DNA from: Verrucomicrobiales bacterium
Lineage (GTDB): Bacteria; Verrucomicrobiota; Verrucomicrobiia; Verrucomicrobiales; DEV007
Reading direction: 5' to 3'
Length of the DNA stretch: 64,000 nucleotides
Assembly: GCA_016795505.1 (NCBI GenBank)
Contig: JAEUHH010000088.1
Location: 1-64,000 of the forward strand
Shown: in pieces, positions 1-64,000 of the stretch
Layout: each line of letters starts with the position of its first letter
Position numbering within the stretch: position 1 is the first letter of the stretch
Made by a program: the position numbers and the translations under genes
The notes under the pieces: model-generated
Databases searched by the model: none
The model's input: the letters and a program-made list of their open reading frames with translations, nothing else
Told to the model about the DNA's origin: nothing

Positions 1-182
1 AGGGCGGTTCCAATCAGACTCGGGCTTTTGGCCCGTAGTACAGCACGATCCAGATCGCTTTGACTCCGCTGCGCTCCGTCCATGCGGTCAGGCTTCGCCA
101 GGGGGATGCCGCTGGCGCGGCAGGGCATTCATGTCTGGAACCCCTTGTTCCTCAAGCCAACGGTTGTTCAGCGCGGCGCTCA

Positions 183-441
183 CGATCGAATGGCCGCGCC
201 AGCGGCGAGCGGCCATGGACGAAGCGCTGCGGAGCCCGAAGGGTGAGGCGGCCACGTGGGGCCGCCGAATCAATGGCCGCGCCGGCGGCGAGCGGCCATG
301 GACGGAGCGCAGCGAAGCCCGACAGGGTGAGGCGGCCAGGCGGGGCCGCCGAATCAATGGCCGCGCCGGCGGCGAGCGGCCATGGACGAAGCGCAGCGGA
401 GCCCGAAAGGGAGAGGCGGCCAAGTGGGGCCGCCGAATCAA
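183..441. repeat. ~83 bp tandem repeat, about three copies
   Basis: The string GGCCATGGAC recurs at 211, 294 and 378, and each copy is followed by a similar GC-rich block ending in GGGGCCGCCGAATCAAT. The period is 83-84 bp with a few substitutions per copy. Long open frames cross this region on both strands, but that follows from the high GC content and the repeat; none resembles a protein. The rest of 1-754 holds nothing I can name. Confidence 0.8.
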
Positions 442-754
442 TTCTGACTCATCCGCCAATCGCCTGTGCGGCTGCGCGTCGCGCTGTGCACCACGCTGGG
501 GTGGATTCCCAGCGCGAGGAGATTCCGGCGACGCGTGCGCGGTTGCTTCCAAGCCTTCCAAACACCACCCCTCACCCGCCCTGTCCCAAGCCTCTGGATC
601 ACCCCGCGCCCCGCTCTCGCGAGCGCCGCTGGCGGAGACGATCCCACCGGGACCGCAGGCGTCCCGCCTGCCCCAGAGCCCCGGCGATCCATCCGGGGTC
701 CGCGGCATCCAAAGTCTTGCCAGTCGGCGGCATCGGGTTTACGTCCCCGCCACC

Positions 755-1810
755 ATGCCCCTCACGATACAGTTTCGCGAAGCCCGGCTCGCCGCCATGA
801 CTCTGGCGCGGGTCGGCAATCCCCTGCGCTCCGAACCGCTCCGGACCTCCCGGGCGCTGTGCCGCTATGAGGAGTCGGAGGCGGAACTGCTCACGCACTG
901 CTTTCTCAAAAGCTTCCGCGCTCTGGAACTCCATCAGCTCCACCACCACTCGGACCTGCGCCAGAACGAACTCTACGGCTACGCCTGCGCCCTCTTTGAC
1001 GACAACTCGCTGCTGCTGGAGCAGGGCGCGGCCATCGCGCGACATCTCCATGCGAAGTCGAACCACCCGAACATCAAGTCCGGCGACCTGTGCGTGGCGC
1101 TGATCGACGGGGTCGTCGCCGGCGGCGAGTCGGTGCAGGCGCTGAGCATCGTGAAGTCGGAGAGCACGGTCCCCTTCCTCCAGATCTCGGAGCGCGACGG
1201 CGACCTGCGCCTGACCACGGAGCAGGGTATCTATCCGGAAAAGATCGACAAGGGCTGCCTGATCGTGAACCACGACCGCGCCCACGGCTTTTCGGTCTAC
1301 CTGTTCGACAAGAGCGGTGGCGGCACCCATTTCTGGAACCGCGACTTCGTCGGCGCGATGCCGGTGAAAAGCGACGACTACCTGACCAAGCACTACTCGA
1401 AGCTCTGCGTGGCCTTTGCCGAAAAGGGCCTGCCGGAGGAAACGATGCAGGAGGAGCGGCTCGAGGTGGCCAACAAGGCGATCAGCTATCTGGAGGAGGC
1501 GGAGGAATTCGACCTCGGCGAATTCGAGGCCCGCGCCCTGGCCACGCCGGAGAGGATCGAGCAGTTCGAAGCCTTCAAGACGGAATACGAGGAGGAGGGC
1601 GGCCACTCGCTGGAGGACAAGTTCACCGTCTCGAAGGCCGAGGCGAAAAAGGCCCGCAAGCGGCTGAAAAGCCGGCTGAAACTCGATGTCGGAGTCGAGA
1701 TCCAGTTTTCCTCGGGCTTCATCGCCCAGTCGGACCACTTCCTCGAGCGCGGCCACGACGAGGAGCGGGGCATGGAATACGTGAAGGTCTGGTTTTACTC
1801 CGAAATCTGA
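755..1810 (+). CDS. Nucleoid-associated protein, NdpA/YejK (NA37) family
   Basis: A 351-residue protein resembling the 37-kDa nucleoid-associated family (E. coli YejK/NdpA), which binds the nucleoid; its exact role is poorly defined. The frame is open far upstream, but that part runs through the tandem repeat and has no protein-like composition, so I start at the ATG at 755, followed by MPLTIQFREA. The body shows the family's mixed alpha/beta pattern with segments such as KGCLIVNHD and FSSGFIAQSDHF. Length is close to the usual ~335 residues. Its 3' end overlaps the convergent FNT gene by 16 bp. The family call is by resemblance and fairly good; the start is an inference. Confidence 0.75.
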   Translation: MPLTIQFREARLAAMTLARVGNPLRSEPLRTSRALCRYEESEAELLTHCFLKSFRALELHQLHHHSDLRQNELYGYACALFDDNSLLLEQGAAIARHLHAKSNHPNIKSGDLCVALIDGVVAGGESVQALSIVKSESTVPFLQISERDGDLRLTTEQGIYPEKIDKGCLIVNHDRAHGFSVYLFDKSGGGTHFWNRDFVGAMPVKSDDYLTKHYSKLCVAFAEKGLPEETMQEERLEVANKAISYLEEAEEFDLGEFEARALATPERIEQFEAFKTEYEEEGGHSLEDKFTVSKAEAKKARKRLKSRLKLDVGVEIQFSSGFIAQSDHFLERGHDEERGMEYVKVWFYSEI

Positions 1811-2610
1811 GCCGGCCGGGAAGGGCCGCGACCGTAGATCAGGTAATACACCAGCCCCACCATGCCGGCGCCGCCGACGAGGTTGCCCAGGGTGACGGGG
1901 ACGAGGTTGGCGACGAAGCCGCCGATCCCGATGGGGGCCTCGGCCGGGGCGAGCAGCATGCCCAGCGGGATGAGATACATATTGGCGACGCAGTGCTCGA
2001 ATCCGCACGCGACGAAGGCGGCGATGGGAAAGACGATGGCCAGCACCTTGTCGGTGACGCTGCGCCCGGCCATGGCCAGCCAGACGGCGAGACAGACGAG
2101 CAGATTGCACAGCACACCGCGGAAAAAGGCGGCGGCAAAGGGCAGCGCGACCTTGCCGGCGGCGATCTTCACGGCGGCGGCGCCGATGTCGCCGAGCCGC
2201 CAGTGCTCCGACCAGTAGACGAGCACGGCGAGTCCGGCGGCCCCGACGAGATTCGCCACATAGACGACGGCCAGATTCCGCAGCAGCAGCAGGGTCGGAA
2301 TGCGGCCCTGCACCCAGGCCATCACCATCAGATTGTTGCCGGTGAACAGCTCGGCGCCGGCGATGACGACGAGGATCAGTCCGAGGGAAAAGACCACGCC
2401 GCCCAGCACGCGGGAGGTGGCAAAGGGCAGGGTCGCATCGCTGGCCACCACGGTGAAAAACAGCGCCCCCAGCCCGATGAAGCCGCCGGCCAGCACGCCG
2501 AGGGCGGTCATCTGGAGCAGGGGCAGGTGGGCTTTTTTCACCCCGACCGCCTCGATCTTTTCGGCGATTTGCGGCGGGGAGTAGGCATCGACTCCGTAGA
2601 TCTCAGGCAT
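1795..2610 (-). CDS. Formate/nitrite transporter (FNT family)
   Basis: A 271-residue, very hydrophobic protein with the six-helix profile of FocA/NirC channels, which pass small monovalent anions such as formate or nitrite through the inner membrane. Two family signatures are visible: GAELFTGNN in the first half and GFEHCVANMY in the second, the latter holding the conserved pore histidine. About 45 soluble N-terminal residues precede the first helix, as in FocA. No formate or nitrite enzyme lies nearby, so the substrate cannot be told. It is divergent from the ArsR-type regulator at 2848, which might control it. Confidence 0.9.
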   Translation of the reverse strand: MPEIYGVDAYSPPQIAEKIEAVGVKKAHLPLLQMTALGVLAGGFIGLGALFFTVVASDATLPFATSRVLGGVVFSLGLILVVIAGAELFTGNNLMVMAWVQGRIPTLLLLRNLAVVYVANLVGAAGLAVLVYWSEHWRLGDIGAAAVKIAAGKVALPFAAAFFRGVLCNLLVCLAVWLAMAGRSVTDKVLAIVFPIAAFVACGFEHCVANMYLIPLGMLLAPAEAPIGIGGFVANLVPVTLGNLVGGAGMVGLVYYLIYGRGPSRPAQISE

Positions 2611-2847
2611 GATTGGCAGGAGTCTAGCGGCTCCGCGACCGTCCGCCTAGGCGCGTCTTGGCGGGATTCGCCCCGATTTTGGCCGGCGACCGGCGCCGAT
2701 CCGGGACAACTGGCCAAGGTAGCGGTTGCGCTGGGCGGGATTTCCTGCCAATTTTGCGGGCGGTCTCGTCAACCGCCGGATTCAGGCCGGGTCACAAGCA
2801 CCCGACCAGCAATGGATCTCCTTCCCCAGCCCATACCCCTATCTGTC

Positions 2848-3186
2848 ATGCCCGCGAAAATCCCCAAGCCGGATCGTGCGAAGCTCGCCCACATCGCCGA
2901 GTTGTTCCGCGTCTTTTCCGAGCCCACCCGACTCGCGATCCTCCAAGCTCTGCGGTCCCGCGCCATGTCGGTGAACGAACTGGTCGATCTGCTGGAGACC
3001 TCGCAGGCAAATGTCTCCAAGCAGCTCAAGACCCTCCACGAGGCGGATCTGCTGCACCGGGAGCAGCGGGGCAACCAGGTGTTTTATGCCATCAAGGAGC
3101 AAATGGTCTTCGAGCTGTGCGAGATCGTCTGCGACAAGCTGAACCGCACCGCGCGCGCCAATGCGGAAATGGTGTTCCAAATCTAG
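2848..3186 (+). CDS. ArsR/SmtB-family transcriptional regulator
   Basis: A 112-residue winged-helix protein. The sequence reads AELFRVFSEPTRLAILQAL, then a recognition region around VNELVDLLETSQANVSKQL and a wing around HREQRGNQVFYAI, typical of ArsR-type repressors. No CxCxxC metal motif is present, so it may sense something other than soft metals. The ATG at 2848 gives the normal family length; an in-frame ATG at 2812 would add 12 residues. Its end overlaps the next gene by 26 bp, suggesting translational coupling. The divergent FNT gene is a plausible target, but no operator was identified. Confidence 0.88.
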   Translation: MPAKIPKPDRAKLAHIAELFRVFSEPTRLAILQALRSRAMSVNELVDLLETSQANVSKQLKTLHEADLLHREQRGNQVFYAIKEQMVFELCEIVCDKLNRTARANAEMVFQI

Positions 3187-3526
3187 CCGGCGTCTTGCCA
3201 CCGGACTATTCGCGGCAGCGATCCTCGTGACCGCCTCCGCTCCCCACGCACTCGCGCATCGACCCGTCCAGCGGTTCGGCTGGGGCGAGGAAGGCTCGGC
3301 CGCCAGCGTCGCGTATGGCGTGTCGATGGCCGTGCTGATCCTGTTCATGGTCTCCGGATTGCTCGGAGCGCTCTTCTATTTCCGCTGGCGGGCGCGGAAT
3401 CCCCTCGCCGAACCCGACTCGGTCCGCACCCTGCTGGCCGAAGGCTCGGACAATCAGGCTCCGCCACCACCGACCTCCCCGGACAGTTGGGAACGCCCGG
3501 CGGACTGGTGGAAAGGCGATCGGTAA
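3161..3526 (+). CDS. Small exported membrane protein of unknown function
   Basis: A 121-residue protein with an N-terminal signal-like segment (basic MRKWCSKSSRR, then a hydrophobic run ending near ALAHRP), a second hydrophobic helix around residues 55-72 (VSMAVLILFMVSGLLGALFY), and a hydrophilic, Pro-rich tail ending in DWWKGDR. It is probably anchored with the tail in the cytoplasm. It overlaps the ArsR-type gene and is likely co-transcribed with it. I do not recognise a family. Confidence 0.6.
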   Translation: MRKWCSKSSRRLATGLFAAAILVTASAPHALAHRPVQRFGWGEEGSAASVAYGVSMAVLILFMVSGLLGALFYFRWRARNPLAEPDSVRTLLAEGSDNQAPPPPTSPDSWERPADWWKGDR

Positions 3527-3559
3527 CCCCCTTCCTCATCCACCGGCGCCACACCGGCC

Positions 3560-5908
3560 TCAGGGCATGCCAAAGGCGGCCAGCTCCTTGCCATCGGCAC
3601 CATTCCACACCCGCAGGGTGCTGTCCTCGCCCCCGCCGATCAGCGTCGTGCCACTTGGCGTGCTCGCCGCCGCCTGCATGAAGTCGGGCAGGCCGGCGAT
3701 GGATCGCACCTCACTGCCCTCGTCGCTGACGATGCGCAGGCGGTTGTCACCGGCCGACGTGACGATCTGATTGGTCGCGCCGATGAACTGCACCGACGTC
3801 ACCTCCTTGGTCCAGCCTTCGATCTTCTTCTTTCGCTCGCCCAGTATCATGTCCCACGAGATCACCACGCCATCCGCGCCTGCCGTGGCGAGGACCCGTC
3901 CGTCAGCACGATAGGTGACCCCCATCACGTAGTGGGTATGTCCTTCCAACAACGTGACGGGCTCACCTGTGGCGATCTCCGTGACGCGGGCGATCTTGTC
4001 GGCCGCTCCCGATGCCAGCCGCTTGCCATCCGGGGAGAAATCGAGGCTCATCACGATGTCGTCATGCCGGTCCTTCCAGGTCGCGACCGGCTTTCCCGTC
4101 GCCGCCTCAAAGACGATCACGTCGCCGGAGCGGGAAAGCTCACCGCCGCCGGTGGCGAGCAGTTTTCCATCGGGACTGAACTTCACCGCATTCACCCGAT
4201 CGGCAAAAATCGCGCGATCTTTCTCGCCCCCGAGTGTGCGCTCCAGAGTCCACCGTGGCAGGACTCCGGCGATCGTCACTTTGCCATCGGGACCGGTGGC
4301 GGAAAACACCCCATCCGTCCCCGCCAGCAGCGTGGCCGTCGGCGCCGCCGTGCCGGCGACATCCTCGACTGCCGAGCCGGACGCCACGGCCCAGACGGTG
4401 AGGCGCCCATCTTCAAAAACCGCTGCCGCCCGCTGTTTGTCGGCGGACAGCGCCACCGCCACCGGCTTGGCCCCGGGCTTGGCGAGAGTCTGCTTCGCCG
4501 AAGCCAGCGCCGCCGTGGCCTGTTCCTGCGTCTTCTTCGCGGTCTCGATGGCGGCATTGGCGGCCGAGAGAGCCTGGGCGTTCTGGTTCTTCGTGTCCGT
4601 GATCCGTTTCACATCCACTTCGGCATCGCGGATGTTGCTCTCGGTCGCCGAGACGGCGGCGAGGGCGGAGGTCTCGGCCATCGTCAGGGGGGCGAGCTTC
4701 TCCTGGGCGTCCTTGAGCTGCTTCTCCAGCGCCGCATCCGCCTTGCCCTCCGGGGCGGCCTTGATCTTGGCGAGCACTTCGTCGACCGCTTTCTGTCCGG
4801 TCGCCTTGGCGTCCTGAGCCGGCTTCACCGCCTTTTGTTTGTCGGGCAGCACCTTTTTCATGGCGACGATGGCGTCGTTCGCCTTTTTCAACAATTCGTC
4901 GAGAGCCTTGTTCTGCGCCTCGATGCGCGCGATCTCAGCTTTTTGGAAAGCCTGCTCCAGGGTCTGGCGGGCGATCGACCATTCCTTTTCCGCCATCTCG
5001 CGACTAACGCGATGCGATCCCCGCAGCTCTGCCACAGCTTTGGCAGATGCGACATCCCATACCCGGACGGATCCATCGGCGCAGCCGGTGACCAACTGAC
5101 TGCCATCGGCGGACAGCGCTTGGGAGACGATCGACACCTTGCCGGCGGCCGCGATCTTCGCCAACAGGGCCTCATCGGCGACCTTGACCGGCGCGGTCGC
5201 CGGAGCCGGCGCAGCGGGAGGCGGCCCGTCTGCCAGCTTCCAGACCTTCACCTCCCGGAAGCTGCCACTGGCCAGCCGCGTGCCGTCGGGGCTGAACGCA
5301 AGGGACTGCACCATGGCCCGGTGGGCGCCGCCCGCCTTCTCCGATGGATCGGCGATCTCGGCGACGAATTGCCGGGTCGCCAGGTCGTAGAGGAAAAGCC
5401 GGTTCGAACGACCGCAGACGGCATAACGCCCATCCTGAGTGACAGCCACGCTGTAGATCGGATCGACCCCGGGCGCGAGGGGCTTCCAGGTCACCTGACG
5501 CTCGGCCTGGACCGATGCCTTGGCCCCCTGGTCGATCCAGGTCTTGAGGAGGGCGATCTCGGCCTCCGTCAGTTTCACCGCGCCGGATTTGTTCTTTTCC
5601 GGCGGCATCTCCAGGTCCCCTTCGTGCAGCGACGCCTCGACGATCAGGCTCTCGGCGCTCTTGCCGGGCACGATGCCGGGCCCGGAATCGCCGCCCTTGA
5701 TCATCCATTCCGGCGTCTCCATGTTCAGCCCCGCTTTCGCCGTGGTCTTGTTGTGACACGCGATGCAATTCGCCTTCAGGAACGGGAACACATCCCGGTA
5801 AAAATCCGGCTCCGCGCCCGCCGCCACGCCGCCAAGTGTGGCAGCCAGCAGGGGCCAGAGCGGGATACGGATTCGGGACAGCGTCATCAGGCGAAGTGTC
5901 GTTCTCAT
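3560..5908 (-). CDS. WD40-repeat protein with planctomycete-type cytochrome c domain
   Basis: A 782-residue exported protein. After a signal peptide (cleavage near GVAAGAEPDF) comes a heme-binding CIACH motif near residue 50, in a domain of the PSCyt1 kind common in Planctomycetes and Verrucomicrobia. WD40-like blocks follow (for example SLAFSPDGTRLASG and VKFSPDGKLLATGGG). Between two sets of blades lies a long Lys/Ala/Glu/Gln-rich stretch, about residues 300-470, likely coiled coil. The family usually sits beside partner DUF1549/DUF1553 proteins, but none is seen here, so it appears solitary. Role unknown; extracytoplasmic redox or scaffolding is inference. Confidence 0.85.
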   Translation of the reverse strand: MRTTLRLMTLSRIRIPLWPLLAATLGGVAAGAEPDFYRDVFPFLKANCIACHNKTTAKAGLNMETPEWMIKGGDSGPGIVPGKSAESLIVEASLHEGDLEMPPEKNKSGAVKLTEAEIALLKTWIDQGAKASVQAERQVTWKPLAPGVDPIYSVAVTQDGRYAVCGRSNRLFLYDLATRQFVAEIADPSEKAGGAHRAMVQSLAFSPDGTRLASGSFREVKVWKLADGPPPAAPAPATAPVKVADEALLAKIAAAGKVSIVSQALSADGSQLVTGCADGSVRVWDVASAKAVAELRGSHRVSREMAEKEWSIARQTLEQAFQKAEIARIEAQNKALDELLKKANDAIVAMKKVLPDKQKAVKPAQDAKATGQKAVDEVLAKIKAAPEGKADAALEKQLKDAQEKLAPLTMAETSALAAVSATESNIRDAEVDVKRITDTKNQNAQALSAANAAIETAKKTQEQATAALASAKQTLAKPGAKPVAVALSADKQRAAAVFEDGRLTVWAVASGSAVEDVAGTAAPTATLLAGTDGVFSATGPDGKVTIAGVLPRWTLERTLGGEKDRAIFADRVNAVKFSPDGKLLATGGGELSRSGDVIVFEAATGKPVATWKDRHDDIVMSLDFSPDGKRLASGAADKIARVTEIATGEPVTLLEGHTHYVMGVTYRADGRVLATAGADGVVISWDMILGERKKKIEGWTKEVTSVQFIGATNQIVTSAGDNRLRIVSDEGSEVRSIAGLPDFMQAAASTPSGTTLIGGGEDSTLRVWNGADGKELAAFGMP

Positions 5909-6000
5909 GGGGGAAAATCTTCCCCAACCCTAGGCCCCGAACGCCGGCGATGCAGGCTCCACATTCACGCCACGACCCGGTCGCAAGCCAGCGGAACGAT

Positions 6001-6040
6001 GCAACCCTGTTCGATCGGCGATGGTACCCTGTTCGATCGC
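6001..6040. repeat. Dispersed ACCCTGTT palindromic repeat, locus 1 (two units)
   Basis: Two direct units, each with core ACCCTGTT followed by CGATCG, lie head to tail in the gap between recJ and the WD40 gene. They belong to the same family as the copies at 12484, 21339, 28108, 33782 and 44165. Confidence 0.8.
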
Positions 6041-6053
6041 AAGCCCCCGGCTT

Positions 6054-7754
6054 TCACCTCGCCGACCGCACGGCCTGGATCGAGATGGTGAGCGAGGCCG
6101 AGCCGCGGAATTCGTTGCGCTCGATGGTGTAGGCGATGTCCCAGGGAGCCCTGGGCAGATCGAGCCCGGCCCCGCTGAAATACATCGCGTCCCGCGCCGT
6201 GCCACCCTGGGTCAGCCGGAACTTGAGATGCTTTTCCTTCAACACCCGCGGCGCCACGGGAACCTGAACGCCCCGGGTCATAAACACCGGCTGGGGATTC
6301 CCATTCCCAAACGGCCGAAGCAACTCGTAACTGTCCAGCAGCTCCAGCTCCAGATCGGCGAAGGAAAGCTCATGATCGATCATCAGGCGCGGTTGCAGTT
6401 CACCATTCGTCGCCACCGCCGCCATGTGCGACGCGAACCGGGCCCGGAAAGCAGCGAAATGCTCCTCCCGGATGTTCAAGCCGGCCGCCATCTCGTGCCC
6501 ACCGCCGCCCACCAGCAGATCCTGGCAGGCACCAATCGCATCGACCAGCGACAGGCCCGGCACGCTGCGCCCGCTGCCCTTGCCCATCCCCGACTCATCG
6601 AAGCCGATCACGATGGCCGGCCGGTGAAATTGCTTCACGATGCGCGAGGCGACGATGCCGACGACACCGGTATGCCACCCGCGACCGCCGACCACGATGC
6701 CGGCCTCCATTTCCTCCGCCCGCAGGGTCTGAATCTGCGCCTCGGCTTCCTCCCGCGTGGCCAACTCGAGCATCTGGCGCTCCCGATTGCTCCGGTCCAG
6801 CTCCGCGGCCAGTTGGCGCGCCCGATTGCGGTCCCGGGTGACGAGCAATTCCAGCGACGCTTCCGCCGTATCGAGCCTGCCGGAGGCATTGAGCCGGGGA
6901 CCCAGCTTGAATCCGATGTCATGCGACCCGACCGGTGACGACACGCCTGCCACCGCTTTCAGCTCCGCCAGACCCGGTTTGGCAGTACGATCGATCTCCA
7001 CCAGCCCGCGCCGCACGAAGATGCGGTTTTCGTCGACCAGCGGGACGATGTCCGCCACGGTGGCCAGGGCCACCAGGTCGAGATGCTGCCTCAGGTCGAA
7101 TTCCGGACATGGCCGCCGCTTCAGCAGGGCGTGCGCCACTTTGAAAATCAGCCCGCCGGTGCAGAGATAGTGCCAGCGGTCGCAAAGCTTGGGATTCACC
7201 ACCGCGACGCAGTCGGCCACACCTCCCTCGGAAGGCTCGTGATGATCGATGATGATCAGATCAATGCCCTGTGATCGAAGCAAATCGGCCTCCGCCCGCG
7301 AGTTCGTCCCGCAGTCCGCCGCGATGACCAGATCGGGCCGCATTTCGCCCCCGAGACACCGCTCGATCCCATCGCGGCTCAACCCATAGCCCTCCTCCAG
7401 CCGCTGGGGGAGGAACGTCCGAGGCTGCAAGCCGTAGGCCTCCAGCAGAGCCTTGAGCAGCGCCAGAGAGCTCACTCCATCCACATCATAGTCGCCGTAG
7501 AGGACCAGTGTCTCCCGCCGGTCGATCGCGACCTCGATCCGGTCGATCGCCGCCGCCATGTTGGGCAGTTCAAAAGGGTCGCCCAGATCCTTCAGCCGCG
7601 GATGGAAGAAGCTGGCCAGAGACTCCCGGTCCCGAAAGCCGCGCTGCATCGCGATCCCCACCACCATCGGATCCACGCCGAAATCCGACGCCAGGGCGCG
7701 AACCTCGGCGTCGTCCGGACGCTCCTGCATCATCCACTTCATCTCAGCCGACAT
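6054..7754 (-). CDS. recJ: Single-stranded-DNA exonuclease RecJ
   Basis: A 566-residue DHH-family 5'-3' exonuclease acting on single-stranded DNA in recombination and mismatch repair. Motifs are in order: YGDYDVDG at residues 86-93 (metal-binding aspartates), AADCGT near 146-150, IIIDHHE at 168-173 (the DHH motif), and GGGHEMAAG in the DHHA1 domain. Length matches E. coli RecJ (577). The first ATG is used; M5 is an alternative. The gene stands alone, with the promoter-rich non-coding region behind its start and a repeat locus just after its stop. Confidence 0.95.
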   Translation of the reverse strand: MSAEMKWMMQERPDDAEVRALASDFGVDPMVVGIAMQRGFRDRESLASFFHPRLKDLGDPFELPNMAAAIDRIEVAIDRRETLVLYGDYDVDGVSSLALLKALLEAYGLQPRTFLPQRLEEGYGLSRDGIERCLGGEMRPDLVIAADCGTNSRAEADLLRSQGIDLIIIDHHEPSEGGVADCVAVVNPKLCDRWHYLCTGGLIFKVAHALLKRRPCPEFDLRQHLDLVALATVADIVPLVDENRIFVRRGLVEIDRTAKPGLAELKAVAGVSSPVGSHDIGFKLGPRLNASGRLDTAEASLELLVTRDRNRARQLAAELDRSNRERQMLELATREEAEAQIQTLRAEEMEAGIVVGGRGWHTGVVGIVASRIVKQFHRPAIVIGFDESGMGKGSGRSVPGLSLVDAIGACQDLLVGGGGHEMAAGLNIREEHFAAFRARFASHMAAVATNGELQPRLMIDHELSFADLELELLDSYELLRPFGNGNPQPVFMTRGVQVPVAPRVLKEKHLKFRLTQGGTARDAMYFSGAGLDLPRAPWDIAYTIERNEFRGSASLTISIQAVRSAR

Positions 7755-7897
7755 CGCGATCGACTAAAGCCAATACCGGCCCGCTGTAAAGCACCGGCAC
7801 CTCTTGCTTCTCCACCCGCCCGCCCCGGACTCGCTCTCCGCCGCCGCACTCGCGAACCGGCCGGAAATAACAAAATTCAATTTATTACATATTCCAC

Positions 7898-7927
7898 TTG
7901 ACTCATTCGTAAAACCGTTTATATACT
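7898..7927 (+). promoter_or_regulatory. Strong sigma70-type promoter for a non-coding transcript
   Basis: TTGACT at 7898-7903 and TATACT at 7922-7927 are separated by 18 bp. An AT-rich tract (7865-7895) precedes them, like an UP element, in otherwise GC-rich DNA. Predicted start of transcription is near 7934. No convincing coding frame follows. Confidence 0.75.
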
Positions 7928-7933
7928 CCATCA

Positions 7934-8192
7934 CCTTCTTCAAACATGTTCCTTCATCGCCACAGATTCAACCATCCCTGCCCGGTCGCCCCGAGCCGCC
8001 CGATAGGGATGCGCTGTGCCGCCACCGATAGGACATGGCCCCTAGCCCAGTTGGAATCCGCCTCGACCGGTTATTGCCCCGAACAGGGCATTCTTGGTGG
8101 AAAAAATGAAGGGAGGGCACGGTTCACGTAAAAAACCGACGACGACATCGTTTTACGTGAACCCTGCCTTCCAGACGGAAGCAGGGTTTTTT
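7934..8192 (+). ncRNA. Candidate structured non-coding RNA (~260 nt)
   Basis: This stretch lies between a good promoter and an intrinsic terminator and contains no credible ORF. Several helices can be drawn: CATCCCT (7973) with AGGGATG (8005), CCACC (8022) with GGTGG (8096), TGCCC with GGGCA around 8074-8090, and a perfect 13-bp stem GGTTCACGTAAAA (8121-8133) with its complement at 8151-8163. Length is compatible with 6S RNA or another housekeeping RNA, but I saw none of the signature motifs of SRP RNA, RNase P or tmRNA. Identity is open. Confidence 0.5.
8162..8192 (+). terminator. Intrinsic terminator
   Basis: CCCTGC and TTCC pair with GGAA and GCAGGG around an AGAC loop, with one bulged C, followed by TTTTTT at 8187-8192. 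It ends the candidate RNA that starts near 7934. Confidence 0.8.
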
Positions 8193-8309
8193 GTTGGTCT
8201 AAATCGTTGAATTTCAATCCCAAACCCATCCAGAACCTGCGCCAGACCGCTCAAAGCGGCTCCGAATCGCCGGAACATTCATCCTGAATCCCCCATTATC
8301 CCCACACAC

Positions 8310-8396
8310 GAAAGAACCCGTCACCGGCGGCCACCGATGACGGGCTCGAGCGAGAGACATGCCGATCGACCCTAGGATCGATTGCCTGCCTGCAAC
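8310..8396 (-). ncRNA. Candidate small RNA on the minus strand (~90 nt)
   Basis: On the minus strand a promoter (8403-8431) is followed by about 90 nt with no ORF, an internal ATCGATCC/GGTCGAT hairpin, and a terminal 11-bp hairpin. The short GGTTCTTTCG run after that hairpin is a weak U-tract. It does not look like a tRNA or SRP RNA. It points away from the tRNA array, which lies on the other strand. Confidence 0.35.
8317..8344 (-). terminator. Possible terminator hairpin, weak U-tract
   Basis: CCCGTCACCGG (8317-8327) pairs with CCGATGACGGG (8334-8344) through one wobble. Read on the minus strand it is followed by TTCTTTC, so termination may be inefficient. Confidence 0.4.
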
Positions 8397-8402
8397 GAAA
8401 AA

Positions 8403-8431
8403 AGCATAGCAGCGATCCAACGGCCGGTCAA
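8403..8431 (-). promoter_or_regulatory. Sigma70-type promoter on the minus strand
   Basis: Read on the minus strand, TTGACC (8426-8431) and TATGCT (8403-8408) are separated by exactly 17 bp. No gene begins downstream, so a small RNA is the simplest product. Confidence 0.55.
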
Positions 8432-9010
8432 GCCGGGCGAGCCACCTCACGGGTGCTCTGCCCACCGGATCACTATGTAAATATTTCCGGATTTATCACC
8501 TCCCGCTCGCGTGAAAATGATACTGAACATTTCCCATTTCTCACATCATCAAGAGGCTTCCCCCGGGAGGTGTGCCTGCCAAACACCGAAACGTCCGTCG
8601 TGAAAACCTGCGGCTGTCTCTCCAGAGAGTGAGGCAACGGTGTTCGTTCTTTTCAATTCCATTCAATTCCCAATCACGAACGAGGAACCCGCCAACGCCG
8701 CCTACGGCATTCCGGCTCTGATCGAGCCGGTCTGGCCGGGTCTCCCCGCCGAAGTCCGGGCGATGAGAGGACGCCGGCCCCGCGAGGGCGCCGCTTGCCG
8801 TTCCCAGATCCGCCCGCCCGATTCGTTCCCCCGTCTCCGGCCGAAATCCGACTCAAAACGATATCCGAACAGGTCTAGTCCCCTGTGGTCTGACGACGGT
8901 TGTTGAACTATCAGGCCTTCTGGCAAGGGAGATCCACCGCCGATTCCGTCTCGAGTCCGCCGCCCGGATGCCAGGGTCGTATCGTCGGCTCCCCCTCTTC
9001 GTGACCGGAC

Positions 9011-9084
9011 GCGCCGCGCACCAACTCGTGCAGGAGGGTTTCCAAAACCCACCATGCCTGGGGCAGCACCAGGGCGGCGTGCCC
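9011..9084 (+). tRNA. tRNA-Trp (CCA)
   Basis: Acceptor GCGCCGC pairs with GCGGCGT (9074-9080) with G1-U72 wobble. The anticodon loop is TTCCAAA. T-stem CCTGG/CCAGG with loop GGCAGCA. D-loop AACTCGTGCA has no GG. Discriminator G; the next bases are CCC, so CCA is not encoded exactly. Confidence 0.75.
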
Positions 9085-9099
9085 ATCCCCTTTCTCAAC

Positions 9100-9175
9100 G
9101 GGCCAGGAGTGTCGAAAGATAGCACGGCTGCCTTGCAAGCAGCAGGACCGGGAGCATTACCCGGCTGGTCCACCA
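9100..9175 (+). tRNA. tRNA-Ala (TGC)
   Basis: Acceptor GGGCCAG/CTGGTCC, anticodon stem GCTGC/GCAGC with loop CTTGCAA, T-stem CCGGG/CCCGG with loop AGCATTA. D-loop CGAAAGATA has AG instead of GG. Discriminator A and encoded CCA. Confidence 0.88.
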
Positions 9176-9184
9176 TTTTCATGA

Positions 9185-9261
9185 CGCGGTGAGGTCGAAG
9201 CAGTGGAGACGGGTGCCTTGGGAGCATCAGAAAGCAGGTGCGACTCCTGCTACCGCGACCA
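9185..9261 (+). tRNA. tRNA-Pro (TGG)
   Basis: Acceptor CGCGGTG/TACCGCG with C1-G72, as usual for bacterial tRNA-Pro. Anticodon loop CTTGGGA, T-stem GCAGG/CCTGC with loop TGCGACT, discriminator A, encoded CCA. Confidence 0.88.
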
Positions 9262-9276
9262 ATTTTCTTTTCCGAT

Positions 9277-9347
9277 CGCGAGCCGAGAAGACTCGACCTG
9301 GGGCTCATAACCCCGGAGGCCCGGAGCGTTACCGGGGCTCGCCACCA
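9277..9347 (+). tRNA. Initiator-like tRNA-Met (CAT) with a shortened D-arm
   Basis: Acceptor CGCGAGC/GCTCGCC leaves C1 opposite C72, a mismatch typical of initiators. The anticodon stem carries the initiator-type run of three G-C pairs next to loop CTCATAA. Only 15 nt separate the acceptor from the anticodon stem, so the D-arm is at most a small hairpin (CGAG, AAGA, CTCG). T-loop AGCGTTA; discriminator A, encoded CCA. Confidence 0.8.
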
Positions 9348-9359
9348 ATTTCCCAACAA

Positions 9360-9449
9360 GGGCGCCGATCCGGATGGCGGACTGTAAACCCGTCGTCGTT
9401 AAAGCATTCCGGAAGCCGACGAGTGGTGCGTTACCACCGGCGCCCACCA
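9360..9449 (+). tRNA. tRNA-Tyr (GTA), long variable arm, no normal D-arm
   Basis: Acceptor GGGCGCC/GGCGCCC, discriminator A, encoded CCA. Anticodon loop CTGTAAA with an A-C pair closing the stem. A long variable arm (CGTCG with CGACG) fits type II tRNA-Tyr. Only about ten bases (GATCCGGATG) lie between acceptor and anticodon stem, so a full D-arm cannot form together with that stem. T-loop TGCGTTA. Confidence 0.7.
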
Positions 9450-9455
9450 TTCTTT

Positions 9456-9530
9456 TCACCCGTGGGGTAACAGTAGCCCACCGGATTGTTAATCCGCGCG
9501 GTCTTGGTGCGAATCCAAGCGGGTGAGCCA
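9456..9530 (+). tRNA. tRNA-Asn (GTT)
   Basis: Acceptor TCACCCG/CGGGTGA with U1-A72, anticodon loop TTGTTAA, T-stem CTTGG/CCAAG with loop TGCGAAT, D-loop TAACAGTAG, discriminator G, encoded CCA. Confidence 0.88.
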
Positions 9531-9578
9531 GCTTTCACTTCCGACTTCCGAATGGCAGGTCCGCCATCCGGCTTCCAA

Positions 9579-9654
9579 CCTGGAGTAGCTCAATCAGCAG
9601 AGCACCCGACCGATAATCGGGAGGTTGCGGGTGCGAGACCCGCCTCCAGGACCA
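9579..9654 (+). tRNA. tRNA-Ile (GAT) with C33
   Basis: Acceptor CCTGGAG/CTCCAGG, D-stem GCTC/GAGC with loop AATCAGCA, anticodon stem CCCGA/TCGGG with loop CCGATAA. Position 33 is C, not the near-universal U. T-stem GCGGG/CCCGC with loop TGCGAGA. Discriminator A, encoded CCA. Confidence 0.85.
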
Positions 9655-9669
9655 TCCTCTTTCCTCTAT

Positions 9670-9744
9670 GGCCGGGTAGCTGAGACAGATTAGCGCGCCG
9701 CTGAAGCCGGCGAGAGATCGGAGCATTGCCGATACCGGCGGCCA
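9670..9744 (+). tRNA. tRNA-Phe (GAA), frayed acceptor
   Basis: Anticodon stem CGCCG/CGGCG with loop CTGAAGC; T-stem ATCGG/CCGAT with loop AGCATTG. The acceptor GGCCGGG/ACCGGCG has five central pairs but mismatches at 1-72 (G-G) and 7-66 (G-A). D-loop contains ACAGA. Encoded CCA. Confidence 0.75.
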
Positions 9745-9750
9745 TTTTCT

Positions 9751-9824
9751 TTTCCCGTGGTGTAACAGAAGCATGTCGCTCTGCGAAGGCGGCGGATCGG
9801 GTGCGAATCCCGGCGGGAAAGCCA
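9751..9824 (+). tRNA. tRNA-Arg (GCG)
   Basis: Acceptor TTTCCCG/CGGGAAA, anticodon stem TCGCT/GGCGG with loop CTGCGAA, T-loop TGCGAAT, D-loop TAACAGAAG, discriminator G, encoded CCA. A GCG anticodon is unusual because bacteria normally read CGC with ACG (inosine). Confidence 0.8.
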
Positions 9825-9842
9825 GTTTTCCCCATTTCAAGG

Positions 9843-9918
9843 GGTCCCGAAGAGGAACAGCAGACTCGCCACCCCGTCAAGGTGGAGACAGCCGGGGCGG
9901 CACCGGTCGGGATCGCCA
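9843..9918 (+). tRNA. tRNA-Asp (GTC) with C33
   Basis: Acceptor GGTCCCG/CGGGATC, anticodon stem CCACC/GGTGG with loop CCGTCAA (C33), T-stem GCCGG/CCGGT with loop GGCGGCA, D-loop GAACAGCAGA, discriminator G as expected for Asp, encoded CCA. Confidence 0.85.
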
Positions 9919-9934
9919 TTACTTTCCAATCGAC

Positions 9935-10009
9935 TCCCTCGAAGCATTAACAGTGATGCAGCGGTCTTTTAAACCGCGGAAGCAGGGGCAGTACCTGCCG
10001 GGGGAACCA
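9935..10009 (+). tRNA. tRNA-Lys (TTT)
   Basis: Acceptor TCCCTCG/CGGGGGA, D-stem GCAT/ATGC, anticodon stem GCGGT/ACCGC with loop CTTTTAA, T-stem GCAGG/CCTGC with loop GGCAGTA, discriminator A, encoded CCA. Confidence 0.88.
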
Positions 10010-10014
10010 ACCAT

Positions 10015-10090
10015 GTTGGCCATGGTGTATCAGTCAGCATTTCACCCTGTGAAGGTGACGGAACGGGTGCGAATCCCGTTGGCCAACCCA
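10015..10090 (+). tRNA. tRNA-His (GTG) with G-1:C73
   Basis: Acceptor TTGGCCA/TGGCCAA is extended by G at 10015 opposite discriminator C at 10087, the identity pair of tRNA-His. Anticodon stem TCACC/GGTGA with loop CTGTGAA, T-loop TGCGAAT, encoded CCA. Kept identity elements argue that this gene is functional. Confidence 0.9.
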
Positions 10091-10102
10091 CATTTCTCCC
10101 AC

Positions 10103-10176
10103 GACTCCGTGGCCGAGCAGCGAGGCCGGCGGCTGCAACCCGCCTCACGCAGGTGCAAGTCCTGCCGGAGTCTCCA
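10103..10176 (+). tRNA. tRNA-Cys (GCA)
   Basis: Acceptor GACTCCG/CGGAGTC, anticodon stem GGCGG/CCGCC with loop CTGCAAC, T-loop TGCAAGT, discriminator U73 (the Cys identity base), encoded CCA. D-loop GAGCAGCGA aligns base for base with the canonical pattern except A18 for G18. Confidence 0.9.
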
Positions 10177-10185
10177 ATCATTCAC

Positions 10186-10260
10186 GCGCCATTCGTCCAA
10201 CAGCCAGGACTCCTCCCTTCCAACGAGAGAACCCCGGGGCAGCACCGGGATGGCGCTCCA
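10186..10260 (+). tRNA. tRNA-Gly (TCC)
   Basis: Acceptor GCGCCAT/ATGGCGC, D-stem GTCC/GGAC with loop AACAGCCA, T-stem CCCGG/CCGGG with loop GGCAGCA, discriminator T, encoded CCA. The anticodon stem is poor: a seven-base loop leaves mismatches, a nine-base loop pairs better. Confidence 0.75.
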
Positions 10261-10272
10261 TCTGTTTCATCT

Positions 10273-10348
10273 GCCCGCGTAGCCCAACAGCAGAGGCAAC
10301 GCGTCGAGAGCGCGTCCAGTGCGGGTGCGAGTCCTGCCGCGGGCACCA
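10273..10348 (+). tRNA. tRNA-Leu-like (GAG), short variable arm, C33
   Basis: Acceptor GCCCGCG/CGCGGGC, anticodon stem ACGCG/CGCGT with loop TCGAGAG, giving GAG with C at 33. The variable region is only five bases, whereas bacterial tRNA-Leu is normally type II. T-loop TGCGAGT, discriminator A, encoded CCA. Shifting the stem by one base would give CGA (Ser) with a weaker stem. Confidence 0.7.
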
Positions 10349-10359
10349 TTTTCACGGAC

Positions 10360-10433
10360 AGGGGCTTAGTTTAAAAGTAGAACGCCTCTCTTACAAAGAG
10401 GTCGCGGGGGAGCGTTACCCTCAGCCCCCACCA
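10360..10433 (+). tRNA. tRNA-Val (TAC)
   Basis: Anticodon stem CCTCT/AGAGG with loop CTTACAA, D-loop TAAAAGTAG, T-stem GGGGG/CCCTC with loop AGCGTTA, discriminator A, encoded CCA. Acceptor AGGGGCT/AGCCCCC has an A1-C72 mismatch. Confidence 0.82.
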
Positions 10434-10446
10434 TTTCCCCCACCCT

Positions 10447-10520
10447 GCGGCATTCGTCCAATAGCAGGATGCCAGCGTGCCAAGCTGGAGACCCCGGAGC
10501 GTTACCGGGATGCCGCACCA
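10447..10520 (+). tRNA. tRNA-Gly (GCC)
   Basis: Acceptor GCGGCAT/ATGCCGC, D-stem GTCC/GGAT with loop AATAGCA, anticodon stem CCAGC/GCTGG with loop GTGCCAA, T-stem CCCGG/CCGGG with loop AGCGTTA, discriminator A, encoded CCA. Confidence 0.88.
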
Positions 10521-10542
10521 GCCCTTTTCCGCCCGACTCATG

Positions 10543-10630
10543 GCGGGGCGCCCCCACACCGGTCTTCTAAACCGGCGACGATAAACCGTGGGACGGATGT
10601 CACGAGGTTCGATGCCTCCGCTCCGCGCCA
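10543..10630 (+). tRNA. tRNA-like gene with TCT anticodon, long variable arm, no D-arm
   Basis: Acceptor GCGGGGC/GCTCCGC, discriminator G, encoded CCA. Anticodon stem CCGGT/ACCGG with loop CTTCTAA (TCT, Arg). T-loop is canonical TTCGATG. Only nine bases lie between acceptor and anticodon stem, so no D-arm forms, and about 27 bases form a long variable region with a CGTG/CACG hairpin. This architecture is abnormal for tRNA-Arg. Confidence 0.55.
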
Positions 10631-10644
10631 GTCCTTCGATCAGG

Positions 10645-10721
10645 GCTTTCGTAGCTCAATGGAGCAGAGCGCCGGGCTTCGAACCCGGAGGTTGCAGGTT
10701 CGAGTCCTGCCGGGAGCGCCA
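10645..10721 (+). tRNA. tRNA-Arg (TCG), canonical
   Basis: Acceptor GCTTTCG/CGGGAGC, D-loop AATGGAGCA with normal GG, anticodon stem CCGGG/CCCGG with loop CTTCGAA, T-loop TTCGAGT, discriminator G, encoded CCA. It is the internal control that shows how the other genes deviate. Confidence 0.93.
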
Positions 10722-10737
10722 CTATTCACCAGCTTTT

Positions 10738-10826
10738 CGGGGTGTAACTCAGATGGCCAGAGTCCGCGCCTTATAAGCGCGAAGCCCTCACAAGGTATAC
10801 GGAGGGTTCGATTCCCCCCACCCCCA
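10738..10826 (+). tRNA. tRNA with TAT anticodon and long variable region
   Basis: D-stem ACTC/GAGT with canonical loop AGATGGCCA, anticodon stem CGCGC/GCGCG with loop CTTATAA (TAT, reads AUA as Ile), T-loop TTCGATT. About 20 bases separate the anticodon and T stems, unusual for Ile. Acceptor CGGGGTG/CACCCCC leaves C1 opposite C72. CCA is not clearly encoded; boundaries are less certain. Confidence 0.7.
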
Positions 10827-10865
10827 TGGGCCGAATGTGACGAAGCCAGGATCCCCATTTTCAAT

Positions 10866-10941
10866 GCCCACGTAGCCCAACAGCAGAGGCGCCGGTCTCA
10901 GAAGCCGGAGGTTGCAGGTGCGAATCCTGCCGTGGGTACCA
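10866..10941 (+). tRNA. tRNA-Leu-like (CAG), short variable arm
   Basis: Acceptor GCCCACG/CGTGGGT with G1-U72, D-loop AACAGCA, anticodon stem CCGGT/GCCGG with loop CTCAGAA, five-base variable region, T-stem GCAGG/CCTGC with loop TGCGAAT, discriminator A, encoded CCA. A type I body is unexpected for bacterial Leu. Confidence 0.82.
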
Positions 10942-10953
10942 ATCCTTTCAGAT

Positions 10954-11029
10954 TCCTCCGTGGCAGAGAGAGAAATGCGCTCCTCTCGTAAAGGAGATCA
11001 TGTCGGTGCGACGCCGGCCGGAGGAACCA
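10954..11029 (+). tRNA. tRNA-Thr (CGT)
   Basis: Acceptor TCCTCCG/CGGAGGA, anticodon stem CTCCT/AGGAG with loop CTCGTAA, T-stem GTCGG/CCGGC with loop TGCGACG, D-loop GAGAGAGAAA, discriminator A, encoded CCA. Confidence 0.86.
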
Positions 11030-11042
11030 CTTTGCCAACGCT

Positions 11043-11116
11043 GACCGCGTGGCCCAACCAGAAGAGGCAATCGACTTAAAATCGATGAGTTGCGGGTGCA
11101 AGTCCTGCCGCGGTCA
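11043..11116 (+). tRNA. tRNA-Leu-like (TAA), short variable arm
   Basis: Acceptor GACCGCG/CGCGGTC, anticodon stem ATCGA/TCGAT with loop CTTAAAA, five-base variable region, T-stem GCGGG/CCTGC with loop TGCAAGT, discriminator A. The following bases are CTT, so CCA must be added. Confidence 0.82.
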
Positions 11117-11128
11117 CTTCTCCTTTTT

Positions 11129-11203
11129 GTCCCCGTCGTCTATGCAGTAGGACTTCAGGCTTTCAATCTGACAAACCGGGTGCGAGCCCCGGCGGGGATG
11201 CCA
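11129..11203 (+). tRNA. tRNA-Glu (TTC)
   Basis: Acceptor GTCCCCG/CGGGGAT with G1-U72, D-loop TATGCAGTAG, anticodon stem TCAGG/TCTGA with loop CTTTCAA, T-stem CCGGG/CCCGG with loop TGCGAGC, discriminator G as expected for Glu, encoded CCA. Confidence 0.88.
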
Positions 11204-11270
11204 ATTTCGCGCGATCACAACCCGGACCCGGTAAGGCCGGGCATCACTGGGCGCCTTTTGCCACGTCGTT

Positions 11271-11346
11271 ACCCGGATCGTTCAACCAGCCAGGACCTCG
11301 GACTTTGACTCCGAAGATCGCGGTGCAAATCCGCGTCCGGGCGCCA
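11271..11346 (+). tRNA. tRNA-Gln (TTG)
   Basis: Acceptor ACCCGGA/TCCGGGC has an open 1-72 (A-C), in keeping with the weak first pair of tRNA-Gln. D-stem GTTC/GGAC with loop AACCAGCCA, anticodon stem TCGGA/TCCGA with loop CTTTGAC, T-stem CGCGG/CCGCG with loop TGCAAAT, discriminator G, encoded CCA. Last gene of the array. Confidence 0.88.
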
Positions 11347-11412
11347 TTTCGAACTCGGCGATACCACGATGAAGCCGCGGGCACTCCGCCCGACACCCAA
11401 CTGTGATACGAT

Positions 11413-11437
11413 CGCCACCCCACTGCCAGGGGTGGCG
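11413..11437 (+). terminator. Hairpin downstream of the tRNA array
   Basis: CGCCACCCC (11413-11421) pairs perfectly with GGGGTGGCG (11429-11437). No U-tract follows, so it may protect or delimit the array transcript rather than terminate it. The rest of 11347-11600 shows nothing else. Confidence 0.4.
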
Positions 11438-11600
11438 GGATGTCAGCGGATGCATCCAGGGGATACAGTCCGCCCTGCCGCTCCCGCGGCGGGCCGCCGG
11501 GTCAGCGCGACCCGGCCGGTGCCGCCGCGGGACGGTCTGATTGATGCTCCCATTTTTCCTGAACCGATTCTTGCTCTCCTCACCCTCACCCTCCGATCCC

Positions 11601-12182
11601 ATGAACTCCATTCTTCACAAAAGCATCGTCCTGGTGCTGAACCGGAACTGGCAGGCGATCAACATCCAGACGCCCGCCGAGGCATTCTGCCAGATGGCGA
11701 CCGACGTCGTCACCGCCCTCGACATCCAGGGCAACGAGTCGATGGTCCCCACCCGCTGGGAGGACTGGAAGCAGCTGCCGGTGCGCGATCGCGACTTCCA
11801 GATCGGCACCGCCCACGGCCCCATCCGGGTGCCCACCGTGGTGGTACTGTCCCGCTTCTCCAAAGTCCCCCTGAAACGGCCCAAATTCAATGCCCGCAAC
11901 CTCTGGGCGCGCGATGGCGGCCGCTGCCAGTACACCGGCCGCGAACTGCGCCCCGGCGAGGGGAACATCGATCACGTCGTCCCCCGCAGCCGCGGTGGCC
12001 GGACCACCTGGGAAAACTGCGTCATCGCCGCCCGCGAGGTGAACTCGCGCAAAGCCGACCGCACCCCGGAGGAGGCCGGCCTCAGGCTCCTGAACCAGCC
12101 GCGACGCCCCCGCGAGGTCCCGGTGACCGTGCTGTTGAAGAACGTGCACGGCATCCCCGACTGGGAGCCCTTCCTGCTGTGA
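11601..12182 (+). CDS. HNH endonuclease family protein
   Basis: A 193-residue protein with an HNH nuclease core: RDGGRCQYTGREL, then IDHVVPRSRGG with the catalytic histidine, then TTWENCVIA and a conserved-looking AREVNSRKA. The usual first CxxC zinc pair is degenerate here (CQYTG). The N-terminal half matches the widespread ~190-residue HNH proteins found in many bacteria, whose targets are largely unknown. I start at the ATG at 11601 because the 20 upstream codons look like leader sequence. It is the first gene after the tRNA array on the same strand; tRNA arrays can travel with nuclease genes, so a functional link is possible but unproven. Confidence 0.85.
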   Translation: MNSILHKSIVLVLNRNWQAINIQTPAEAFCQMATDVVTALDIQGNESMVPTRWEDWKQLPVRDRDFQIGTAHGPIRVPTVVVLSRFSKVPLKRPKFNARNLWARDGGRCQYTGRELRPGEGNIDHVVPRSRGGRTTWENCVIAAREVNSRKADRTPEEAGLRLLNQPRRPREVPVTVLLKNVHGIPDWEPFLL

Positions 12183-12483
12183 TCGACACCCCCTTTCGGC
12201 CAGGCCGCGCGGTCTCGGAGGACTTTCCCGAGAGATCCCGCCCATCGGCTGCCGGATACCGTGCCTGAAAAGCACCCTGGTTTCTAACCGGTCAGAGGTT
12301 CGCCTCTTCATCCGCCTTCCCTCCCGCCATCCGTCGGATACGGCTTTGTCCGATCCGGCACCCGCGAAAGAGCCCTGCGAATCCGGCCCATCCCCTCCCG
12401 ACCCGTCGGGCTGGTGACGCCGCTCATTCCCGCTCCGGAGCGGTGATGGCGGGAGGGAAGCGCCCCGGGAATGCCGGACTTTT

Positions 12484-12535
12484 CGATCCAACTCCGTTTG
12501 ATCTCCGATCCTACCCTGTTTGATCGGAAACCCCT
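12484..12535. repeat. Dispersed ACCCTGTT palindromic repeat, locus 2
   Basis: A full unit CCGATC-CT-ACCCTGTT-T-GATCGG lies at 12505-12527, with a degenerate unit (core ACTCCGTT) just before it. The locus is in the 426-bp gap between the HNH and slipin genes. The start of that gap (12260-12300) also holds small hairpins, one with a UUCG loop. Confidence 0.8.
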
Positions 12536-12608
12536 CCTCCGGACTTTGGAAAGAACGAACACCACCCCTCCCGCCCCTGCCATCTCAAACCTGCCAATCC
12601 ATCCACCC

Positions 12609-13385
12609 ATGACAGAAATCACCATCGCCCTCATCACCCTCACCGCCGCCATCTGGGCCTTTGTTGCCGCCCGGAGGCTGCTGCATGAAGCCACCGAATC
12701 GGTCACGATCTGGGACTACCAGTCGGGACTGCATTTCAAGGACGGCCGCTACGTCGAGTCTCTCGCCCCCGGCAAGCATCGCTTCTGGGGGCGCGGACAT
12801 CGTGTGATCGTCTATGACAACCGCATCTCGGAGCTGATCATCCAGAGCCAGGAACTGCTCACCGCCGACAGCGCCACGCTGAAGCTGACGGCCGTGGCCC
12901 AGTGGCGCATCGCCGACGCCCGCCGCTACCACGTCGCGGCCGAGGACGCCCGTCAGGCGCTCTACACGCGCATCCAGCTCGCCCTGCGCCAGACGATCGG
13001 CGATCTGACGCTCGACCAGATCATCGAACGAAAGGCCGGCTTTGGCGCGGAATTGCTCACCCGCGTCCACGATCAGGCCGCCACAGATCTCGGCATCGAG
13101 GTGGCTGCCGTCGACATCCGCGACACCATGCTCGGCTCGGAGCTGCGATCCGCCTACTCCGGAGTGCTCACCGCACGCAAGGAGGCCCAGACCAAACTGG
13201 AGAAAGCCCGCGGAGAAGCGGCCGCCCTGCGCACCCTGGCCAATGCGGCCCGTCTTTTCGATGATCATCCCGGCCTGCTGCGCCTGCGCGCCCTCGAAAC
13301 GATCAAGGAAGCCGGCGCCGGCTACGGCAACCAACTGATCGTCGGCCTGCCCGAGGAATTCCTCGGCTTGGTAAAAAAGAGCTGA
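12609..13385 (+). CDS. SPFH/band 7 family protein (slipin-like)
   Basis: A 258-residue membrane-anchored SPFH protein. An N-terminal hydrophobic segment (about residues 5-20) is followed by a band 7 domain (for example QSQELLTADSATLKLTAVAQWRI and ALRQTIGDLTLDQIIE) and a coiled-coil tail (about 190-235). Such proteins oligomerise into membrane microdomain scaffolds and may act in protease control or stress tolerance. The partner NfeD protein often encoded beside bacterial slipins is absent here. The start at 12609 puts the membrane segment at the very N-terminus. Confidence 0.85.
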   Translation: MTEITIALITLTAAIWAFVAARRLLHEATESVTIWDYQSGLHFKDGRYVESLAPGKHRFWGRGHRVIVYDNRISELIIQSQELLTADSATLKLTAVAQWRIADARRYHVAAEDARQALYTRIQLALRQTIGDLTLDQIIERKAGFGAELLTRVHDQAATDLGIEVAAVDIRDTMLGSELRSAYSGVLTARKEAQTKLEKARGEAAALRTLANAARLFDDHPGLLRLRALETIKEAGAGYGNQLIVGLPEEFLGLVKKS

Positions 13386-13411
13386 AACACCACCACGACC
13401 GCCATCGTCCC

Positions 13412-14479
13412 ATGATTCCGAAAACCGATCCCTGGGTGCGCCGACGCCGTGATGTCCGCGACCATCGGCAAAGTCTCGAAAAGGACCTGCGGGCGCGAAT
13501 CCGCGAGGATCGCCGGCTCTCCCGGGCAACCTGGGAGGCGCCACTGATCGAGTTGGAGGAGCCCTACCAGCGCGGGTGGGTCAGATTTTTTCGCCTCACC
13601 GCCGCCTCCCGGCAACGGCCGGATGCGGCGCAACTGAAAGCGCTCCTGGTGCTCGTGGGCCGGGTCGAATACTGCCGGAAGCGGCAGTTTCTCCAATGGG
13701 ATGGGAGGCAGGCCAAATATGTTCCCACTCCCCATCGGCTGTATGGTCTGATGACTCGCAGCGAGGCCTTCGGAAAGGTGCCGAAAGAGCTGTATCCCTA
13801 CTTTCAGCTCAGGTCGAACCGCCTGCGACTCAACGCCGAAATCCTGTCCATGCGGCTGATCCGGGGAATCGGCGAATGGGTCGACATCGCCCGACCCGAA
13901 CTCTTCGAATCGGTGATCGCACCCCACATTGTCACCCACCGGAGGGCCGTGTTGCCGGACTGTGAACGCCGCCGCAGCGAACTCGACGCCTGGTTCGAGA
14001 GGAACCTCGGTTACGATCAATTTGCCCGGCTCTCAGGCTATCCCGTCTCGCGGTGGCGATACGAGTGGAAGGCCCCTTTCAGAAGGTCCCTGAACCGGAT
14101 CGCGGCTGCGGAAATGAAAGAGGCCGCGGATCGTTTCAACCTTCCCTGGCAACGCGACAAAGCGGCCCGAATCAAACATCCCTCTCGCGGCACGGTTGGC
14201 ACCGTGCCTCTTTTATGGCTACCTCATCCCACGATCCCTTCCCGTCCATGCCCCATCCCATCGACCTTACCACCGCGCGCTCGCCGGAATGCCTCCTGTT
14301 CGAATGCATCACGGGCAGCCGGGCCTATGGCACGGAGACGCCGGAGTCGGACACTGACCTGCGCGGGGTGTTCATCGCGCCGCGGCGCGCCTTTTTTGGG
14401 CTCGACACTCCGGAACAGGTCAGCGATGCGGCTCAGGACGAGACCTATTACGAAATTGGCCGCTTCGTCGATCTACTGA
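13412..14479 (+). CDS. Unknown Arg-rich protein; 3' end runs over the next gene
   Basis: The first ~250 residues look like a genuine protein: charged, Arg-rich, with segments such as WVRFFRLTAASRQRP, GRVEYCRKRQFLQWDG and RGIGEWVDIARPELF. I do not recognise a family. From about residue 255 the composition turns Ser/Arg/Pro-rich and the frame lies on the RlaP-like gene in another frame, so the tail is probably not native. A terminator-like hairpin (14189-14214) sits where the gene should end. A lost stop codon or a frameshift near 14150-14190 would explain this. Confidence 0.5.
   Translation: MIPKTDPWVRRRRDVRDHRQSLEKDLRARIREDRRLSRATWEAPLIELEEPYQRGWVRFFRLTAASRQRPDAAQLKALLVLVGRVEYCRKRQFLQWDGRQAKYVPTPHRLYGLMTRSEAFGKVPKELYPYFQLRSNRLRLNAEILSMRLIRGIGEWVDIARPELFESVIAPHIVTHRRAVLPDCERRRSELDAWFERNLGYDQFARLSGYPVSRWRYEWKAPFRRSLNRIAAAEMKEAADRFNLPWQRDKAARIKHPSRGTVGTVPLLWLPHPTIPSRPCPIPSTLPPRARRNASCSNASRAAGPMARRRRSRTLTCAGCSSRRGAPFLGSTLRNRSAMRLRTRPITKLAASSIY
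14189..14214 (+). terminator. Intrinsic terminator-like hairpin
   Basis: GGCACGGT and ACCGTGCC form a perfect 8-bp stem around TGGC, followed by TCTTTT. It lies inside the upstream frame and 34 bp before the preferred start of the next gene, so that gene must have its own promoter or the hairpin must act as an attenuator. Confidence 0.65.
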
Positions 14480-15324
14480 CCCGGAACAATCCCAATATCC
14501 TGGAAATGCTTTACGCTCCGGATGACTGCGTCAGATACCGGCATCCACTGATGGACCGCATCCGGCCGGAGATGGTGCTTTCCAAGCTGTGTCGCGACAC
14601 GTTCGCCGGCTACGCGCTGTCACAAGTCCACCGGGCACGCGGCCTGAACAAAAAGATCGTGAATCCGCTCGACGGCCCGCGTCGGTCGGTGCTCGATTTC
14701 TGCCACGTGGTATCGGGCCAGGGCTCCATGCCGCTCGCCGAGTGGCTGGCGGAGCGCGGAAGCCGGCAGGAGGACTGCGGGCTGGTGAAGATCCCCCACA
14801 TGCGCGACGTCTACGGCATCTACCTCGACGATGCGCACGGATCGCTGGGCTACCGGGGCGTGATACGCGAGGACGACTCGACGGAGCTGAACCTGAGCAG
14901 CATACCCAAGGGAGAGCAGCCGGCCGGCTGGATGAACTTCAACAAGGACGGCTACAAGCGCCACTGCCGCGAGTATCGCGAATACCACGAGTGGCTGGCC
15001 CTGCGCAATGAGGCGCGCTATGCGACGAACATCGCCCACGGGCGCAACTACGACTCGAAGAACCTGATGCACACGTTCCGCCTGCTCGACATGGCCGGGG
15101 AGATCGCCGCCGAGGGTCGTATCACCGTGCGACGACCAAACCGCGACTGGCTGATGCGCGTCCGGGGTGGCGAGTTCGCCTATGACGACCTGATCGCCCT
15201 GGCGGAAGAGAGGATCGCCCACATCGACGCCCTTTTCGCCGCCTCGTCGCTGCCCGAGCGCCCGGATCGTGCGGCGCTGGAGACAGCGCTGGTCGAGATC
15301 CGCGAATCGTGGTATCTGAGGTGA
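14248..15324 (+). CDS. RlaP-like nucleotidyltransferase
   Basis: A 358-residue member of the pol-beta nucleotidyltransferase superfamily. The signature is near the N-terminus: TGSRAYGTETPESDTDLRGVF, holding the GS motif and the metal-binding Asp pair. The remaining alpha-helical part fits the RlaP/DUF2204 group, described by others as associated with RNA repair. Start at 14248 gives the compact N-terminus MPHPIDLTTARSPE; an ATG at 14215 in the same frame is possible. The calcineurin-type phosphoesterase begins 6 bp after its stop, so the two are almost certainly co-translated. Substrate is inference; an RNA end is plausible. Confidence 0.75.
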   Translation: MPHPIDLTTARSPECLLFECITGSRAYGTETPESDTDLRGVFIAPRRAFFGLDTPEQVSDAAQDETYYEIGRFVDLLTRNNPNILEMLYAPDDCVRYRHPLMDRIRPEMVLSKLCRDTFAGYALSQVHRARGLNKKIVNPLDGPRRSVLDFCHVVSGQGSMPLAEWLAERGSRQEDCGLVKIPHMRDVYGIYLDDAHGSLGYRGVIREDDSTELNLSSIPKGEQPAGWMNFNKDGYKRHCREYREYHEWLALRNEARYATNIAHGRNYDSKNLMHTFRLLDMAGEIAAEGRITVRRPNRDWLMRVRGGEFAYDDLIALAEERIAHIDALFAASSLPERPDRAALETALVEIRESWYLR

Positions 15325-15330
15325 TCCGTC

Positions 15331-16041
15331 ATGAAAATCCTCGTCGTTCCCGATGTCCACAATCACACCGCCGAAGTCGAGCGGCAGATCGCCCGCTACC
15401 CGGCGGACCGGGTCATTTTTCTGGGCGATTACTTCGACAGCTTCGGCGACACACCCCAGATGGCGGCCCAGACCGCTGCCTGGCTGAAGGAATCGCTGGC
15501 CCGACCGGAGCGTCTCCACCTGTATGGCAACCACGACCTCTGGTATCGCTTTCCCCGGCATCCCCAGATCTCCTGGATCGGCTCGGGTTTCACCCCGGCG
15601 AAGTCGCGGGAGATCTCGGCCATCCTGACGCCGGATGACTGGGCCAAAATGAAGCTGGTCGAATTCGTCGGCGACATCGCGCTGTGCCACGCGGGCATTG
15701 GAGAGGAGGTCTTCGGCCACCCGATCAACGGGGTGAGTCGCGAGCGGGTGGAAACCCTGTGCGCAGAGGCGATGCGGGACGCGGAGGCGATGGTGGATCA
15801 CCCTGTCTTCGATGAATCGGGCATCGTCTGGCTGCGCTGGTGGCACCTGGAGCCGCTGGCGGCCTTTTCCCAGTTCGTCGGGCACACGCCGAGCCGGGAG
15901 TTGCGGATCGAGAGCGCCCACGGGCGCCACAATGTCTGCCTGGACACCATGGGGCGCTATCTGGGGCTGATCGAGGACGGCCGGATGGCCGTGATCGACG
16001 ATGAAGCCGGCCGGGTGACGTGGTGGCAGGACCCGTCGTAG
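15331..16041 (+). CDS. Calcineurin-like metallophosphoesterase
   Basis: A 236-residue two-metal phosphoesterase with the complete motif set: DVH near residue 9, GDYFD near 32, GNHDLW near 67, CHAG near 116 and GHTP near 180. The fold can hydrolyse phosphomonoesters, phosphodiesters or 2',3'-cyclic phosphates. Close coupling to the RlaP-like gene suggests that the two act on the same substrate, perhaps trimming and extending RNA ends; that is inference from neighbourhood. No kinase or RNA ligase gene is seen next to them in this window. Confidence 0.85.
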   Translation: MKILVVPDVHNHTAEVERQIARYPADRVIFLGDYFDSFGDTPQMAAQTAAWLKESLARPERLHLYGNHDLWYRFPRHPQISWIGSGFTPAKSREISAILTPDDWAKMKLVEFVGDIALCHAGIGEEVFGHPINGVSRERVETLCAEAMRDAEAMVDHPVFDESGIVWLRWWHLEPLAAFSQFVGHTPSRELRIESAHGRHNVCLDTMGRYLGLIEDGRMAVIDDEAGRVTWWQDPS

Positions 16042-16048
16042 ACCGGCA

Positions 16049-16759
16049 TCAGCCGCCACCGCGCCGCTCGGTGATCTCCAGAGCCTGGCGCAGCTTCACG
16101 ATGCGGCCGGAGGGCAGCACGCCCTGCCACTGGGTGCCGGGGTAGACGATGCAGTCGCGACCGAGCAGGGAGCCGGGGCTGAGCACGCTGTTGCAGCCGA
16201 CTTCGGTGCGGTCGCCGACGATGGCGCCGAATTTCCTCAACCCGGTGTCGATGGGATCGGTCTCGCCGGGCAGGCGAAGCCGGACATTCCGCCGGTCGAG
16301 CCTTACGTTCGAGCAGATCGTGCCGGCACCGAGGTGTGCCCGGTAGCCGAGGATGGAGTCGCCGACATAGTTGAAATGCGGCACTTCGCAGCGGTCGAAC
16401 AAAACGGCGTTTTTGAATTCACAGGAATTTCCCAGCACACAGTCCCGGCCCGCGATGACCTGCTGCCGAAGATAAGCCCCGCTGCGCACCACCGTGCCGG
16501 CGCCGATCCATGCCGGCCCCTGGATCACCACCTGGGCCTCGACCACCGCGCCGGGGGCGATCCAGACCCGGTCGCCGACGACAGCGCGCTCATGCACCTG
16601 CCCCTGAATCAGCGGACCGGCAGACGCGGCGGCATCAAGAAGACCATCGAGGTAAGTCGCGATGCGGGACAGGGCGGCCCAGGCCGGCTCATCGGGATCG
16701 AACAGGGCGGCGTGCTCTGTCTGGCTCAGATCGAGGTAGTCGCGCGTGGCAGTGCTCAT
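16049..16759 (-). CDS. Left-handed beta-helix sugar-nucleotide transferase-like protein
   Basis: A 236-residue protein whose central part (about 50-215) consists of hexapeptide-like repeats (VVGDRVWIAPGAVVEAQVVI, IGAGTVVRSGAYLR) forming a left-handed beta-helix. It resembles the C-terminal acyltransferase half of GlmU or glucose-1-phosphate thymidylyltransferase-like proteins, including NAVLFDRCEVPHFNYVGDS and LGAGTICSNVRLD, but the N-terminal pyrophosphorylase domain is missing. A stand-alone acyltransferase or a regulatory subunit are both possible. It lies just downstream of frr on the same strand. Confidence 0.75.
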   Translation of the reverse strand: MSTATRDYLDLSQTEHAALFDPDEPAWAALSRIATYLDGLLDAAASAGPLIQGQVHERAVVGDRVWIAPGAVVEAQVVIQGPAWIGAGTVVRSGAYLRQQVIAGRDCVLGNSCEFKNAVLFDRCEVPHFNYVGDSILGYRAHLGAGTICSNVRLDRRNVRLRLPGETDPIDTGLRKFGAIVGDRTEVGCNSVLSPGSLLGRDCIVYPGTQWQGVLPSGRIVKLRQALEITERRGGG

Positions 16760-16770
16760 GCGCGGCCGGC

Positions 16771-17337
16771 TTACACCGTCATGATTTCCTTTTCCTTGTG
16801 GACGAGATGCTGGTCGATCTCCTTCACGTATTTGTCCGTGAGCGTCTGGACTTCCTTTTCGAGACGATGCAGGTCGTCCTCGGTGATGGCACCGGCTTTC
16901 TGCAGGGCCTTCACCCGGTCCATGCCGTCGCGGCGGGCACCGCGCACCCGCACCCGGCCCTGCTCGGCCATGTCCTTGACCACCTTGGCCAGATCGACGC
17001 GCCGCTCGTGGGAAAGCTCCGGGATGGGAAGGCGGATGATCTTTCCGTCATCGGTGGGATTGATGCCCAGCCGTGACTCGCGCAGGGCGCGCAGGATGTC
17101 CTGCTTGGTGCCGGCATCGTAGGGCTGCACGGTGAGCAGGCGGGGCTCCGGCGTGGCGATCAGGGCCAGTTCGCGCAGCTTCATGTGCGAGCCGTAGCTG
17201 ATGACGTTCACGTCGATGCCCTCGACGAGCGAGGGACTGGCTTTGCCGGTGCGCACGGTGGACATTTCGTGGAGCACGTAGTCGACGGACTTTTGCATCG
17301 CCTCCTCGGTCTCCAGCATTACTTCATCGGGGTCCAT
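16771..17337 (-). CDS. frr: Ribosome recycling factor
   Basis: A 188-residue protein with the RRF signature throughout: the N-terminal VDYVLHEMSTVRTGKASPSLVEGI, the middle LTVQPYDAGT, and a C-terminal helical bundle ending in HLVHKEKEIMTV. It splits post-termination ribosomes together with EF-G. Length matches the family (~185). It follows pyrH by 52 bp, the usual bacterial order pyrH-frr, though rpsB and tsf are not upstream here. Confidence 0.97.
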   Translation of the reverse strand: MDPDEVMLETEEAMQKSVDYVLHEMSTVRTGKASPSLVEGIDVNVISYGSHMKLRELALIATPEPRLLTVQPYDAGTKQDILRALRESRLGINPTDDGKIIRLPIPELSHERRVDLAKVVKDMAEQGRVRVRGARRDGMDRVKALQKAGAITEDDLHRLEKEVQTLTDKYVKEIDQHLVHKEKEIMTV

Positions 17338-17389
17338 GACAGTCGGGGATCTGGGGGTGGTATTGATTGGGGAGAGTGAAATCGATCCA

Positions 17390-18130
17390 TCAGGCAGCGG
17401 CCTCGCCGGGCAGCTTCGCCGAAACCACGGTGCCGATCGGCTCGCCAGCGAGCACCCGGCCGATGTTCTCCGGCTCGGTCATGTCGAACACGATGATCGG
17501 CTTGTTGTTGTCGCGGCACAGGCTGAAGGCGGTGGCGTCCATCACGTTCAGCCCGAGCGTGAGTGCATCGGTGAAGGTGAGGTGGTCGAAACGCCGGGCA
17601 TCCGGATACTTCTTCGGATCCTTGTCGTAAACGCCGTCCACCTTGGTGGCTTTCAGGATCACATCGGCCGCCACCTCACTGGCCCGCAGAGCGGCGGTGG
17701 TGTCGGTGGAAAAGAAGGGGTTGCCCGTGCCGGCGGCGAAGATGACCACCCGCCCCAGCTCGAGATGGCGCATGGCGACGCGGCGGATGAAGGGCTCCGC
17801 GACGTTTTTCATTTCGATGGCCGACTGGACCCGTGTCGGCACGTCGATGGCCTCCAGCATGCTCTGGAGGGCGAGGCTGTTCATCACCGTGGCCAGCATG
17901 CCCATGTAGTCGGCCGTGGCCCGCTCCATGCCGCGGCCCGCGGCGGCGGCACCGCGCCAGAAATTGCCGCCTCCCACGACCAGGGCGATCTCCAGACCGC
18001 TTTCGTGGGCCTGTTTGATCTGTCCCGCGATGGCTTCGACGATCTCCGGGGAGATGTTGTCGTGGCTGCCGGGGGCGCGGAGGACTTCACCACTCAGTTT
18101 CAGGACGACTCGCTTGAATTTTCTGGGCAT
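17390..18130 (-). CDS. pyrH: UMP kinase
   Basis: A 246-residue amino-acid-kinase-fold enzyme that phosphorylates UMP to UDP in pyrimidine synthesis. Visible features are [12 protein letters not shown] at the start (phosphate loop), [10 protein letters not shown] (nucleotide site), [10 protein letters not shown] and [15 protein letters not shown], all typical of bacterial PyrH. Length is normal (~240). It sits upstream of frr in a short operon. Confidence 0.97.
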
Positions 18131-18289
18131 AAAAAGAGGGACAGCACTGGATCAGCCAACGAAACAACAGGTCCCCGCGCTTTCAAAGCGGAAACTGGCC
18201 GGCATCGGGAGATTTGTGAACCGCACGGACTCAGCCAATCGCGCGGGTTCCGGCCAGCCCCCAGAGCCGGGGCGACGGACCACTCGACC

Positions 18290-18757
18290 TCACACCCGCG
18301 CCGGTTTCAGGGCCAGAATGTCGAGGATTTCCGCCACATCGGCCGCCTCGCTGAGTTGGTTGCGCACCTCGCCGCTATTCAGGATCTTGGCGATGGCGGC
18401 CAGCGTGCGCAGGTGCAGGGTGTATTGCGCCCGCGGCACGAGGAAGAGCACGATGTAGTGCACCGGGGCGTTGTCCAGCGAGCCGAACTCGATGCCCGCC
18501 AGCGAACGACCGAAAATGGCGGTCACCTCCGCGATATCGTCAGAAAACGCGTGCGGGATGGCAATTCCCCCGCCGATTCCCGTGCTGCGCTGCTCCTCCC
18601 GCTGCCGGAGGGCTTCCAGAATGGAATCGCGACCGCCGGCGGGATAGGCGCCCACCTCGATGAGGCGATCGATCAATTCCACGATGGCGGGCCAGTGTTC
18701 CACCGCCTGCATGGCGGGGAGAACCCGGTCGGACGTAAGTAAGCTGGCCAGTGTCAT
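18290..18757 (-). CDS. PTS EIIA (type 2) domain protein
   Basis: A 155-residue stand-alone EIIA of the fructose/PtsN type. The active-site histidine lies in GGGIAIPHAF, and SLDNAPVHYIVLFLVP fits the next conserved strand. Single-domain EIIA proteins of this kind often act in regulation rather than in sugar uptake. I start at MTLASLLTSD (18757); the open frame extends 40 codons further upstream but is Arg-rich and unlike the family. No EIIB or EIIC partner is nearby. Confidence 0.82.
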   Translation of the reverse strand: MTLASLLTSDRVLPAMQAVEHWPAIVELIDRLIEVGAYPAGGRDSILEALRQREEQRSTGIGGGIAIPHAFSDDIAEVTAIFGRSLAGIEFGSLDNAPVHYIVLFLVPRAQYTLHLRTLAAIAKILNSGEVRNQLSEAADVAEILDILALKPARV

Positions 18758-18930
18758 AGGCGCGACAAAGCGTAAAGTCGTCAAACACGGGGGTGCGCGA
18801 TGATAGGCGCTCCCCCATCCCTTGCAACCGCGTTTTTCCGGCCTCCTCCTATCCCGCAGCCGGCGCTTTGGGCGCATCGGCGGCCCGTTCCTTTTGACTT
18901 TTCCCGCCGGGACGCTCCATTGACGGCATC

Positions 18931-19443
18931 GTGAGCGTCCCCACCCAACATGTCCTGTTTGTCTGCACCGGCAATGTCTGCCGGAGCCCGATGGCGGAGG
19001 GGCTTTTTCGTGCCCTCGTGGCCGATGTCAAAACGCCGCGCATCGAGGTGAGTTCGGCCGGCGTGGGAGCCTTCGACGGCCAGTCGCCCAGCCGTCACTC
19101 CGTCACTGCCATGCGCGAGGAGGGGCTCGACATCTCCGGGCTGCGCAGCCAGTCGCTCACCCCCGATCTGGTGCGTGAGGCCACCCACATTTTCGCCATG
19201 GCCGACTCTCACCGGCGCGCCATTCAGGCCCTCTTCCCCGAGGCGACGGAGAAAACGTTCGTCCTCCGCGAGTTCATCGTCGACGATGAATTCGACCTCG
19301 ACGTGCCCGATCCCATCGGCATGGACCTCGACGCCTACCTGCGGACGCGGAACCTGATCAAGGAGGCGATGCCGAGCGTATTGGATTTTGTGCTCGCCCA
19401 TCCGGGGAACCACCAGTTGCCCGACGCCGATTTCGAATCATGA
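18931..19443 (+). CDS. Low-molecular-weight protein phosphatase
   Basis: A 170-residue LMW-PTP. The catalytic P-loop CTGNVCRSP sits near residue 12 and the general-acid region is VPDPIGMD near 128. Members remove phosphate from tyrosine or, in some bacteria, from arginine residues. The start is a GTG at 18931, chosen because the P-loop must be close to the N-terminus. Its stop overlaps the next start by 4 bp (ATGA), so it is translationally coupled to the rpiB-glyA fusion. Confidence 0.92.
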
Positions 19444-21191
19444 CCACCACCCCTGCTGCTGCCACGGCCGCTCCGGCCACCACTCCCGTCACTGCCCAGT
19501 CCGTCATCATCGGCGCCGACCATGGCGGCTTTGCCCTCAAACAAGCCCTCGTCGCCCACCTCAAAGGCCGCGGCATCCCCGTCGAAGACATCGGCACCCA
19601 CGCGCCTGACTCGGTCGACTACCCCGACTACGCTCATCGCGTCGCCGGCGCCGTGGCGGCCGGACGCTTCCCCTACGGCATCCTCTGCTGCACGAGCGGG
19701 ATCGGCATGAGCATCGCCGCCAACCGCCACGCCGGCGTGCAGGCCTCCGTCGTTTATGATGTCGATGACGCCATCCAGACCCGCCAGCACAACGACAGCA
19801 ACGTCCTCTGCCTGAGCGGCAAGAAGACAGGCACCGACACCGCCATCGCCATCGTCGATGCCTGGCTGGCGACGGATTTCGAAGGCGGTCGCCACGAGCG
19901 CCGGGTGAAAAAGGCCAACGACACCCATGCCTGCGCCACCGGCATCGACCACGTCGGCCCCCAGCTCATCGCCACCGATCCCGAGATCGCCCGCGCCATC
20001 GCCGCCGAGGAAGAGCGCCAAGCCGGCAACATCGAGCTGATCGCCTCCGAGAACTTCGCCAGCCGCGCCATCCAGCAGGCCCAGGGCAGTTGCCTGACCA
20101 ACAAGTATGCCGAAGGCTACCCCGGCAAGCGCTGGTACGGCGGCTGCGAAAACGTCGACCAGGTCGAGCAGCTCGCCATCGACCGCGCCTGCCAGCTTTT
20201 CGGAGCCAAATTCGCCAACGTCCAGCCCCACAGCGGCTCTCAGGCGAATGCCGCCGTCTATTTTTCCGTCCTCGAGCCCGGCGACAAGATCCTGACCATG
20301 GATCTCAGCCACGGCGGTCACCTCACCCACGGTCATCCGGCGAATTTCTCCGGCAAATTCTACGAAGTCCGTCACTACGGCGTCTCCGAGGATGCCGGCG
20401 TCATCGACTACGACCAACTCGCCGCCGCCGCCCTCGAATTTCAGCCGAAGATGATTACCGCCGGCGCCTCGGCCTACTCGCGCATCATCGATTTTGCCCG
20501 GATGCGCCAGATCGCCGACTCCGTGGGCGCGTGGCTGTTCGTCGACATGGCCCACATCGCCGGACTCGTCGCCGCGGGCGTCCATCCCTCCCCGGTGCCT
20601 CATGCCCACTTTGTCACCACCACCACCCACAAGAGTCTGCGCGGCCCCCGGGGCGGCCTCATCCTCACCAACGACGAGGAACTGGCGAAAAAGATCAATG
20701 CCACCGTCTTCCCCGGCGTGCAGGGCGGCCCGCTGATGCACGTCATCGCCGCCAAGGCCGTGTGTTTCCACGAGGCGCTCCAGCCCGGCTACCGCGAGTA
20801 TCAGGATCAGATCGTGAAAAACGCTCGCGCCCTCTCCGGCCGTCTCACCGAGTTGGGCTACCGCATTCTGTCCGGCGGCACGGACAACCACGTCTTCATG
20901 GTCGATGTCCGGCCCCAGGGCCTCAATGGCAAGCTCGTCCAGGAAACCCTCGACGAAGCCGGGATCACGGTGAACAAAAATTCCATCCCCTACGACACCG
21001 AGAGCCCGTTCAAGGGCGGCGGCATCCGCATCGGCACCCCGGCCGCGACCACTCGCGGCATGAAGGAGGACGACATGCGGCTCGTGGCCGACCTCATCCA
21101 CGAAGCCATCACCCACCGCAAGGATGAGTCCAGGCTCCACGCCATCCGCGACCGGGTCCGCGAGCTGAATGCCCGCTTCCCGCTGCCGTAA
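19440..21191 (+). CDS. Fused ribose-5-phosphate isomerase B and serine hydroxymethyltransferase
   Basis: A 583-residue two-domain protein. After a Thr/Ala-rich leader, residues ~20-160 are RpiB ([11 protein letters not shown], the active-site loop [18 protein letters not shown] and QHNDSNVL), which interconverts ribose-5-P and ribulose-5-P. Residues ~170-583 are GlyA ([27 protein letters not shown], and the PLP lysine K398 in [14 protein letters not shown]), which converts serine and THF to glycine and methylene-THF. Both domains look complete and the frame between them is uninterrupted. The fusion would couple pentose-phosphate and one-carbon metabolism, both feeding purine synthesis. Confidence 0.93.
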
Positions 21192-21197
21192 GCAGGC

Positions 21198-22160
21198 TCA
21201 GCCCATTCGCAAACCGCCAGTCATCGACTGGCCGCGCAGGAAATCGGCCACCGGCAGCCGCTTGCGGCCCTCCAGTTGCACGTCGCCGCGGATCTCCAGC
21301 GCGGCTCCATCGCCGCAGCGGACCAGCAGGGTGTCCTTCCGATCAGACAGGGTTGCCTCTCCGATGAGACCCTGTTGCATCGGAAACACCGCCACCGCCA
21401 CGGGCGGGAAAATTTTCAGTTTCACCGGTCCCCGGTCGGTCGGCCACAGCGCCGTGGTGCCGGGCCAGGGATCGTAGGCGCGCACCAGACGCGCGACCTC
21501 CGCGGCGGGACGTGACCAATCGATCTCGCCATCCTCGCGGCCGAGTTTCCCACAGTGGGTGACCTGCGCCTCGCTCTGGGGTTCCCGCGGCGCCGTCCCC
21601 GACGCCAGCAGGGGCAGGCCCTCGGCGACGATGCCGGGACCGAGCGCGGCGAGCTTGTCGTGCAGCGTGCCGCCGGTATCATCTGGCGAAATCGGCAGGG
21701 TATGCTTCAGGATCATGTCTCCGGCATCGAGCGCCGGCACCACATGCATCAGGGTGATGCCGCTCTCGGTGTCGCCTTCGCGGATGGCGGCCTGGATCGG
21801 CGAGGCCCCGCGATGCCGCGGCAACAGCGAGGCATGGAGGTTGACACAGGCGATCCGGGGCGTCGCGATGACGGTGCGGGGCAGGATCTGGCCGTAGGCC
21901 ATGACGATGGCCACATCGGGCTCCAGCGCGCGTAACTCCGCGACGGCGGCGGGATTTTTCCGGAACGTCTCGGGCTGAAAAACGGGGATGCCGGCAGCCA
22001 GAGCCAGCGTTTTCACCTCCGGCGGTGTCAGCACCTGGTCGCGACCCACCGGCTTGTCCGGCTGGGTCCACACGCCGACGAGCGGGTGATCTTTCTGGCC
22101 AATCAGCCACCGCAATGTGGGGAGGGCTATCTCCCCGGTGCCCATGAAGACGAGACGCAT
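21198..22160 (-). CDS. fmt: Methionyl-tRNA formyltransferase
   Basis: A 320-residue enzyme that formylates initiator Met-tRNA. Signatures include MRLVFMGTGEIALPTL at the start, the formyl-donor site around NLHASLLPRHRGASPIQAAI and the C-terminal tRNA-binding OB-like domain. Within that C-terminal domain (DNA 21339-21383) a palindromic repeat of the ACCCTGTT family is translated as part of VAVFPMQQGLIGEATLSD. The reading frame is intact through it. The gene follows the adenylate-kinase-like gene by 5 bp, so they form an operon. Confidence 0.95.
   Translation of the reverse strand: MRLVFMGTGEIALPTLRWLIGQKDHPLVGVWTQPDKPVGRDQVLTPPEVKTLALAAGIPVFQPETFRKNPAAVAELRALEPDVAIVMAYGQILPRTVIATPRIACVNLHASLLPRHRGASPIQAAIREGDTESGITLMHVVPALDAGDMILKHTLPISPDDTGGTLHDKLAALGPGIVAEGLPLLASGTAPREPQSEAQVTHCGKLGREDGEIDWSRPAAEVARLVRAYDPWPGTTALWPTDRGPVKLKIFPPVAVAVFPMQQGLIGEATLSDRKDTLLVRCGDGAALEIRGDVQLEGRKRLPVADFLRGQSMTGGLRMG
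21339..21383. repeat. Dispersed ACCCTGTT palindromic repeat inside fmt
   Basis: CCGATC-AG-ACAGGGT and, inverted, CCGATGAG-ACCCTGTT-GCATCGG face each other around a short spacer. The element keeps the fmt frame open and lies in the C-terminal domain. Confidence 0.75.
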
Positions 22161-22165
22161 GGCGG

Positions 22166-22795
22166 TCAGTGGGCGGCGGGGCTGGGAATCCAGTCGGGAT
22201 TGGCCAGGACGACACGGAGGATGTCGGCGAGCACCTTCACCGGTGGCTGGTCGGCATCGATCGTGGTGCGCATCCCGGCCGGGTAGTATTCGAGCAGCTC
22301 CTTCGTCTCCTCCTCGTAGGTGCGGATGCGGTGACGGATCACCTCCTCGCTGGCGTCGTCGAGGCGGCCGGATTTCAGGGCCCGCTTCCGCAGCCGGGTG
22401 ATGAGCTGCTCGCGGTTGGGACAGGAGAGGTGGAAAAGATGAAGCACCTCGAGGTGTTCGGTCATCAGGGCGGCTTGGCTGGGATTCCGTGGCACCCCGT
22501 CGAGCACGAGGATGTCGATGTCTGGCTTGAAGTCGTGCAGGTCGGCGCGGGCGTCGAGCTGGGTGCGGAAGAAGCGGACCGTCAGCTCATCCGGGACGAG
22601 CTGACCGGCGCTGGAGTAGCGGACGAACTCCTGCCCGATCTCCGTGCGCGTGTCGAGCGAGCGAAAGGCATCGCCCATGGAGAAATGATAGAAGCGCGGA
22701 ATTTCGCCCAGGATGGCACCCTGGGTACCTTTCCCGCTGCCGGGCGCGCCGGTGAGGATGAAAGAACGATAGCGTTCGGGACGTTTCTGGCTCAT
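22166..22795 (-). CDS. Adenylate kinase-like nucleoside monophosphate kinase
   Basis: A 209-residue P-loop kinase. Walker A is LTGAPGSGKGTQ near residue 15, and the order of motifs follows adenylate kinase: FYHFSMGDAFR, DILVLDGVPRNPSQAAL, RLRKRALKSGRLDDASEEVIRHRIRTYEEET. The lid is short and lacks the four-Cys zinc site. Sequence departs enough from standard Adk (for example DGVPRN for DGFPR) that it may be a paralogue rather than the essential enzyme. Start at 22795 (MSQKRPERYRSF) puts the P-loop in its usual place. Confidence 0.85.
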   Translation of the reverse strand: MSQKRPERYRSFILTGAPGSGKGTQGAILGEIPRFYHFSMGDAFRSLDTRTEIGQEFVRYSSAGQLVPDELTVRFFRTQLDARADLHDFKPDIDILVLDGVPRNPSQAALMTEHLEVLHLFHLSCPNREQLITRLRKRALKSGRLDDASEEVIRHRIRTYEEETKELLEYYPAGMRTTIDADQPPVKVLADILRVVLANPDWIPSPAAH

Positions 22796-22909
22796 GCGGG
22801 TGAGGAGAGTGGGCTCTGCCGCCGGAATGGCAATTCGGCAGTCGCGCATTCTCTATTCCCGGCTAGTTTGGCCGCAACCCTTTTCGTCACCGTTCCCACC
22901 GCCGCGATC

Positions 22910-24223
22910 ATGCATTTCAGTCCCTTTCTGGCTCTCCGCTATCTGAAGCCGAAGCGCAGCTTCGTCTCGGTGATCACCCTCATCTCCGTGCTCGGGGTGG
23001 CGCTGGGGGTGATGATCCTGGTGGTGGTCATCGCGGTCTTCACCGGCTTTGGGGAAAAGATCAAGGAGACCATCATCGGCTTCGAGCCGCACATCACTCT
23101 CGACTCGAACGGGCTGCTGCAAGACTGGCGCGAACTCGTCGACGAGGTGAAAACGGTCCCGGGCGTGACCTCGGCGACGGCTTTCGTGCAGGGCCAGGTG
23201 ATCATGGACTTCGGCGGACGGCGGCTGGCGCCCGTAGTGCGGGCGATCGAGCCGGACGAGGCTGAGACGGCCCGTTTCAAGGCCATCGTCGAGGACGGGG
23301 ACGAGGGAGGCGGCGAGGGAGAGTTCCTCCTCGACATCGACACCGTCATCGTCGGCGATGAACTGGCCCACGGCATGGGCATCCAAGTCGGCGATACCAT
23401 CCTGCTCTACTCGCCCAACGAGATCGACACCCTGATGAAGGCGCTCGAAAACGCCGAAAAAGCGACGACTCCGGAGGAGCGCCAGCAGTGGTTCGACGCC
23501 GCCCGGGACGAAGTCTCCGTGCCGCAGGAACTCACGGTGACGGGCATCTTCGACTCCGGCTTTTTCGAATTCGACGGGAACATCCTCATCACCCATCTCG
23601 AGGTCGGCCAGACGCTCTACGCCCTCGGCACCGATGTCCACGGCATCTCGCTGGAGACCGCCGACGCCTACGCCGCGCCGGAAATCCGCGATGCCGTGCT
23701 CGAAAAGCTTAACTTTCAATACCGCGCCATGACCTGGGCCGACCGACACCGGGCTCGCCTCGAAGCCGTGATGGTGGAGCGCCAAGTCATGTGGTTCATC
23801 CTCCTTTTCCTCATGATCGTGGCCGGCTTCTGCATCATGAACACCATGATCACCGTCACCTACCAAAAGCGCTCCGAGATCGGCCTGATCAAAGCCATCG
23901 GCGCCCCGGAGTCCATGATCGCCCGGCTTTTCCTCATTCAGGGGGTCATCGTCGGCGCTTTCGGAGTCATCGTCGGACTGATCCTGGCCTGGCTTTTCAT
24001 AGAAAACCGGAAGCTCATCCTCGATTTGCTCGGCCAAGCCTTCAACATCCGCCTGTTCGCCGAGGAGGTCTATGGATTCCCCGACGGGCTGCCCGCCGTG
24101 GTCACTTTCCGCGATGTCTTCTGGATCTCGGTCGGTGCCTTCATCTCCTGCACCCTCGCCGCGCTCGCCCCGGCGGTGATCGCGGCCCGCCTGGAGCCCG
24201 CCAAAGCCTTGCGCAGCGAGTGA
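22910..24223 (+). CDS. ABC transporter permease, LolC/LolE family
   Basis: A 437-residue inner-membrane permease. One N-terminal helix (about residues 20-45, within FVSVITLISVLGVALGVMILV) is followed by a ~230-residue periplasmic domain of the MacB type, then three C-terminal helices starting at MWFILLFLMIVAGFCIMNTM. The loop YQKRSEIGLIKAIGA is the coupling segment typical of FtsX/LolE permeases. It would extract lipoproteins for transport to the outer membrane, but no LolD ATPase lies beside it. An acidic insert (DGDEGGGEGE) and a helical segment around residue 190 are unusual. Confidence 0.9.
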   Translation: MHFSPFLALRYLKPKRSFVSVITLISVLGVALGVMILVVVIAVFTGFGEKIKETIIGFEPHITLDSNGLLQDWRELVDEVKTVPGVTSATAFVQGQVIMDFGGRRLAPVVRAIEPDEAETARFKAIVEDGDEGGGEGEFLLDIDTVIVGDELAHGMGIQVGDTILLYSPNEIDTLMKALENAEKATTPEERQQWFDAARDEVSVPQELTVTGIFDSGFFEFDGNILITHLEVGQTLYALGTDVHGISLETADAYAAPEIRDAVLEKLNFQYRAMTWADRHRARLEAVMVERQVMWFILLFLMIVAGFCIMNTMITVTYQKRSEIGLIKAIGAPESMIARLFLIQGVIVGAFGVIVGLILAWLFIENRKLILDLLGQAFNIRLFAEEVYGFPDGLPAVVTFRDVFWISVGAFISCTLAALAPAVIAARLEPAKALRSE

Positions 24224-24302
24224 TTTCCGTCCACCGTTGGGATTGCCTCCCCGAACCGCCTCCCGCGCGGCCCCGGCCTTGAGGAAATCCCCACCGTCCG
24301 AC

Positions 24303-25136
24303 ATGCCCTACTACATCGCCATCGCGGGAGAAAAACGCGGTCCCTACCCGGCCTACCGGGTCATCGATCAATTGCGCGGCGGCGAGGTCTCACCCGACGC
24401 CCTCGGCTGGGAGCCGGGAATGGACGCCTGGCGGCCCCTCCGCGAAATCCCCGCCTTCGACGAGGCCATCGCCGTGATCGAGAATCCCCCGCCTCCCTCC
24501 GTGCCGGGAGAGGACTCCGCCGACCGGCCCTTCGCCGACACGCCGCCTCCGCTGCCCGGCCAGCGCCCCACCTCAATCGGCTTGATCATCGCTCAGGCAC
24601 GGCCTTTTGCCCGATTCAGCGCGCGGATGATCGACTATCTCATCGTCATGACGGTGGCCTGGCAATTCTGCGACGTCCCTCCTCTGCCCAAGGACATCTC
24701 GCCCCTGGACCTGATGCGCAACGACGGCACCATCGTCAGCCAGGAGACCCTGATGCGCATGGCCGCCGTCCACTACGCCGCCCTCGTCATCTGGGTGTTC
24801 GTCGAGGCCCTCCTCATCCATCGCTTCGGCGCCACACCCGGCAAGGCCCTGCTCGGTGTCCGCGTCACCGCTGAAGACGGCACCCCGCTGCCCCTGCTCA
24901 CCTCGCTGGGCCGGGCTTTCGTCGCCTGGATGGCCGGCTTCGGCTTTGGGCTCACCCCCTTCAATCTCATCGGCTCCGCTGCCGGCCTCGGTATGATCCT
25001 GTATGGCGGCGGCACCCTGTGGGACCGGATGTTCGCTGTCAGGGTGCCTGTTTCGGCCATGTCACCCACGCGATTTCTGATGGCCATCGGCTTCGTCTTC
25101 CTGCTATTGATCCTCTCCAGCTTGAAATTCTCATGA
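24303..25136 (+). CDS. GYF_2 and RDD domain membrane protein
   Basis: A 277-residue protein. Residues 1-55 (YYIAIAGEKRGPYPAYRVIDQL and DALGWEPGMDAWRPL) match the GYF_2 domain. After a Pro-rich linker, residues ~105-240 form an RDD membrane domain (RFSARMIDYLIVM, GKALLGVRV), followed by a final C-terminal helix. This architecture is common in PVC bacteria; function is unknown. Its stop overlaps the GH57 start by 4 bp. Confidence 0.85.
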   Translation: MPYYIAIAGEKRGPYPAYRVIDQLRGGEVSPDALGWEPGMDAWRPLREIPAFDEAIAVIENPPPPSVPGEDSADRPFADTPPPLPGQRPTSIGLIIAQARPFARFSARMIDYLIVMTVAWQFCDVPPLPKDISPLDLMRNDGTIVSQETLMRMAAVHYAALVIWVFVEALLIHRFGATPGKALLGVRVTAEDGTPLPLLTSLGRAFVAWMAGFGFGLTPFNLIGSAAGLGMILYGGGTLWDRMFAVRVPVSAMSPTRFLMAIGFVFLLLILSSLKFS

Positions 25137-26824
25137 ACCGTCACTGCGCCCTCATCCTCCACGCCCACGTCCCGTGGGTGCGGCATCCGGAGACTCCCCG
25201 CTGTCTGGAGGAAGACTGGCTCTTCGAAGCCATCTGCGAGACCTACCTGCCACTCCTCGAGGTGCTCCACCGCCTCCGCGACGAGGGCGTGCCGTGGCGA
25301 CTGACCCTGAATCTGTCGCCCACCCTGCTGGGCATGCTGCAGGATCCGATGATGCAGGAGCGGGCCTCCCGCTACCTCGATCGCACCATCCGCCTCGCCG
25401 CCGCCGAGACCCACCGCAGCGACGACGCCGGCGTGCGCCGCCTCGCCCACTGGTATCAGGAACGCCTCGAGCGGCTCCAGCACCTGTTTGAAAACGCCTG
25501 GCAGCGCAATCTCGTGCCCGCCTTCCGCTCCCTCAGCGACAGCGGCCACCTCGAGATCACCGCCTGCGGCGCCACCCATGGCCTGCTCCCGCTGCTCATC
25601 AAAGTCCCCGAGGCCGTCCACGGCCAGATCCAGATGGGCATCTCCGCCTTTCGCGACGCCTTCGGCAAAGAGCCCGCCGGCTTCTGGCTGCCCGAGTGCG
25701 CCTACGCCCCCGCCATCGCCCCCATGCTCCACGACGCCAGCATCCGCTGGACCCTGTTGGAAGAGCACGGCCTCACCGGATCCAACCAGGCCACCGAAAG
25801 CAGCCCCTTCCACCCCGCCCGCGCCAGCAGCGGACTCGCCATCTTCGGCCGAGATCCCGAGAGCAGCCGTCAGGTGTGGAGCGCCGAGTCCGGGTATCCC
25901 GGCGATCCCCGTTACCGCGAGTTCTTCCGCGACCTCGGCCTCGAGGCTCCCGCCGAAGCCCTGGTCGACTACCTCGAAGGCAGCGGCATCCGCCGCTTCA
26001 CCGGGCTGAAATTCCACCGCATCACCGGCCCCACCGACCACAAGCTGCTCTACGATCCCTCCCTCGCCGCCCGCGCCATCTCCGAGCACGCCGTTCACTT
26101 TGTCGAAAGCCGCGCCGCCCAACTCGCCGCGCTGGAGGCCGCCGGCATCGACCAGCCCATCGTCGTCAGCGCCTTCGACGCCGAGCTGTTCGGCCACTGG
26201 TGGTTCGAGGGTCCCCAGTTTCTCGAAGAAGTCCTCCGCCTCGGAGCCGGGCGCGACGACTTCGCCTTCACCACACCCAGCCGCTACCTCGACGACACCG
26301 GCGGCAGCACCCTCGAGGACGTCGAGCCCATTTCCTCCTCCTGGGGCGAGGGCGGCTACTTCGAGACCTGGCTCTCCGAGGAGAATGCCTGGATCTACCC
26401 CCACCTCCACCGCCGGGCCGAAAAGCTCATCCGCACCATCGCCGTCTTCCGCGAGTTGCTCCCCGACCTGCCGCCCGAGCTGGCCGAGCACCGTCGCCGC
26501 ACCCTCGCCCAGATGACCCGCGAGCTCCTCCTCGCCCAGTCCAGCGACTGGGCCTTCCTCATGCGCAATGGCGCCGCCCGGCCCTACGCCACCAAGCGCA
26601 CCGAGGAGCCCCTCGAGGCCTTCGACGACCTCTGGGCCGTCTTTGGCTCCACCCCCGAAGCCGCCGGAGCCCGGCTCACCGAGATCGAAGCCAGGAATCC
26701 CATCCTCCCCCATCTGCCCTGGGACCTCTACACCGAAGCCCCGCCGGCCGCCCCCCTGCCGGCCGCCGCCCAGTCCCAGGCCCCCGATTTTCCCGACGAC
26801 CCGGACAGCAGCCATGGCGCGTGA
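25133..26824 (+). CDS. Glycoside hydrolase family 57 protein (probable glucan branching enzyme)
   Basis: A 563-residue GH57 protein with the DUF1957-like helical C-terminus of 1,4-alpha-glucan branching enzymes. Motifs seen: LILHAHVPWVR at the start, GFWLPECAYAP with the catalytic Glu in the middle, and SAFDAELFGHWWFEGPQFL, where the Asp is the expected acid/base. The tail has an unusual Ala/Pro-rich extension. The pathway is glycogen-like storage polymer synthesis, though no glycogen synthase is adjacent. It is flanked by overlapping genes on both sides, so a three-gene operon is likely. Confidence 0.9.
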   Translation: MNRHCALILHAHVPWVRHPETPRCLEEDWLFEAICETYLPLLEVLHRLRDEGVPWRLTLNLSPTLLGMLQDPMMQERASRYLDRTIRLAAAETHRSDDAGVRRLAHWYQERLERLQHLFENAWQRNLVPAFRSLSDSGHLEITACGATHGLLPLLIKVPEAVHGQIQMGISAFRDAFGKEPAGFWLPECAYAPAIAPMLHDASIRWTLLEEHGLTGSNQATESSPFHPARASSGLAIFGRDPESSRQVWSAESGYPGDPRYREFFRDLGLEAPAEALVDYLEGSGIRRFTGLKFHRITGPTDHKLLYDPSLAARAISEHAVHFVESRAAQLAALEAAGIDQPIVVSAFDAELFGHWWFEGPQFLEEVLRLGAGRDDFAFTTPSRYLDDTGGSTLEDVEPISSSWGEGGYFETWLSEENAWIYPHLHRRAEKLIRTIAVFRELLPDLPPELAEHRRRTLAQMTRELLLAQSSDWAFLMRNGAARPYATKRTEEPLEAFDDLWAVFGSTPEAAGARLTEIEARNPILPHLPWDLYTEAPPAAPLPAAAQSQAPDFPDDPDSSHGA

Positions 26825-27362
26825 CATCGTTTACTTCGATCTCGAGACCCAGCGGCTCGCCGCCGACGTCGGTGGCTGGAACAACAAGGACCGCATGGGC
26901 ATGTCCATCGGCGTCACCTACTCCACCGCCGCCGGCGAATACCGCATTTTTGGCGAAGCCCAGGTCCAGGAACTCATCGACCAACTCCGGCGCGCCGACC
27001 TCGTCGTCGGTTTCAACCACGTCGAGTTCGACTACGCCGTCCTCATGGGCTACACCATCCTCGACCTCGCCGAGCAGGTGCCCAACCTCGACCTCATGGT
27101 CGATCTGGAAAAAGAAATCGGCCACCGCCCGAAGCTAGAGGCCGTCGCCAGCGCCTCCCTCGGCGTCGGCAAAACCGCCGTCGGCACCGACGCCATCAAA
27201 TGGTGGCGCGAAGGCAAAATACTGAAAATCGCCGAATACTGCGCCTACGACGTGAAAGTCACCAAACTCGTCCACGAATACGGCGCCCAGCACGGATTCG
27301 TGAAATACGTCAACCGCTTCAACCAGGAACAGGAAGTCCCGGTCAACTGGTCACTCGAGTGA
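26814..27362 (+). CDS. RNase H-like 3'-5' exonuclease domain protein
   Basis: A 182-residue protein with the DEDD exonuclease order: YFDLETQR at residues 6-13 (DxE), VGFNHVEFDY in the middle, and YCAYDVKVTKLV near 142, consistent with YprB-like or small DnaQ-like nucleases. It overlaps the GH57 gene by 11 bp, suggesting coupling, although no functional link is obvious. Target could be DNA or RNA. Confidence 0.78.
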   Translation: MARDIVYFDLETQRLAADVGGWNNKDRMGMSIGVTYSTAAGEYRIFGEAQVQELIDQLRRADLVVGFNHVEFDYAVLMGYTILDLAEQVPNLDLMVDLEKEIGHRPKLEAVASASLGVGKTAVGTDAIKWWREGKILKIAEYCAYDVKVTKLVHEYGAQHGFVKYVNRFNQEQEVPVNWSLE

Positions 27363-27443
27363 TCTGACCGACGCCCCCGCGCCCCTAGTTTCTCCCCCTT
27401 TTTCCATCCACCATCCCCACTCCCACCAGAAACCCCACCCACC

Positions 27444-28091
27444 ATGCCACTCCCCCGCATCATCGCCCCCGCGCTCGCCCTGGCCGTCACCCTCGCCACC
27501 GCACCCGGCGCCGAGCCCGTCACCCTGACCCTCGCCGATTTCACCGACACCAACGGCGCCGCCCCCTCCGGCGGATGGTCCGAGACCGATGGCGTCATCC
27601 GGCTCAGTGGCAAAGGCGGCAACCTCATCACCAAAACCCAGTATGAGAATTTCACCCTCGAGTGGGAGTGGAAAGTCGGCCCCAAAGGCAACAACGGCGT
27701 CAAATACTGGGTCACCAAAGTCGGCGGACGCGAGTGGCTCGGCATCGAGTACCAGATGATCGACGACTCCGGCCATCCCGACGGCCAGCGCGGCGGCTCC
27801 CACACCACCGCCTCCATCTACGACATCAAAGCCCCCATCCAGGAAAAAGGACTCAAGCCCGCCGGCGAGTGGAACCAGAGCAAGATCGTGGTCCGCGACG
27901 GCAAGATCCAGCATTGGCTCAACGGCATCCTCGCCGTCGAAGCCGACACCCGGTCCGAAGAATGGCCCAAGCTCATCGCCGGCAGCAAATTCCGCGACAA
28001 ACAGGGCTTCGCCCCCGGCAAGGGCCACATCATGCTCACCGACCACAGCGACGAGACCTGGTTCCGAAAGATCCGCGTCACCGCCGAGTGA
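27444..28091 (+). CDS. Exported DUF1080 (3-keto-disaccharide hydrolase fold) protein
   Basis: A 215-residue secreted protein: signal peptide to about residue 23 (LATAPGAEP), then a single concanavalin-like beta-sandwich domain. Segments NFTLEWEWKVGPKGNNGVKY, GIEYQMIDD and WNQSKIVVRDGKIQHWLNG are typical of the DUF1080 family, which is greatly expanded in Verrucomicrobia and Planctomycetes and includes enzymes acting on 3-keto sugars. No sugar dehydrogenase is adjacent, but a Gfo/Idh/MocA oxidoreductase lies at 46077. Confidence 0.9.
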   Translation: MPLPRIIAPALALAVTLATAPGAEPVTLTLADFTDTNGAAPSGGWSETDGVIRLSGKGGNLITKTQYENFTLEWEWKVGPKGNNGVKYWVTKVGGREWLGIEYQMIDDSGHPDGQRGGSHTTASIYDIKAPIQEKGLKPAGEWNQSKIVVRDGKIQHWLNGILAVEADTRSEEWPKLIAGSKFRDKQGFAPGKGHIMLTDHSDETWFRKIRVTAE

Positions 28092-28107
28092 TCCGGCCCG
28101 GCCTTTT

Positions 28108-28174
28108 CCGATCAAACAGGGTTACCACTCCGATGAGACCCTGTTCGATCGGAGATCGAACCCTGTCCCCTCGG
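28108..28174. repeat. Dispersed ACCCTGTT palindromic repeat, locus 4 (three units)
   Basis: CCGATCAAACAGGGT (28108-28122) and ACCCTGTTCGATCGG (28138-28152) are inverted copies that could form a 15-bp stem with a single G-T or A-C pair. A third, degenerate unit with core ACCCTGTC follows. The locus is just after the DUF1080 stop. Confidence 0.85.
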
Positions 28175-28275
28175 CAGCCGGTCCCCGGCTTGGTTCCATT
28201 TCACGGCCCGCCGCCATCTCTCACGCGATGGCGCGGGTGACACGTCCCGGCGTCGGCGGGTAGCATCGGGCCACT

Positions 28276-29673
28276 ATGAAAAAGCCCACCACCGCCTCCC
28301 GCCGCCATTGGATGAAGACCTCGGTCGCCGCCGGGGGCGCCCTGGCTCTCGATCCCCTGGCTCTCAGAGCAGCCGCGGGCAGCTATCGGATCGCACCTTT
28401 CCGCTTCGATGTCACGCCACCGATGGGACACCCGCTCTGCGGTGGCTGGATCACCCCGGTGAAGTCGGTCGATGACGGACTCGAGGCGATCGGCTTCGTC
28501 CTGCTGGGTGCGGGCGATCCCATCGTGATCTGCGCGGTGGACTGGACCGGCATCCTCAATGAAGGCCACATCGCCTGGCGCACCGGCCTGGCCGAGGCGG
28601 CCGGCACCACGCCGGATCGCGTCGCGATCCAGTGCGTCCACCAGCACGACGCGCCTTTCGCCTGCACCGCCACGGAGAAGCTGCTGGCAGCGGAGAAAAC
28701 GGGGCTCACCTGTGTGGATCCGGTCTTTTTCCAAAGCTGCATCGAGCGCGGCCAGACAGCGATCCGCGAAGCCCTGAAAACGGCCCGGCCCGTGACCCAC
28801 ATCGCCACGGGCGAAGCCAAAGTGGACCGGGTGGCGGGCAACCGCCGGCTCGACCTCGGACCCGATGGCCGGGTGCGCCGCATGCGGGGCAGCGCCTGCC
28901 GCGTCCCGGAGCTGGTGGCCCTGCCGGAGGGGCTCATCGACCCGATGCTGAAGACGGTGGCCTTCTACGATGGCACGGAAAAGCTGGTGGCCTGTCACTA
29001 CTATGCCTGTCACCCGATGAGCCACTACGGCCAAGGGGCGGTGAGCAGCGACTACCCGGGCCTGGCCCGCAAACAACGCCAGGCAGCAGAGCCGGGCTGC
29101 ACCCATATCTATTTCACCGGCGCGGCCGGCAACATCGCCGCCGGCAAATACAACGACGGCAGCCCCGAGGCCCGCATCGCCCTCACCGGCCGCATCCATG
29201 ACGCCATGGTGGCGGCGGGGAAAGCACTGACACCCGAGCCGCTGACACAGGTGAGCTGGGTGACCCACGATTTGCTCCCCCAGGTCAACCCGGCCTTCAC
29301 CGAGGCCTCGCAGCTCGCGCTGGTGAAGGACCCCGCCAACGCCGCCGCGAATCGCATCCGCCCCGGCATGCGGGTGAGCTGGATCCGCCGCCTCGACGCC
29401 GGCATGCCGATCGTGCTCAGCGCCCTCCACGCGAACCGTGCCACCCTGCTGCATCTGCCAGCCGAGAGCTTTGTCGAGTATCAACTGCGTGCCCAAAAGA
29501 TCGGCGAGGGGCGTTTTGTAGCCACTGCCGCCTATGGTGACGGTGGCCCGTGGTACATCCCCACGGCGGAGGCCTTCCCTCAGGGAGGTTACGAGGTCAG
29601 TGTGGCGAACTGCGCCCCCGAGACCGACGACGCGATCAGCGCCGGCCTGCGGGATCTGCTGGGACGAGCCTGA
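28276..29673 (+). CDS. Exported neutral/alkaline ceramidase-like protein
   Basis: A 465-residue protein with a Tat-like leader (SRRHWMKTSVAAGGALAL). The body resembles the N-terminal domain of neutral/alkaline non-lysosomal ceramidase as found in many PVC genomes: FRFDVTPPMGHPLCGGW at the start, VQCVHQHDAPF, and HYYACHPMSHYG, with metal-binding histidines. True ceramidase activity is not assured; these proteins are often annotated only by domain. It stands between a repeat locus and the convergent Rpn-like gene. Confidence 0.8.
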   Translation: MKKPTTASRRHWMKTSVAAGGALALDPLALRAAAGSYRIAPFRFDVTPPMGHPLCGGWITPVKSVDDGLEAIGFVLLGAGDPIVICAVDWTGILNEGHIAWRTGLAEAAGTTPDRVAIQCVHQHDAPFACTATEKLLAAEKTGLTCVDPVFFQSCIERGQTAIREALKTARPVTHIATGEAKVDRVAGNRRLDLGPDGRVRRMRGSACRVPELVALPEGLIDPMLKTVAFYDGTEKLVACHYYACHPMSHYGQGAVSSDYPGLARKQRQAAEPGCTHIYFTGAAGNIAAGKYNDGSPEARIALTGRIHDAMVAAGKALTPEPLTQVSWVTHDLLPQVNPAFTEASQLALVKDPANAAANRIRPGMRVSWIRRLDAGMPIVLSALHANRATLLHLPAESFVEYQLRAQKIGEGRFVATAAYGDGGPWYIPTAEAFPQGGYEVSVANCAPETDDAISAGLRDLLGRA

Positions 29674-29683
29674 ACGGCGCTTG

Positions 29684-30649
29684 TCACAGCTGTTCCGAAA
29701 ACACTTCCAGACTCGGCGACACGATCGCGGCGCGGTGCCATTCACGGAGCCGCCCGGCATCGTTGGTGGTCTCCACGGCTTCCCGCAATCCCTCGGGAAC
29801 CTCGCCAAACCGGAGGCTCAGTGCCTCCAGCACCGCCATCCGGAGCGATGCCAACGATCCCTCCTCGCGACCTTCCCGGCGGCCCTCCTGGCGATATTGT
29901 TGTGCGAGCGTCATGGCATCTCGGTGAATTTGCGGGCTGACAATCTGCGAAACGGTACGTTCGAACGTCTCCCTGTCAACGTCCTCCTGGCCCAGGATGT
30001 AGCGCAGCACCCGCTCGAAAATCGACCGGCCGACCTGCAACAGCAGCGCCTCGTCCCACACCGCGGGTCCGAGCAACTCGCCGGTCCGTTCCGCTTTCAG
30101 CACCCGCAAAATCAACACCCCATCACTCGTGCCGGCGATCGCCTCGAAGGGCATCGCCGCCAGTTGAATGAGCCGAAAATCGAAGTCCGGCACATACCGC
30201 CCCAGAGCGGCAAGCTCCCCGGACAGATCGAACAGCGCGGAAAACCGGGGCTCCACCTTCCAGACGGTCGCATCCTGCCCCAGCACCACGGGAATGATCG
30301 CAGGCAGCGGCTTTCCCTTCCCTGCCGGACCGACCCACGACTCCCAGATCCGGACCATGTAGCGGAGCAGGCGCAGCGCCATCAGCGGATCACGACGGCT
30401 CTGATGCTCGAACAGCAGGTGGATGCGAGCCTCGCGCCCGGCCACGCGGGCCGAAAACAATAGATCGCTCTCGCAGTGGCGGAATTCCGAATCCACAAAA
30501 GAACCCGGCTCCAGCCGCAGCGACGCCCAGTCGACCAGCGACGCCACCTCCTCCGGCAACTCGGCGCGGAGGAATGCCGATGCCGTCGCCGGATCGCTGA
30601 AGCCAGCCTTGAACAGCTTGTCGTGGGCGTTGTGATCGGGATCAGCCAT
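29684..30649 (-). CDS. Rpn family (PD-(D/E)XK) recombination-promoting nuclease/putative transposase
   Basis: A 321-residue protein of the YhgA/Rpn group. The N-terminus MADPDHNAHDKLFKAGFSDP, the PELPxxV-like FLRAELPEEVASLVDW and the nuclease core CESDLLFSARVAGREARIHLLFEHQS (Asp then E-x-Q in the PD-(D/E)XK fold) are characteristic. The C-terminus carries RQEGRREGREEG, common in this family. Related Rpn proteins are DNA endonucleases that increase recombination. Start at 30649 chosen because the upstream frame is Arg-rich and unlike the family. It is divergent from ligA, 218 bp away. Confidence 0.88.
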   Translation of the reverse strand: MADPDHNAHDKLFKAGFSDPATASAFLRAELPEEVASLVDWASLRLEPGSFVDSEFRHCESDLLFSARVAGREARIHLLFEHQSRRDPLMALRLLRYMVRIWESWVGPAGKGKPLPAIIPVVLGQDATVWKVEPRFSALFDLSGELAALGRYVPDFDFRLIQLAAMPFEAIAGTSDGVLILRVLKAERTGELLGPAVWDEALLLQVGRSIFERVLRYILGQEDVDRETFERTVSQIVSPQIHRDAMTLAQQYRQEGRREGREEGSLASLRMAVLEALSLRFGEVPEGLREAVETTNDAGRLREWHRAAIVSPSLEVFSEQL

Positions 30650-30867
30650 GGTCGTCAGGCTCAGTTGGCCGGGATAGTCACCCCGCCCAACTCCATCGGC
30701 AAGACAAAGATCGCCGTCCCACCGGCCGCCCAACCCACTCCGGGGGGAGAATTCCCCGGACCACAAACCTCGGAGTCGCATTTTCCCGCGCTTTGGCCTA
30801 TCTACTTTTCCGGACTCGGCCATCATCCATCGCGCCCTTTCACCTTTTCCAATCCCCCCTTTTTTCC

Positions 30868-33273
30868 ATGCCCGTCGATCCCCTGACTGAAATGACGCGC
30901 CTCGCCGCCGAAATCGAGCGCCACAATCGCCTCTATTACGCCGAGGCCGCTCCGGAGATCTCCGATGCCGAGTATGACGATCTCTTTCGCCAACTCGAAC
31001 AACTCGAGGCCGAAAATCCCCTCTTCGCCGATCCCAACAGCCCCACCAAACGCGTGGGCGGAGCGCCCAGCGAGGGCTTTGAGCAGATCCGGCACCCCGT
31101 GCCCATGCTGAGCATCGATGACATCTTCGAGATCCCGGAGAAAAAGCGCGACGAGATCGAAGCCCGAACCGGGAAGCGGCCGCTCCGCGAGCAAAAGTTG
31201 ATTGATTTCTACCGCCGCCTCCAGCGCGGCCTCGGCAGCGAGCGCGTGCCAGTGACCATCGAGCCAAAGATCGACGGAGTCGCCGTCTCCCTGGTCTATC
31301 GCGGCGGACGGCTCGAATACGCCGCCACCCGCGGGGACGGCACGACCGGCGACGTCATCACCGCCAACGTGCGCACCATCAAATCGATCCCCCACACCCT
31401 GCCGGAGACCGCCGGCGCCCCTGCCACCCTGGAAATCCGCGGCGAAGTCTTCATGCCGAACGAGGCTTTTGCCAAAATGAACGAGGAACGCGACGAGGCC
31501 GGCCTGCCCACTTTCGCCAACCCGCGCAACTCCACCGCCGGCACCCTGAAACTGCTCGATCCGCGCGAGGTCGCCGCCCGCCCCCTCGACTTCATCGCCC
31601 ACGGGCTCGGCCTCGTCGAAGGCGGCGAGATCGACACCATCACCGCCTTCCATGACCTGCTCGACCGGGCCGGCATCCGGAAAAACGAGCCCATCCAACA
31701 GGCCGCGACGCTGGAGGAAGTCATCGCCGCCGTCCGCCGGCTCGATGACATGCGCCACACGCTGCCCTACGCCACCGACGGAGCCGTCATCAAGGTCATC
31801 GACCGCGACTCCCAGCAGCAGCTCGGCTACACCAGCCGCGCCCCGCGCTGGGCCGCGGCCTACAAGTTCCCCCCCGAGCAGAAAGAAACCGTGCTCGACG
31901 GCATCACCGTGCAGGTGGGCCGCACCGGCAAGCTCACCCCGGTCGCCGAGCTGCGGCCCGTCCTCGTCTCGGGCACCACGGTGCGGCGCGCCACGCTGCA
32001 CAACGAATCCTTCATCAACGAAAAGGGCCTCGGCATTGGCGACCGCGTACTCATCCAGAAAGCCGGCGAGATCATCCCCGAAGTCATCCGCGTGGTCGCC
32101 AAGGCCCATGCCGACGCCGCCCCATGGTCCATGGAAGACCACCTCGGCGGCGCCTGCCCCGTGTGCGCCGGCCCAATCGAGCGCCGCGAGACCGTCTCCG
32201 GCCCGAAGGCGGAGAACAGGAAAATTGTAACGCGTTTTTGCATTAACTTCGAATGCCCCGCCCAAGCACAAACTCGAATCGAGCATTTTTCAAAAAGAAA
32301 AGCCTTAGACATCGAAACAATTGGAACAATCGTCGCAGAAAAATTGGTTGAGTCCAAACTCGTTAAATCACCTTTAGACCTCTTTGAGATCCCAGAATCA
32401 ACTCTAGCAAATTTAAATCTAGGGACCCAATCCGAACCCAGAATATTCGGATCAAAACATGCAAAAAAAACAAAGATTGCGCTAGAATCAGCGAAAAAAT
32501 TACCTCTTCATCGTTGGCTCTACGCATTGGGAATTGCAGAAGTCGGAGAAACTACCTCGAAAGAAATTGCAAGATTCCATCGCAATTTGTCAGACATACC
32601 GGACTCCGAAATCCTCTCGAAAATTGACGAAATTTATTTACTAGATACCAAAAAATTTGAAACCAATCCATTCGGTAAAGAAAATAAAATCAAAGATACA
32701 GGCGAAAAACTAGCACTTGCAGAGAATTTTCAGTCGATTTTCGAACGCGAATGGAAATTGGCTATTGAACTTTTAAACAGGAACGTAATCACCGTGGCCG
32801 GAAATACGGCAAAGCCATCCATAAATAACTTGGACCGACTGACTCTAAACCATTTTCCCAACTTTACGTCAAAAATCGGCCCATCTGCATCCAGGAATCT
32901 ATTGCGCTATTTTCAATCCGAAAATGGAAAGCTCACGCTATCAAGACTTCACAAACTTGGCATCAACCCTATTTCCGAAAATTATATCGGAGATATAAAA
33001 CAATCCACCAGTCAGGCAATTCCTTTCTTTTTTGGGAAAACAATCGCCATAACGGGAACCCTCTCCAAACCAAGGGAGGAAATTATTGAAATAATCGAAA
33101 GAGCCGGCGGAAAAGTCACATCTTCAATTAGCGGCAAAACGGACTACCTATTAGCTGGAGACGGCGGCGGCTCCAAGAGAGACAAAGCCATCTCTCTAGG
33201 CGTCGAGATAATTTCGGAACAGTCGCTAAACGACCTAATCTATCAACACAAGAATGAAAATGAAACCATTTGA
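30868..33273 (+). CDS. ligA: NAD-dependent DNA ligase, chimeric (host N-terminal part, foreign C-terminal part)
   Basis: An 801-residue ligase sealing nicks with NAD+. Residues 1-451 are GC-rich like their neighbours: NTase domain with the adenylated lysine K134 (EPKIDG), OB fold (GRTGKLTPVAELRPVLVSG), and the first two zinc ligands C430 and C433. At about 32218-32224 the DNA turns AT-rich and stays so to the stop. This foreign part supplies the last zinc ligands C458 and C463 (FCINFECPAQ), the HhH region and the BRCT domain (FFGKTIAITGTLSK). The frame is unbroken, so a working ligase is likely. The start at 30868 gives the normal N-terminus. The displaced host BRCT end lies at 33596-33775. 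Confidence 0.93.
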   Translation: MPVDPLTEMTRLAAEIERHNRLYYAEAAPEISDAEYDDLFRQLEQLEAENPLFADPNSPTKRVGGAPSEGFEQIRHPVPMLSIDDIFEIPEKKRDEIEARTGKRPLREQKLIDFYRRLQRGLGSERVPVTIEPKIDGVAVSLVYRGGRLEYAATRGDGTTGDVITANVRTIKSIPHTLPETAGAPATLEIRGEVFMPNEAFAKMNEERDEAGLPTFANPRNSTAGTLKLLDPREVAARPLDFIAHGLGLVEGGEIDTITAFHDLLDRAGIRKNEPIQQAATLEEVIAAVRRLDDMRHTLPYATDGAVIKVIDRDSQQQLGYTSRAPRWAAAYKFPPEQKETVLDGITVQVGRTGKLTPVAELRPVLVSGTTVRRATLHNESFINEKGLGIGDRVLIQKAGEIIPEVIRVVAKAHADAAPWSMEDHLGGACPVCAGPIERRETVSGPKAENRKIVTRFCINFECPAQAQTRIEHFSKRKALDIETIGTIVAEKLVESKLVKSPLDLFEIPESTLANLNLGTQSEPRIFGSKHAKKTKIALESAKKLPLHRWLYALGIAEVGETTSKEIARFHRNLSDIPDSEILSKIDEIYLLDTKKFETNPFGKENKIKDTGEKLALAENFQSIFEREWKLAIELLNRNVITVAGNTAKPSINNLDRLTLNHFPNFTSKIGPSASRNLLRYFQSENGKLTLSRLHKLGINPISENYIGDIKQSTSQAIPFFFGKTIAITGTLSKPREEIIEIIERAGGKVTSSISGKTDYLLAGDGGGSKRDKAISLGVEIISEQSLNDLIYQHKNENETI

Positions 33274-33595
33274 AAGGCAATTCAGAGTACAGGGCTCAGC
33301 TGCAACGCCCTACACTGTTCGCATCACGTATTCAGACGGGAATTTTAGGGCGTATTGCGATTGCCAGGCAGGCCAAAACGGATTGTTGTGCAAACACAGA
33401 ACAAGCATCATTTTAGGCAACGCTGAGGGCTTGGTAAGCGGAAGTGAAGATTTGGATGAAGTAAGGTCTTGGGCCAAGGAATCTAATATTCTAGAATACT
33501 TTGCTCAATTAGAAACCCTTGAGCGGCAAGAATCGGAAATAAAGGCGGTAATTAAAACCCTGAGAAAACAAATTGGCCGCGAATTAATCCGATAG
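32219..33595 (+). mobile_element. Acquired AT-rich segment: ligA 3' part plus SWIM ORF
   Basis: An abrupt change from GC-rich to AT-rich codons occurs near 32218-32224, and back to GC-rich at 33596, directly after the SWIM ORF stop. The segment completes ligA and adds one small ORF. No integrase, transposase, terminal repeat or target duplication was seen. Host ligA sequence between the zinc finger and the BRCT motif is missing, so the segment replaced rather than simply interrupted it. Confidence 0.85.
33254..33595 (+). CDS. Small SWIM zinc-finger protein
   Basis: A 113-residue protein with the SWIM motif CxCx(n)CxH at residues ~36-50 (YCDCQAGQNGLLCKHR), a zinc fold linked to DNA or protein binding. 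The N-terminal half (FERQFRVQGSAATPYTVRITYSDGNF) looks like a beta-sheet, and the C-terminal half is a charged coiled-coil-like helix (LETLERQESEIKAVIKTLRKQIG). No nuclease or integrase motif is visible. The start overlaps the ligA stop by 20 bp, implying translational coupling. Codon use is AT-rich like the foreign ligA part, so both arrived together. Its role is unknown. Confidence 0.8.
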   Translation: MKMKPFERQFRVQGSAATPYTVRITYSDGNFRAYCDCQAGQNGLLCKHRTSIILGNAEGLVSGSEDLDEVRSWAKESNILEYFAQLETLERQESEIKAVIKTLRKQIGRELIR

Positions 33596-33775
33596 GTCCG
33601 CGACGACATCGCCGCCCGCATCCTCGCCGCCGGCGGCAAGGTCAGCGGCAGCGTCAGCAAAAACACCGACTACCTGCTCGCTGGCGAGGGCGGCGGCTCA
33701 AAACGCGACAAAGCCGAGACCCTGGGTGTCCAGATCATCACCGAAGCCGACCTGGACGCCCTACTGGCAGGTTGA
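33596..33775 (+). pseudogene. Orphaned 3' end of the original host ligA (BRCT domain remnant)
   Basis: Sixty codons, open to a TGA, encode [17 protein letters not shown] followed by [20 protein letters not shown], ending in DLDALLAG. This aligns closely with the foreign BRCT (REEIIEIIERAGGKVTS, then [18 protein letters not shown]). Codons are GC-rich like the host part of ligA. It lacks a start codon and the first BRCT strand (GKTF-TGTL), and it begins directly after the SWIM stop. Its integrity suggests recent displacement. Confidence 0.92.
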
Positions 33776-33781
33776 GCGATG

Positions 33782-33826
33782 CGATGAGACAGGGTCTGAT
33801 CGCCGATCCAACAGGGTCTGATCGGC
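33782..33826. repeat. Dispersed ACCCTGTT palindromic repeat, locus 5 (two units)
   Basis: Two units in the complementary orientation (core ACAGGGT, arms CCGATC and GATCGG) lie directly after the host ligA remnant's stop codon, before the convergent Dabb gene. Confidence 0.8.
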
Positions 33827-33838
33827 GAGGAGACCGGG

Positions 33839-34231
33839 TCACTGCGCCGTGTAGTCGAACACGAAGACTTTGTCGAGCAGGGGCTTGATCTTGGCGACAA
33901 AGGCTTCGTGGGCGGGATGCGGGAGATAGACTTCGAGGCCCTTTTTGTCGGCGAAGGTGACGAGGAAGCAATGGGTGAAGCCGTCGTTGAGCGGCTCGAT
34001 GTTGTCGCTGGTTCCCCACTCGAAGTCCACGATGGTGTCGATCTGGCCCTTCAGGGCGGCGAACGCCTTTTCGATCTCGGCGATCTCGGCGGCGGGGGTG
34101 CCGTCTTTAAATTTGAAGCACACCACATGGCGGAATCGGCCTTCGGCGGCCTCGGCGGGAGTGGGAACGGCGGTCATGGCAAGGAGCAGGCTGGCGATGA
34201 GGATCAGGGTGGCAAGGAGGGGTTTTCTCAT
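33839..34231 (-). CDS. Exported Dabb (stress-responsive alpha/beta barrel) domain protein
   Basis: A 130-residue protein: signal peptide of about 28 residues (MRKPLLATLILIASLLLAM up to PAEAAEG), then one Dabb domain with FRHVVCFKFKDGTPAAEI, DFEWGTSDN and THCFLVTF, YLPHPAHEAFV. Dabb domains are dimeric ferredoxin-like folds; some are enzymes, most are uncharacterised. The exported version is common in PVC bacteria. The frame is open upstream to a TTG, but the ATG at 34231 gives a proper signal peptide. Confidence 0.85.
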   Translation of the reverse strand: MRKPLLATLILIASLLLAMTAVPTPAEAAEGRFRHVVCFKFKDGTPAAEIAEIEKAFAALKGQIDTIVDFEWGTSDNIEPLNDGFTHCFLVTFADKKGLEVYLPHPAHEAFVAKIKPLLDKVFVFDYTAQ

Positions 34232-34341
34232 GGCGAAACCCTTTGCGATTTCCCCCGACCTGTCGAACATAATTCGCGTCGTTGGCCGAAAATTGGCTTT
34301 CCCCAGCCCGGCAGCGTTCAATCGGTAATCTTTTCCCCGCC

Positions 34342-35952
34342 ATGTCCACCACCACTACTTGGGACCGCTACAGCCAGTATCTGATCCGCGACACCGCACT
34401 GGGTTTTTCGCTGGATGTCAGCCGAATGCATTTTCCCGACTCGGTTTTCACCGATCTGGCCCCGGAGATCGAACGGGCCTGGACCGACCTGAGGGCGCTG
34501 GAGGCGGGAGCCATCGCGAATCCGGATGAGGGCCGTCAGGTGGGCCATTACTGGCTGCGCACGCCATCGATCGCCCCGGCCGAGGCAGCTGCTTGGATCG
34601 AGCGGGTGCGCGGCGAGGTGAATGCCTTTGCCGCCCGCGTCCACAGCGGCGAGATCGTGGCGCCGAACGGAAATGCCTACCGCCACGTGCTGCTGGTCGG
34701 CATCGGCGGCTCGGCGCTGGGGCCGCAACTCGTGGCGGACGCCCTGCGCGAGGCAGGAGCACCGATCGACCTGTATTTCCTCGACAACACCGACCCGGCC
34801 GGAATCGACCACACCCTCGCCGACCTGGGTGACGGGCTGGCTGAAACGCTGGTGATCGTGACTTCGAAGTCGGGCGGCACGCCCGAGACGCGCAACGGCA
34901 TGCTGGAGGTCGAGGCGGCCTTTGGCCGGGCCGGCCTGGACTTTCCCCGGCAGGCGGTGGCCATCACCTCACCGACTCGCGACGGCTCGCGCAGCGTGCT
35001 CTTTGACCGGGCGGCGGCGGCGGGCTGGCTGGCGATCTTTGAAATGGCCGACTGGATCGGCGGACGAACCTCGGTGATGAGCGCGGTGGGGCTGCTGCCA
35101 GCGCGGCTGATCGGGGTGGACACCGACGCGATGCTGGCCGGTGCGGCGGCGATGGACGCCCGAACGCGGGTGGAGGACGCCCGGACGAATCCGGCAATGC
35201 TGCTGGCGCTGATGTGGCACCAGGCCGGCGGCGGCCGGGGGGCCAAGGACATGGTGGTGCTGCCCTACTGCGACCGACTCAGCCTGTTCGGGAAATATTT
35301 GCAGCAACTGATCATGGAATCGCTGGGCAAGGAACTGGACCGGCAGGGTCGCCGGGTGAACCAGGGCATCGCCGTCTATGGGAACAAGGGCTCGACCGAC
35401 CAGCACGCCTACATCCAGCAGTTGCGCGACGGATTGGACAACTTTTTCGCCACCTTCGTGGAGATCCGGCAGTCGCGCCCGGGCGGCTCGATCGCGGTGG
35501 GTGATGGCGGCGTGACTTCGGGCGACTACCTGCAGGGTTTCCTGCGCGGCACGCGCGACGCGCTGACCGGCAATGGGCGCGAGTCGATCACGCTGAGTTT
35601 CGAGACGCTGGATGCCCGCACCCTGGGTGCGCTGATTGCGTTGTTCGAGCGGACCGTCTCGCTCTACGCGAGTCTGGTGGACGTCAATGCCTACCACCAA
35701 CCCGGCGTCGAGGCCGGCAAGAAGGCGGCGGGGCGCTTCCTCGACGGGGTGCTGGCAGTGGCCTACATCCTGGAAAGCCACCGGGGCGAGTCGCTCAGTG
35801 CCATGGAGATCCAGGCGCGGTTGGGCGAGGCTCTGACTGACTTCGATGTGGAGTCGGTCTATCACGCCGCCCGCCATCTGGCAGCGAGCCGGGATCATTT
35901 CACCGTCACGCCGGGGGATTCACCGGCCGGGGACCGTTTTTCCTCTCGCTGA
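34342..35952 (+). CDS. pgi: Glucose-6-phosphate isomerase
   Basis: A 536-residue isomerase of glycolysis, interconverting glucose-6-P and fructose-6-P. Key regions: VLLVGIGGSALGPQLVADAL, the phosphate-binding VIVTSKSGGTPET, the catalytic region GNKGSTDQHAYIQQLRDG, and a C-terminal NAYHQPGVEAGKKAA with the conserved lysine. The length and order fit the long-form bacterial Pgi that lacks close similarity to E. coli Pgi. Start at 34342 (MSTTTTWDRYSQY) follows a short leader. It overlaps the convergent gene by 33 bp. Confidence 0.93.
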   Translation: MSTTTTWDRYSQYLIRDTALGFSLDVSRMHFPDSVFTDLAPEIERAWTDLRALEAGAIANPDEGRQVGHYWLRTPSIAPAEAAAWIERVRGEVNAFAARVHSGEIVAPNGNAYRHVLLVGIGGSALGPQLVADALREAGAPIDLYFLDNTDPAGIDHTLADLGDGLAETLVIVTSKSGGTPETRNGMLEVEAAFGRAGLDFPRQAVAITSPTRDGSRSVLFDRAAAAGWLAIFEMADWIGGRTSVMSAVGLLPARLIGVDTDAMLAGAAAMDARTRVEDARTNPAMLLALMWHQAGGGRGAKDMVVLPYCDRLSLFGKYLQQLIMESLGKELDRQGRRVNQGIAVYGNKGSTDQHAYIQQLRDGLDNFFATFVEIRQSRPGGSIAVGDGGVTSGDYLQGFLRGTRDALTGNGRESITLSFETLDARTLGALIALFERTVSLYASLVDVNAYHQPGVEAGKKAAGRFLDGVLAVAYILESHRGESLSAMEIQARLGEALTDFDVESVYHAARHLAASRDHFTVTPGDSPAGDRFSSR

Positions 35953-36876
35953 AGGCGCGGCGAGATCGATCCGGTAGTGCTCTCGGAACCAGATGCCGAG
36001 GGCCGCAGCCAGGGCGGCGGCGAAACGCTGCCGGTTTTCCGCCGTATCCCGCACACCCCGGCGCGGCGCCTCGATCTGCACGGCACTGAGGGTGCCTCCG
36101 CCAGCTGAGCCGTATTTCTGCACGTTGTAGCCGCCTGAAAAATACGGACCCCCTCCCGGATGGGGATGCGCGGGCGAAGGCACGGATGGAAAGCCGGCTC
36201 TTTCCAGGAGCCCGCCGAGGCTGTTCGTTCCACGAACCACGGCGGAGAAGGGCTTCCCGGACCGCGCAACGGCATCGCGCACGGAAACCACCCCGGCGAG
36301 GGCGGGATCGACGTCTATTTTCTCATCGGACAGTGCGAGGTCGGCGGCCTTCAGTCGATAACCCCACTCGACTCGCGCGGTGGCATGCGACTGTCCGTGG
36401 AGGTCGATGTAGAGACCGGCACCCCATTCACGGTGAACGGCATCAGCCGCCTCGCCGACGGCGCGGTGATAGGCCCGCCACAGGGCTTCGGTGAGCGGAT
36501 GGCCTTGGGCGGCCTCGGTGAGTTCGCGATTGCAGTCGACCTTGGCCCGATGCACTTCACAGACGATCAGATGAGGCCGGCGGCCGAATTGTTTTCCCAG
36601 CTCATCCGCCAGCCGGCGTGCCAGATCATCAGTGCCCGCATCGCGCAGCAGCACGCCGACGGGACGGTCCGGCAACTCGGACGGGCGCAATTCGCCTCCA
36701 TGGGGCGCACCGACGATGATGGGCAGCCCACCTGTCAAGACATCCAGCCAGGCGGCAGGGATGGCGGGATCATCCCCGCCGGCTTTCTCCTGAGGTCTGG
36801 CGAGCGCAAGAGCCAGCCAACACACGCCCGCCACCAGAGCGGCGAATCGGCACAGCTGTGGGCGGTAGGCGATCAT
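35920..36876 (-). CDS. Exported N-formylglutamate amidohydrolase-like protein
   Basis: A 318-residue protein with an N-terminal hydrophobic leader and a domain resembling N-formylglutamate amidohydrolase (a zinc-peptidase-like fold). Candidate metal and active residues sit in VGAPHGGELRPSE, IVCEVHRAKVDCNRE and GLYIDLHGQSHA. The family acts on N-formyl amino acids in histidine breakdown, but exported members are uncharacterised. It follows the PhoD-like gene by 10 bp and is probably in its operon. Confidence 0.75.
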   Translation of the reverse strand: MIAYRPQLCRFAALVAGVCWLALALARPQEKAGGDDPAIPAAWLDVLTGGLPIIVGAPHGGELRPSELPDRPVGVLLRDAGTDDLARRLADELGKQFGRRPHLIVCEVHRAKVDCNRELTEAAQGHPLTEALWRAYHRAVGEAADAVHREWGAGLYIDLHGQSHATARVEWGYRLKAADLALSDEKIDVDPALAGVVSVRDAVARSGKPFSAVVRGTNSLGGLLERAGFPSVPSPAHPHPGGGPYFSGGYNVQKYGSAGGGTLSAVQIEAPRRGVRDTAENRQRFAAALAAALGIWFREHYRIDLAAPSARGKTVPGR

Positions 36877-36886
36877 GTCCGGCTCT

Positions 36887-37966
36887 TCACCCCCGCAAGT
36901 CGCTGATCGCGATCACCTGCTCGAAGACGGGCTCTCCAATCACATTGCGGATGCCGGCTTTCACCTCGCCGCGGTCCCAGTCGATGTCGAGCAGGCCGAA
37001 ATTCAGGTCGCGGAAGTTGCCCGGGCTCACCCGATGGCGATTTGGCTCGGCGTCGGTGCCGCCACCGGGATTGGTGAGGCTGCTGGAGGTGACTTCCCAC
37101 ACCGGTTGACCCGGACTGAGCGGATCCGCAGTCTCGAGGCGCATGACCTCCGCGAGGTGGCGATCGCCGCTCAGAAAAATGGCGCCGCCGGCCCGGGTGT
37201 CCCGCAGCAGCTTCAACAGGCGGGCGCGCTCGGCTGGAAAATTTTCCCAACATTCCCAGGCATGATCCTGCGGCAGCACCTGGGTGCTGGATGCCACGAT
37301 CCTCAGGTCTGCGGGCTGGCGCAGCGTCTTTTCCAACCACTGCCATTGCACCTCGCCCAGCACGGTGGCCCCGGGATCGAGATTCGGCGCGTAGGGGCCA
37401 TGGGCACCCCGCTGGGGCAGCTTTTTCAGCGGACTGCGGAAGTAGCGCGTATCGAGCAGGATCAACTGCACCCGCCGGCCAGCCGGCCCAACGACACGGG
37501 CGTCGTAGATGCCGGGGCGCTGCCGCACCGGGCTGTCTTCGGGGAGGCGGAAGAAATCCGCGAAGAGCCGCTGCGAGGCTTCGCGCATGGGGTAGTCGGC
37601 GCCGCCATCGTTCACGCCGAAATCATGGTCATCCCAAATGCCCTGGACCGGGCAGGTCTCGCGAAAGGCGCGAAAATCGGGATTGGCGTCGAGTTTGTCG
37701 TACTTGGCCTTCAGCACCGCCATATCCTCGCTGTCGCCGTAGATATTGTCGCCGAGGAACAGGAAAAGCTGCGGCTGGCTCTCCTGGATGGCGCGCCAGA
37801 TCGGTGCCGGCTTGTCCAGATGGCAGCAGGAGCCAAAGGCCAGCCGGGTGAGGGTGTCGCCGCTTTCCAGAGCCCGCGCCGCTGCACCCAGGCCGATCAG
37901 GGCGACCGGACTGGAGGCGAGGAAGCGACGCCGCGAGAGAGTCAGGGAGGAAGTCCATCGATCCAT
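36887..37966 (-). CDS. Tat-exported PhoD-like alkaline phosphatase/phosphodiesterase
   Basis: A 359-residue protein with a twin-arginine leader (LSRRRFLASSPVALIGLG). The metal motifs of PhoD-like phosphatases follow: AFGSCCH, FLFLGDNIYGDS, GIWDDHDFGVNDGG, VQLILLDTRYFR and IFLSGDRHLAEV. These enzymes release phosphate from esters or diesters in the periplasm. Start at 37966 (MDRWTSSLTL) is preferred because it places the RR motif near the N-terminus. It leads a two-gene operon with the amidohydrolase-like gene. Confidence 0.88.
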   Translation of the reverse strand: MDRWTSSLTLSRRRFLASSPVALIGLGAAARALESGDTLTRLAFGSCCHLDKPAPIWRAIQESQPQLFLFLGDNIYGDSEDMAVLKAKYDKLDANPDFRAFRETCPVQGIWDDHDFGVNDGGADYPMREASQRLFADFFRLPEDSPVRQRPGIYDARVVGPAGRRVQLILLDTRYFRSPLKKLPQRGAHGPYAPNLDPGATVLGEVQWQWLEKTLRQPADLRIVASSTQVLPQDHAWECWENFPAERARLLKLLRDTRAGGAIFLSGDRHLAEVMRLETADPLSPGQPVWEVTSSSLTNPGGGTDAEPNRHRVSPGNFRDLNFGLLDIDWDRGEVKAGIRNVIGEPVFEQVIAISDLRG

Positions 37967-38080
37967 GGCGGTGAGACTAGGCCGGGCGCGGGTGGCGGTC
38001 CAACTCAAAATCCCTTCGCAATCGGGTACCCGCTACCCTAGTGTTGCGGCTGTCTCCCCCCATCGGATACCACCCTCCCC

Positions 38081-40876
38081 ATGCCAGAGAACGGCCATTT
38101 CGAGAAAGTGCTCGCCCACGCCGAGGCCTCGCTCATCCCCCTGCGGCGTGAGGTGAAGGACCACGCCGCGCTGCTGCAACTTTACCGGAAATTCCTGAAA
38201 AAGGAGAATCACCGCATCCGCCTGCTCCACAAACAGGGCGCCGGCGGCGTGGAGGTGGCCCAAAGCCGCGCCGTCCTGCTGGACGTGGTGATCAACGATC
38301 TCTTTGCCGCCGCCATGGAGCGCCGGGCGTCTGAAGGCGGGCGGGAGACTGCCGGGGAGCTTTCGGCCCATCCTCTGACCCTCGTAGCCAGCGGCGGCTA
38401 CGGCCGCGGCGTGCTGAACCCCGGCAGCGACATCGACCTGCTTTTCCTCCTGCCCGAACTGGAGAATGCCGTGACCGATGAGGTCAATGAGATCGTGAGC
38501 CAGATCCTGCTGATGCTCTATGACGTGGGCTTCAAGGTCGGCCACGCGGTGCGCACGGTGTCCGAGTCCATTCAATTCGCCAATCAGGATCACCCCACCA
38601 AGACGGCGATGCTCGACGCCCGCTTCATCGCCGGCGATGCCTCGCTGTTCGACACATTCGAGTCGTCCTTTCACGAAGGCTGCCTGAAGGGCCAGGAGCG
38701 CGAGTATCTCAATGTCCGCAGCCAGGACATCCGCGCCCGCCACAAGAAATGGGGCCGCACCGTGCACCTCCAGGAGCCGAATGTGAAGGAAGGCTGCGGC
38801 GGCCTGCGCGACTACCACAACCTGATCTGGGTGCTCTGGGTGCTGAGACAAAGCCGCAACCTGCACGCGCTGGTCAAGGAAGGTCGTCTCACCCTCACCG
38901 CCTACAAGGAGATCGAAAACGCCTACGAGTTCCTGATGCGGGTGCGCAACGGCCTCCACTACGCGCAGAAGGGGAAATCGGGCGACATCCTGACGCTGCG
39001 GCATCAGGGCATTCTGGCGACGGAGTTTGGCTACCCGCAGAAGACCATCCTGCGCCGCAGCGAGGCCTTCATGCGGGACTACTATTTTCACACCCGCAAT
39101 CTCTACCAGCACAGCACCTCGCTGATGCAGAGCTTCGAGTTGGAAGTGGTGGACGACAGCACCGGCCCGGTGCCCTACATCGGCTTCCTCGCCCGGCGGC
39201 GGGCGCCGGAGGAGCATTTCGACGGCTTTTTCAGCCGCGACGGGCTCATCTACCCCGAATCGATGCAAATCTTCGCGGAAGACCCGAACCGCATGATGCG
39301 GACCTTCCTCCACACCCAGCAACGCCATCTCAAGTTCAGCCCCGAGATCCGCAAGCTGTTCAAGGCCAGCTACGCCCTGATCACGAAGGATTTCCGAAAA
39401 TCGCGCTCGAACCGCGAGACCTTCGAGCAGATCCTCCAGCACCGCGGAGATGTGGCCCGCATCCTCCGGCAGATGCATCGCGTCGGCTTTCTCGGCCGAT
39501 ACCTGCCGGAATTTGGCGCCCTCACCGATCTGGTGCAGCACGAGTTTTTCCACCGCTACTCGGCCGACGAGCACACCCTGCGCTGCATCGACCAGCTCGA
39601 CGCCCTGGCCAGCACCGAAGACCCCAAGGCCGGATTTTTCCAACAGCTCTTCCGTGATCTGGAGGACCCCTACATCCTCTACCTCGCCCTCATCCTGCAC
39701 GACACGGGGCGGGCGGAGAACATGCGCCATCATGAGGATGCCAGCGCCATGCTCGCCAGCCAGGTCTGCACCCGGCTGCGCATCTATGGCGACCGGCGTC
39801 GGCGGCTTACTTTTTTGGTCGACCACCACCTCACCTTCTGGCGCGTCGCCACGACACGGAACATCGACGATCCCGCGACCGTGGCCGAGTTCGCCCAGTC
39901 CATGCAGAACCGCTCCTATCTGGAGACGCTGTTCCTCTTCAGCTACGTGGACTCCCGAGCCACCAACGAAGAGGCCTGGAGCGACTGGAAATACACCCTG
40001 ATGTCGCATCTCTACCGGAACACCCTGTCCTGGTTCGAGGATCGTGACGCATTCAACGAGAAAGCCAACCGCCCCCGCACCGCCCAGCGGGAAAAGATCA
40101 TCGACAAACTCGACGGCGACTACCGGGAGGAGATCGAAGCGCATTTCGAGACCATGCCGGAGCGCTACTTCCGCTTCCGCGGCCACGAGAGCATCCTGCG
40201 GCACATCCGGCTCTTCCGGCGGTTCTTCGAGAAGGTACAACTCCCCGGACTGGACAGCCTCATCCCCGTCGTGGGCTGGGAAGCCCGACCCAACGAAGGC
40301 TACAGCCTGGTCGAGGTCGTCGGCTGGAACCGCCACCACTTCCTCGCCAAAGTCGCCGGTGCGCTGGCGGCGCGGAATCTCAACATCCTCAGCGCCGACC
40401 TGTTCACCCGATCCGACGATCTCGTCATCGACATCTTCCGCGTCTGCACCACCAACTTCGGTCCGGTGAAGTCCGACCGCGAAATGGAGCGGGTGGAGAA
40501 GCTGCTCGAGACCCAGTTCGGTGTGGGTGACCAGGAGGTTGATTTCCGCGCCCTGATCGGCCGCGAACGGAGTCCCTCGGCGATGCAAAGCTCCCTCGAG
40601 ATCGAGATCCCCCAGCGAGTCTTCGTCTCCAACAACCTCAGCGAACAACAGACCGTGCTGGAGCTACAGGCACAGGATCGCATCGGTTTGCTCTACGACA
40701 TTTTCACCGCCCTCGGGAATCTCGAAGCCGAGGTGGTCCACGCCCGCATCAGCACCCAGGCGGGGGCCGCGATCGATCGCTTTTATCTCGTCGATTCCCG
40801 CTCGGAGAAGAAGATCACGGACAAAAGCCGCCTCAAAGAGATCGAGGGAGCGATCGCCAAGGCCGTCGGCATTTGA
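38081..40876 (+). CDS. glnD: [Protein-PII] uridylyltransferase/uridylyl-removing enzyme
   Basis: A 931-residue nitrogen sensor. Domain order is normal: nucleotidyltransferase with ASGGYGRGVLNPGSDIDLLFL near residue 105-125, a GlnD helical linker (LQEPNVKEGCGGLRDYHNL), an HD hydrolase domain (LALILHDTGRAENMRHHED), and two ACT domains at the end (SLVEVVGWNRHHFLAKVAGAL and LQAQDRIGLLYDIFTALG). It modifies PII according to glutamine. No glnB or glnA is adjacent. An NtrC-type regulator with its kinase lies 8 kb away at 48476, but its link to nitrogen is not shown. Confidence 0.93.
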   Translation: MPENGHFEKVLAHAEASLIPLRREVKDHAALLQLYRKFLKKENHRIRLLHKQGAGGVEVAQSRAVLLDVVINDLFAAAMERRASEGGRETAGELSAHPLTLVASGGYGRGVLNPGSDIDLLFLLPELENAVTDEVNEIVSQILLMLYDVGFKVGHAVRTVSESIQFANQDHPTKTAMLDARFIAGDASLFDTFESSFHEGCLKGQEREYLNVRSQDIRARHKKWGRTVHLQEPNVKEGCGGLRDYHNLIWVLWVLRQSRNLHALVKEGRLTLTAYKEIENAYEFLMRVRNGLHYAQKGKSGDILTLRHQGILATEFGYPQKTILRRSEAFMRDYYFHTRNLYQHSTSLMQSFELEVVDDSTGPVPYIGFLARRRAPEEHFDGFFSRDGLIYPESMQIFAEDPNRMMRTFLHTQQRHLKFSPEIRKLFKASYALITKDFRKSRSNRETFEQILQHRGDVARILRQMHRVGFLGRYLPEFGALTDLVQHEFFHRYSADEHTLRCIDQLDALASTEDPKAGFFQQLFRDLEDPYILYLALILHDTGRAENMRHHEDASAMLASQVCTRLRIYGDRRRRLTFLVDHHLTFWRVATTRNIDDPATVAEFAQSMQNRSYLETLFLFSYVDSRATNEEAWSDWKYTLMSHLYRNTLSWFEDRDAFNEKANRPRTAQREKIIDKLDGDYREEIEAHFETMPERYFRFRGHESILRHIRLFRRFFEKVQLPGLDSLIPVVGWEARPNEGYSLVEVVGWNRHHFLAKVAGALAARNLNILSADLFTRSDDLVIDIFRVCTTNFGPVKSDREMERVEKLLETQFGVGDQEVDFRALIGRERSPSAMQSSLEIEIPQRVFVSNNLSEQQTVLELQAQDRIGLLYDIFTALGNLEAEVVHARISTQAGAAIDRFYLVDSRSEKKITDKSRLKEIEGAIAKAVGI

Positions 40877-40905
40877 TCCGCGGCCAGCGGCCCTCAAAAA
40901 ACCCA

Positions 40906-41802
40906 TCACGGCTCCCACACCGGTCGACTCGACAGGATGTCCCGCCTGATCTCGCCAGGCAGGACCGCAAATACCGGAAACGACGGCCGGATGCGGTGGC
41001 AGCCCTCCCGGATCGCCCTCCGAATCTCACCCGCGCCGTAGCGGGTCGAAAAATGAGACAGGATGAGGGCCTCCAGAGGCAGATCCGCCGCCATCGGCAG
41101 CACCTGATCCAGCGCCGAATGCCGCATCTCCTGCGCCCGAGACACCGCATCCGCGACATGGAGAAAAGTGGACTCGTGAATCAGGATCTTCGGCCGCTGC
41201 CAACGGTCTGCCGGCTCGATCGGCGTGTCCGCCGAATAAGCCAGCAGCGTCTCGGAGACCGTCTCGATCACCGCGGCATCGCCCCGCGTGTGTCGCGCCG
41301 TCACGATCTCGGCCTCGCTGAGACCGGCAAACTCGGGCCGCAGCCGGTTGTGCTCACTCACCACCAGGTAGCCCAGGCTCTTCACGATGCCGGGCTCCGT
41401 GTCGATGTGGCGGCTGGCCACGGGCAAAATGCGGGCATTGGCCTTGCCCAGCGGATGCGACAAGCCGGGGATCACAGGCATCCACCGGTTCCGCCCGACG
41501 CCATGCTCCTCCCGCCGGTCAAATTCCTTCAAAAACGCCTCCAGCGCCGGGAAGGATCCGCAATCCCTCGGATACAGGACCACCGGCAGCCCCCGCTCGC
41601 GCGCATTGATCTGCAAAAACTGGGGCAGTCCATTGAGATGATCGCGATCGGCATGGGAAACGGCGATCATCCGCACTTTCCGCGACTTTTGCAGCAAGCC
41701 GGCCACCGCTCCGTCGCCGCAATCCAGTAACAGAGCCAGATCGTCCACGAAAAACCATGTCGAAAACAACGCGGTCGAATAGCCGGTGATGGTCAGGTTC
41801 AT
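40906..41802 (-). CDS. RNase Z-like metallo-beta-lactamase fold protein
   Basis: A 298-residue MBL-fold hydrolase. The metal motif is SHADRDHLNG near residue 50 (RNase Z normally has SHxHxDH; here the first His is kept and the second is Asp), with LIHESTF and LILSHFSTRY matching RNase Z-like enzymes. If active it would cut tRNA 3' trailers, but most array tRNAs encode CCA, which RNase Z usually avoids. The changed metal motif makes the substrate uncertain. It lies downstream of a terminator that ends the rpsR unit. Confidence 0.75.
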   Translation of the reverse strand: MNLTITGYSTALFSTWFFVDDLALLLDCGDGAVAGLLQKSRKVRMIAVSHADRDHLNGLPQFLQINARERGLPVVLYPRDCGSFPALEAFLKEFDRREEHGVGRNRWMPVIPGLSHPLGKANARILPVASRHIDTEPGIVKSLGYLVVSEHNRLRPEFAGLSEAEIVTARHTRGDAAVIETVSETLLAYSADTPIEPADRWQRPKILIHESTFLHVADAVSRAQEMRHSALDQVLPMAADLPLEALILSHFSTRYGAGEIRRAIREGCHRIRPSFPVFAVLPGEIRRDILSSRPVWEP

Positions 41803-41893
41803 GGCTCTCGCTTCGATGATCCACCCTTTCTCTGCCTGCCACTCAGCCGACGCCGTGGCATCAAGCGCCCCATTTTCCCATCCAGAACGAAAC

Positions 41894-41926
41894 GAAAAAA
41901 CGCGCCAGAGTCACATCCGGCGCGTT
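41894..41926 (-). terminator. Intrinsic terminator after rpsR
   Basis: Read on the minus strand, AACGCGCC and GGCGCGTT form an 8-bp stem, followed by TTTTTTC. It ends the rpmG-rpsR transcript before the RNase Z-like gene. Confidence 0.85.
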
Positions 41927-41980
41927 CTGTCGCGGGATGGACGGACCATCCAGCCGCTCGCTCGTGCGGACCGGGATCGG

Positions 41981-42220
41981 TCAGCGCATCAGGTTCAGCG
42001 CGCGGGCCCGCTTGATCTCGCGGGTGATGCGGCGATGGACCTTGGCGGAGACGCCGGTGACCCGGCGCGGATAGATCTTGCCGGTCTCCGACACGAACTT
42101 GGAGAGGTAATCCGGATTCAGGTAATGGACCTTGTCGGCCGGAATGTCCATGCGGCGCCGCGGCATGCGACGGTTGGCCCGGCGCAGGTTGGCGGCTCTT
42201 TCTTCAGTTTTGGGACCCAT
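41981..42220 (-). CDS. rpsR: 30S ribosomal protein S18
   Basis: A 79-residue small-subunit protein with the S18 core VHYLNPDYLSKFVSETGKIYPRRVTGVSAKVHRRITREIKRA. The length and the basic ends are normal. It lies 35 bp after rpmG, an arrangement different from the usual rpsF-ssb-rpsR cluster. Confidence 0.97.
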   Translation of the reverse strand: MGPKTEERAANLRRANRRMPRRRMDIPADKVHYLNPDYLSKFVSETGKIYPRRVTGVSAKVHRRITREIKRARALNLMR

Positions 42221-42255
42221 ATGCGGTGCAGGTGGCGGTTGAAATATCCGGCGAA

Positions 42256-42429
42256 TCAGCGCTTCTCGCGATGCAGCGTGCGACGCTTCAGGAAGGGGTT
42301 GAACTTCACTTTCTCGAGACGGCCGGGAGTCCGGAGACTCTTTTTATTCCGGCTCGTCACATACTGCGAAGCTTGCTTGCCCTCGGCCTTGGCCTCGGTG
42401 CACTCCAGGATGATGACGTCGCGTGGCAT
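42256..42429 (-). CDS. rpmG: 50S ribosomal protein L33
   Basis: A 57-residue large-subunit protein, too short for most ORF listings. It reads MPRDVIILECTEAKAEG, then YVTSRNKKSLRTPGRLEKVKF and ends NPFLKRRTLHREKR. It is the zinc-free C- form: the paired cysteines of C+ L33 are absent. It is followed by rpsR and preceded, 70 bp upstream, by the DksA-like gene. Confidence 0.95.
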   Translation of the reverse strand: MPRDVIILECTEAKAEGKQASQYVTSRNKKSLRTPGRLEKVKFNPFLKRRTLHREKR

Positions 42430-42499
42430 GACAAAAAACGGGTTTCAGGGATGTTTCGTAAACGAGCGGGCGGGCAATTTCCCGATTTCCCGGCTCCCG

Positions 42500-43509
42500 T
42501 CAAGCTTCATCTTCAGCCTCGGCGGCGGCGGTGTCCGCCTCGCTGAGTCCGAACAGCGACGTGACCGGGGTCCGATAGTGCCCCGATTGCTGCTGCTGTT
42601 CCAGTTGCTCCTGACAGGTCACGGTGAACCGGGCGAACGGCAGCGCCTCCAGTCGGGCGGCCGGAATCCGCTCGCCGGACATCTCGCAAATCCCATAGGT
42701 GCCGTTTTCGACCCGCTTGATCGCTTCTTCGATCTCGTAAAGCGCATCCTGCTCCTGCGACAGCAGGTTCAGGGCAAAATCACGATCGTAGGAGTCACTG
42801 CCGGCATCGGCCTGGTGCATGCCGAAGGCGGAAGCCTCATTGCCTTCGGCGCGCGAGCGGAGCGTGTCTCGGGCCACGCCACTCATTTGGTCCAGCAGAG
42901 AGTCGCGCAGATCGAGCAGCCGCTGGTGCTGGCTCTTCAGGAATCCCTTCAACAGGGCCTTTTCCGGCTCGGCCTTCGCGGGGGCCGCCTTCGGTGCCGC
43001 GACCGGAGCCTTGGAGGGCGCAGCCTTCGCCACCTCCTTGGGCTTGGCGGTCGGCGCCGCAGGCTTGGCCGGAGCCTTGGCAGGCGTTTTCGCCGGGGCC
43101 TTGGCTACCACCGGCTTTTTATCCGCCACTTTGGCGGTCTTGGCGGCGGGCTTTTTCGCGGATGCCGCCGACTTAGGCTTCACAGCCGCCTTTTTTGCGG
43201 CCGGAGCGGGCTTTCCCTTCGAGCCCGGCTTCCCCGCGTCGGCCTTGGCGTTCGCCACCGGTTTGGCAGCTCCCGCCTTGGCCTTCGCGGTTTTGTTCTC
43301 CGTAGCCGGAGAAGAGCTACTTAACTTTTTTTTTTGGCCGCTTTCTTGGCAGGCGCCTTCTTCGCCGCTTTTTTGGCGGGCGCTTTCTTGGCGGGTGCTT
43401 TCTTCGCTGCCTTTTTGGCGGGCGCTTTCTTCACCGCCTTTTTGACGGCCGCTTTTTTGGCGGGCGCTTTCTTGGCGGCTGCTTTCTTGGTGGCTGCTTT
43501 CTTTGCCAT
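42500..43509 (-). CDS. Histone H1-like/DksA-TraR fusion interrupted by a poly-A frameshift site
   Basis: From the ATG at 43509 the frame encodes ~60 residues of Ala/Lys/Pro repeats (AAKKAPAKK type, like bacterial histone H1) and stops at TAA (43321-43323). Just before it lies a run of ten A (43326-43335). Re-reading one A (-1 shift) joins the frame to a longer ORF ending at 42500, giving a 336-residue product: the Lys/Ala/Pro tail continues, then a DksA/TraR coiled coil ([21 protein letters not shown]) and finger ([21 protein letters not shown]). Only two of the four zinc cysteines remain. Slippage, phase variation or a miscounted homopolymer are the options. Confidence 0.8.
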
Positions 43510-44164
43510 AGTTCAGGCTTCCGTTAACGAACGTATCAGGTTCGTGTGTTGTCATCACTAAAACCCGGTTGACCGGGCCGCCCAAACCCCGCTCACCGAG
43601 AGCGCGGGAAAAGGCGGCAATAGTTAGTTCAAGGAACAGGTTCCCGCAAGGGGGAAAGCAACGCGACCGATGCCCCGCACCCAACCTCGACGAAGTCATT
43701 CCAAAAAAATGTCCCAGCCGTTTCGCCAACCCGCCCGCACCCGAAAGGCATCGCGGCACGGCATTTTGATAACTCGTAAAGATAAGCCATTTGCCGCAAC
43801 CAAGCCACAACCCCGCCACACCAGCACGCGCACATCGGCAGGCGTCCGAGATTCCCGAAAATTCAACGCTGCCAGAGCATGACAGACGAACTCTATCGTT
43901 ACCAAAAAAGCCGTTCGGTGCACCACCCCCAATGCCCTGCCGCGGATGCCCCTTCGAGTAACCATCATTGATCAGCCCAGTCCGGTCACGCTCCGCTAAA
44001 AAAGTTCATCGCAGCCAGGGCGGCATCCCCAAAAAGTTGAAAAAATTCCCCGCGAAATTTTTTCGAAAAACGCGCAAAAAGTCGCCGTCGCCTTCCTGAT
44101 CGATGTCGATGCCACCACTGAGGAGCGCCCGATACCGGAGGCTCTCCCGCCTTGAACCGTGCTT

Positions 44165-44213
44165 CCGATCCTACCCTGTTTGCTCTCCGAACCAACCCTG
44201 TTGGTGCGGAAAC
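44165..44213. repeat. Dispersed ACCCTGTT palindromic repeat, locus 6 (two units)
   Basis: Unit one is CCGATC-CT-ACCCTGTT-TGCTC. Unit two is CCGAACCA-ACCCTGTT-GGTGCGG, where the arms have changed but still complement each other. The rest of 43510-44227 is non-coding, with an AT-rich block around 44000-44090. Confidence 0.8.
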
Positions 44214-44227
44214 GGAGCCTCCGCGGC

Positions 44228-45838
44228 TTACTTCATCATCACTTCGGCAATCACCCGGGAGAGATGTCCGACGTCGTAGGGCTTCGGCAGGATGCCGGCA
44301 TAGCCATCTTCGCGGAAGGTTTCGATCGCATCATCGGAAAAGAACCCGCTGGTCGCGATGACGCGCGCTCCGCGATCGATTCTCAGAATCTCTGATTTGA
44401 CCTCGTCTCCGCTCAGACCGCCGGGCAGGGTCATGTCCAACAGCACGGCATCGATCGGCTCCGGCGAGCGCATCCGCTGGCGGTACAGATCGACCGCCTC
44501 CTGTCCGCTCGATGCGGACACGGCTTCGTAGCCGAGCTTGGTGAGCAGTCTCTCGGCGGCGTCGCGCACACTGTCCAGATCGTCGACCACGAGCACCCGG
44601 CCCGTGCCAGTGATCACCTCATTCTGCGCATCGCCGACGGTCAACGGCGAAGACCCTTTCGTCTCGTCACCCTGGACAATGGCCTCGATGATCTGACAAG
44701 CCGGCAGGAAGACCCGGAACTCGGTGCCCACATTCACCTGCGACTTCACCGTGATGGCACCTCCGTGCCGCTGAACGATCGTCCGGCAGGTCGCCAGCCC
44801 GATGCCGGTGCCGTACTCTTTGGTCGTGTAGCCAGCCTCGAAGATTTTGTCCAATCGCGCCGCCGGGATGCCGCAGCCCCGGTCGCGCACCCGCACCAGG
44901 ACGTAGGGTCCGGCAGCCAGCCCGAGGCTCGTCCCCTCGGGCATGACAAAATTCTCCACAAAACACTGAATGATGCCGCCTTTCGGCATCGCCTGGCAGG
45001 CGTTGATGACCAGATTCTGGAATACCTGCCGAATCTGTTGCGTGTTGACCTCGACGCCCCACACGCCGTCCGGAGAGACCATGTCGCAGCGGACTTTGCC
45101 GCCCGAGGTGGCGAATCGCGCCGTTTGACGCAGCAGGTCGGCCAGATTCACCACTTCTACCTTTGGTTTCCGACCGCCGGTGGAATCCAAAATCTGTTGG
45201 GCCAGCCCTTTCGCGACGTGAATCGCCTCGACCGCCTTGTCGATGTGCCCGCGCACCGAGCTTTGGAGCGCCGTCTCCAGACGCGCGTTGCTGAGATTGC
45301 CCAGCATCACGGTCAGCGCGTTGTTGAAATCGTGGGCAATGCCCTCTGCCAGCAGAGCCAGCGCCTCGACCCGACTCTTTTCCAGACTCTCCTCCAGCGA
45401 AGGCAGCGATCGCGCCGGCGCGGATTCCGGCTCGGCGGCAACCGGAGTGACCACCGGCGAAAAGGTCAGGATGTAATTGACCACGGTGCCCGCCTGATCC
45501 CGCACACCGGATATCGTCCAGCGGCAGCGCACTCGCCCGGCGCGCTTGAGCAAGTCCTTTTCGGTCTGCACCAGCTTTCCCGACTCCGCCACCAACGGCA
45601 GCTTTTGGAGCAGCAGATCCAGGCTCTCCGGCTCGAAAACCAGCCCCAAGGGTCGATCCAGCAGGGACTCGCGGCGATAGCCGGTCATCTCAGACGCTGC
45701 CCGGTTCGCGAAGACGATCAACGGCCCCAGAGAGTGGCGCGCTCTGGCTTCGACAATCAATATGCCCTCCCCGACCTGCTCGATGGCATGCCGAAAATGG
45801 TGATTGATAGACCTGATTTGATCGATCGACTGGCTCAT
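44228..45838 (-). CDS. Hybrid sensor kinase with PAS, kinase and receiver domains
   Basis: A 536-residue cytoplasmic signalling protein with no membrane segment. Order: PAS domain (residues ~15-135, with IVFANRAASEMTGYRRE), histidine box AEGIAHDFNNALTVML (phospho-His near 175), ATP lid motifs NLVINACQAMPKGG, VRDRGCGIPAARLD, YGTGIGLATCR, and a C-terminal receiver (VLVVDDLDSVRDA; phospho-Asp in VLLDMTLPGG; ILPKPYD). The HDFNN box is typical of hybrid kinases with a C-terminal receiver. No output regulator is adjacent, so it may phosphorylate a distant partner. Confidence 0.92.
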   Translation of the reverse strand: MSQSIDQIRSINHHFRHAIEQVGEGILIVEARARHSLGPLIVFANRAASEMTGYRRESLLDRPLGLVFEPESLDLLLQKLPLVAESGKLVQTEKDLLKRAGRVRCRWTISGVRDQAGTVVNYILTFSPVVTPVAAEPESAPARSLPSLEESLEKSRVEALALLAEGIAHDFNNALTVMLGNLSNARLETALQSSVRGHIDKAVEAIHVAKGLAQQILDSTGGRKPKVEVVNLADLLRQTARFATSGGKVRCDMVSPDGVWGVEVNTQQIRQVFQNLVINACQAMPKGGIIQCFVENFVMPEGTSLGLAAGPYVLVRVRDRGCGIPAARLDKIFEAGYTTKEYGTGIGLATCRTIVQRHGGAITVKSQVNVGTEFRVFLPACQIIEAIVQGDETKGSSPLTVGDAQNEVITGTGRVLVVDDLDSVRDAAERLLTKLGYEAVSASSGQEAVDLYRQRMRSPEPIDAVLLDMTLPGGLSGDEVKSEILRIDRGARVIATSGFFSDDAIETFREDGYAGILPKPYDVGHLSRVIAEVMMK

Positions 45839-46076
45839 CCCCGCACCCGGACAAAATTTGGACAGGCTCCGTTTTACAACGACCTGTCTACTTAAGCAAA
45901 GTTAAATTTCACTCACCAATAAGAAATTTCGCACGAGAGCGATTCCCGGAGCGTTTTTCTCCGATTTCCTCCCGATCACGCTCTGGACGCCCCCGGCATT
46001 TGCGGCCATTTTCCGGCCCCATTTCCCCGGAGCGCCGCTCCAGAACGCAATCCAACCCTAGAAAAAGCCCTTCCCC

Positions 46077-47225
46077 ATGTCCACTTCGCCGGATTCCCAA
46101 TGCGTGCGTGTCGGTGTCATCGGCGGCGGCCTGATGGGCAAGGAAGCCGCCTCGGCTTTCGGCCGCTGGTTCGCCCTGCTCGACGTGCCCGTCCGCGCCG
46201 AACTCGTCGCCGTCGCAGACCTGTCCGAGCCCGCGCTCGATTGGTTCCGCCAGGTGCCCACGGTGCGCCACCTGTCGACCGACTATCACCAGATCCTCGC
46301 GGATCCCGATGTCGATGTGATCTACTGCGCCATCCCCCATCACCTGCACGAAAAGGTTTACTGCGACATTTTGGATGCCGGCAAGGACCTCCTGGCCGAA
46401 AAGCCCTTCGGCATCGACCTCGCCTCCGCACGACGCATCGTGGACAAAATCGCCGCGACCGGTCGCTTCGTGCGCTGCAGTTCGGAATTCCCCTTCCTCC
46501 CCGGCGCCCAGCGCGTCATCGCCGAGGCCAGTTCGGGCCGCCTAGGCCGGATCATCGAGATTGTCTCCGCCTTCCACCATTCCAGCGATCTCAATCCCGA
46601 CAAGCCGATCAACTGGAAGCGCCAGGTGAAATACTGCGGCGAGATCGGCGTGATGGGCGATCTGGGCATGCACGTCGCCCACATCCCGCTGCGCCTCGGG
46701 TGGAAACCCCGGCGCGTCTTCGCCCAGCTCAGCCAGATCTGGTCGCAGCGGCCCGACGGACACGGCGGCATGGCCGACTGCGACACCTGGGACAACGCCC
46801 TCATCCACGGTGAGCTGGATCTCGGCGACCAGACCGGCATCCCGATGCGCTGGGAAACCAAACGCCTCTCGCCCGGCGCCACGAACACCTGGTTCGTCGA
46901 AGTGCTCGGCACCGAGGGCGGCGTCCGCTATTCGACCGCCGAGCCGAAGACCCTGTGGACTTTCCGCCGCAACGGCAACACCCAGACCTGGACCCGCGAG
47001 GATCTCGGTTTCGGCACGCCCTACAAGACCATCACCGGAGGCATCTTCGAAGTGGGCTTCCCCGACGTGCTGCAGCAGATGTGGGCGGCCTTCCTCTGCG
47101 AGCGCGCCGACGCCCTCGAAGGCCGCTTCGGCTGCGCCACCCCCGAGGAAGCCCTCGCCAGCCACCAGGTCTTCGACGCCGCCCTGCGGTCGCACAAGGA
47201 AGGGCGGGCTGTTGAAGTGAATTGA
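46077..47225 (+). CDS. Gfo/Idh/MocA family oxidoreductase
   Basis: A 382-residue NAD(P)-dependent sugar dehydrogenase-like protein. The Rossmann motif is GVIGGGLMGKEAASA near residue 12; the catalytic-region signature AEKPFGIDLASA is near 105 and the C-terminal domain carries GEIGVMGDLGMHVAHI with the conserved Asp/His. The family oxidises sugars, inositols or pseudo-amino sugars; substrate cannot be told. It is followed on the same strand by a PfkB kinase, so the two may form a catabolic pair. Confidence 0.9.
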   Translation: MSTSPDSQCVRVGVIGGGLMGKEAASAFGRWFALLDVPVRAELVAVADLSEPALDWFRQVPTVRHLSTDYHQILADPDVDVIYCAIPHHLHEKVYCDILDAGKDLLAEKPFGIDLASARRIVDKIAATGRFVRCSSEFPFLPGAQRVIAEASSGRLGRIIEIVSAFHHSSDLNPDKPINWKRQVKYCGEIGVMGDLGMHVAHIPLRLGWKPRRVFAQLSQIWSQRPDGHGGMADCDTWDNALIHGELDLGDQTGIPMRWETKRLSPGATNTWFVEVLGTEGGVRYSTAEPKTLWTFRRNGNTQTWTREDLGFGTPYKTITGGIFEVGFPDVLQQMWAAFLCERADALEGRFGCATPEEALASHQVFDAALRSHKEGRAVEVN

Positions 47226-47400
47226 ACAAGAAGCACGAAACCCCAAGCTCGAAATCCGAAACAAATCCAAAGGAGAAAAATCTCCGAATGTTCAAAACGT
47301 CCACAAATCAAGGAGCGCTTCCCGTTTCGGAAGTTCGAGGCCTTGGTGATTGGATCTTGTTTGGGATTTAGAGTTTAGGATTTGGTTACTTCAGACAGCC
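47226..47400. repeat. AT-rich intergenic element with imperfect inverted halves
   Basis: Between two GC-rich genes lies an AT-rich spacer with GAAATCCGAAACAAATCC (near 47248) on the left and GGATTTAGAGTTTAGGATTT (near 47366) on the right, which are loosely complementary. It looks like one member of a dispersed intergenic repeat, but only one copy is in this window. Confidence 0.4.
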
Positions 47401-48432
47401 ATGCCTTCCCCCACCCGCTCCGGCCTTCTCGCCGCTGGCAACCTAATCGTCGATCACGTGAAGCTGATCGACGCCTGGCCGTCACAGGATGCCCTCGTGT
47501 CCATCCTCTCTCAGGAAAGCGCCAACGGCGGCGGGCCGTACAATGTCACGAAGGACCTCGCCCGGCTCTTTCCCGATTCCGAGACCCGGCCCTTTCCCCT
47601 CGCCATCGCCGGCCTGGTCGGCGACGACCCCGACGGCACCTGGATCCGCCGCGACTGTGAGAGCCACGGCATCGACACCGCCCACCTCGGCACCTGCGCA
47701 GAGGCCGCCACCAGCTACACCGATGTCATGACCGTCGCCGCCACGGGACGGCGCACCTTTTTCCACCAGCGCGGCGCCAATGCGCGCTTCGATGAACGCA
47801 GCCTCGACTTCAGCGACAGCCCGCACCGGCTTTTCTACCTCGGCTACCTGCTCCTCCTCGATGCACTCGACACCCTGCGTCCCGACGGGCGGCCCGGGGC
47901 GGCCCACCTGCTCGCCGCCGCCCGCTCCTCCGGCCTGACCACCGTGGTGGATCTCGTCAGCGAGGAAAGCGACCGCTTCCGCGAGGTCATCGCCCCGTCC
48001 CTGCCCGAGGCCGACGTGCTCCTGACCAATGAATTTGAGGCCGCCCGCCTCTCCGGCATCGATCTGGCCGATTTCACACCTGCCACGGCACGCCGGGCAG
48101 CGGAAGCGATTCGTGACATGGGTGTCAGGCAACTCGTCGTCATTCACGCCCCGGCCGGTGCCGTCGCTCTAGATTGCACCACCGGCTTGACGCACGCCGT
48201 CGGCTCGGTACGCGTACCCGATGGCGAGATCCGCGGCGCCGTCGGGGCCGGCGATGCTTTTGCCGCCGGCGTACTGCTCGGCATCCATGAGGATTGGGCC
48301 ATCGACCGCTCCCTGCGCACGGGTGCCTGCGTCGCGGCGAGCTGCCTGCGGCACCCGACCACCTCCGGCGGCATCCTGCCTCTAGCCGAGTGTCTCGCCC
48401 TCGGAGAACGCTGGGGCTATCGCGACTTCTGA
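47401..48432 (+). CDS. PfkB-family carbohydrate kinase
   Basis: A 343-residue ribokinase-like sugar kinase. The N-terminal glycine motif is GLLAAGNLIVDHVK, and the C-terminal signature with the catalytic base is IRGAVGAGDAFAAGVLLG near residue 285. Substrate is unknown; the Gfo/Idh/MocA oxidoreductase upstream suggests a sugar or inositol. Start at 47401 is the first ATG after the AT-rich spacer; upstream codons in frame fall within that spacer. Confidence 0.9.
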   Translation: MPSPTRSGLLAAGNLIVDHVKLIDAWPSQDALVSILSQESANGGGPYNVTKDLARLFPDSETRPFPLAIAGLVGDDPDGTWIRRDCESHGIDTAHLGTCAEAATSYTDVMTVAATGRRTFFHQRGANARFDERSLDFSDSPHRLFYLGYLLLLDALDTLRPDGRPGAAHLLAAARSSGLTTVVDLVSEESDRFREVIAPSLPEADVLLTNEFEAARLSGIDLADFTPATARRAAEAIRDMGVRQLVVIHAPAGAVALDCTTGLTHAVGSVRVPDGEIRGAVGAGDAFAAGVLLGIHEDWAIDRSLRTGACVAASCLRHPTTSGGILPLAECLALGERWGYRDF

Positions 48433-48475
48433 TTTCCCGCCTTGGCCTGTCGCCTTCTCGAAAAGGTGGCCTTTC

Positions 48476-49894
48476 TCACTCGGGCAGGCCCATATCCTTC
48501 AGCTTTCGTTGCAGGGTGCGGCGGCTGATGCCGAGCAACCGGGCGGCTTCGGTGCGGTTGTTTTTGGTCCGTCGCAACGCCTCATCGATGAAGGCGGCCT
48601 CCATGCGGGCCAGATCGAGATCCGCGGCCAGAGTGGGCAGGGTGGCGGGGCTTTCGTTCCGGGCCGCCGCGTTGGCGGAGCGCAGCGGCTTCACCTCAAA
48701 CAGGCCACCCGCGTCGCCGCTGTCGGGCTGAAGGAAAGTGGGCAGGTGTCGCAGGCCGATCCGGGCGGCATTGCTCATCACCACGCCATGCTCGATGGCG
48801 GTGCGAAGCTGCCGCACGTTGCCCGGCCAGTCGTAGGCGACGAGCCGCTGCAGGGCATCGGGTGCCAGCTCGCGGACCGGCTTCCCATTTTCCTCGGCAA
48901 ACTCCCGGAGGAAGGCATTCGCCAGCAGCACGATGTCCTCGCGACGCTCGCGGAGGGGCGGCATGGCGATCTTCACCACGGCGAGGCGAAAATAGAGGTC
49001 GTCGCGAAAGTCACCCTTCGAGACCAGCTCGGCGAGGTCCTTGTTCGTCGCGGCGATGACGCGCACATCGACTTTGACGGGCTTGTTGCTGCCGAGCCGC
49101 TCGATGGTGCGCTCACCGAGGGCGCGGAGGAGCTTCACCTGGGTGCTGACATCGATCTCGCCGATCTCGTCGAGGAAAAGGGTGCCCCCGTCGGCCTCCT
49201 CAAACCGTCCGATGCGGCGCTCCGTCGCTCCGGTGAAGGCGCCCCGCTCATGGCCGAACAATTCGCTCTCGAGCAGTTGGGCGCTGAGGGCGGCGCAGTG
49301 GACGATGACGAGCTTCGACTTCGGCCTGCCGCTCAGGTTGTGCAAAGCGTGGGCGATCAGCTCCTTCCCGGTGCCGCTTTCGCCCTCGATCAGCACGGTG
49401 GCACGGGTCGGCGCGACCTGGCGCACGATGTCGAAGACGGGCTGCATCGCGGCGGAGTCGCCGATGATGCGCTCGAGACCGTAGCGCTGCTCGACCTGCT
49501 TCTTCAGCGCGACATTCTCGCTCTCGACGGTGCGGCTGCGGACGGCGCGTTTGATGGTTAGCTCCAGCTCGTCGATGTTAAGCGGTTTGCTGACATAGTC
49601 CCAGGCCCCGCGCTTCATGGCCTCCACCGCCACTTCAACGGAGCCGTAGGCCGTCATGAGGATGCAAATGGGCGGCCGCGGGAGCTTGAGCGCCAGATCG
49701 ATGAGGTCCATGCCATCCTCGCCACCCAGCCTCAGATCGGTGACCATCACGTCGATATTCTCCGTCTTCAGCACTTGCAGGGCCTCGGCGGTGTTCGCGG
49801 CGATGTAGACATCGAATTCATCTTCAAACGAAAGCCGCAGTCCCTCGCGGGTGTGCTTTTCGTCGTCGACGATGAGGACGGTGGTTTCGGTCAT
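48476..49894 (-). CDS. Sigma-54-dependent response regulator (NtrC family)
   Basis: A 472-residue regulator. Receiver: VLIVDDEKHTREG, phospho-Asp in VMVTDLRLGGEDG, YVSKPLN. AAA+ domain: Walker A GESGTGKELIAHAL, the sigma54-contact loop GAFTGAT, Walker B GGTLFLDEIGEI. C-terminal Fis-type HTH: NRTEAARLLGISRRTLQRKL. It activates sigma-54 promoters when phosphorylated. A TTG five codons upstream directly abuts the kinase stop; I prefer the ATG (MTETTVLIVDDE). Encoded directly after its likely partner kinase. Confidence 0.94.
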   Translation of the reverse strand: MTETTVLIVDDEKHTREGLRLSFEDEFDVYIAANTAEALQVLKTENIDVMVTDLRLGGEDGMDLIDLALKLPRPPICILMTAYGSVEVAVEAMKRGAWDYVSKPLNIDELELTIKRAVRSRTVESENVALKKQVEQRYGLERIIGDSAAMQPVFDIVRQVAPTRATVLIEGESGTGKELIAHALHNLSGRPKSKLVIVHCAALSAQLLESELFGHERGAFTGATERRIGRFEEADGGTLFLDEIGEIDVSTQVKLLRALGERTIERLGSNKPVKVDVRVIAATNKDLAELVSKGDFRDDLYFRLAVVKIAMPPLRERREDIVLLANAFLREFAEENGKPVRELAPDALQRLVAYDWPGNVRQLRTAIEHGVVMSNAARIGLRHLPTFLQPDSGDAGGLFEVKPLRSANAAARNESPATLPTLAADLDLARMEAAFIDEALRRTKNNRTEAARLLGISRRTLQRKLKDMGLPE

Positions 49895-49909
49895 GGCTGT
49901 ATTCGGCAA

Positions 49910-51142
49910 CTATCTCTCCCCCACCATGTCCGCTTCCACATCGATCACCGCGTCACCCAGATCCCGGTCGGCGGGAGGCAGGAAGCGCATCTGCTTTTCA
50001 TGACGGGGGAGGTAGATCGTCACAGTGGTCCCGGCACCTTCCTCGCTTTCGAATTCGATCTCTCCGCCATGCTCCCGCACGATGCGGTGGACGATGAGCA
50101 GTCCGAGACCGGAGCCGGTCTTCTTGGTGGTGAAATAGGGTTCGAAGACCTTGCCCAGTTGCTCTGGCGAGATGCCCTGGCCGGTGTCAGCGAAGGAAAC
50201 ACGCACTTTCTCGTCGTCGAAGTCCGTGCGCACGGTGATGGCACCGTTCGAGCCGACGGCTTGGGAGGCATTGCGGATGAGATTGTAGAAAGCCTGCTTG
50301 ATCTGATCCCGGTCCAGCCGCAGGCGCGGGAGCGCATCGTGAAGTTGGAGCCGGAGGTCAATGCCGCGGTCGGCCACCTCCGGACCGAGGAACTCGGCCG
50401 ACTCGCGCACGATCTGATTGAGGTCCTCGAGACGGAACTGCGGGGTCGTGGGGCGTACTGCGGAGAGAAACCGCTGCACGATGGCGTCGAGCCGCTTGAT
50501 CTCGTCGCGCGCCACCTGCAGGGAGTCGCCCAACTCGCGGGCGAGGGCGGGATCGGCCTTCTTGCGCAGTTTGCGCTCCACGACCTGGAGATGAATGTGG
50601 AGGGAATTGAGCGGATTCCCAATCTCATGGGCCACACCGGCGGCCAGCATGGTGAGTACATTCATGCGCTCGGACTCGATCTCCTCGCGGTGAATCTCGC
50701 GGGTCTCGGTGATGTCGCGGAGCAGCAACACGTAACCTCCGAAGGCTTCATCCTCGTCATCGCCGCCCACCGGGCTCTCGTTGGCACCGAGGGGCGCGAC
50801 GTAGAAATTCACATAGCGGTGCTCGGGATAGTAAATCTCCAGGTCGCGGCTGACGACCCGGCCCGAGCGGGTGAGGCTCTCCCAATCCAACCCCCGGATA
50901 CGGGTGGCGATGGGCTGGCCGATCGATTCGTTGCGATCAATGGCGAACAGCTCCGAAGCGGCGCGGTTCAGGTAATGGATGGTGCCGCCAGCACCGGTGA
51001 CGATGACCCCCTCGCGCAGGGCGTCGAAGACCTTTTCCAGAAAGCCCTTCTCCTGAACCACCCGCAGCACCGCACTCTGGATCTCCTGCGGGTCCAGGCG
51101 GTCGAGCCGCTCGATCAATTTGTCGATGAATCCGCTTTTCAT
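49910..51142 (-). CDS. PAS-containing sensor histidine kinase (NtrB-like)
   Basis: A 410-residue soluble kinase. PAS domain (residues ~35-145, GVIVTGAGGTIHYLNRAASELFAI), dimerisation helix with the phospho-His in AAGVAHEIGNPLNSLHIHL, then ATP-binding motifs NLIRNASQAV, FADTGQGISPEQLG and GSGLGLLIVHRIV. No transmembrane helices, so it senses a cytoplasmic signal. It lies immediately upstream of the NtrC-type regulator with no gap, a classic two-component pair. Confidence 0.93.
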   Translation of the reverse strand: MKSGFIDKLIERLDRLDPQEIQSAVLRVVQEKGFLEKVFDALREGVIVTGAGGTIHYLNRAASELFAIDRNESIGQPIATRIRGLDWESLTRSGRVVSRDLEIYYPEHRYVNFYVAPLGANESPVGGDDEDEAFGGYVLLLRDITETREIHREEIESERMNVLTMLAAGVAHEIGNPLNSLHIHLQVVERKLRKKADPALARELGDSLQVARDEIKRLDAIVQRFLSAVRPTTPQFRLEDLNQIVRESAEFLGPEVADRGIDLRLQLHDALPRLRLDRDQIKQAFYNLIRNASQAVGSNGAITVRTDFDDEKVRVSFADTGQGISPEQLGKVFEPYFTTKKTGSGLGLLIVHRIVREHGGEIEFESEEGAGTTVTIYLPRHEKQMRFLPPADRDLGDAVIDVEADMVGER

Positions 51143-51266
51143 GATGATCTCCCGTCTGTCCTCGGGACGGGAAAAAACGCTGGGTTTTTGAAACCGGGTT
51201 GTTTATGGTCGGCGAGCGGGTGCCCTGAGAGCGCCCATCCCACCAACCCCGAGCCCGGAAAAACCC

Positions 51267-51593
51267 ATGCCCCAGGATCAATACCTCATCGTCTACTGCA
51301 CTCTCCCCAGCATCGATGAAGCGCGACAAATTGGCACACAGCTGGTCGAGTCGCAAGTAGCGGCCTGCGTCAATTTGGTCCCTCAGATCGAATCGATTTA
51401 CCGTTGGGAGGGGAAGGCGACCACTTCGAACGAAGTGCTGGCTTTGATCAAAACCACCGAGGCGAATTACCGCGCCGTCGAAGCTGCCATCCAGCGGCTG
51501 CATCCCTACAAAGTGCCCGCCATCGTGGCCGTGCCGGTCGCGCATGGATCGCAGGCCTATCTGGGCTGGATTTCTGAAAACACGCGGGATTGA
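51267..51593 (+). CDS. cutA: Divalent cation tolerance protein CutA
   Basis: A 108-residue trimeric PII-like protein. The family signatures are clear: IVYCTLPSIDEARQIGTQLVESQVAACVNLVP, IYRWEGK, EVLALIKTT and YKVPAIVAVPVAHGSQAYLGWI. CutA was linked to copper tolerance in E. coli, though its true role is unsettled. It stands just upstream of the sulfatase on the same strand. Confidence 0.96.
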   Translation: MPQDQYLIVYCTLPSIDEARQIGTQLVESQVAACVNLVPQIESIYRWEGKATTSNEVLALIKTTEANYRAVEAAIQRLHPYKVPAIVAVPVAHGSQAYLGWISENTRD

Positions 51594-51627
51594 CCCGCAC
51601 CGGGAGGATCTGGCATGCTTGGCGCCA

Positions 51628-53115
51628 ATGAAATCCACCCGCCTCAGCCTCCTCATCCGCCTCCTTGGGCTGGCCTGCCTCTCCAGTTCCACCGCCGTCG
51701 CGGCCCCGCCCAATGTGCTCCTCATCACTGCCGACGATCTGCGGCCCGAGCTGGGTTGCTACGGATCGGTCGCGCTCACGCCGCATCTCGACGCGCTGGC
51801 GGCGCGCGGCACACGGTTCACCCGCGCCTATTGCCAGCAGGCGGTCTGCAATCCCTCGCGCTCCAGCATGCTCACCGGACTGCGCCCCGGCACGCTCGGT
51901 CTCTACGTGAATGGCACCCACTTCCGCGAGCTGAAGCCGGATGTGACCACGCTGCCGCTGTGGTTCAAGGAACACGGCTACACCACCCGCTGCGCCGGCA
52001 AGATCTTCCACAACTGGCACACGAAAGAGAAGGGTGATCCCCGCTCCTGGTCGGCGCCGGAATTTCTTCACTTCGCCAACCACGGCGACGACGCCGCACA
52101 GGTGTCGGGGCCCCTGCCGGAGAACCACGCCAAACTCAGCGAGGGTCTGCGGCGCTACGGCTCGGTCGGCATGACCGAGGCCTATGACGTGCCTGACGAG
52201 GCCTACTACGACGGACGCGTCGCGGCCGAGGCCGTCCGCCTGCTGCCGGAATTGAAAAAAGGCGGCCCTTTTTTCCTCGCGGTCGGCTTTTGGAAACCCC
52301 ACGCCCCGTTCAATGCCCCGAAGAAATACTGGGACCTCTACGATCGCGCCACGCTGCCGCCCGTCGATCCCCGCTGGCCAACCAACGCACCGGAGATCGC
52401 CTCCCATCCCAGCGGAGAGATCCTCGGCTCGGGCAAGGACCGCCGTACGCCGACCGACGGGCAGGTGGCCGAGATGAGGCACGGCTACCTCGCAGCCGTC
52501 AGCTATCTCGATGCACAGGTCGGCAAGGTGCTCACCGCGCTGCGCGATGAGGGGCTCGCGGACAACACCATCGTCGTCTTTTGGGGCGATCACGGCTATC
52601 ACCTCGGCGAGCACGGCCTGTGGGCCAAGACGAGCAATTTCGAGCTCGATGCCCGTGTCCCGCTGATCGTGGCCACTCCCGCGCCAGCCCATCCGGGGGC
52701 GGAGTCGGCGTCTTTGGTGGAAATGATCGATCTCTTTCCCACCCTCGTCGAGCTGGCCGGTCTGCCCGCCGCACCGGGGCTGGAGGGGGCGAGCCTGGTG
52801 CCCGTGCTCAAGGATCCGACCGCATCCGTAAAACCCGCCGCCTTTACCCAGCATCCCCGGCCACCCTATCCCGATCGCAGTCCGCGCAAGGCTCCCGAAT
52901 TGATGGGCTACAGCGTTCGCACCGCCGATTGGCGCTACACCGAGTGGCGGAACTGGGATACCGGTGCCATCGAAGCCACCGAACTCTACGATCACCGGAA
53001 GGAACAGCCGGAACTGGAAAACCTCGCCGCCGCTCCGCCCGATCCGATCGGCTTCGAGGCCGCCCGGCGACTGTTGCACGCCCAGTTCCCGCCCCAGGCG
53101 TCGAAAGCGCCGTGA
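51628..53115 (+). CDS. Exported sulfatase (S1 family)
   Basis: A 495-residue secreted sulfatase. Signal peptide ends near SSTAVAAPPN; metal-binding LLITADDLRPELGCYG follows. The formylglycine site is CNPSR within QQAVCNPSRSSMLTGLRPG, so it needs a sulfatase-maturing enzyme elsewhere. VFWGDHGYHLGEHGLWAKTSNFE supplies the second metal and substrate residues. It resembles iduronate-2-sulfatase and choline-sulfatase types. Expanded sulfatases in PVC bacteria degrade sulfated polysaccharides. Start at 51628 puts the signal peptide at the N-terminus. Confidence 0.93.
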   Translation: MKSTRLSLLIRLLGLACLSSSTAVAAPPNVLLITADDLRPELGCYGSVALTPHLDALAARGTRFTRAYCQQAVCNPSRSSMLTGLRPGTLGLYVNGTHFRELKPDVTTLPLWFKEHGYTTRCAGKIFHNWHTKEKGDPRSWSAPEFLHFANHGDDAAQVSGPLPENHAKLSEGLRRYGSVGMTEAYDVPDEAYYDGRVAAEAVRLLPELKKGGPFFLAVGFWKPHAPFNAPKKYWDLYDRATLPPVDPRWPTNAPEIASHPSGEILGSGKDRRTPTDGQVAEMRHGYLAAVSYLDAQVGKVLTALRDEGLADNTIVVFWGDHGYHLGEHGLWAKTSNFELDARVPLIVATPAPAHPGAESASLVEMIDLFPTLVELAGLPAAPGLEGASLVPVLKDPTASVKPAAFTQHPRPPYPDRSPRKAPELMGYSVRTADWRYTEWRNWDTGAIEATELYDHRKEQPELENLAAAPPDPIGFEAARRLLHAQFPPQASKAP

Positions 53116-53127
53116 GCGCCGGAGCGA

Positions 53128-54591
53128 TCACTTCAGCAGGGGCAACAGCGACTCCAGCGCCTTTTTCCCCTCCTCTATGACCGACTCGGGCGTGGCTTTC
53201 GGGTCCTTGAGCGCGTCTTTCACCGCATCGAGGGCCTTCTCGGGAGCCTGCTCGACGATCGATTCGGCCGCCGCCGTGACGAGCCGGGCACTGAGATCCT
53301 CGCGGGGCTCGTCGACTGTGCCGGTGACGGTGAGGTCGGTCCAGAGAAAGCCCTTGTCGGTGCGGGTGAAGACCTTCCGCTCCGCCCCGGGAATCCATTG
53401 CAGGGTGCCGGGCGTCACCCCGAGCCGGAAGCGGCCCTGCAACTGGCCGCCGTCGATCGTCAGGTCGCCCTCGAGCCGGGCGAGGCCGTCACTCTGGATG
53501 ACGAGGTTGGTGAATTGGATGCGCCCGCCCTGCCGCTCGATATCGGCGCGGGCTTCGTTCAGGGTGAGTCGCTCGAACTTTTTCGACTTCGTGTAGCGGG
53601 CCACGGTGGCGAGCAGGGGGACGTTTTTCACCTCGCCGCGGGCGACGGAGACGGTACCGGTCTGCTTCAGTTGCTCGGCATCGCGGGCGAGGCCGGTGAC
53701 TTTGATGTCGGCATTCAGGGAGCCATTCACCCGCTCCTGCCAGGCGGGATTGAGGAGCGTTTTCAGGTCGAGATTTGCGAGGGACAGGTCGAGATCGAGC
53801 TCGGTACCCTCCACCAGTCGAGCCACGCCGGTGGCAGAGACCCGGGCCTCGTCCGGCAGCTTGATCTCGGCTTCGTTGAGAAAAACCTCGCGATCCTGCC
53901 AGCGGACGCGGAACCGGTCGATGGCGAGGTCAGGCTGGCGCGGGATGAAGAGCTGCCCTCCCTGACCGGCGATCTCCCATCCGCCGCCCGCAGCCCGCTG
54001 GAACTGGGTGCGCACGTCGCGCAGGGCGAAGGTGGTGGCTTTCTCAGAGCCGATCACCTCCAGCGTGGCCGCATCGGTCTCGATCGGGCCGAGGTCGAAC
54101 CGATCGGGCAGGAACCGCCGCAACCAGGCCGGCGCACCAGGACCAGAACCGCCGTCTTGGCTGGCGTCACCGGATGCCGTCGGGAAATTTCCGGGCAGGC
54201 GCTCGGGGGAAAAGGCGACCTTCAACCGATTGACATGGGCATCCGTGATCTGCCAGGCGCCGTCTTTGGCCCCGGCCAGCGAGGCTCGGGCACCATCGAC
54301 CTCGAGTCCGCCGAGCCGGGCATCCTCGTAGCCGCGGGCGCGGAAGCCGTCGGCAAAGGCGGTGGCGCCCTCCCAGCGTAGCGAGTCGAGCTGCACGTCG
54401 GAGCGCAGGGCGGTGGCAACCTTCCCGCCGACCCAGAGCCGGAAGGCTTCGCTGTTGCGGTAGCGCTCGATGCCGGCGCGGATCGCGAAAAGACCGCCAA
54501 AGAGCAGCACCAGCAGAGTGACGCCGGTGATGAGCACGATTTTCAGGGCCCGGCCGGCGGCAGGATGTGGGAGGAGCTTCATGGTGGGCAT
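53128..54591 (-). CDS. AsmA-like membrane-anchored protein
   Basis: A 487-residue protein with one N-terminal membrane helix (about residues 15-40, LKIVLITGVTLLVLLFGGLFAI) and a large beta-rich domain outside. Segments such as LDSLRWEGATAFADGFRARGY and GRLQGRFRLGVTP-like repeats fit the AsmA/DUF748 group of bridge-like proteins at the bacterial envelope. The C-terminus is Ala/Glu-rich and helical. Role in lipid transport or outer-membrane assembly is inference. It is divergent from the ABC exporter at 54740. Confidence 0.65.
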   Translation of the reverse strand: MPTMKLLPHPAAGRALKIVLITGVTLLVLLFGGLFAIRAGIERYRNSEAFRLWVGGKVATALRSDVQLDSLRWEGATAFADGFRARGYEDARLGGLEVDGARASLAGAKDGAWQITDAHVNRLKVAFSPERLPGNFPTASGDASQDGGSGPGAPAWLRRFLPDRFDLGPIETDAATLEVIGSEKATTFALRDVRTQFQRAAGGGWEIAGQGGQLFIPRQPDLAIDRFRVRWQDREVFLNEAEIKLPDEARVSATGVARLVEGTELDLDLSLANLDLKTLLNPAWQERVNGSLNADIKVTGLARDAEQLKQTGTVSVARGEVKNVPLLATVARYTKSKKFERLTLNEARADIERQGGRIQFTNLVIQSDGLARLEGDLTIDGGQLQGRFRLGVTPGTLQWIPGAERKVFTRTDKGFLWTDLTVTGTVDEPREDLSARLVTAAAESIVEQAPEKALDAVKDALKDPKATPESVIEEGKKALESLLPLLK

Positions 54592-54739
54592 TTAACCCGA
54601 AATCGGGGCCGAGAAAAGCCGGAACCCCGGAAAAGCTCCGACCCGCGGCTCCCAAATCCCCCAGATTCCGATTGTTTAGCCATTTTCCGTGGTGCAGCAT
54701 TCCCACGCCGTCCCTCCCCTCACCCACCTCCGCACCACC

Positions 54740-56461
54740 ATGCTCGAACTGCGCGACATTCACTTTGCGATCCAGAAAGACGGCGAGGAGGTCCCGCTCA
54801 TTGAAGGCGCGTCGATTCAGGTGCCGGCCGGGCATTTCATGGCCATCGTGGGACCGTCGGGTTGCGGCAAGTCCACCCTGCTCAAGCTGATCGCCGGCAT
54901 CAACGTGGAGACCAAGGGACATGTGCTCTGGAACGGCCGCGATCTCTCGACGGACGGCGACCTGGAGCCGGCCGAGATCGGCTACGTGCCGCAGTTCAGC
55001 ATCGCCTACGAACAGCTCACGGTGGAGGAAAGCATCGAGAGCGCGGTGCGGCTGCGGGTGAAGACCCGGGGCCGGGCCGCCTTTCACGAGCTCGTCGACC
55101 GCGTGCTGGAGCAGACCGGTCTCGACCCGCTGCGCAGCCGACCGGTGCGGGTGCTGTCGGGCGGCCAGCGTCGACGGCTCGCCCTGGCGATGGAATTGGT
55201 CACCGAGCCGGTGCTCCTGCTGGCTGACGAGGTCACCAGCGGGCTGGATCCGAAGAGCGAGCAGGAGATCGTGAAGCTACTCTACGAGCTGAGCCGCAAA
55301 CAGCGCCGCATCGTGGTGAACGTGACCCACAGCCTGGCCAATCTGGAGCTCTACGACTCCGTACTGGTGCTGCATGAGGGCCGGGTGGTTTATCACGGCC
55401 AGCCACGCGCCCTGGACCACTATTTCAGCGTCGAGGAAGCCGAGGAAATCTATCCCCGCCTCGCCAAGCGACCGGCCGAGGACTGGCGGACGAGCTGGGA
55501 AAAGCACCGGGTCGACTACTACCAGGCGATGCTGGCGGCGGCGAATGACCCCGCGCCGGCCGAGGCCGGGGCCAGGGCCGGTATCGAGCCGGCAACGACC
55601 ACGGCAGCCACGCCCGGCTTTGTGCGGCAGTTCTTTGCCCTGTTCTTCCGCCGCTGCAAGATCTTCGCCCGCGACGGCGGCCAACTCTTCCTCCAGATCG
55701 CCATCCTGCTCGGTTTCCCCGCGCTGGTCATCCTGTTCGCGCTGGATGGCATTGATCAGACCAAACGCCCGTCCGATTCGCTGCCCGCCACCCTGGCCGA
55801 GTTGGAGGCGGAAAAAAGCGTCATGGAGCACAACCTGAACCTCGGCGGGCTGGTGTCCGGCCTGGTGATGTTCCAGATCATCCTGCTCACCCTGATGGCG
55901 TCGAACAACGCCGCCCGCGAGATCGCCGGCGAGCGGCTGATCTACGAAAAAGAAAAACTCGGCGGAGTGCGGCCGACCACCTACCTGCTCAGCAAGCTGG
56001 CTTTCCTGGGCCTGCTGGTGGGCATCCAGTCGGTCTGGATGGCCGTCTTCGTGCAAAACATCTGCCATATCCCCACCCAGAGCTTCGGTCCGCAACTGAC
56101 CATGCTGCTGCTGGTGAATGCGGCGATGACCGCGATCTGCCTCGGCATCTCCTCGCTGGCCCGGACCGCCGACCAGGCCTCGTTGCTGAGCATCTATCTG
56201 GTCGGCTTTCAGCTCCCGCTTTCCGGAGCCGTGCTGGCTCTGCCATCCATCGCCGGATGGATCACCCGGCCCTTCATTTCAGCCTACTGGAGTTGGGCGG
56301 GCATCATGAACTCGCTGGAGGGCAGCTACCGCACCGCCGTCGACAGCGTGACGGAGACCTACCTCGCGCCAGTCACGGTCTGCTACCTCGTGCTGCTCGC
56401 GCACATCGGGATCGGGCTCTTCCTCGCCTATGTCGGCGTGAAAAAGGCGCGATGGGAGTGA
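54740..56461 (+). CDS. ABC-2 type exporter with fused ATPase and permease (ABCG-like)
   Basis: A 573-residue half-transporter. The ATPase is N-terminal (Walker A GPSGCGKSTLL near residue 40, signature LSGGQRRRLALA, Walker B LLLADEVTSGLD). After a linker, the permease (about residues 305-573) has six hydrophobic helices with VTVCYLVLLAHIGIGLFLAYV at the end. The ATPase-first order is that of the ABCG/White family. It probably works as a homodimer and exports lipid-like or small hydrophobic substrates. Stands apart from other transport genes. Confidence 0.9.
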   Translation: MLELRDIHFAIQKDGEEVPLIEGASIQVPAGHFMAIVGPSGCGKSTLLKLIAGINVETKGHVLWNGRDLSTDGDLEPAEIGYVPQFSIAYEQLTVEESIESAVRLRVKTRGRAAFHELVDRVLEQTGLDPLRSRPVRVLSGGQRRRLALAMELVTEPVLLLADEVTSGLDPKSEQEIVKLLYELSRKQRRIVVNVTHSLANLELYDSVLVLHEGRVVYHGQPRALDHYFSVEEAEEIYPRLAKRPAEDWRTSWEKHRVDYYQAMLAAANDPAPAEAGARAGIEPATTTAATPGFVRQFFALFFRRCKIFARDGGQLFLQIAILLGFPALVILFALDGIDQTKRPSDSLPATLAELEAEKSVMEHNLNLGGLVSGLVMFQIILLTLMASNNAAREIAGERLIYEKEKLGGVRPTTYLLSKLAFLGLLVGIQSVWMAVFVQNICHIPTQSFGPQLTMLLLVNAAMTAICLGISSLARTADQASLLSIYLVGFQLPLSGAVLALPSIAGWITRPFISAYWSWAGIMNSLEGSYRTAVDSVTETYLAPVTVCYLVLLAHIGIGLFLAYVGVKKARWE

Positions 56462-56540
56462 CGGTCCCCGGGGTTTTGCGTCACGGCCGGATGTGGTAGA
56501 GTGGCGATGCGGGCTACTCCTCCCGCTCCCAAAACTGTCC

Positions 56541-57344
56541 ATGAAAATGAACCCCATCTCACGCCGCACCATCGCCGCGCTGGCCTGCCTCCTCGCCGTC
56601 TCCCACGCCGGCCCGCTGCTCCATGCCGAGACCATCATCGTGGGCGGACGCACCATCGAAAATGCCGAGATGGCCGAAGTCACCGACGTCGGCATGCAAT
56701 ACAAGACACCCGACGGCCCCGTCGTGGTGCCGTGGGCCGAGCTGAGCCAGTTCCAGCGCACCACCGTGCAGACCCGCTTTGCCGAGGCGCTGGACCACCT
56801 CCGCACCCGTGCCATGTGGGTCGAGGGCACCGTCTTCGAGCGCCATAAAGACGGCGTCGTCGTGCAGATCAGCCTCGACCTGACCCCCGCCGGTGAAGGT
56901 GAAGAGAAAAAAGAAGGCGTCGAGCCCGGCACCGAAAGTGCCGAAGCCGAAAAGCCCAAACAAACCGAGTGGAAAAACGGCGGCGAAGTCGCCAAGGGCC
57001 TCGTGATGATCAAAGACCTGAAAGACTCGGCCATCAAAATGCCCGGCGATCCCGTCGCCGGCATCTTCTACAAGGTCGGCACCTACACCTACGAAGTCGG
57101 CGGCTTCAACCTGATCAAAGAGATCGCCCTCGCGTCCAGCGCCCCGCCAGCCTGGGCCACCGAGCGCGAGTGGACCAATCTCGAGGGCAAAAAGATCCGC
57201 GCCCGGCTCCGCGCCGTCAAAGACGGCAAATGCCTGCTCGAGCAGGGCGGCAAAGGCTACCCCTATCCCATCGACCAACTTTCCGACGAGGACAAAGGCC
57301 TCATCGCCGATTTCGAGAAGCACGCCCGGCTCATCCCGCTCTGA
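56541..57344 (+). CDS. Exported protein of unknown function
   Basis: A 267-residue protein with a signal peptide (ACLLAVSHAGPLLHAETI). Residues ~30-90 resemble a small beta domain (IIVGGRTIENAEMAEVTDVGMQY, then VVVPWAELS), repeated loosely near the C-terminus (TNLEGKKIRARLRAVKDGKCLL), recalling SHD1/SLA1-homology-like domains frequent in PVC proteins. A Glu/Lys-rich linker lies between. No enzyme motif seen. It precedes two further exported genes on the same strand. Confidence 0.6.
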   Translation: MKMNPISRRTIAALACLLAVSHAGPLLHAETIIVGGRTIENAEMAEVTDVGMQYKTPDGPVVVPWAELSQFQRTTVQTRFAEALDHLRTRAMWVEGTVFERHKDGVVVQISLDLTPAGEGEEKKEGVEPGTESAEAEKPKQTEWKNGGEVAKGLVMIKDLKDSAIKMPGDPVAGIFYKVGTYTYEVGGFNLIKEIALASSAPPAWATEREWTNLEGKKIRARLRAVKDGKCLLEQGGKGYPYPIDQLSDEDKGLIADFEKHARLIPL

Positions 57345-57507
57345 GCCAAGACGCGCTCCTCCCCTACCCCACGGTGGCAGAAAAGCCCGTCCCAGCCGGG
57401 GAAAAAGGTTGAGAGAAATCGCCGTTTTCCCGTATGATGAGACTGCGGTGGCCACCATCCGGTGGCCGCACCGCCACCGACCGATCTCTCTCCCGCCCCT
57501 ACCCGAC

Positions 57508-57960
57508 ATGCCCAGACGCGCCAGTTCCGGTATCAATCTCGGCCAGATCCTCGGCATCGCCGGCGCCATCCTCGGTTTCATCGTCGCCGCCGTCCTGCTG
57601 ATCCGCGTGGTGGGCGGCGACTTCCTCGGCGGCTCGTCAGGCGGCGGCCCGGGCCGCAGCGGCGGCTCCCTCGGCAATGCCAGCGAGCTCCAGGTCGCCA
57701 CCTACATCGACAATGCCAACAGCCTGCGCGGCAACGTCTACAAAGTCAGCGGCAAGATCGAGGAAATCCTCAAATACACCCCCGACCGCGGCCGCCTCAT
57801 CACCGTCGATGCCACCGGCGGCGGCGAGACCGCCCTGCTGCCCGTCCTGGTGCCCGAGACCTTCAGCGGCGTCAATATCGACCGCGGCGCCCAATTCACC
57901 TTCATCGTCCGCGTGGACCGCGGCGGCATCCTCATCGCCGAGCAGGTCGAGCAGAGCTGA
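57508..57960 (+). CDS. Membrane-anchored small protein with OB-like domain
   Basis: A 150-residue protein with one N-terminal helix (LGQILGIAGAILGFIVAAVLLI), a Gly/Ser-rich linker, then a beta-rich domain (ATYIDNANSLRGNVYKVSGKIEEIL, GRLITVDATG, FTFIVRVDRGGILIAEQVE) that reads like an OB fold. No family is recognised. It sits 36 bp upstream of the next gene and is probably co-transcribed with it. Confidence 0.65.
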   Translation: MPRRASSGINLGQILGIAGAILGFIVAAVLLIRVVGGDFLGGSSGGGPGRSGGSLGNASELQVATYIDNANSLRGNVYKVSGKIEEILKYTPDRGRLITVDATGGGETALLPVLVPETFSGVNIDRGAQFTFIVRVDRGGILIAEQVEQS

Positions 57961-57996
57961 GTTGAGCCCCTCCCCTTTCCCACCGTCACACCCGCC

Positions 57997-60003
57997 ATGA
58001 AATCGCCCCGCCTCCCCGCTTTCCTGCTGGCATGCCTGCCCCTCGGCCTCGCCGCCCAGGTCTATACCCCGCCCAGCCAGCCCGCCGGCGGCGGCGGCAA
58101 CACCGGCGGAGGCGGCGGGAACAACACCACCATCATCAACCGCCAGCCCGCCCAGGAAAATCGCCAGATGGCCGGCAACGACGTGCCCTGGCTCGATCCC
58201 TCGAACAATGTCTTCATGTTCGACGGCAAGCAGTTCAACATCCAGGACAACCAGGTCTTCCGCTCCCGTTTCGAAAAATACCTGAACGCCGCCGAGGCCA
58301 ATTCCGAGATCGATCTCGCCTACCGCCAGTCCATCCGCGCTGTCCTCGACGCCCTCTCCCCCCACAAAAAGCCCGACCTGCCCACTGCCGTCGCCAATCT
58401 CCAGTACGCCGCCGAGTTTCCCCAGGATGCCCGGCTCAGCGAGTCCCTCGCCAACGCCATCTACCGCGTCTGGCTGGCCAAAAAGTCCGTCTTTGAACTC
58501 CAGCAGATCAATCGCGACCTCGACGACCGCCGCCGCCGGCTCGACTGGAACTTTGACGCGTGGAAAGAGCCCAACAAGCTCACCACCGGCACCCGGTCCA
58601 CCGGTCGGCAGGGGCAGCAGCAACAACAGCAGCAGCAGACCGCCCAGGTGACCAATCCCGCCAACGCCGGCCACGTCTCCCGCTACGTCCAGCGCATCGC
58701 CGAAGTCGAGGCCGAGCGCGTCGCCAACAAGGCGAAGATGGAACTCTCCGAGATCGAGGCCAAGCTCGAGTTTCAGGGCCTCATCGTCCAATTCTTCCTC
58801 CAGCGCCGCTTCGAGCACGTCATCATGGGCGCACGGCTCTACACCGAGTTCTTCCAGGACGGAGCCGGCCGCCTCCAGTTCGAGGAAGGGTCCGATGTCG
58901 AAAAAGGCTTCGCCAAGAGCATCGGCTTCAACCCCACCATCGCCACCCTCGACAGCTTCGCCAACGAAGCCATCCGCGACGTCGACCAGGCCGTCGAGTC
59001 CTTCGGCTTCCTGCTCCAGCAGAATGAGATCGATGGCGCCACCCGCCAGCTCCAGCAGGCCTTCGTCATGGGCGAGTACCTGCCCTCCGTCCAGAACGTG
59101 CCCCGCGACGGCAAACGCAAAGTCCTCGAGTACGCCCAGAATGGCTTCCAGCTCGTCAACGCCATGGAGGTGAAGGACTACACCCTCGCCGACGAACTCG
59201 TGACCAAAATGCGGCAGCAGGCCCGCGACTTCGACCACTCCAAGCCCACCGCCGCCATCGAGTCCGCCAAGCTGGCCAGCTCCATGCGCATCCGCACCGC
59301 CAAGAACGCCGCCCTGAAAGGCGACGATGCCGCCTACGAGGAGAACATCAAGGCCGCCGCCGAGATCTGGCCCACCAATCCCGAGCTCAAAGCCCAGTTC
59401 AACCTCATCGCCGACGCCGGCGACGTGCAGGAGCAGGCCAAGATCGAGTTCGACCGCCTGCTCAGCACCCAGAGCTACCGCCAGATCTTCGACAACAAAG
59501 CCCGCTTCACCGCCGCCACCGTCGACGATCCCACGCGGCAGCAGGCCCTCGAGGAGATCGTGAACAACATCCTCGAGATCGAGACCTCCATGAAGCAGGC
59601 CGATGGATTCGCCAAAGCCGGCAATCCCCACATGGCCTGGGAGCTCATCGAGGGCACCTTCCGCAAATTCCCCGACGACGTGCCCCTCAGCGCCATGCGC
59701 TCCGACCTGTCCACCGAAGTGGCCGAGTTCGTCAAAGCCCTCAAGATGGCCGACAATCTGGAGAAACGCGACCAGACCGGCTCCGCCCTGTCGTGGTTCC
59801 TCAAGTCCAAGCGCATGTATCCCCAGAGCCAGTATGCCCAGGAGGGCATCGACCGCCTCGTCGGCAAGATCCTGCCCGACGAAGGCGGCACCATCGGCTC
59901 TCCCGCCCCCGCCGCCGCCTCCGATGGCGGCGCCCCCCAGACCAGCGCCCTCGGGAGTGGCGAAGACACCTTTTTCGCCGCCCCCGCGACGAAAGCCCCC
60001 TGA
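57997..60003 (+). CDS. Large exported helical protein of unknown function
   Basis: A 668-residue protein with a signal peptide (LLACLPLGLAAQVY), a Gly/Asn-rich low-complexity stretch (~25-50), and a mostly alpha-helical body with TPR-like spacing in the second half (for example AAEIWPTNPELKAQFNLIADAGD and GNPHMAWELIEGTFRKFPDD). A Gln run follows GRQG near residue 208. Likely periplasmic and possibly part of a scaffold with the small membrane protein upstream. No catalytic motif. Confidence 0.65.
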   Translation: MKSPRLPAFLLACLPLGLAAQVYTPPSQPAGGGGNTGGGGGNNTTIINRQPAQENRQMAGNDVPWLDPSNNVFMFDGKQFNIQDNQVFRSRFEKYLNAAEANSEIDLAYRQSIRAVLDALSPHKKPDLPTAVANLQYAAEFPQDARLSESLANAIYRVWLAKKSVFELQQINRDLDDRRRRLDWNFDAWKEPNKLTTGTRSTGRQGQQQQQQQQTAQVTNPANAGHVSRYVQRIAEVEAERVANKAKMELSEIEAKLEFQGLIVQFFLQRRFEHVIMGARLYTEFFQDGAGRLQFEEGSDVEKGFAKSIGFNPTIATLDSFANEAIRDVDQAVESFGFLLQQNEIDGATRQLQQAFVMGEYLPSVQNVPRDGKRKVLEYAQNGFQLVNAMEVKDYTLADELVTKMRQQARDFDHSKPTAAIESAKLASSMRIRTAKNAALKGDDAAYEENIKAAAEIWPTNPELKAQFNLIADAGDVQEQAKIEFDRLLSTQSYRQIFDNKARFTAATVDDPTRQQALEEIVNNILEIETSMKQADGFAKAGNPHMAWELIEGTFRKFPDDVPLSAMRSDLSTEVAEFVKALKMADNLEKRDQTGSALSWFLKSKRMYPQSQYAQEGIDRLVGKILPDEGGTIGSPAPAAASDGGAPQTSALGSGEDTFFAAPATKAP

Positions 60004-60269
60004 CAGGCCCGGTAAGAGCCTCCGCCGCAGGATCGATCCGCCGCGGCTTGGCGACAGCAACAGCCGGTCAGGCGGACTTGGTATGCCTTCCTCCTGTCGG
60101 CGAACCTTCGGAAAAAAGACGCGCCCTCAGCCCGGCATCGCGGTTGGCCCGATCAGGCGGGATTATTGATGGGGCGGACGTCTCGGATCAGGCGACGGCG
60201 AGGCATGACGAGCCCGATTCGGGAGCGCAGCCTCGATGAGAGGATAAAGATTCAAATCAGGGAATTCAA

Positions 60270-60755
60270 TCAACTCACAACGGAATCGGGCTTGCCATCG
60301 CCGGCTTGTTCGGTGCGTTTCGGAGGGAGATAAGAACGCACGATGACGAAAACGAGTCCGAGAGCCATGAGCACGTTTCCGCAAATCTGAATTCCTGAGA
60401 CGGGATGGTATTCGTTCAAATAAGCGAAGAAAATGGCCGCAGTAAGCGTGCTTGCAAAGGCAGTAACAGAGAAACCAATCAAGAGAAAATGAGTAAGAAC
60501 AAGCTGAAAAGATGGCTTCACAGGAGGCAAGCATCGCCAGCAAGCAAATCCGACCAAAGCAGGGAAGATGAAAACCATAAAGCTTACCGGGTCAAACACG
60601 CGGGAAACCTTTAAAGGAAGGGGTGATGGCATTCCCTCCAGTTGATCGAATGCAACCTCCTGAACTACGGCAGTGACGAAAAAGAGCACGAAAGAGTAAA
60701 ACGCAAAGCACAGGCTCAGTCCAAATCGAGTGGCTTTCATTTCATCACCGATCAA
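60270..60755 (-). CDS. Small multi-pass membrane protein
   Basis: A protein of about 156-161 residues with four hydrophobic segments (LCFAFYSFVLFFVTAVV, VSFMVFIFPALVGFACW, LTHFLLIGFSVTAF, GNVLMALGLVFVIVRSYL). Less GC-rich than its neighbours. ATG at 60740 (MKATRFGLSL) is the likely start; codons further upstream belong to the group II intron boundary. The intron lies in its 5' leader, so expression may depend on splicing or read-through. Confidence 0.7.
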   Translation of the reverse strand: MIGDEMKATRFGLSLCFAFYSFVLFFVTAVVQEVAFDQLEGMPSPLPLKVSRVFDPVSFMVFIFPALVGFACWRCLPPVKPSFQLVLTHFLLIGFSVTAFASTLTAAIFFAYLNEYHPVSGIQICGNVLMALGLVFVIVRSYLPPKRTEQAGDGKPDSVVS

Positions 60756-60756
60756 G

Positions 60757-62838
60757 GTAGGGACACCGGTTGCCCGGTGCCCCCCTTACAGATCCCGGCG
60801 TGCGGAATTACCGCACCGGGCTCCTCAGAGGACGCGCACGCAGAGCGAAGCGGACCTTTGGTTGGCTTTCTGGTTTCCATCATGCAGGATTTGGCGGCTT
60901 TTGGCAATCTTTCAAAACACCGGAGCACGACATTCCACGACGCGAGCCGCCGGCAGTCGCCAACGCTTCCACCAGAGGGTCATGTCCGCCTTGGTCATCG
61001 ACCGGCGCTGGCTGCGCCGGTTGAGCCATTTGTAGAGCAGTCTCCACACTTCCCACTGGTATTTGCCCAGCATCACGGCGTTGCCTCTCACTCCGTAGTA
61101 GTTCACATAGCCTTGCAACTTCCGCCGCAGCACCGCCACCAAGTCCGCCATCGGCAGATTCCTGGCGCTTTTGATCCACTCCTTGAACGCCCGCAGGCTC
61201 GCCCGGAATTTCTCCCGGTTGGTCCGGCGTTTCACAGCGCTGGCTTTCGGGTTGCGGATCGTCCGCCCCCAGTAGAAGTCGAATCCCAGGAAGGTAAACT
61301 TCCCGCTCCGCTCGGGGTCCCAACGGTCGAACTTCACCAGCGCGCTCTTTTCCTCCGCGACGCGAAGCGCGAACTTCGACAAGCGCTCGGGCAGGGCTTG
61401 CAGGTAGGCTCGGGCGTCTTCTTCCCTCGCGAAGCACACGATGCTGTCGTCGGCATAACGCCGGAAAAGCACCCGGCCTTTCGCTTTACGCCTCACCACC
61501 CGGTCGATCCACAGGTCTTGCACGTAGTGCAGGTAGATGTTGGCCAGCACGGGCGAGATCACCCCGCCCTGCGGCGTCCCCGTCGCTGGGTGCACCGTCT
61601 GTCCATCCTCTTCCATCACTCCGGCTTTGAGCCATTTCACAATCAGGCGGATCAGGCCGCGATCGGCGATGCGCTCCTCCAGCATTCTCACCATCCAGCC
61701 GTGGTCGATGTGGTCGAAGAAGCTTCTAATATCGGCTTCCACCACCCAGCGGTATTCTCCGCCGTTGAGCGCCTCGCGCAGATCCTGACTGGCCTGCCTC
61801 GCGCCCTTTCCGGCGCGGTATCCGATGCTCTCTTCGACGAAGTCCGCCTCCCAGATCGACTCCAGGATCATCTTCACGGCTTGCTGCACGATTTTATCCT
61901 CCAACACGGGGATGCCCAGAGGCCGCCGTTTCCGGCCACCCGCTTTGGCGATCCACCGCCGCCTGACGTTCCGGGCGCGGTACCGCCCTTCTTTCAAGCG
62001 CGTTTCCAAATCCACCAGATTCCGGTCCAAATCCTTCGCATACTCCGCGTGGGTCACCCCGTCGATTCCCGGAGCGGCTTTGCGTTTCAGGCATTTGAAG
62101 GCCTCGGCCAACATCTGGCGGTCCAACAGGCGGCTCAGTCCCCGGAAGCGGTGCTTCGGTTCTTTCACCGCCTTCGCTCCCAGTGCGGACAGGGTGCGTG
62201 ACACGCTTTGATTGGGAGTATTCCTTTCCCTCGCGTGGGTGCTTTGTCCGCTTTGTCTCTCCGTCCCTCCCTTCGCCTTGTGAACGGCTCTCCCGTCTCC
62301 GACTACTATGAAGGGATCTGACTCCCGGTCCACCGCGGCTGCCACTTCCCATTCGGGTTGATGGCAGTCGCCCCTCAGCGAGAGGATCGCTCGCGAGGGC
62401 ATGCGTCCCGGGTCTCCCGAGTTCGAGGTGCCGTCCTCCTCAGGACGGTCATCTGCTCGCTTCTTTTCACTCATGCCACGGTCTTGGTTCGACCCCGGTG
62501 GAGCCTTGAGCGCTCGCCAAAGCACGCTGTCAGGTGCTGGATTCTCCATACTGTTACTGGATCTCCCTCCACATCCATATACTTACGGGGCTGTATCAAC
62601 CTTCAGGCGGGTGCGAACCGCCCTGTGGCCTGCGTGTTTCCCTGTGTACGCTTCGTCGAAGCCGTTTCGCCATCCCTCCGCCTGGGCGGCTTCGGGCTGT
62701 TCGTTGATATTGCGGTGGCTCCCGCACGGTTTCATGGCTTAGCTGACTTCCACGCAACACTCGGTAGTCGGTGCTGGCTGGGCTTTACGACATGGTGACT
62801 TTCACACCACAAGAAGCGCCTCGCTTAGCTCGGCGCAC
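60757..62838 (-). mobile_element. Group II intron, bacterial class C-like
   Basis: On the minus strand the element starts with GTGCGCCGAGC (5' end at 62838) and ends near 60757. Domain V is seen at 60823 to 60790 as a 34-nt hairpin beginning GAGCCCGGTGCGG and ending in CGCCGGGATCT, followed by a domain VI-like hairpin (GGCACCGGGCAACCGGTGTCC). The maturase lies inside. Total length is about 2.08 kb. It carries no visible endonuclease domain, as usual for class C, whose members tend to insert near terminators. Exact 3' end is uncertain by a few bases. Confidence 0.85.
60912..62474 (-). CDS. ltrA: Group II intron reverse transcriptase/maturase
   Basis: A 520-residue intron-encoded protein. RT blocks are clear: KRKAAPGIDGVTHAEYAKD, RPLGIPVLEDKIVQQAVKMI, VVEADIRSFFDHIDH, GTPQGGVISPVLANIYLH, FRRYADDSIVCFA with the catalytic YADD. 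The maturase X domain follows (SLRAFKEWIKSARNLPMADLV, LQGYVNYYGVRGN). No HNH endonuclease domain at the C-terminus, in line with class C introns. The N-terminal ~100 residues are low in recognisable motifs; start at 62474 (MSEKKRADDRPEE) is a choice. Confidence 0.93.
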   Translation of the reverse strand: MSEKKRADDRPEEDGTSNSGDPGRMPSRAILSLRGDCHQPEWEVAAAVDRESDPFIVVGDGRAVHKAKGGTERQSGQSTHARERNTPNQSVSRTLSALGAKAVKEPKHRFRGLSRLLDRQMLAEAFKCLKRKAAPGIDGVTHAEYAKDLDRNLVDLETRLKEGRYRARNVRRRWIAKAGGRKRRPLGIPVLEDKIVQQAVKMILESIWEADFVEESIGYRAGKGARQASQDLREALNGGEYRWVVEADIRSFFDHIDHGWMVRMLEERIADRGLIRLIVKWLKAGVMEEDGQTVHPATGTPQGGVISPVLANIYLHYVQDLWIDRVVRRKAKGRVLFRRYADDSIVCFAREEDARAYLQALPERLSKFALRVAEEKSALVKFDRWDPERSGKFTFLGFDFYWGRTIRNPKASAVKRRTNREKFRASLRAFKEWIKSARNLPMADLVAVLRRKLQGYVNYYGVRGNAVMLGKYQWEVWRLLYKWLNRRSQRRSMTKADMTLWWKRWRLPAARVVECRAPVF

Positions 62839-63750
62839 AACAGATCAATTTCCTAGGACCGCCCGCAGTGATATCAGCCGGACGGTCAGACCCGAGAATG
62901 CCCAGAATTCCCCGTCCTGACAAGAAATTTCCCCGGCAGCGTGCGTCTATCGGGATCACGGGGTCGCGATGGGCGGCGCGTCGATTCCGTCGGTGATATC
63001 ACGGCCCGGTCGATCTCCCGGCCGGTCGGGGAAGCGGGTGCCGGGAGACAGCGGCAGTGACGGGTGAAGGGGGCTTGCCCACGCCCGAGGCCGGAAGGGT
63101 AGCCGGTCGATTCAGCGATCCCGAGGGGCAGGCCGGGCGGGTATTTTCTCCGGAGGCGGGCTCGGGCCACTTTTCCACCCAACTCCAAGCCTCGTTGTCG
63201 GAGCGTCTTCGGCTGACACGAGGGCAGGGATCGGCTTTTGGGGGGACGGCAGCTCGGAGGGGCTGCTTCCGAGGACTCGATTTTGCGACGCGTGCCGGAA
63301 GACCTGCTCTCGGCGCGCGCTCCGTCAAACACTCCAAAAACGGGAAATCGCGGCCGGCCTGGCAGTGGGCAGGAGTGCCCGCGCTCCGTATCAAACTCCT
63401 AGAGACGCGGAAAGGCGGCCCGACTGAGCCTTCCACAAGAAACCCCCGAAACTTGCAGAAGGGATGAACCAGTCGGACCGCCTCAAAGCATTGCTCGCAA
63501 CACTCGGTGTGGCGAACTGGGCGGACTTTTGCCACGATCCGCCGGAGTGGCAACCGGATTTTTCGTCGATTTTTCAGTCCGACACCGGCCGCTCGCGTCT
63601 CGGCGGCGCGGCGGACCACGCGGGCGGCCCTGCGGCGGGGCCGGGCGGGTCGATGACGGAATCGGCGGTTGTGATTTCGGCGGCTGCGTGTAGGAATTGC
63701 CTCCTTTTTTCCCGACCCCACCACAGACCCCATCACCCCACCTCCCTGCC

Positions 63751-64000
63751 ATGAGAGTCCAGCCCTTTGCCGCCCTCGTCCCCGCTCCCGGTCTCGCCTC
63801 GCGCATCGCCTCGGTGCCGTACGATGTGGTGAACACCGACGAGGCCCGCGCTCTGGCGGCGGGGAATCCGGACAGCTTCCTGCACGTGATCCGGGCGGAG
63901 ATCGATCTGCCGGAGGACACGGACCCGTACAGCGACGCGGTCTATGCGAAATCGAAGGAAAACTTCGACCGGCTCCAGCGCGAGGGCCTGTTCGTCCGCG
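63751..64000 (+). CDS. DUF1015 family protein, 5' part only
   Basis: Eighty-three codons, truncated by the window end, reading MRVQPFAALVPAPGLASRIA, then SVPYDVVNTDEARALAAGNP, then DSFLHVIRAEIDL. This matches the N-terminus of DUF1015 proteins, which often start with a (I/V)xPFxAxxP motif and PYDV. They are frequently found near serine or one-carbon genes; function unknown. The ~910 bp before it, from the intron end at 62839, shows no gene I can support. Confidence 0.85.
   Translation, partial: MRVQPFAALVPAPGLASRIASVPYDVVNTDEARALAAGNPDSFLHVIRAEIDLPEDTDPYSDAVYAKSKENFDRLQREGLFVR

What the first reader, a model, noticed from the sequence alone, without database searches (positions are those of the whole stretch)
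9011..11346. tRNA array with a re-wired elbow: G55 with A18, and co-varying 54-58 pairs
In 22 of 25 tRNAs the T-loop has G at position 55 instead of the near-universal U (pseudouridine), while C56 and R57 are kept. D-loops carry AG where G18-G19 is expected (tRNA-Cys GAGCAGCGA compared with the usual GAG-N-GG-N pattern). Thus G18-U55 seems to be replaced by A18-G55 while G19-C56 remains. Positions 54 and 58, which form a reverse-Hoogsteen pair, occur as T-A (12 genes), A-T (5) and G-G (4), with only tRNA-Tyr (T-T) off pattern. Such compensated change speaks for selection, not decay. These tRNAs would escape TruB and possibly TrmA, and could be a separate, modification-independent or toxin-resistant tRNA set.
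Basis: partly seen in the sequence, partly recalled or inferred. Interest (0 to 1): 0.92.

Follow-up and report, generated by a model that had tools for sequence, protein, structure and literature searches.

The report
Stress-type tRNA operon with rewired elbows
A verrucomicrobial chromosome carries a second, nearly complete set of tRNAs whose L-shape is held by swapped but matching contacts (A18 with G55 instead of G18 with pseudouridine 55), placed behind a previously uncatalogued conserved RNA and ahead of RNA-repair genes; this shows that a contact thought near-universal can be replaced across a whole tRNA set.

Summary
The T-T gene (Tyr) is broken. All 41 host tRNAs examined elsewhere in the genome are canonical. 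Homologous arrays occur patchily in Verrucomicrobiota. Over 1087 distinct tRNAs from arrays and viral contigs, D-loop AG goes with G55 (741) and GG with T55 (223), with 5 crossed cases. Pairs 54-58, 8-14 and 15-48 also switch together. Acceptor identity is kept: G3-U70 in 22/23 Ala and 5/805 others. So these are selected, structured tRNAs. (1) A conserved ~95-nt structured RNA (window 8560-8655), without an Rfam match, lies upstream of every array with enough sequence; in 57 relatives it occurs once per genome and only with arrays. (2) RNA-repair genes follow the array: HNH, slipin and RlaP here, TROVE/Ro60 and RtcB in relatives. Best reading: an inducible reserve tRNA set for translation or RNA damage, like Anabaena's trn operon but with a new elbow. 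Why the elbow changed (modification independence, toxin escape, neutral lock-in) is untested. Novelty: new variant of a known kind.

The parts
8541..8655 (+). Conserved structured leader RNA; core 8560-8655. 5' hairpin GGTGT/ACACC, which is mutually exclusive with a long-range helix AACACCG/CGGTGTT; two inner hairpins; T-rich tail
   Evidence: Model R1, 93.5 bits in the window; 7 of 19 pairs with changes on both sides; no Rfam match; one per genome and only with arrays
9009..9084 (+). tRNA-Trp(CCA), weak: 2 acceptor mismatches, D-arm unclear; G55, G54-G58
9100..9175 (+). tRNA-Ala(TGC), G3-U70, AG/G55, A54-T58
9185..9261 (+). tRNA-Pro(TGG), AG/G55, T54-A58
9277..9347 (+). tRNA-Met(CAT), short D-arm, C1-C72 mismatch and GGG/CCC anticodon stem (initiator-like), G55, A54-T58
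9360..9449 (+). tRNA-Tyr(GTA), broken (D-arm/anticodon-arm deletion), T54-T58; boundaries approximate
   Evidence: sequence read by eye; the relaxed scan gives no intact fold
9456..9530 (+). tRNA-Asn(GTT), AG/G55, T-A
9579..9654 (+). tRNA-Ile(GAT), AG/G55, T-A, C33
9670..9744 (+). tRNA-Phe(GAA), AG/G55, A54-T58
9751..9824 (+). tRNA-Arg(GCG), AG/G55, T-A
9843..9918 (+). tRNA-Asp(GTC), AG/G55, G-G, C33
9935..10009 (+). tRNA-Lys(TTT), AG/G55, G-G
10016..10090 (+). tRNA-His(GTG), C73 with G before position 1, AG/G55, T-A
10103..10176 (+). tRNA-Cys(GCA), T73, AG/G55, T-A
10186..10260 (+). tRNA, probably Gly(TCC) with damaged anticodon stem (scan reads CCA), AG/G55, G-G
   Evidence: comparison with Gly(TCC) of other arrays
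10273..10348 (+). tRNA-Leu(GAG), class I variable loop, AG/G55, T-A
10360..10433 (+). tRNA-Val(TAC), AG/G55, A-T
10447..10520 (+). tRNA-Gly(GCC), AG/G55, A-T
10542..10630 (+). Unusual or damaged tRNA-Arg(TCT)-like gene, T55; boundaries approximate
   Evidence: weak tRNA-Sec match 26.7 bits; no intact fold
10645..10721 (+). tRNA-Arg(TCG), canonical elbow GG/T55
10738..10829 (+). tRNA-Ile(TAT), canonical elbow GG/T55, long variable arm
10866..10941 (+). tRNA-Leu(CAG), class I, AG/G55, T-A
10954..11029 (+). tRNA-Thr(CGT), AG/G55, T-A
11043..11119 (+). tRNA-Leu(TAA), class I, AG/G55, T-A
11129..11203 (+). tRNA-Glu(TTC), AG/G55, T-A
11271..11346 (+). tRNA-Gln(TTG), AG/G55, T-A
11601..12182 (+). HNH endonuclease, array-linked subfamily
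   Evidence: Pfam HNH_4/HNH; downstream of 11 arrays of the first set and 20 of 46
12471..13385 (+). SPFH/Band 7 (slipin-like) protein
   Evidence: Pfam Band_7 E 2e-25
13412..14479 (+). Uncharacterised protein family recurring downstream of arrays
   Evidence: 6 arrays; no Pfam or NCBIfam match
14053..15324 (+). RlaP-type nucleotidyltransferase (RNA repair pathway pol-beta family); true start probably downstream of 14053
   Evidence: PF10127 E 1e-21

Best explanation
The locus is an inducible RNA-repair and reserve-translation operon. A switchable leader RNA precedes a run of about 25 tRNA genes (one for nearly every amino acid), followed by RNA-repair proteins. Under translational stress or tRNA damage the leader would let transcription through, the long transcript would be cut into tRNAs, and these would replace or supplement damaged host tRNAs while the repair proteins act on broken RNA. 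The tRNAs keep the parts that synthetases, RNase P and the ribosome read (acceptor identity, anticodon, G19-C56), but their internal contacts are rewired. G55 takes the place of pseudouridine 55, giving a GNR-type turn (G55-C56-R57) instead of the UNR turn, A18 pairs with it, and 54-58, 8-14 and 15-48 are replaced by matching alternatives. The set therefore folds without Psi55 and Gm18, and in many genes without T54 and m1A58. Shown: the covariation, the identity elements, the leader and its one-to-one link with arrays, the neighbouring repair genes. Inferred: expression, induction, function in translation, the attenuation mechanism, the reason for the elbow change.
For: 18-55 coupling: 741 + 223 against 5; 693 of 697 within mixed loci. 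54x58, 8x14 and 15x48 switching. R57 is a purine in 827 of 828 G55 tRNAs. Ala G3-U70 22/23 against 5/805 in others, and N73 as expected in 766/828 against 442 expected. CCA encoded in 458 of 592 cellular G55 genes. Host set canonical, 41 of 41. TROVE, RtcB, HNH, slipin and RlaP downstream on the same strand. Leader found in 21 of 57 relatives, once each, only in array carriers; all 49 leader hits have tRNAs downstream on the same strand, and the 5 arrays without a leader have under 570 bp of upstream sequence. Anabaena precedent: a 26-tRNA operon co-repressed with rtcB, an HNH gene and a slipin gene, induced by translation inhibitors and favouring survival (PMC10272220).
Against: No expression, charging or structural data. 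Only 10 of 46 arrays have RtcB and 15 have TROVE within 8 kb, and the window itself has neither nearby (RtcB lies elsewhere in the genome). The HNH subfamily also occurs in genomes without a detected leader. Three or four of the 25 window genes look damaged, and no Ser gene was found in the window. Single-sequence folding of the leader is only moderately stable (z -2 to +0.1). No sigma-54 or sigma-70 promoter signal was found.
Confidence: 0.58

Rival explanations
1. Anti-defence or mobile-element tRNA set: phage- or plasmid-derived tRNAs that keep translation going while host toxins or anticodon nucleases destroy host tRNAs; the changed elbow and anticodon loops hide them from those enzymes.
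For: G55 tRNAs also occur in IMG/VR contigs, including three that carry a terminase gene, mixed with T55 tRNAs. HNH-linked arrays sit on plasmids and phages. 13 of the 15 array anticodon loops with a host counterpart differ from it outside the anticodon. Patchy distribution.
Against: No integrase or phage gene among the neighbours scanned; RecJ and SHMT genes flank the locus. The leader and repair genes suggest a resident operon. Named phage and plasmid arrays examined have canonical elbows. Overlaps with the best explanation: a stress set can serve both ends.
Confidence: 0.22
2. Functional spare tRNAs whose rewired elbow is neutral: one early double change locked in and spread within arrays because redundant genes tolerate isosteric swaps.
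For: Many tertiary pairs drift together (8-14, 15-48, 54-58) in a redundant gene set; D-loop U content is near what base composition alone would give.
Against: A18 with G55 is nearly fixed in 20 amino-acid families, and G55 tRNAs resemble T55 tRNAs of the same amino acid more than G55 tRNAs of others in all 20 comparisons, which points to repeated conversion; the same combination appears in one Nostoc tRNA-Ile.
Confidence: 0.13
3. The tRNAs serve outside translation (decoys, Ro60 ligands, or donors of amino acids), as with peptidoglycan tRNAs that have altered elbows.
For: Altered elbow; Ro60/TROVE gene next to 15 arrays.
Against: Nearly all amino acids, intact anticodons and aaRS identity elements.
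Confidence: 0.05
4. Decaying pseudo-tRNAs.
For: A few damaged genes in the window (Tyr, Arg-TCT, Gly-TCC, Trp).
Against: Stems, identity bases and coupled tertiary pairs are kept across 46 arrays.
Confidence: 0.02

Closest known systems
Anabaena sp. PCC 7120 trn operon and TrcR regulon (PMC10272220 and the work it cites)
   Same: One long operon of 26 tRNAs beside a normal chromosomal set; co-regulated with rtcB, an HNH gene and a slipin gene; HNH-linked arrays on Nostoc and Tolypothrix plasmids examined here
   Different: On a plasmid, RHH repressor; the Nostoc and Tolypothrix arrays examined have canonical elbows except one Nostoc tRNA-Ile and one doubtful Tolypothrix Met call; the Anabaena record itself was not available
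tRNA array units of mycobacterial plasmids and phages (PMC12803027, PMC5966550)
   Same: 26-27 redundant tRNAs for 19-20 amino acids with a conserved HNH gene
   Different: M. avium and Euzebya plasmid arrays scanned here are canonical T55 with GG; no leader RNA match
Rtc RNA-repair operon with Rsr/Ro60 and Y RNA (PMC7790460)
   Same: RtcB and TROVE/Ro60 genes, a structured RNA at the locus, tRNA damage as the likely signal
   Different: No 25-tRNA array is described there; RtcR/sigma-54 control, of which no sign was found here; the leader does not match Rfam YrlA
Eukaryotic tRNA-Ala with A54-A58 and R15-A48 (PMC7566577, abstract)
   Same: Coordinated replacement of conserved tertiary pairs
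   Different: There G18-Psi55 is not reported as replaced (abstract only read); here A18-G55 and G54-G58, A54-T58 are common

Membership tests
tRNA array unit / cryptic tRNA operon | Dense run of >20 tRNA genes redundant with the chromosomal set | tested here: met
   25 genes in 2.3 kb; 41 canonical host tRNAs examined elsewhere
tRNA array unit / cryptic tRNA operon | Linked HNH endonuclease | tested here: met
   HNH at 11601-12182; homologues by arrays
tRNA array unit / cryptic tRNA operon | Silent normally and induced by translation stress | not testable with these tools
   needs RNA data
Bacterial RNA-repair (Rtc/Ro60) operon | RtcB ligase and/or Rsr/TROVE in the operon | tested here: inconclusive
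   Present downstream in 10 and 15 of 46 related arrays, not adjacent in the window; RlaP and slipin are
Bacterial RNA-repair (Rtc/Ro60) operon | RtcR/sigma-54 promoter | tested here: not met
   sigma-54 consensus no better than shuffles in 43 upstream regions
Canonical elongator tRNA elbow | G18 with U55(Psi) | tested here: not met
   AG/G55 in 19 of the 22 G55 genes
Canonical elongator tRNA elbow | G19-C56 and R57 | tested here: met
   G19 kept in the AG motif; R57 827/828. C56 was required when the tRNA sets were filtered, so it is not independent evidence
Functional aminoacyl-tRNA | Synthetase identity elements | tested here: met
   Ala G3-U70 22/23; N73 766/828
Known riboswitch or Y RNA family (leader) | Match to an Rfam model | tested here: not met
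   no match at gathering; only chance-level matches at E up to 5

The most novel reading that the evidence does not exclude
A second, elbow-recoded tRNA set that is invisible to the cell's elbow-reading modification enzymes and to tRNA-destroying toxins, switched on by a new RNA sensor (the leader) when ordinary tRNAs are damaged, so that translation can run on a parallel tRNA pool while RNA is repaired.
Probability: 0.2. Interest if true: 0.95.

Novelty: new variant of a known kind. Interest (0 to 1): 0.86.

Why it matters
G18-Psi55 is treated as a near-universal contact of the tRNA elbow (PMC4810234 calls Psi55 universally conserved). Here hundreds of natural tRNAs covering 20 amino acids replace it with A18-G55, with matching swaps at 54-58, 8-14 and 15-48. 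This gives a natural test of which elbow contacts the ribosome, RNase P and synthetases need, and of what Psi55 is for. Standard tools miss about 10 of 25 genes in the window, so such sets are probably under-annotated. The leader RNA gives an entry point to how reserve tRNA sets are switched on. Verrucomicrobium sp. BvORR034, a named strain, appears to carry an array (locus L031; identified by matching contig length), so experiments seem feasible.

Tried and rejected
Sequencing error: rejected, the same state recurs in 46 independent arrays. Chance or pseudogenes: rejected. G55 as a general property of tRNA arrays: rejected (M. avium, Euzebya, Acidiphilium, Methylibium, Variovorax arrays canonical; Nostoc and Tolypothrix nearly so). 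Array remoulded from one tRNA: not supported. sigma-54 control: no signal. Anabaena delta plasmid: not held. Key papers gkw722 (RNA-repair survey) and gkab661 (Anabaena operon) not held, so the claim that the elbow is undescribed rests on limited searches. Named phage tRNA loci S-CAM7, Cp1R7A-A1, KpXa_1: all canonical. HNH-only loci L236, L240-L242, L244, L245: no array found.
Full report
Observation. The window holds 25 tRNA genes or remnants at 9009-11346 on the + strand. ARAGORN finds 13, and Rfam finds 13 at its gathering score or 15 above that score when the region is searched alone. A structural scan finds the others and gives no hit in 50 kb of shuffled sequence. AG stands where GG is expected in 19 of the 22; the other three genes have odd or damaged D-arms. 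The only gene off the 54-58 pattern, Tyr, lacks a normal D/anticodon arm and is probably broken. Arg(TCT) near 10542 and the gene at 10186 (probably Gly-TCC) are also damaged. The genome has about 45 further tRNAs; the 41 examined are all TTCRA with GG.

Homologues. The host is a verrucomicrobium, judged by the named relatives of the adjacent HNH protein. Similar arrays are scattered through its family and order and further in the class, but absent from many genomes. I collected 46 distinct arrays with at least five G55 tRNAs, plus IMG/VR contigs with the same Leu pattern.

Covariation 18-55. Over 1087 distinct tRNAs with C56, G55 goes with AG-only D-loops (741) and T55 with GG-only D-loops (223); 4 + 1 are crossed, and the rest have ambiguous D-loops. 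In 56 loci that hold both classes, 693 of 697 agree against a within-locus shuffle mean of 507 (maximum 539), which controls for lineage. For all 20 amino acids tested, G55 tRNAs resemble T55 tRNAs of the same amino acid more than G55 tRNAs of other amino acids; shared synthetase identity accounts for part of this, so it suggests but does not prove repeated conversion. One canonical Nostoc array contains a single tRNA-Ile with the whole combination AG/G55/G54-G58.

Other contacts. In G55 tRNAs 54x58 is TA 513, GG 129, AT 121, CA 36, AA 10, CC 9, TT 7. 8x14 shows TA 596, AA 96, AT 40, GG 33; 15x48 shows AT 298, AA 136, AC 100, GG 81, GC 73, TA 42. Position 60 follows 54 (T with T54, A with A54 or G54). 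R57 is a purine in 827 of 828. Conserved modification targets are lost: D-loop U at 16/17/20 is 0.25 against 0.69 in the host and G46 40% against 85%. Structural reading (general RNA knowledge, not tested here): U55-C56-R57 is a UNR U-turn and G55-C56-R57 a GNR turn, so G55 can keep the turn while A18 supplies the matching D-loop base; G19-C56, the face read by the L1 stalk and RNase P (PMC4810234), is kept.

Function is retained. Ala tRNAs carry G3-U70 in 22 of 23, others in 5 of 805; discriminator bases match bacterial expectation in 766 of 828 against 442 expected; CCA is encoded in 458 of 592 cellular G55 genes. Leu tRNAs mostly have a five-base variable loop (98 of 110), unusual for bacterial Leu; the same form occurs in a T55 Leu of a Nostoc plasmid array.

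Neighbourhood. Downstream on the same strand in the window: HNH (11601-12182), Band 7/slipin (12471-13385), an uncharacterised protein (13412-14479), and an RlaP nucleotidyltransferase of the RNA-repair family (14053-15324). Across 46 arrays, within 8 kb: HNH 20, TROVE/Ro60 15, RtcB 10, slipin 7, RlaP 6, two uncharacterised families. RtcB occurs elsewhere in this genome. TruB is present.

Leader RNA. Upstream regions share an element: window 8560-8655, extended 5' to about 8541. Its alignment supports three helices, with 7 of 19 pairs changed on both sides. The 5' hairpin GGTGT/ACACC pairs in 28 of 28 sequences with compensated changes in three of them. The same ACACC can pair with an invariant downstream GGTGT (95.9% of cells in that helix), which argues for two exclusive folds; a T-rich tail follows. 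This suggests an attenuator-like switch, but a Y-RNA-like product is not excluded. A covariance model finds it in 21 of 57 relatives, once per genome; 20 lie upstream of the array on the same contig, and the last (G054) is about 380 bases from a contig end while its array lies at the start of another contig. All 49 hits among 92 loci precede tRNAs on the same strand; five arrays lack it, each with under 570 bases of upstream sequence. Rfam has no match.

Interpretation. The closest precedent is the Anabaena trn operon, repressed by TrcR together with rtcB, an HNH gene and a slipin gene and induced by translation inhibitors (PMC10272220). Parts and layout match, so an inducible reserve tRNA and RNA-repair locus is the best explanation; regulation and elbow differ. 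Whether the elbow serves modification independence, toxin escape or neither cannot be told from sequence. G55 tRNAs on three viral contigs with terminases and mixed arrays there keep an anti-defence role open; IMG/VR assignments can be wrong, and several short contigs with the leader are probably chromosomal.

Limits. Counts are of related sequences; loci were chosen by similarity to this array, its HNH gene, or a G55 Leu pattern; D-loop classes rest on dinucleotides; most genomes are MAGs; there are no expression data; the two most relevant papers were not held.

Noticed in passing
window 62486-62700 (-): Group II intron D1-D4-6 match, 61 bits.
   Followed up: no
window array Leu genes; L246: Class I (short variable loop) tRNA-Leu for several anticodons, 98 of 110 G55 Leu genes; a similar T55 form in a Nostoc plasmid array.
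   Followed up: partly
window 9277-9347; L019, L020: Array Met genes with mismatched 1-72 and GGG/CCC anticodon stems look initiator-like.
   Followed up: partly
window Ile 9579, Asp 9843: C33 instead of the near-universal U33; C33 in 7-10% of G55 tRNAs.
   Followed up: no
L246:8884 (Nostoc sp. TCL26-01 plasmid): A single tRNA-Ile(GAT) with AG, G55 and G54-G58 in an otherwise canonical array.
   Followed up: partly
L168, L184, L187 (IMG/VR contigs with terminase): G55/AG tRNAs in viral contigs, in L168 including two tRNA-Glu(TTC), one of each class.
   Followed up: partly
L129 (Roseibacillus persicicus KCTC 12988): Has the leader RNA but a mostly T55 array (7 of 8), a possible intermediate or reverted state.
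   Followed up: no
L242 (Acaryochloris marina plasmid): Related HNH gene next to a plasmid-borne methionine--tRNA ligase and a transposase, no array found.
   Followed up: no
window 13412-14479 and L061:9826-10653: Two protein families without Pfam or NCBIfam match that recur beside arrays.
   Followed up: partly
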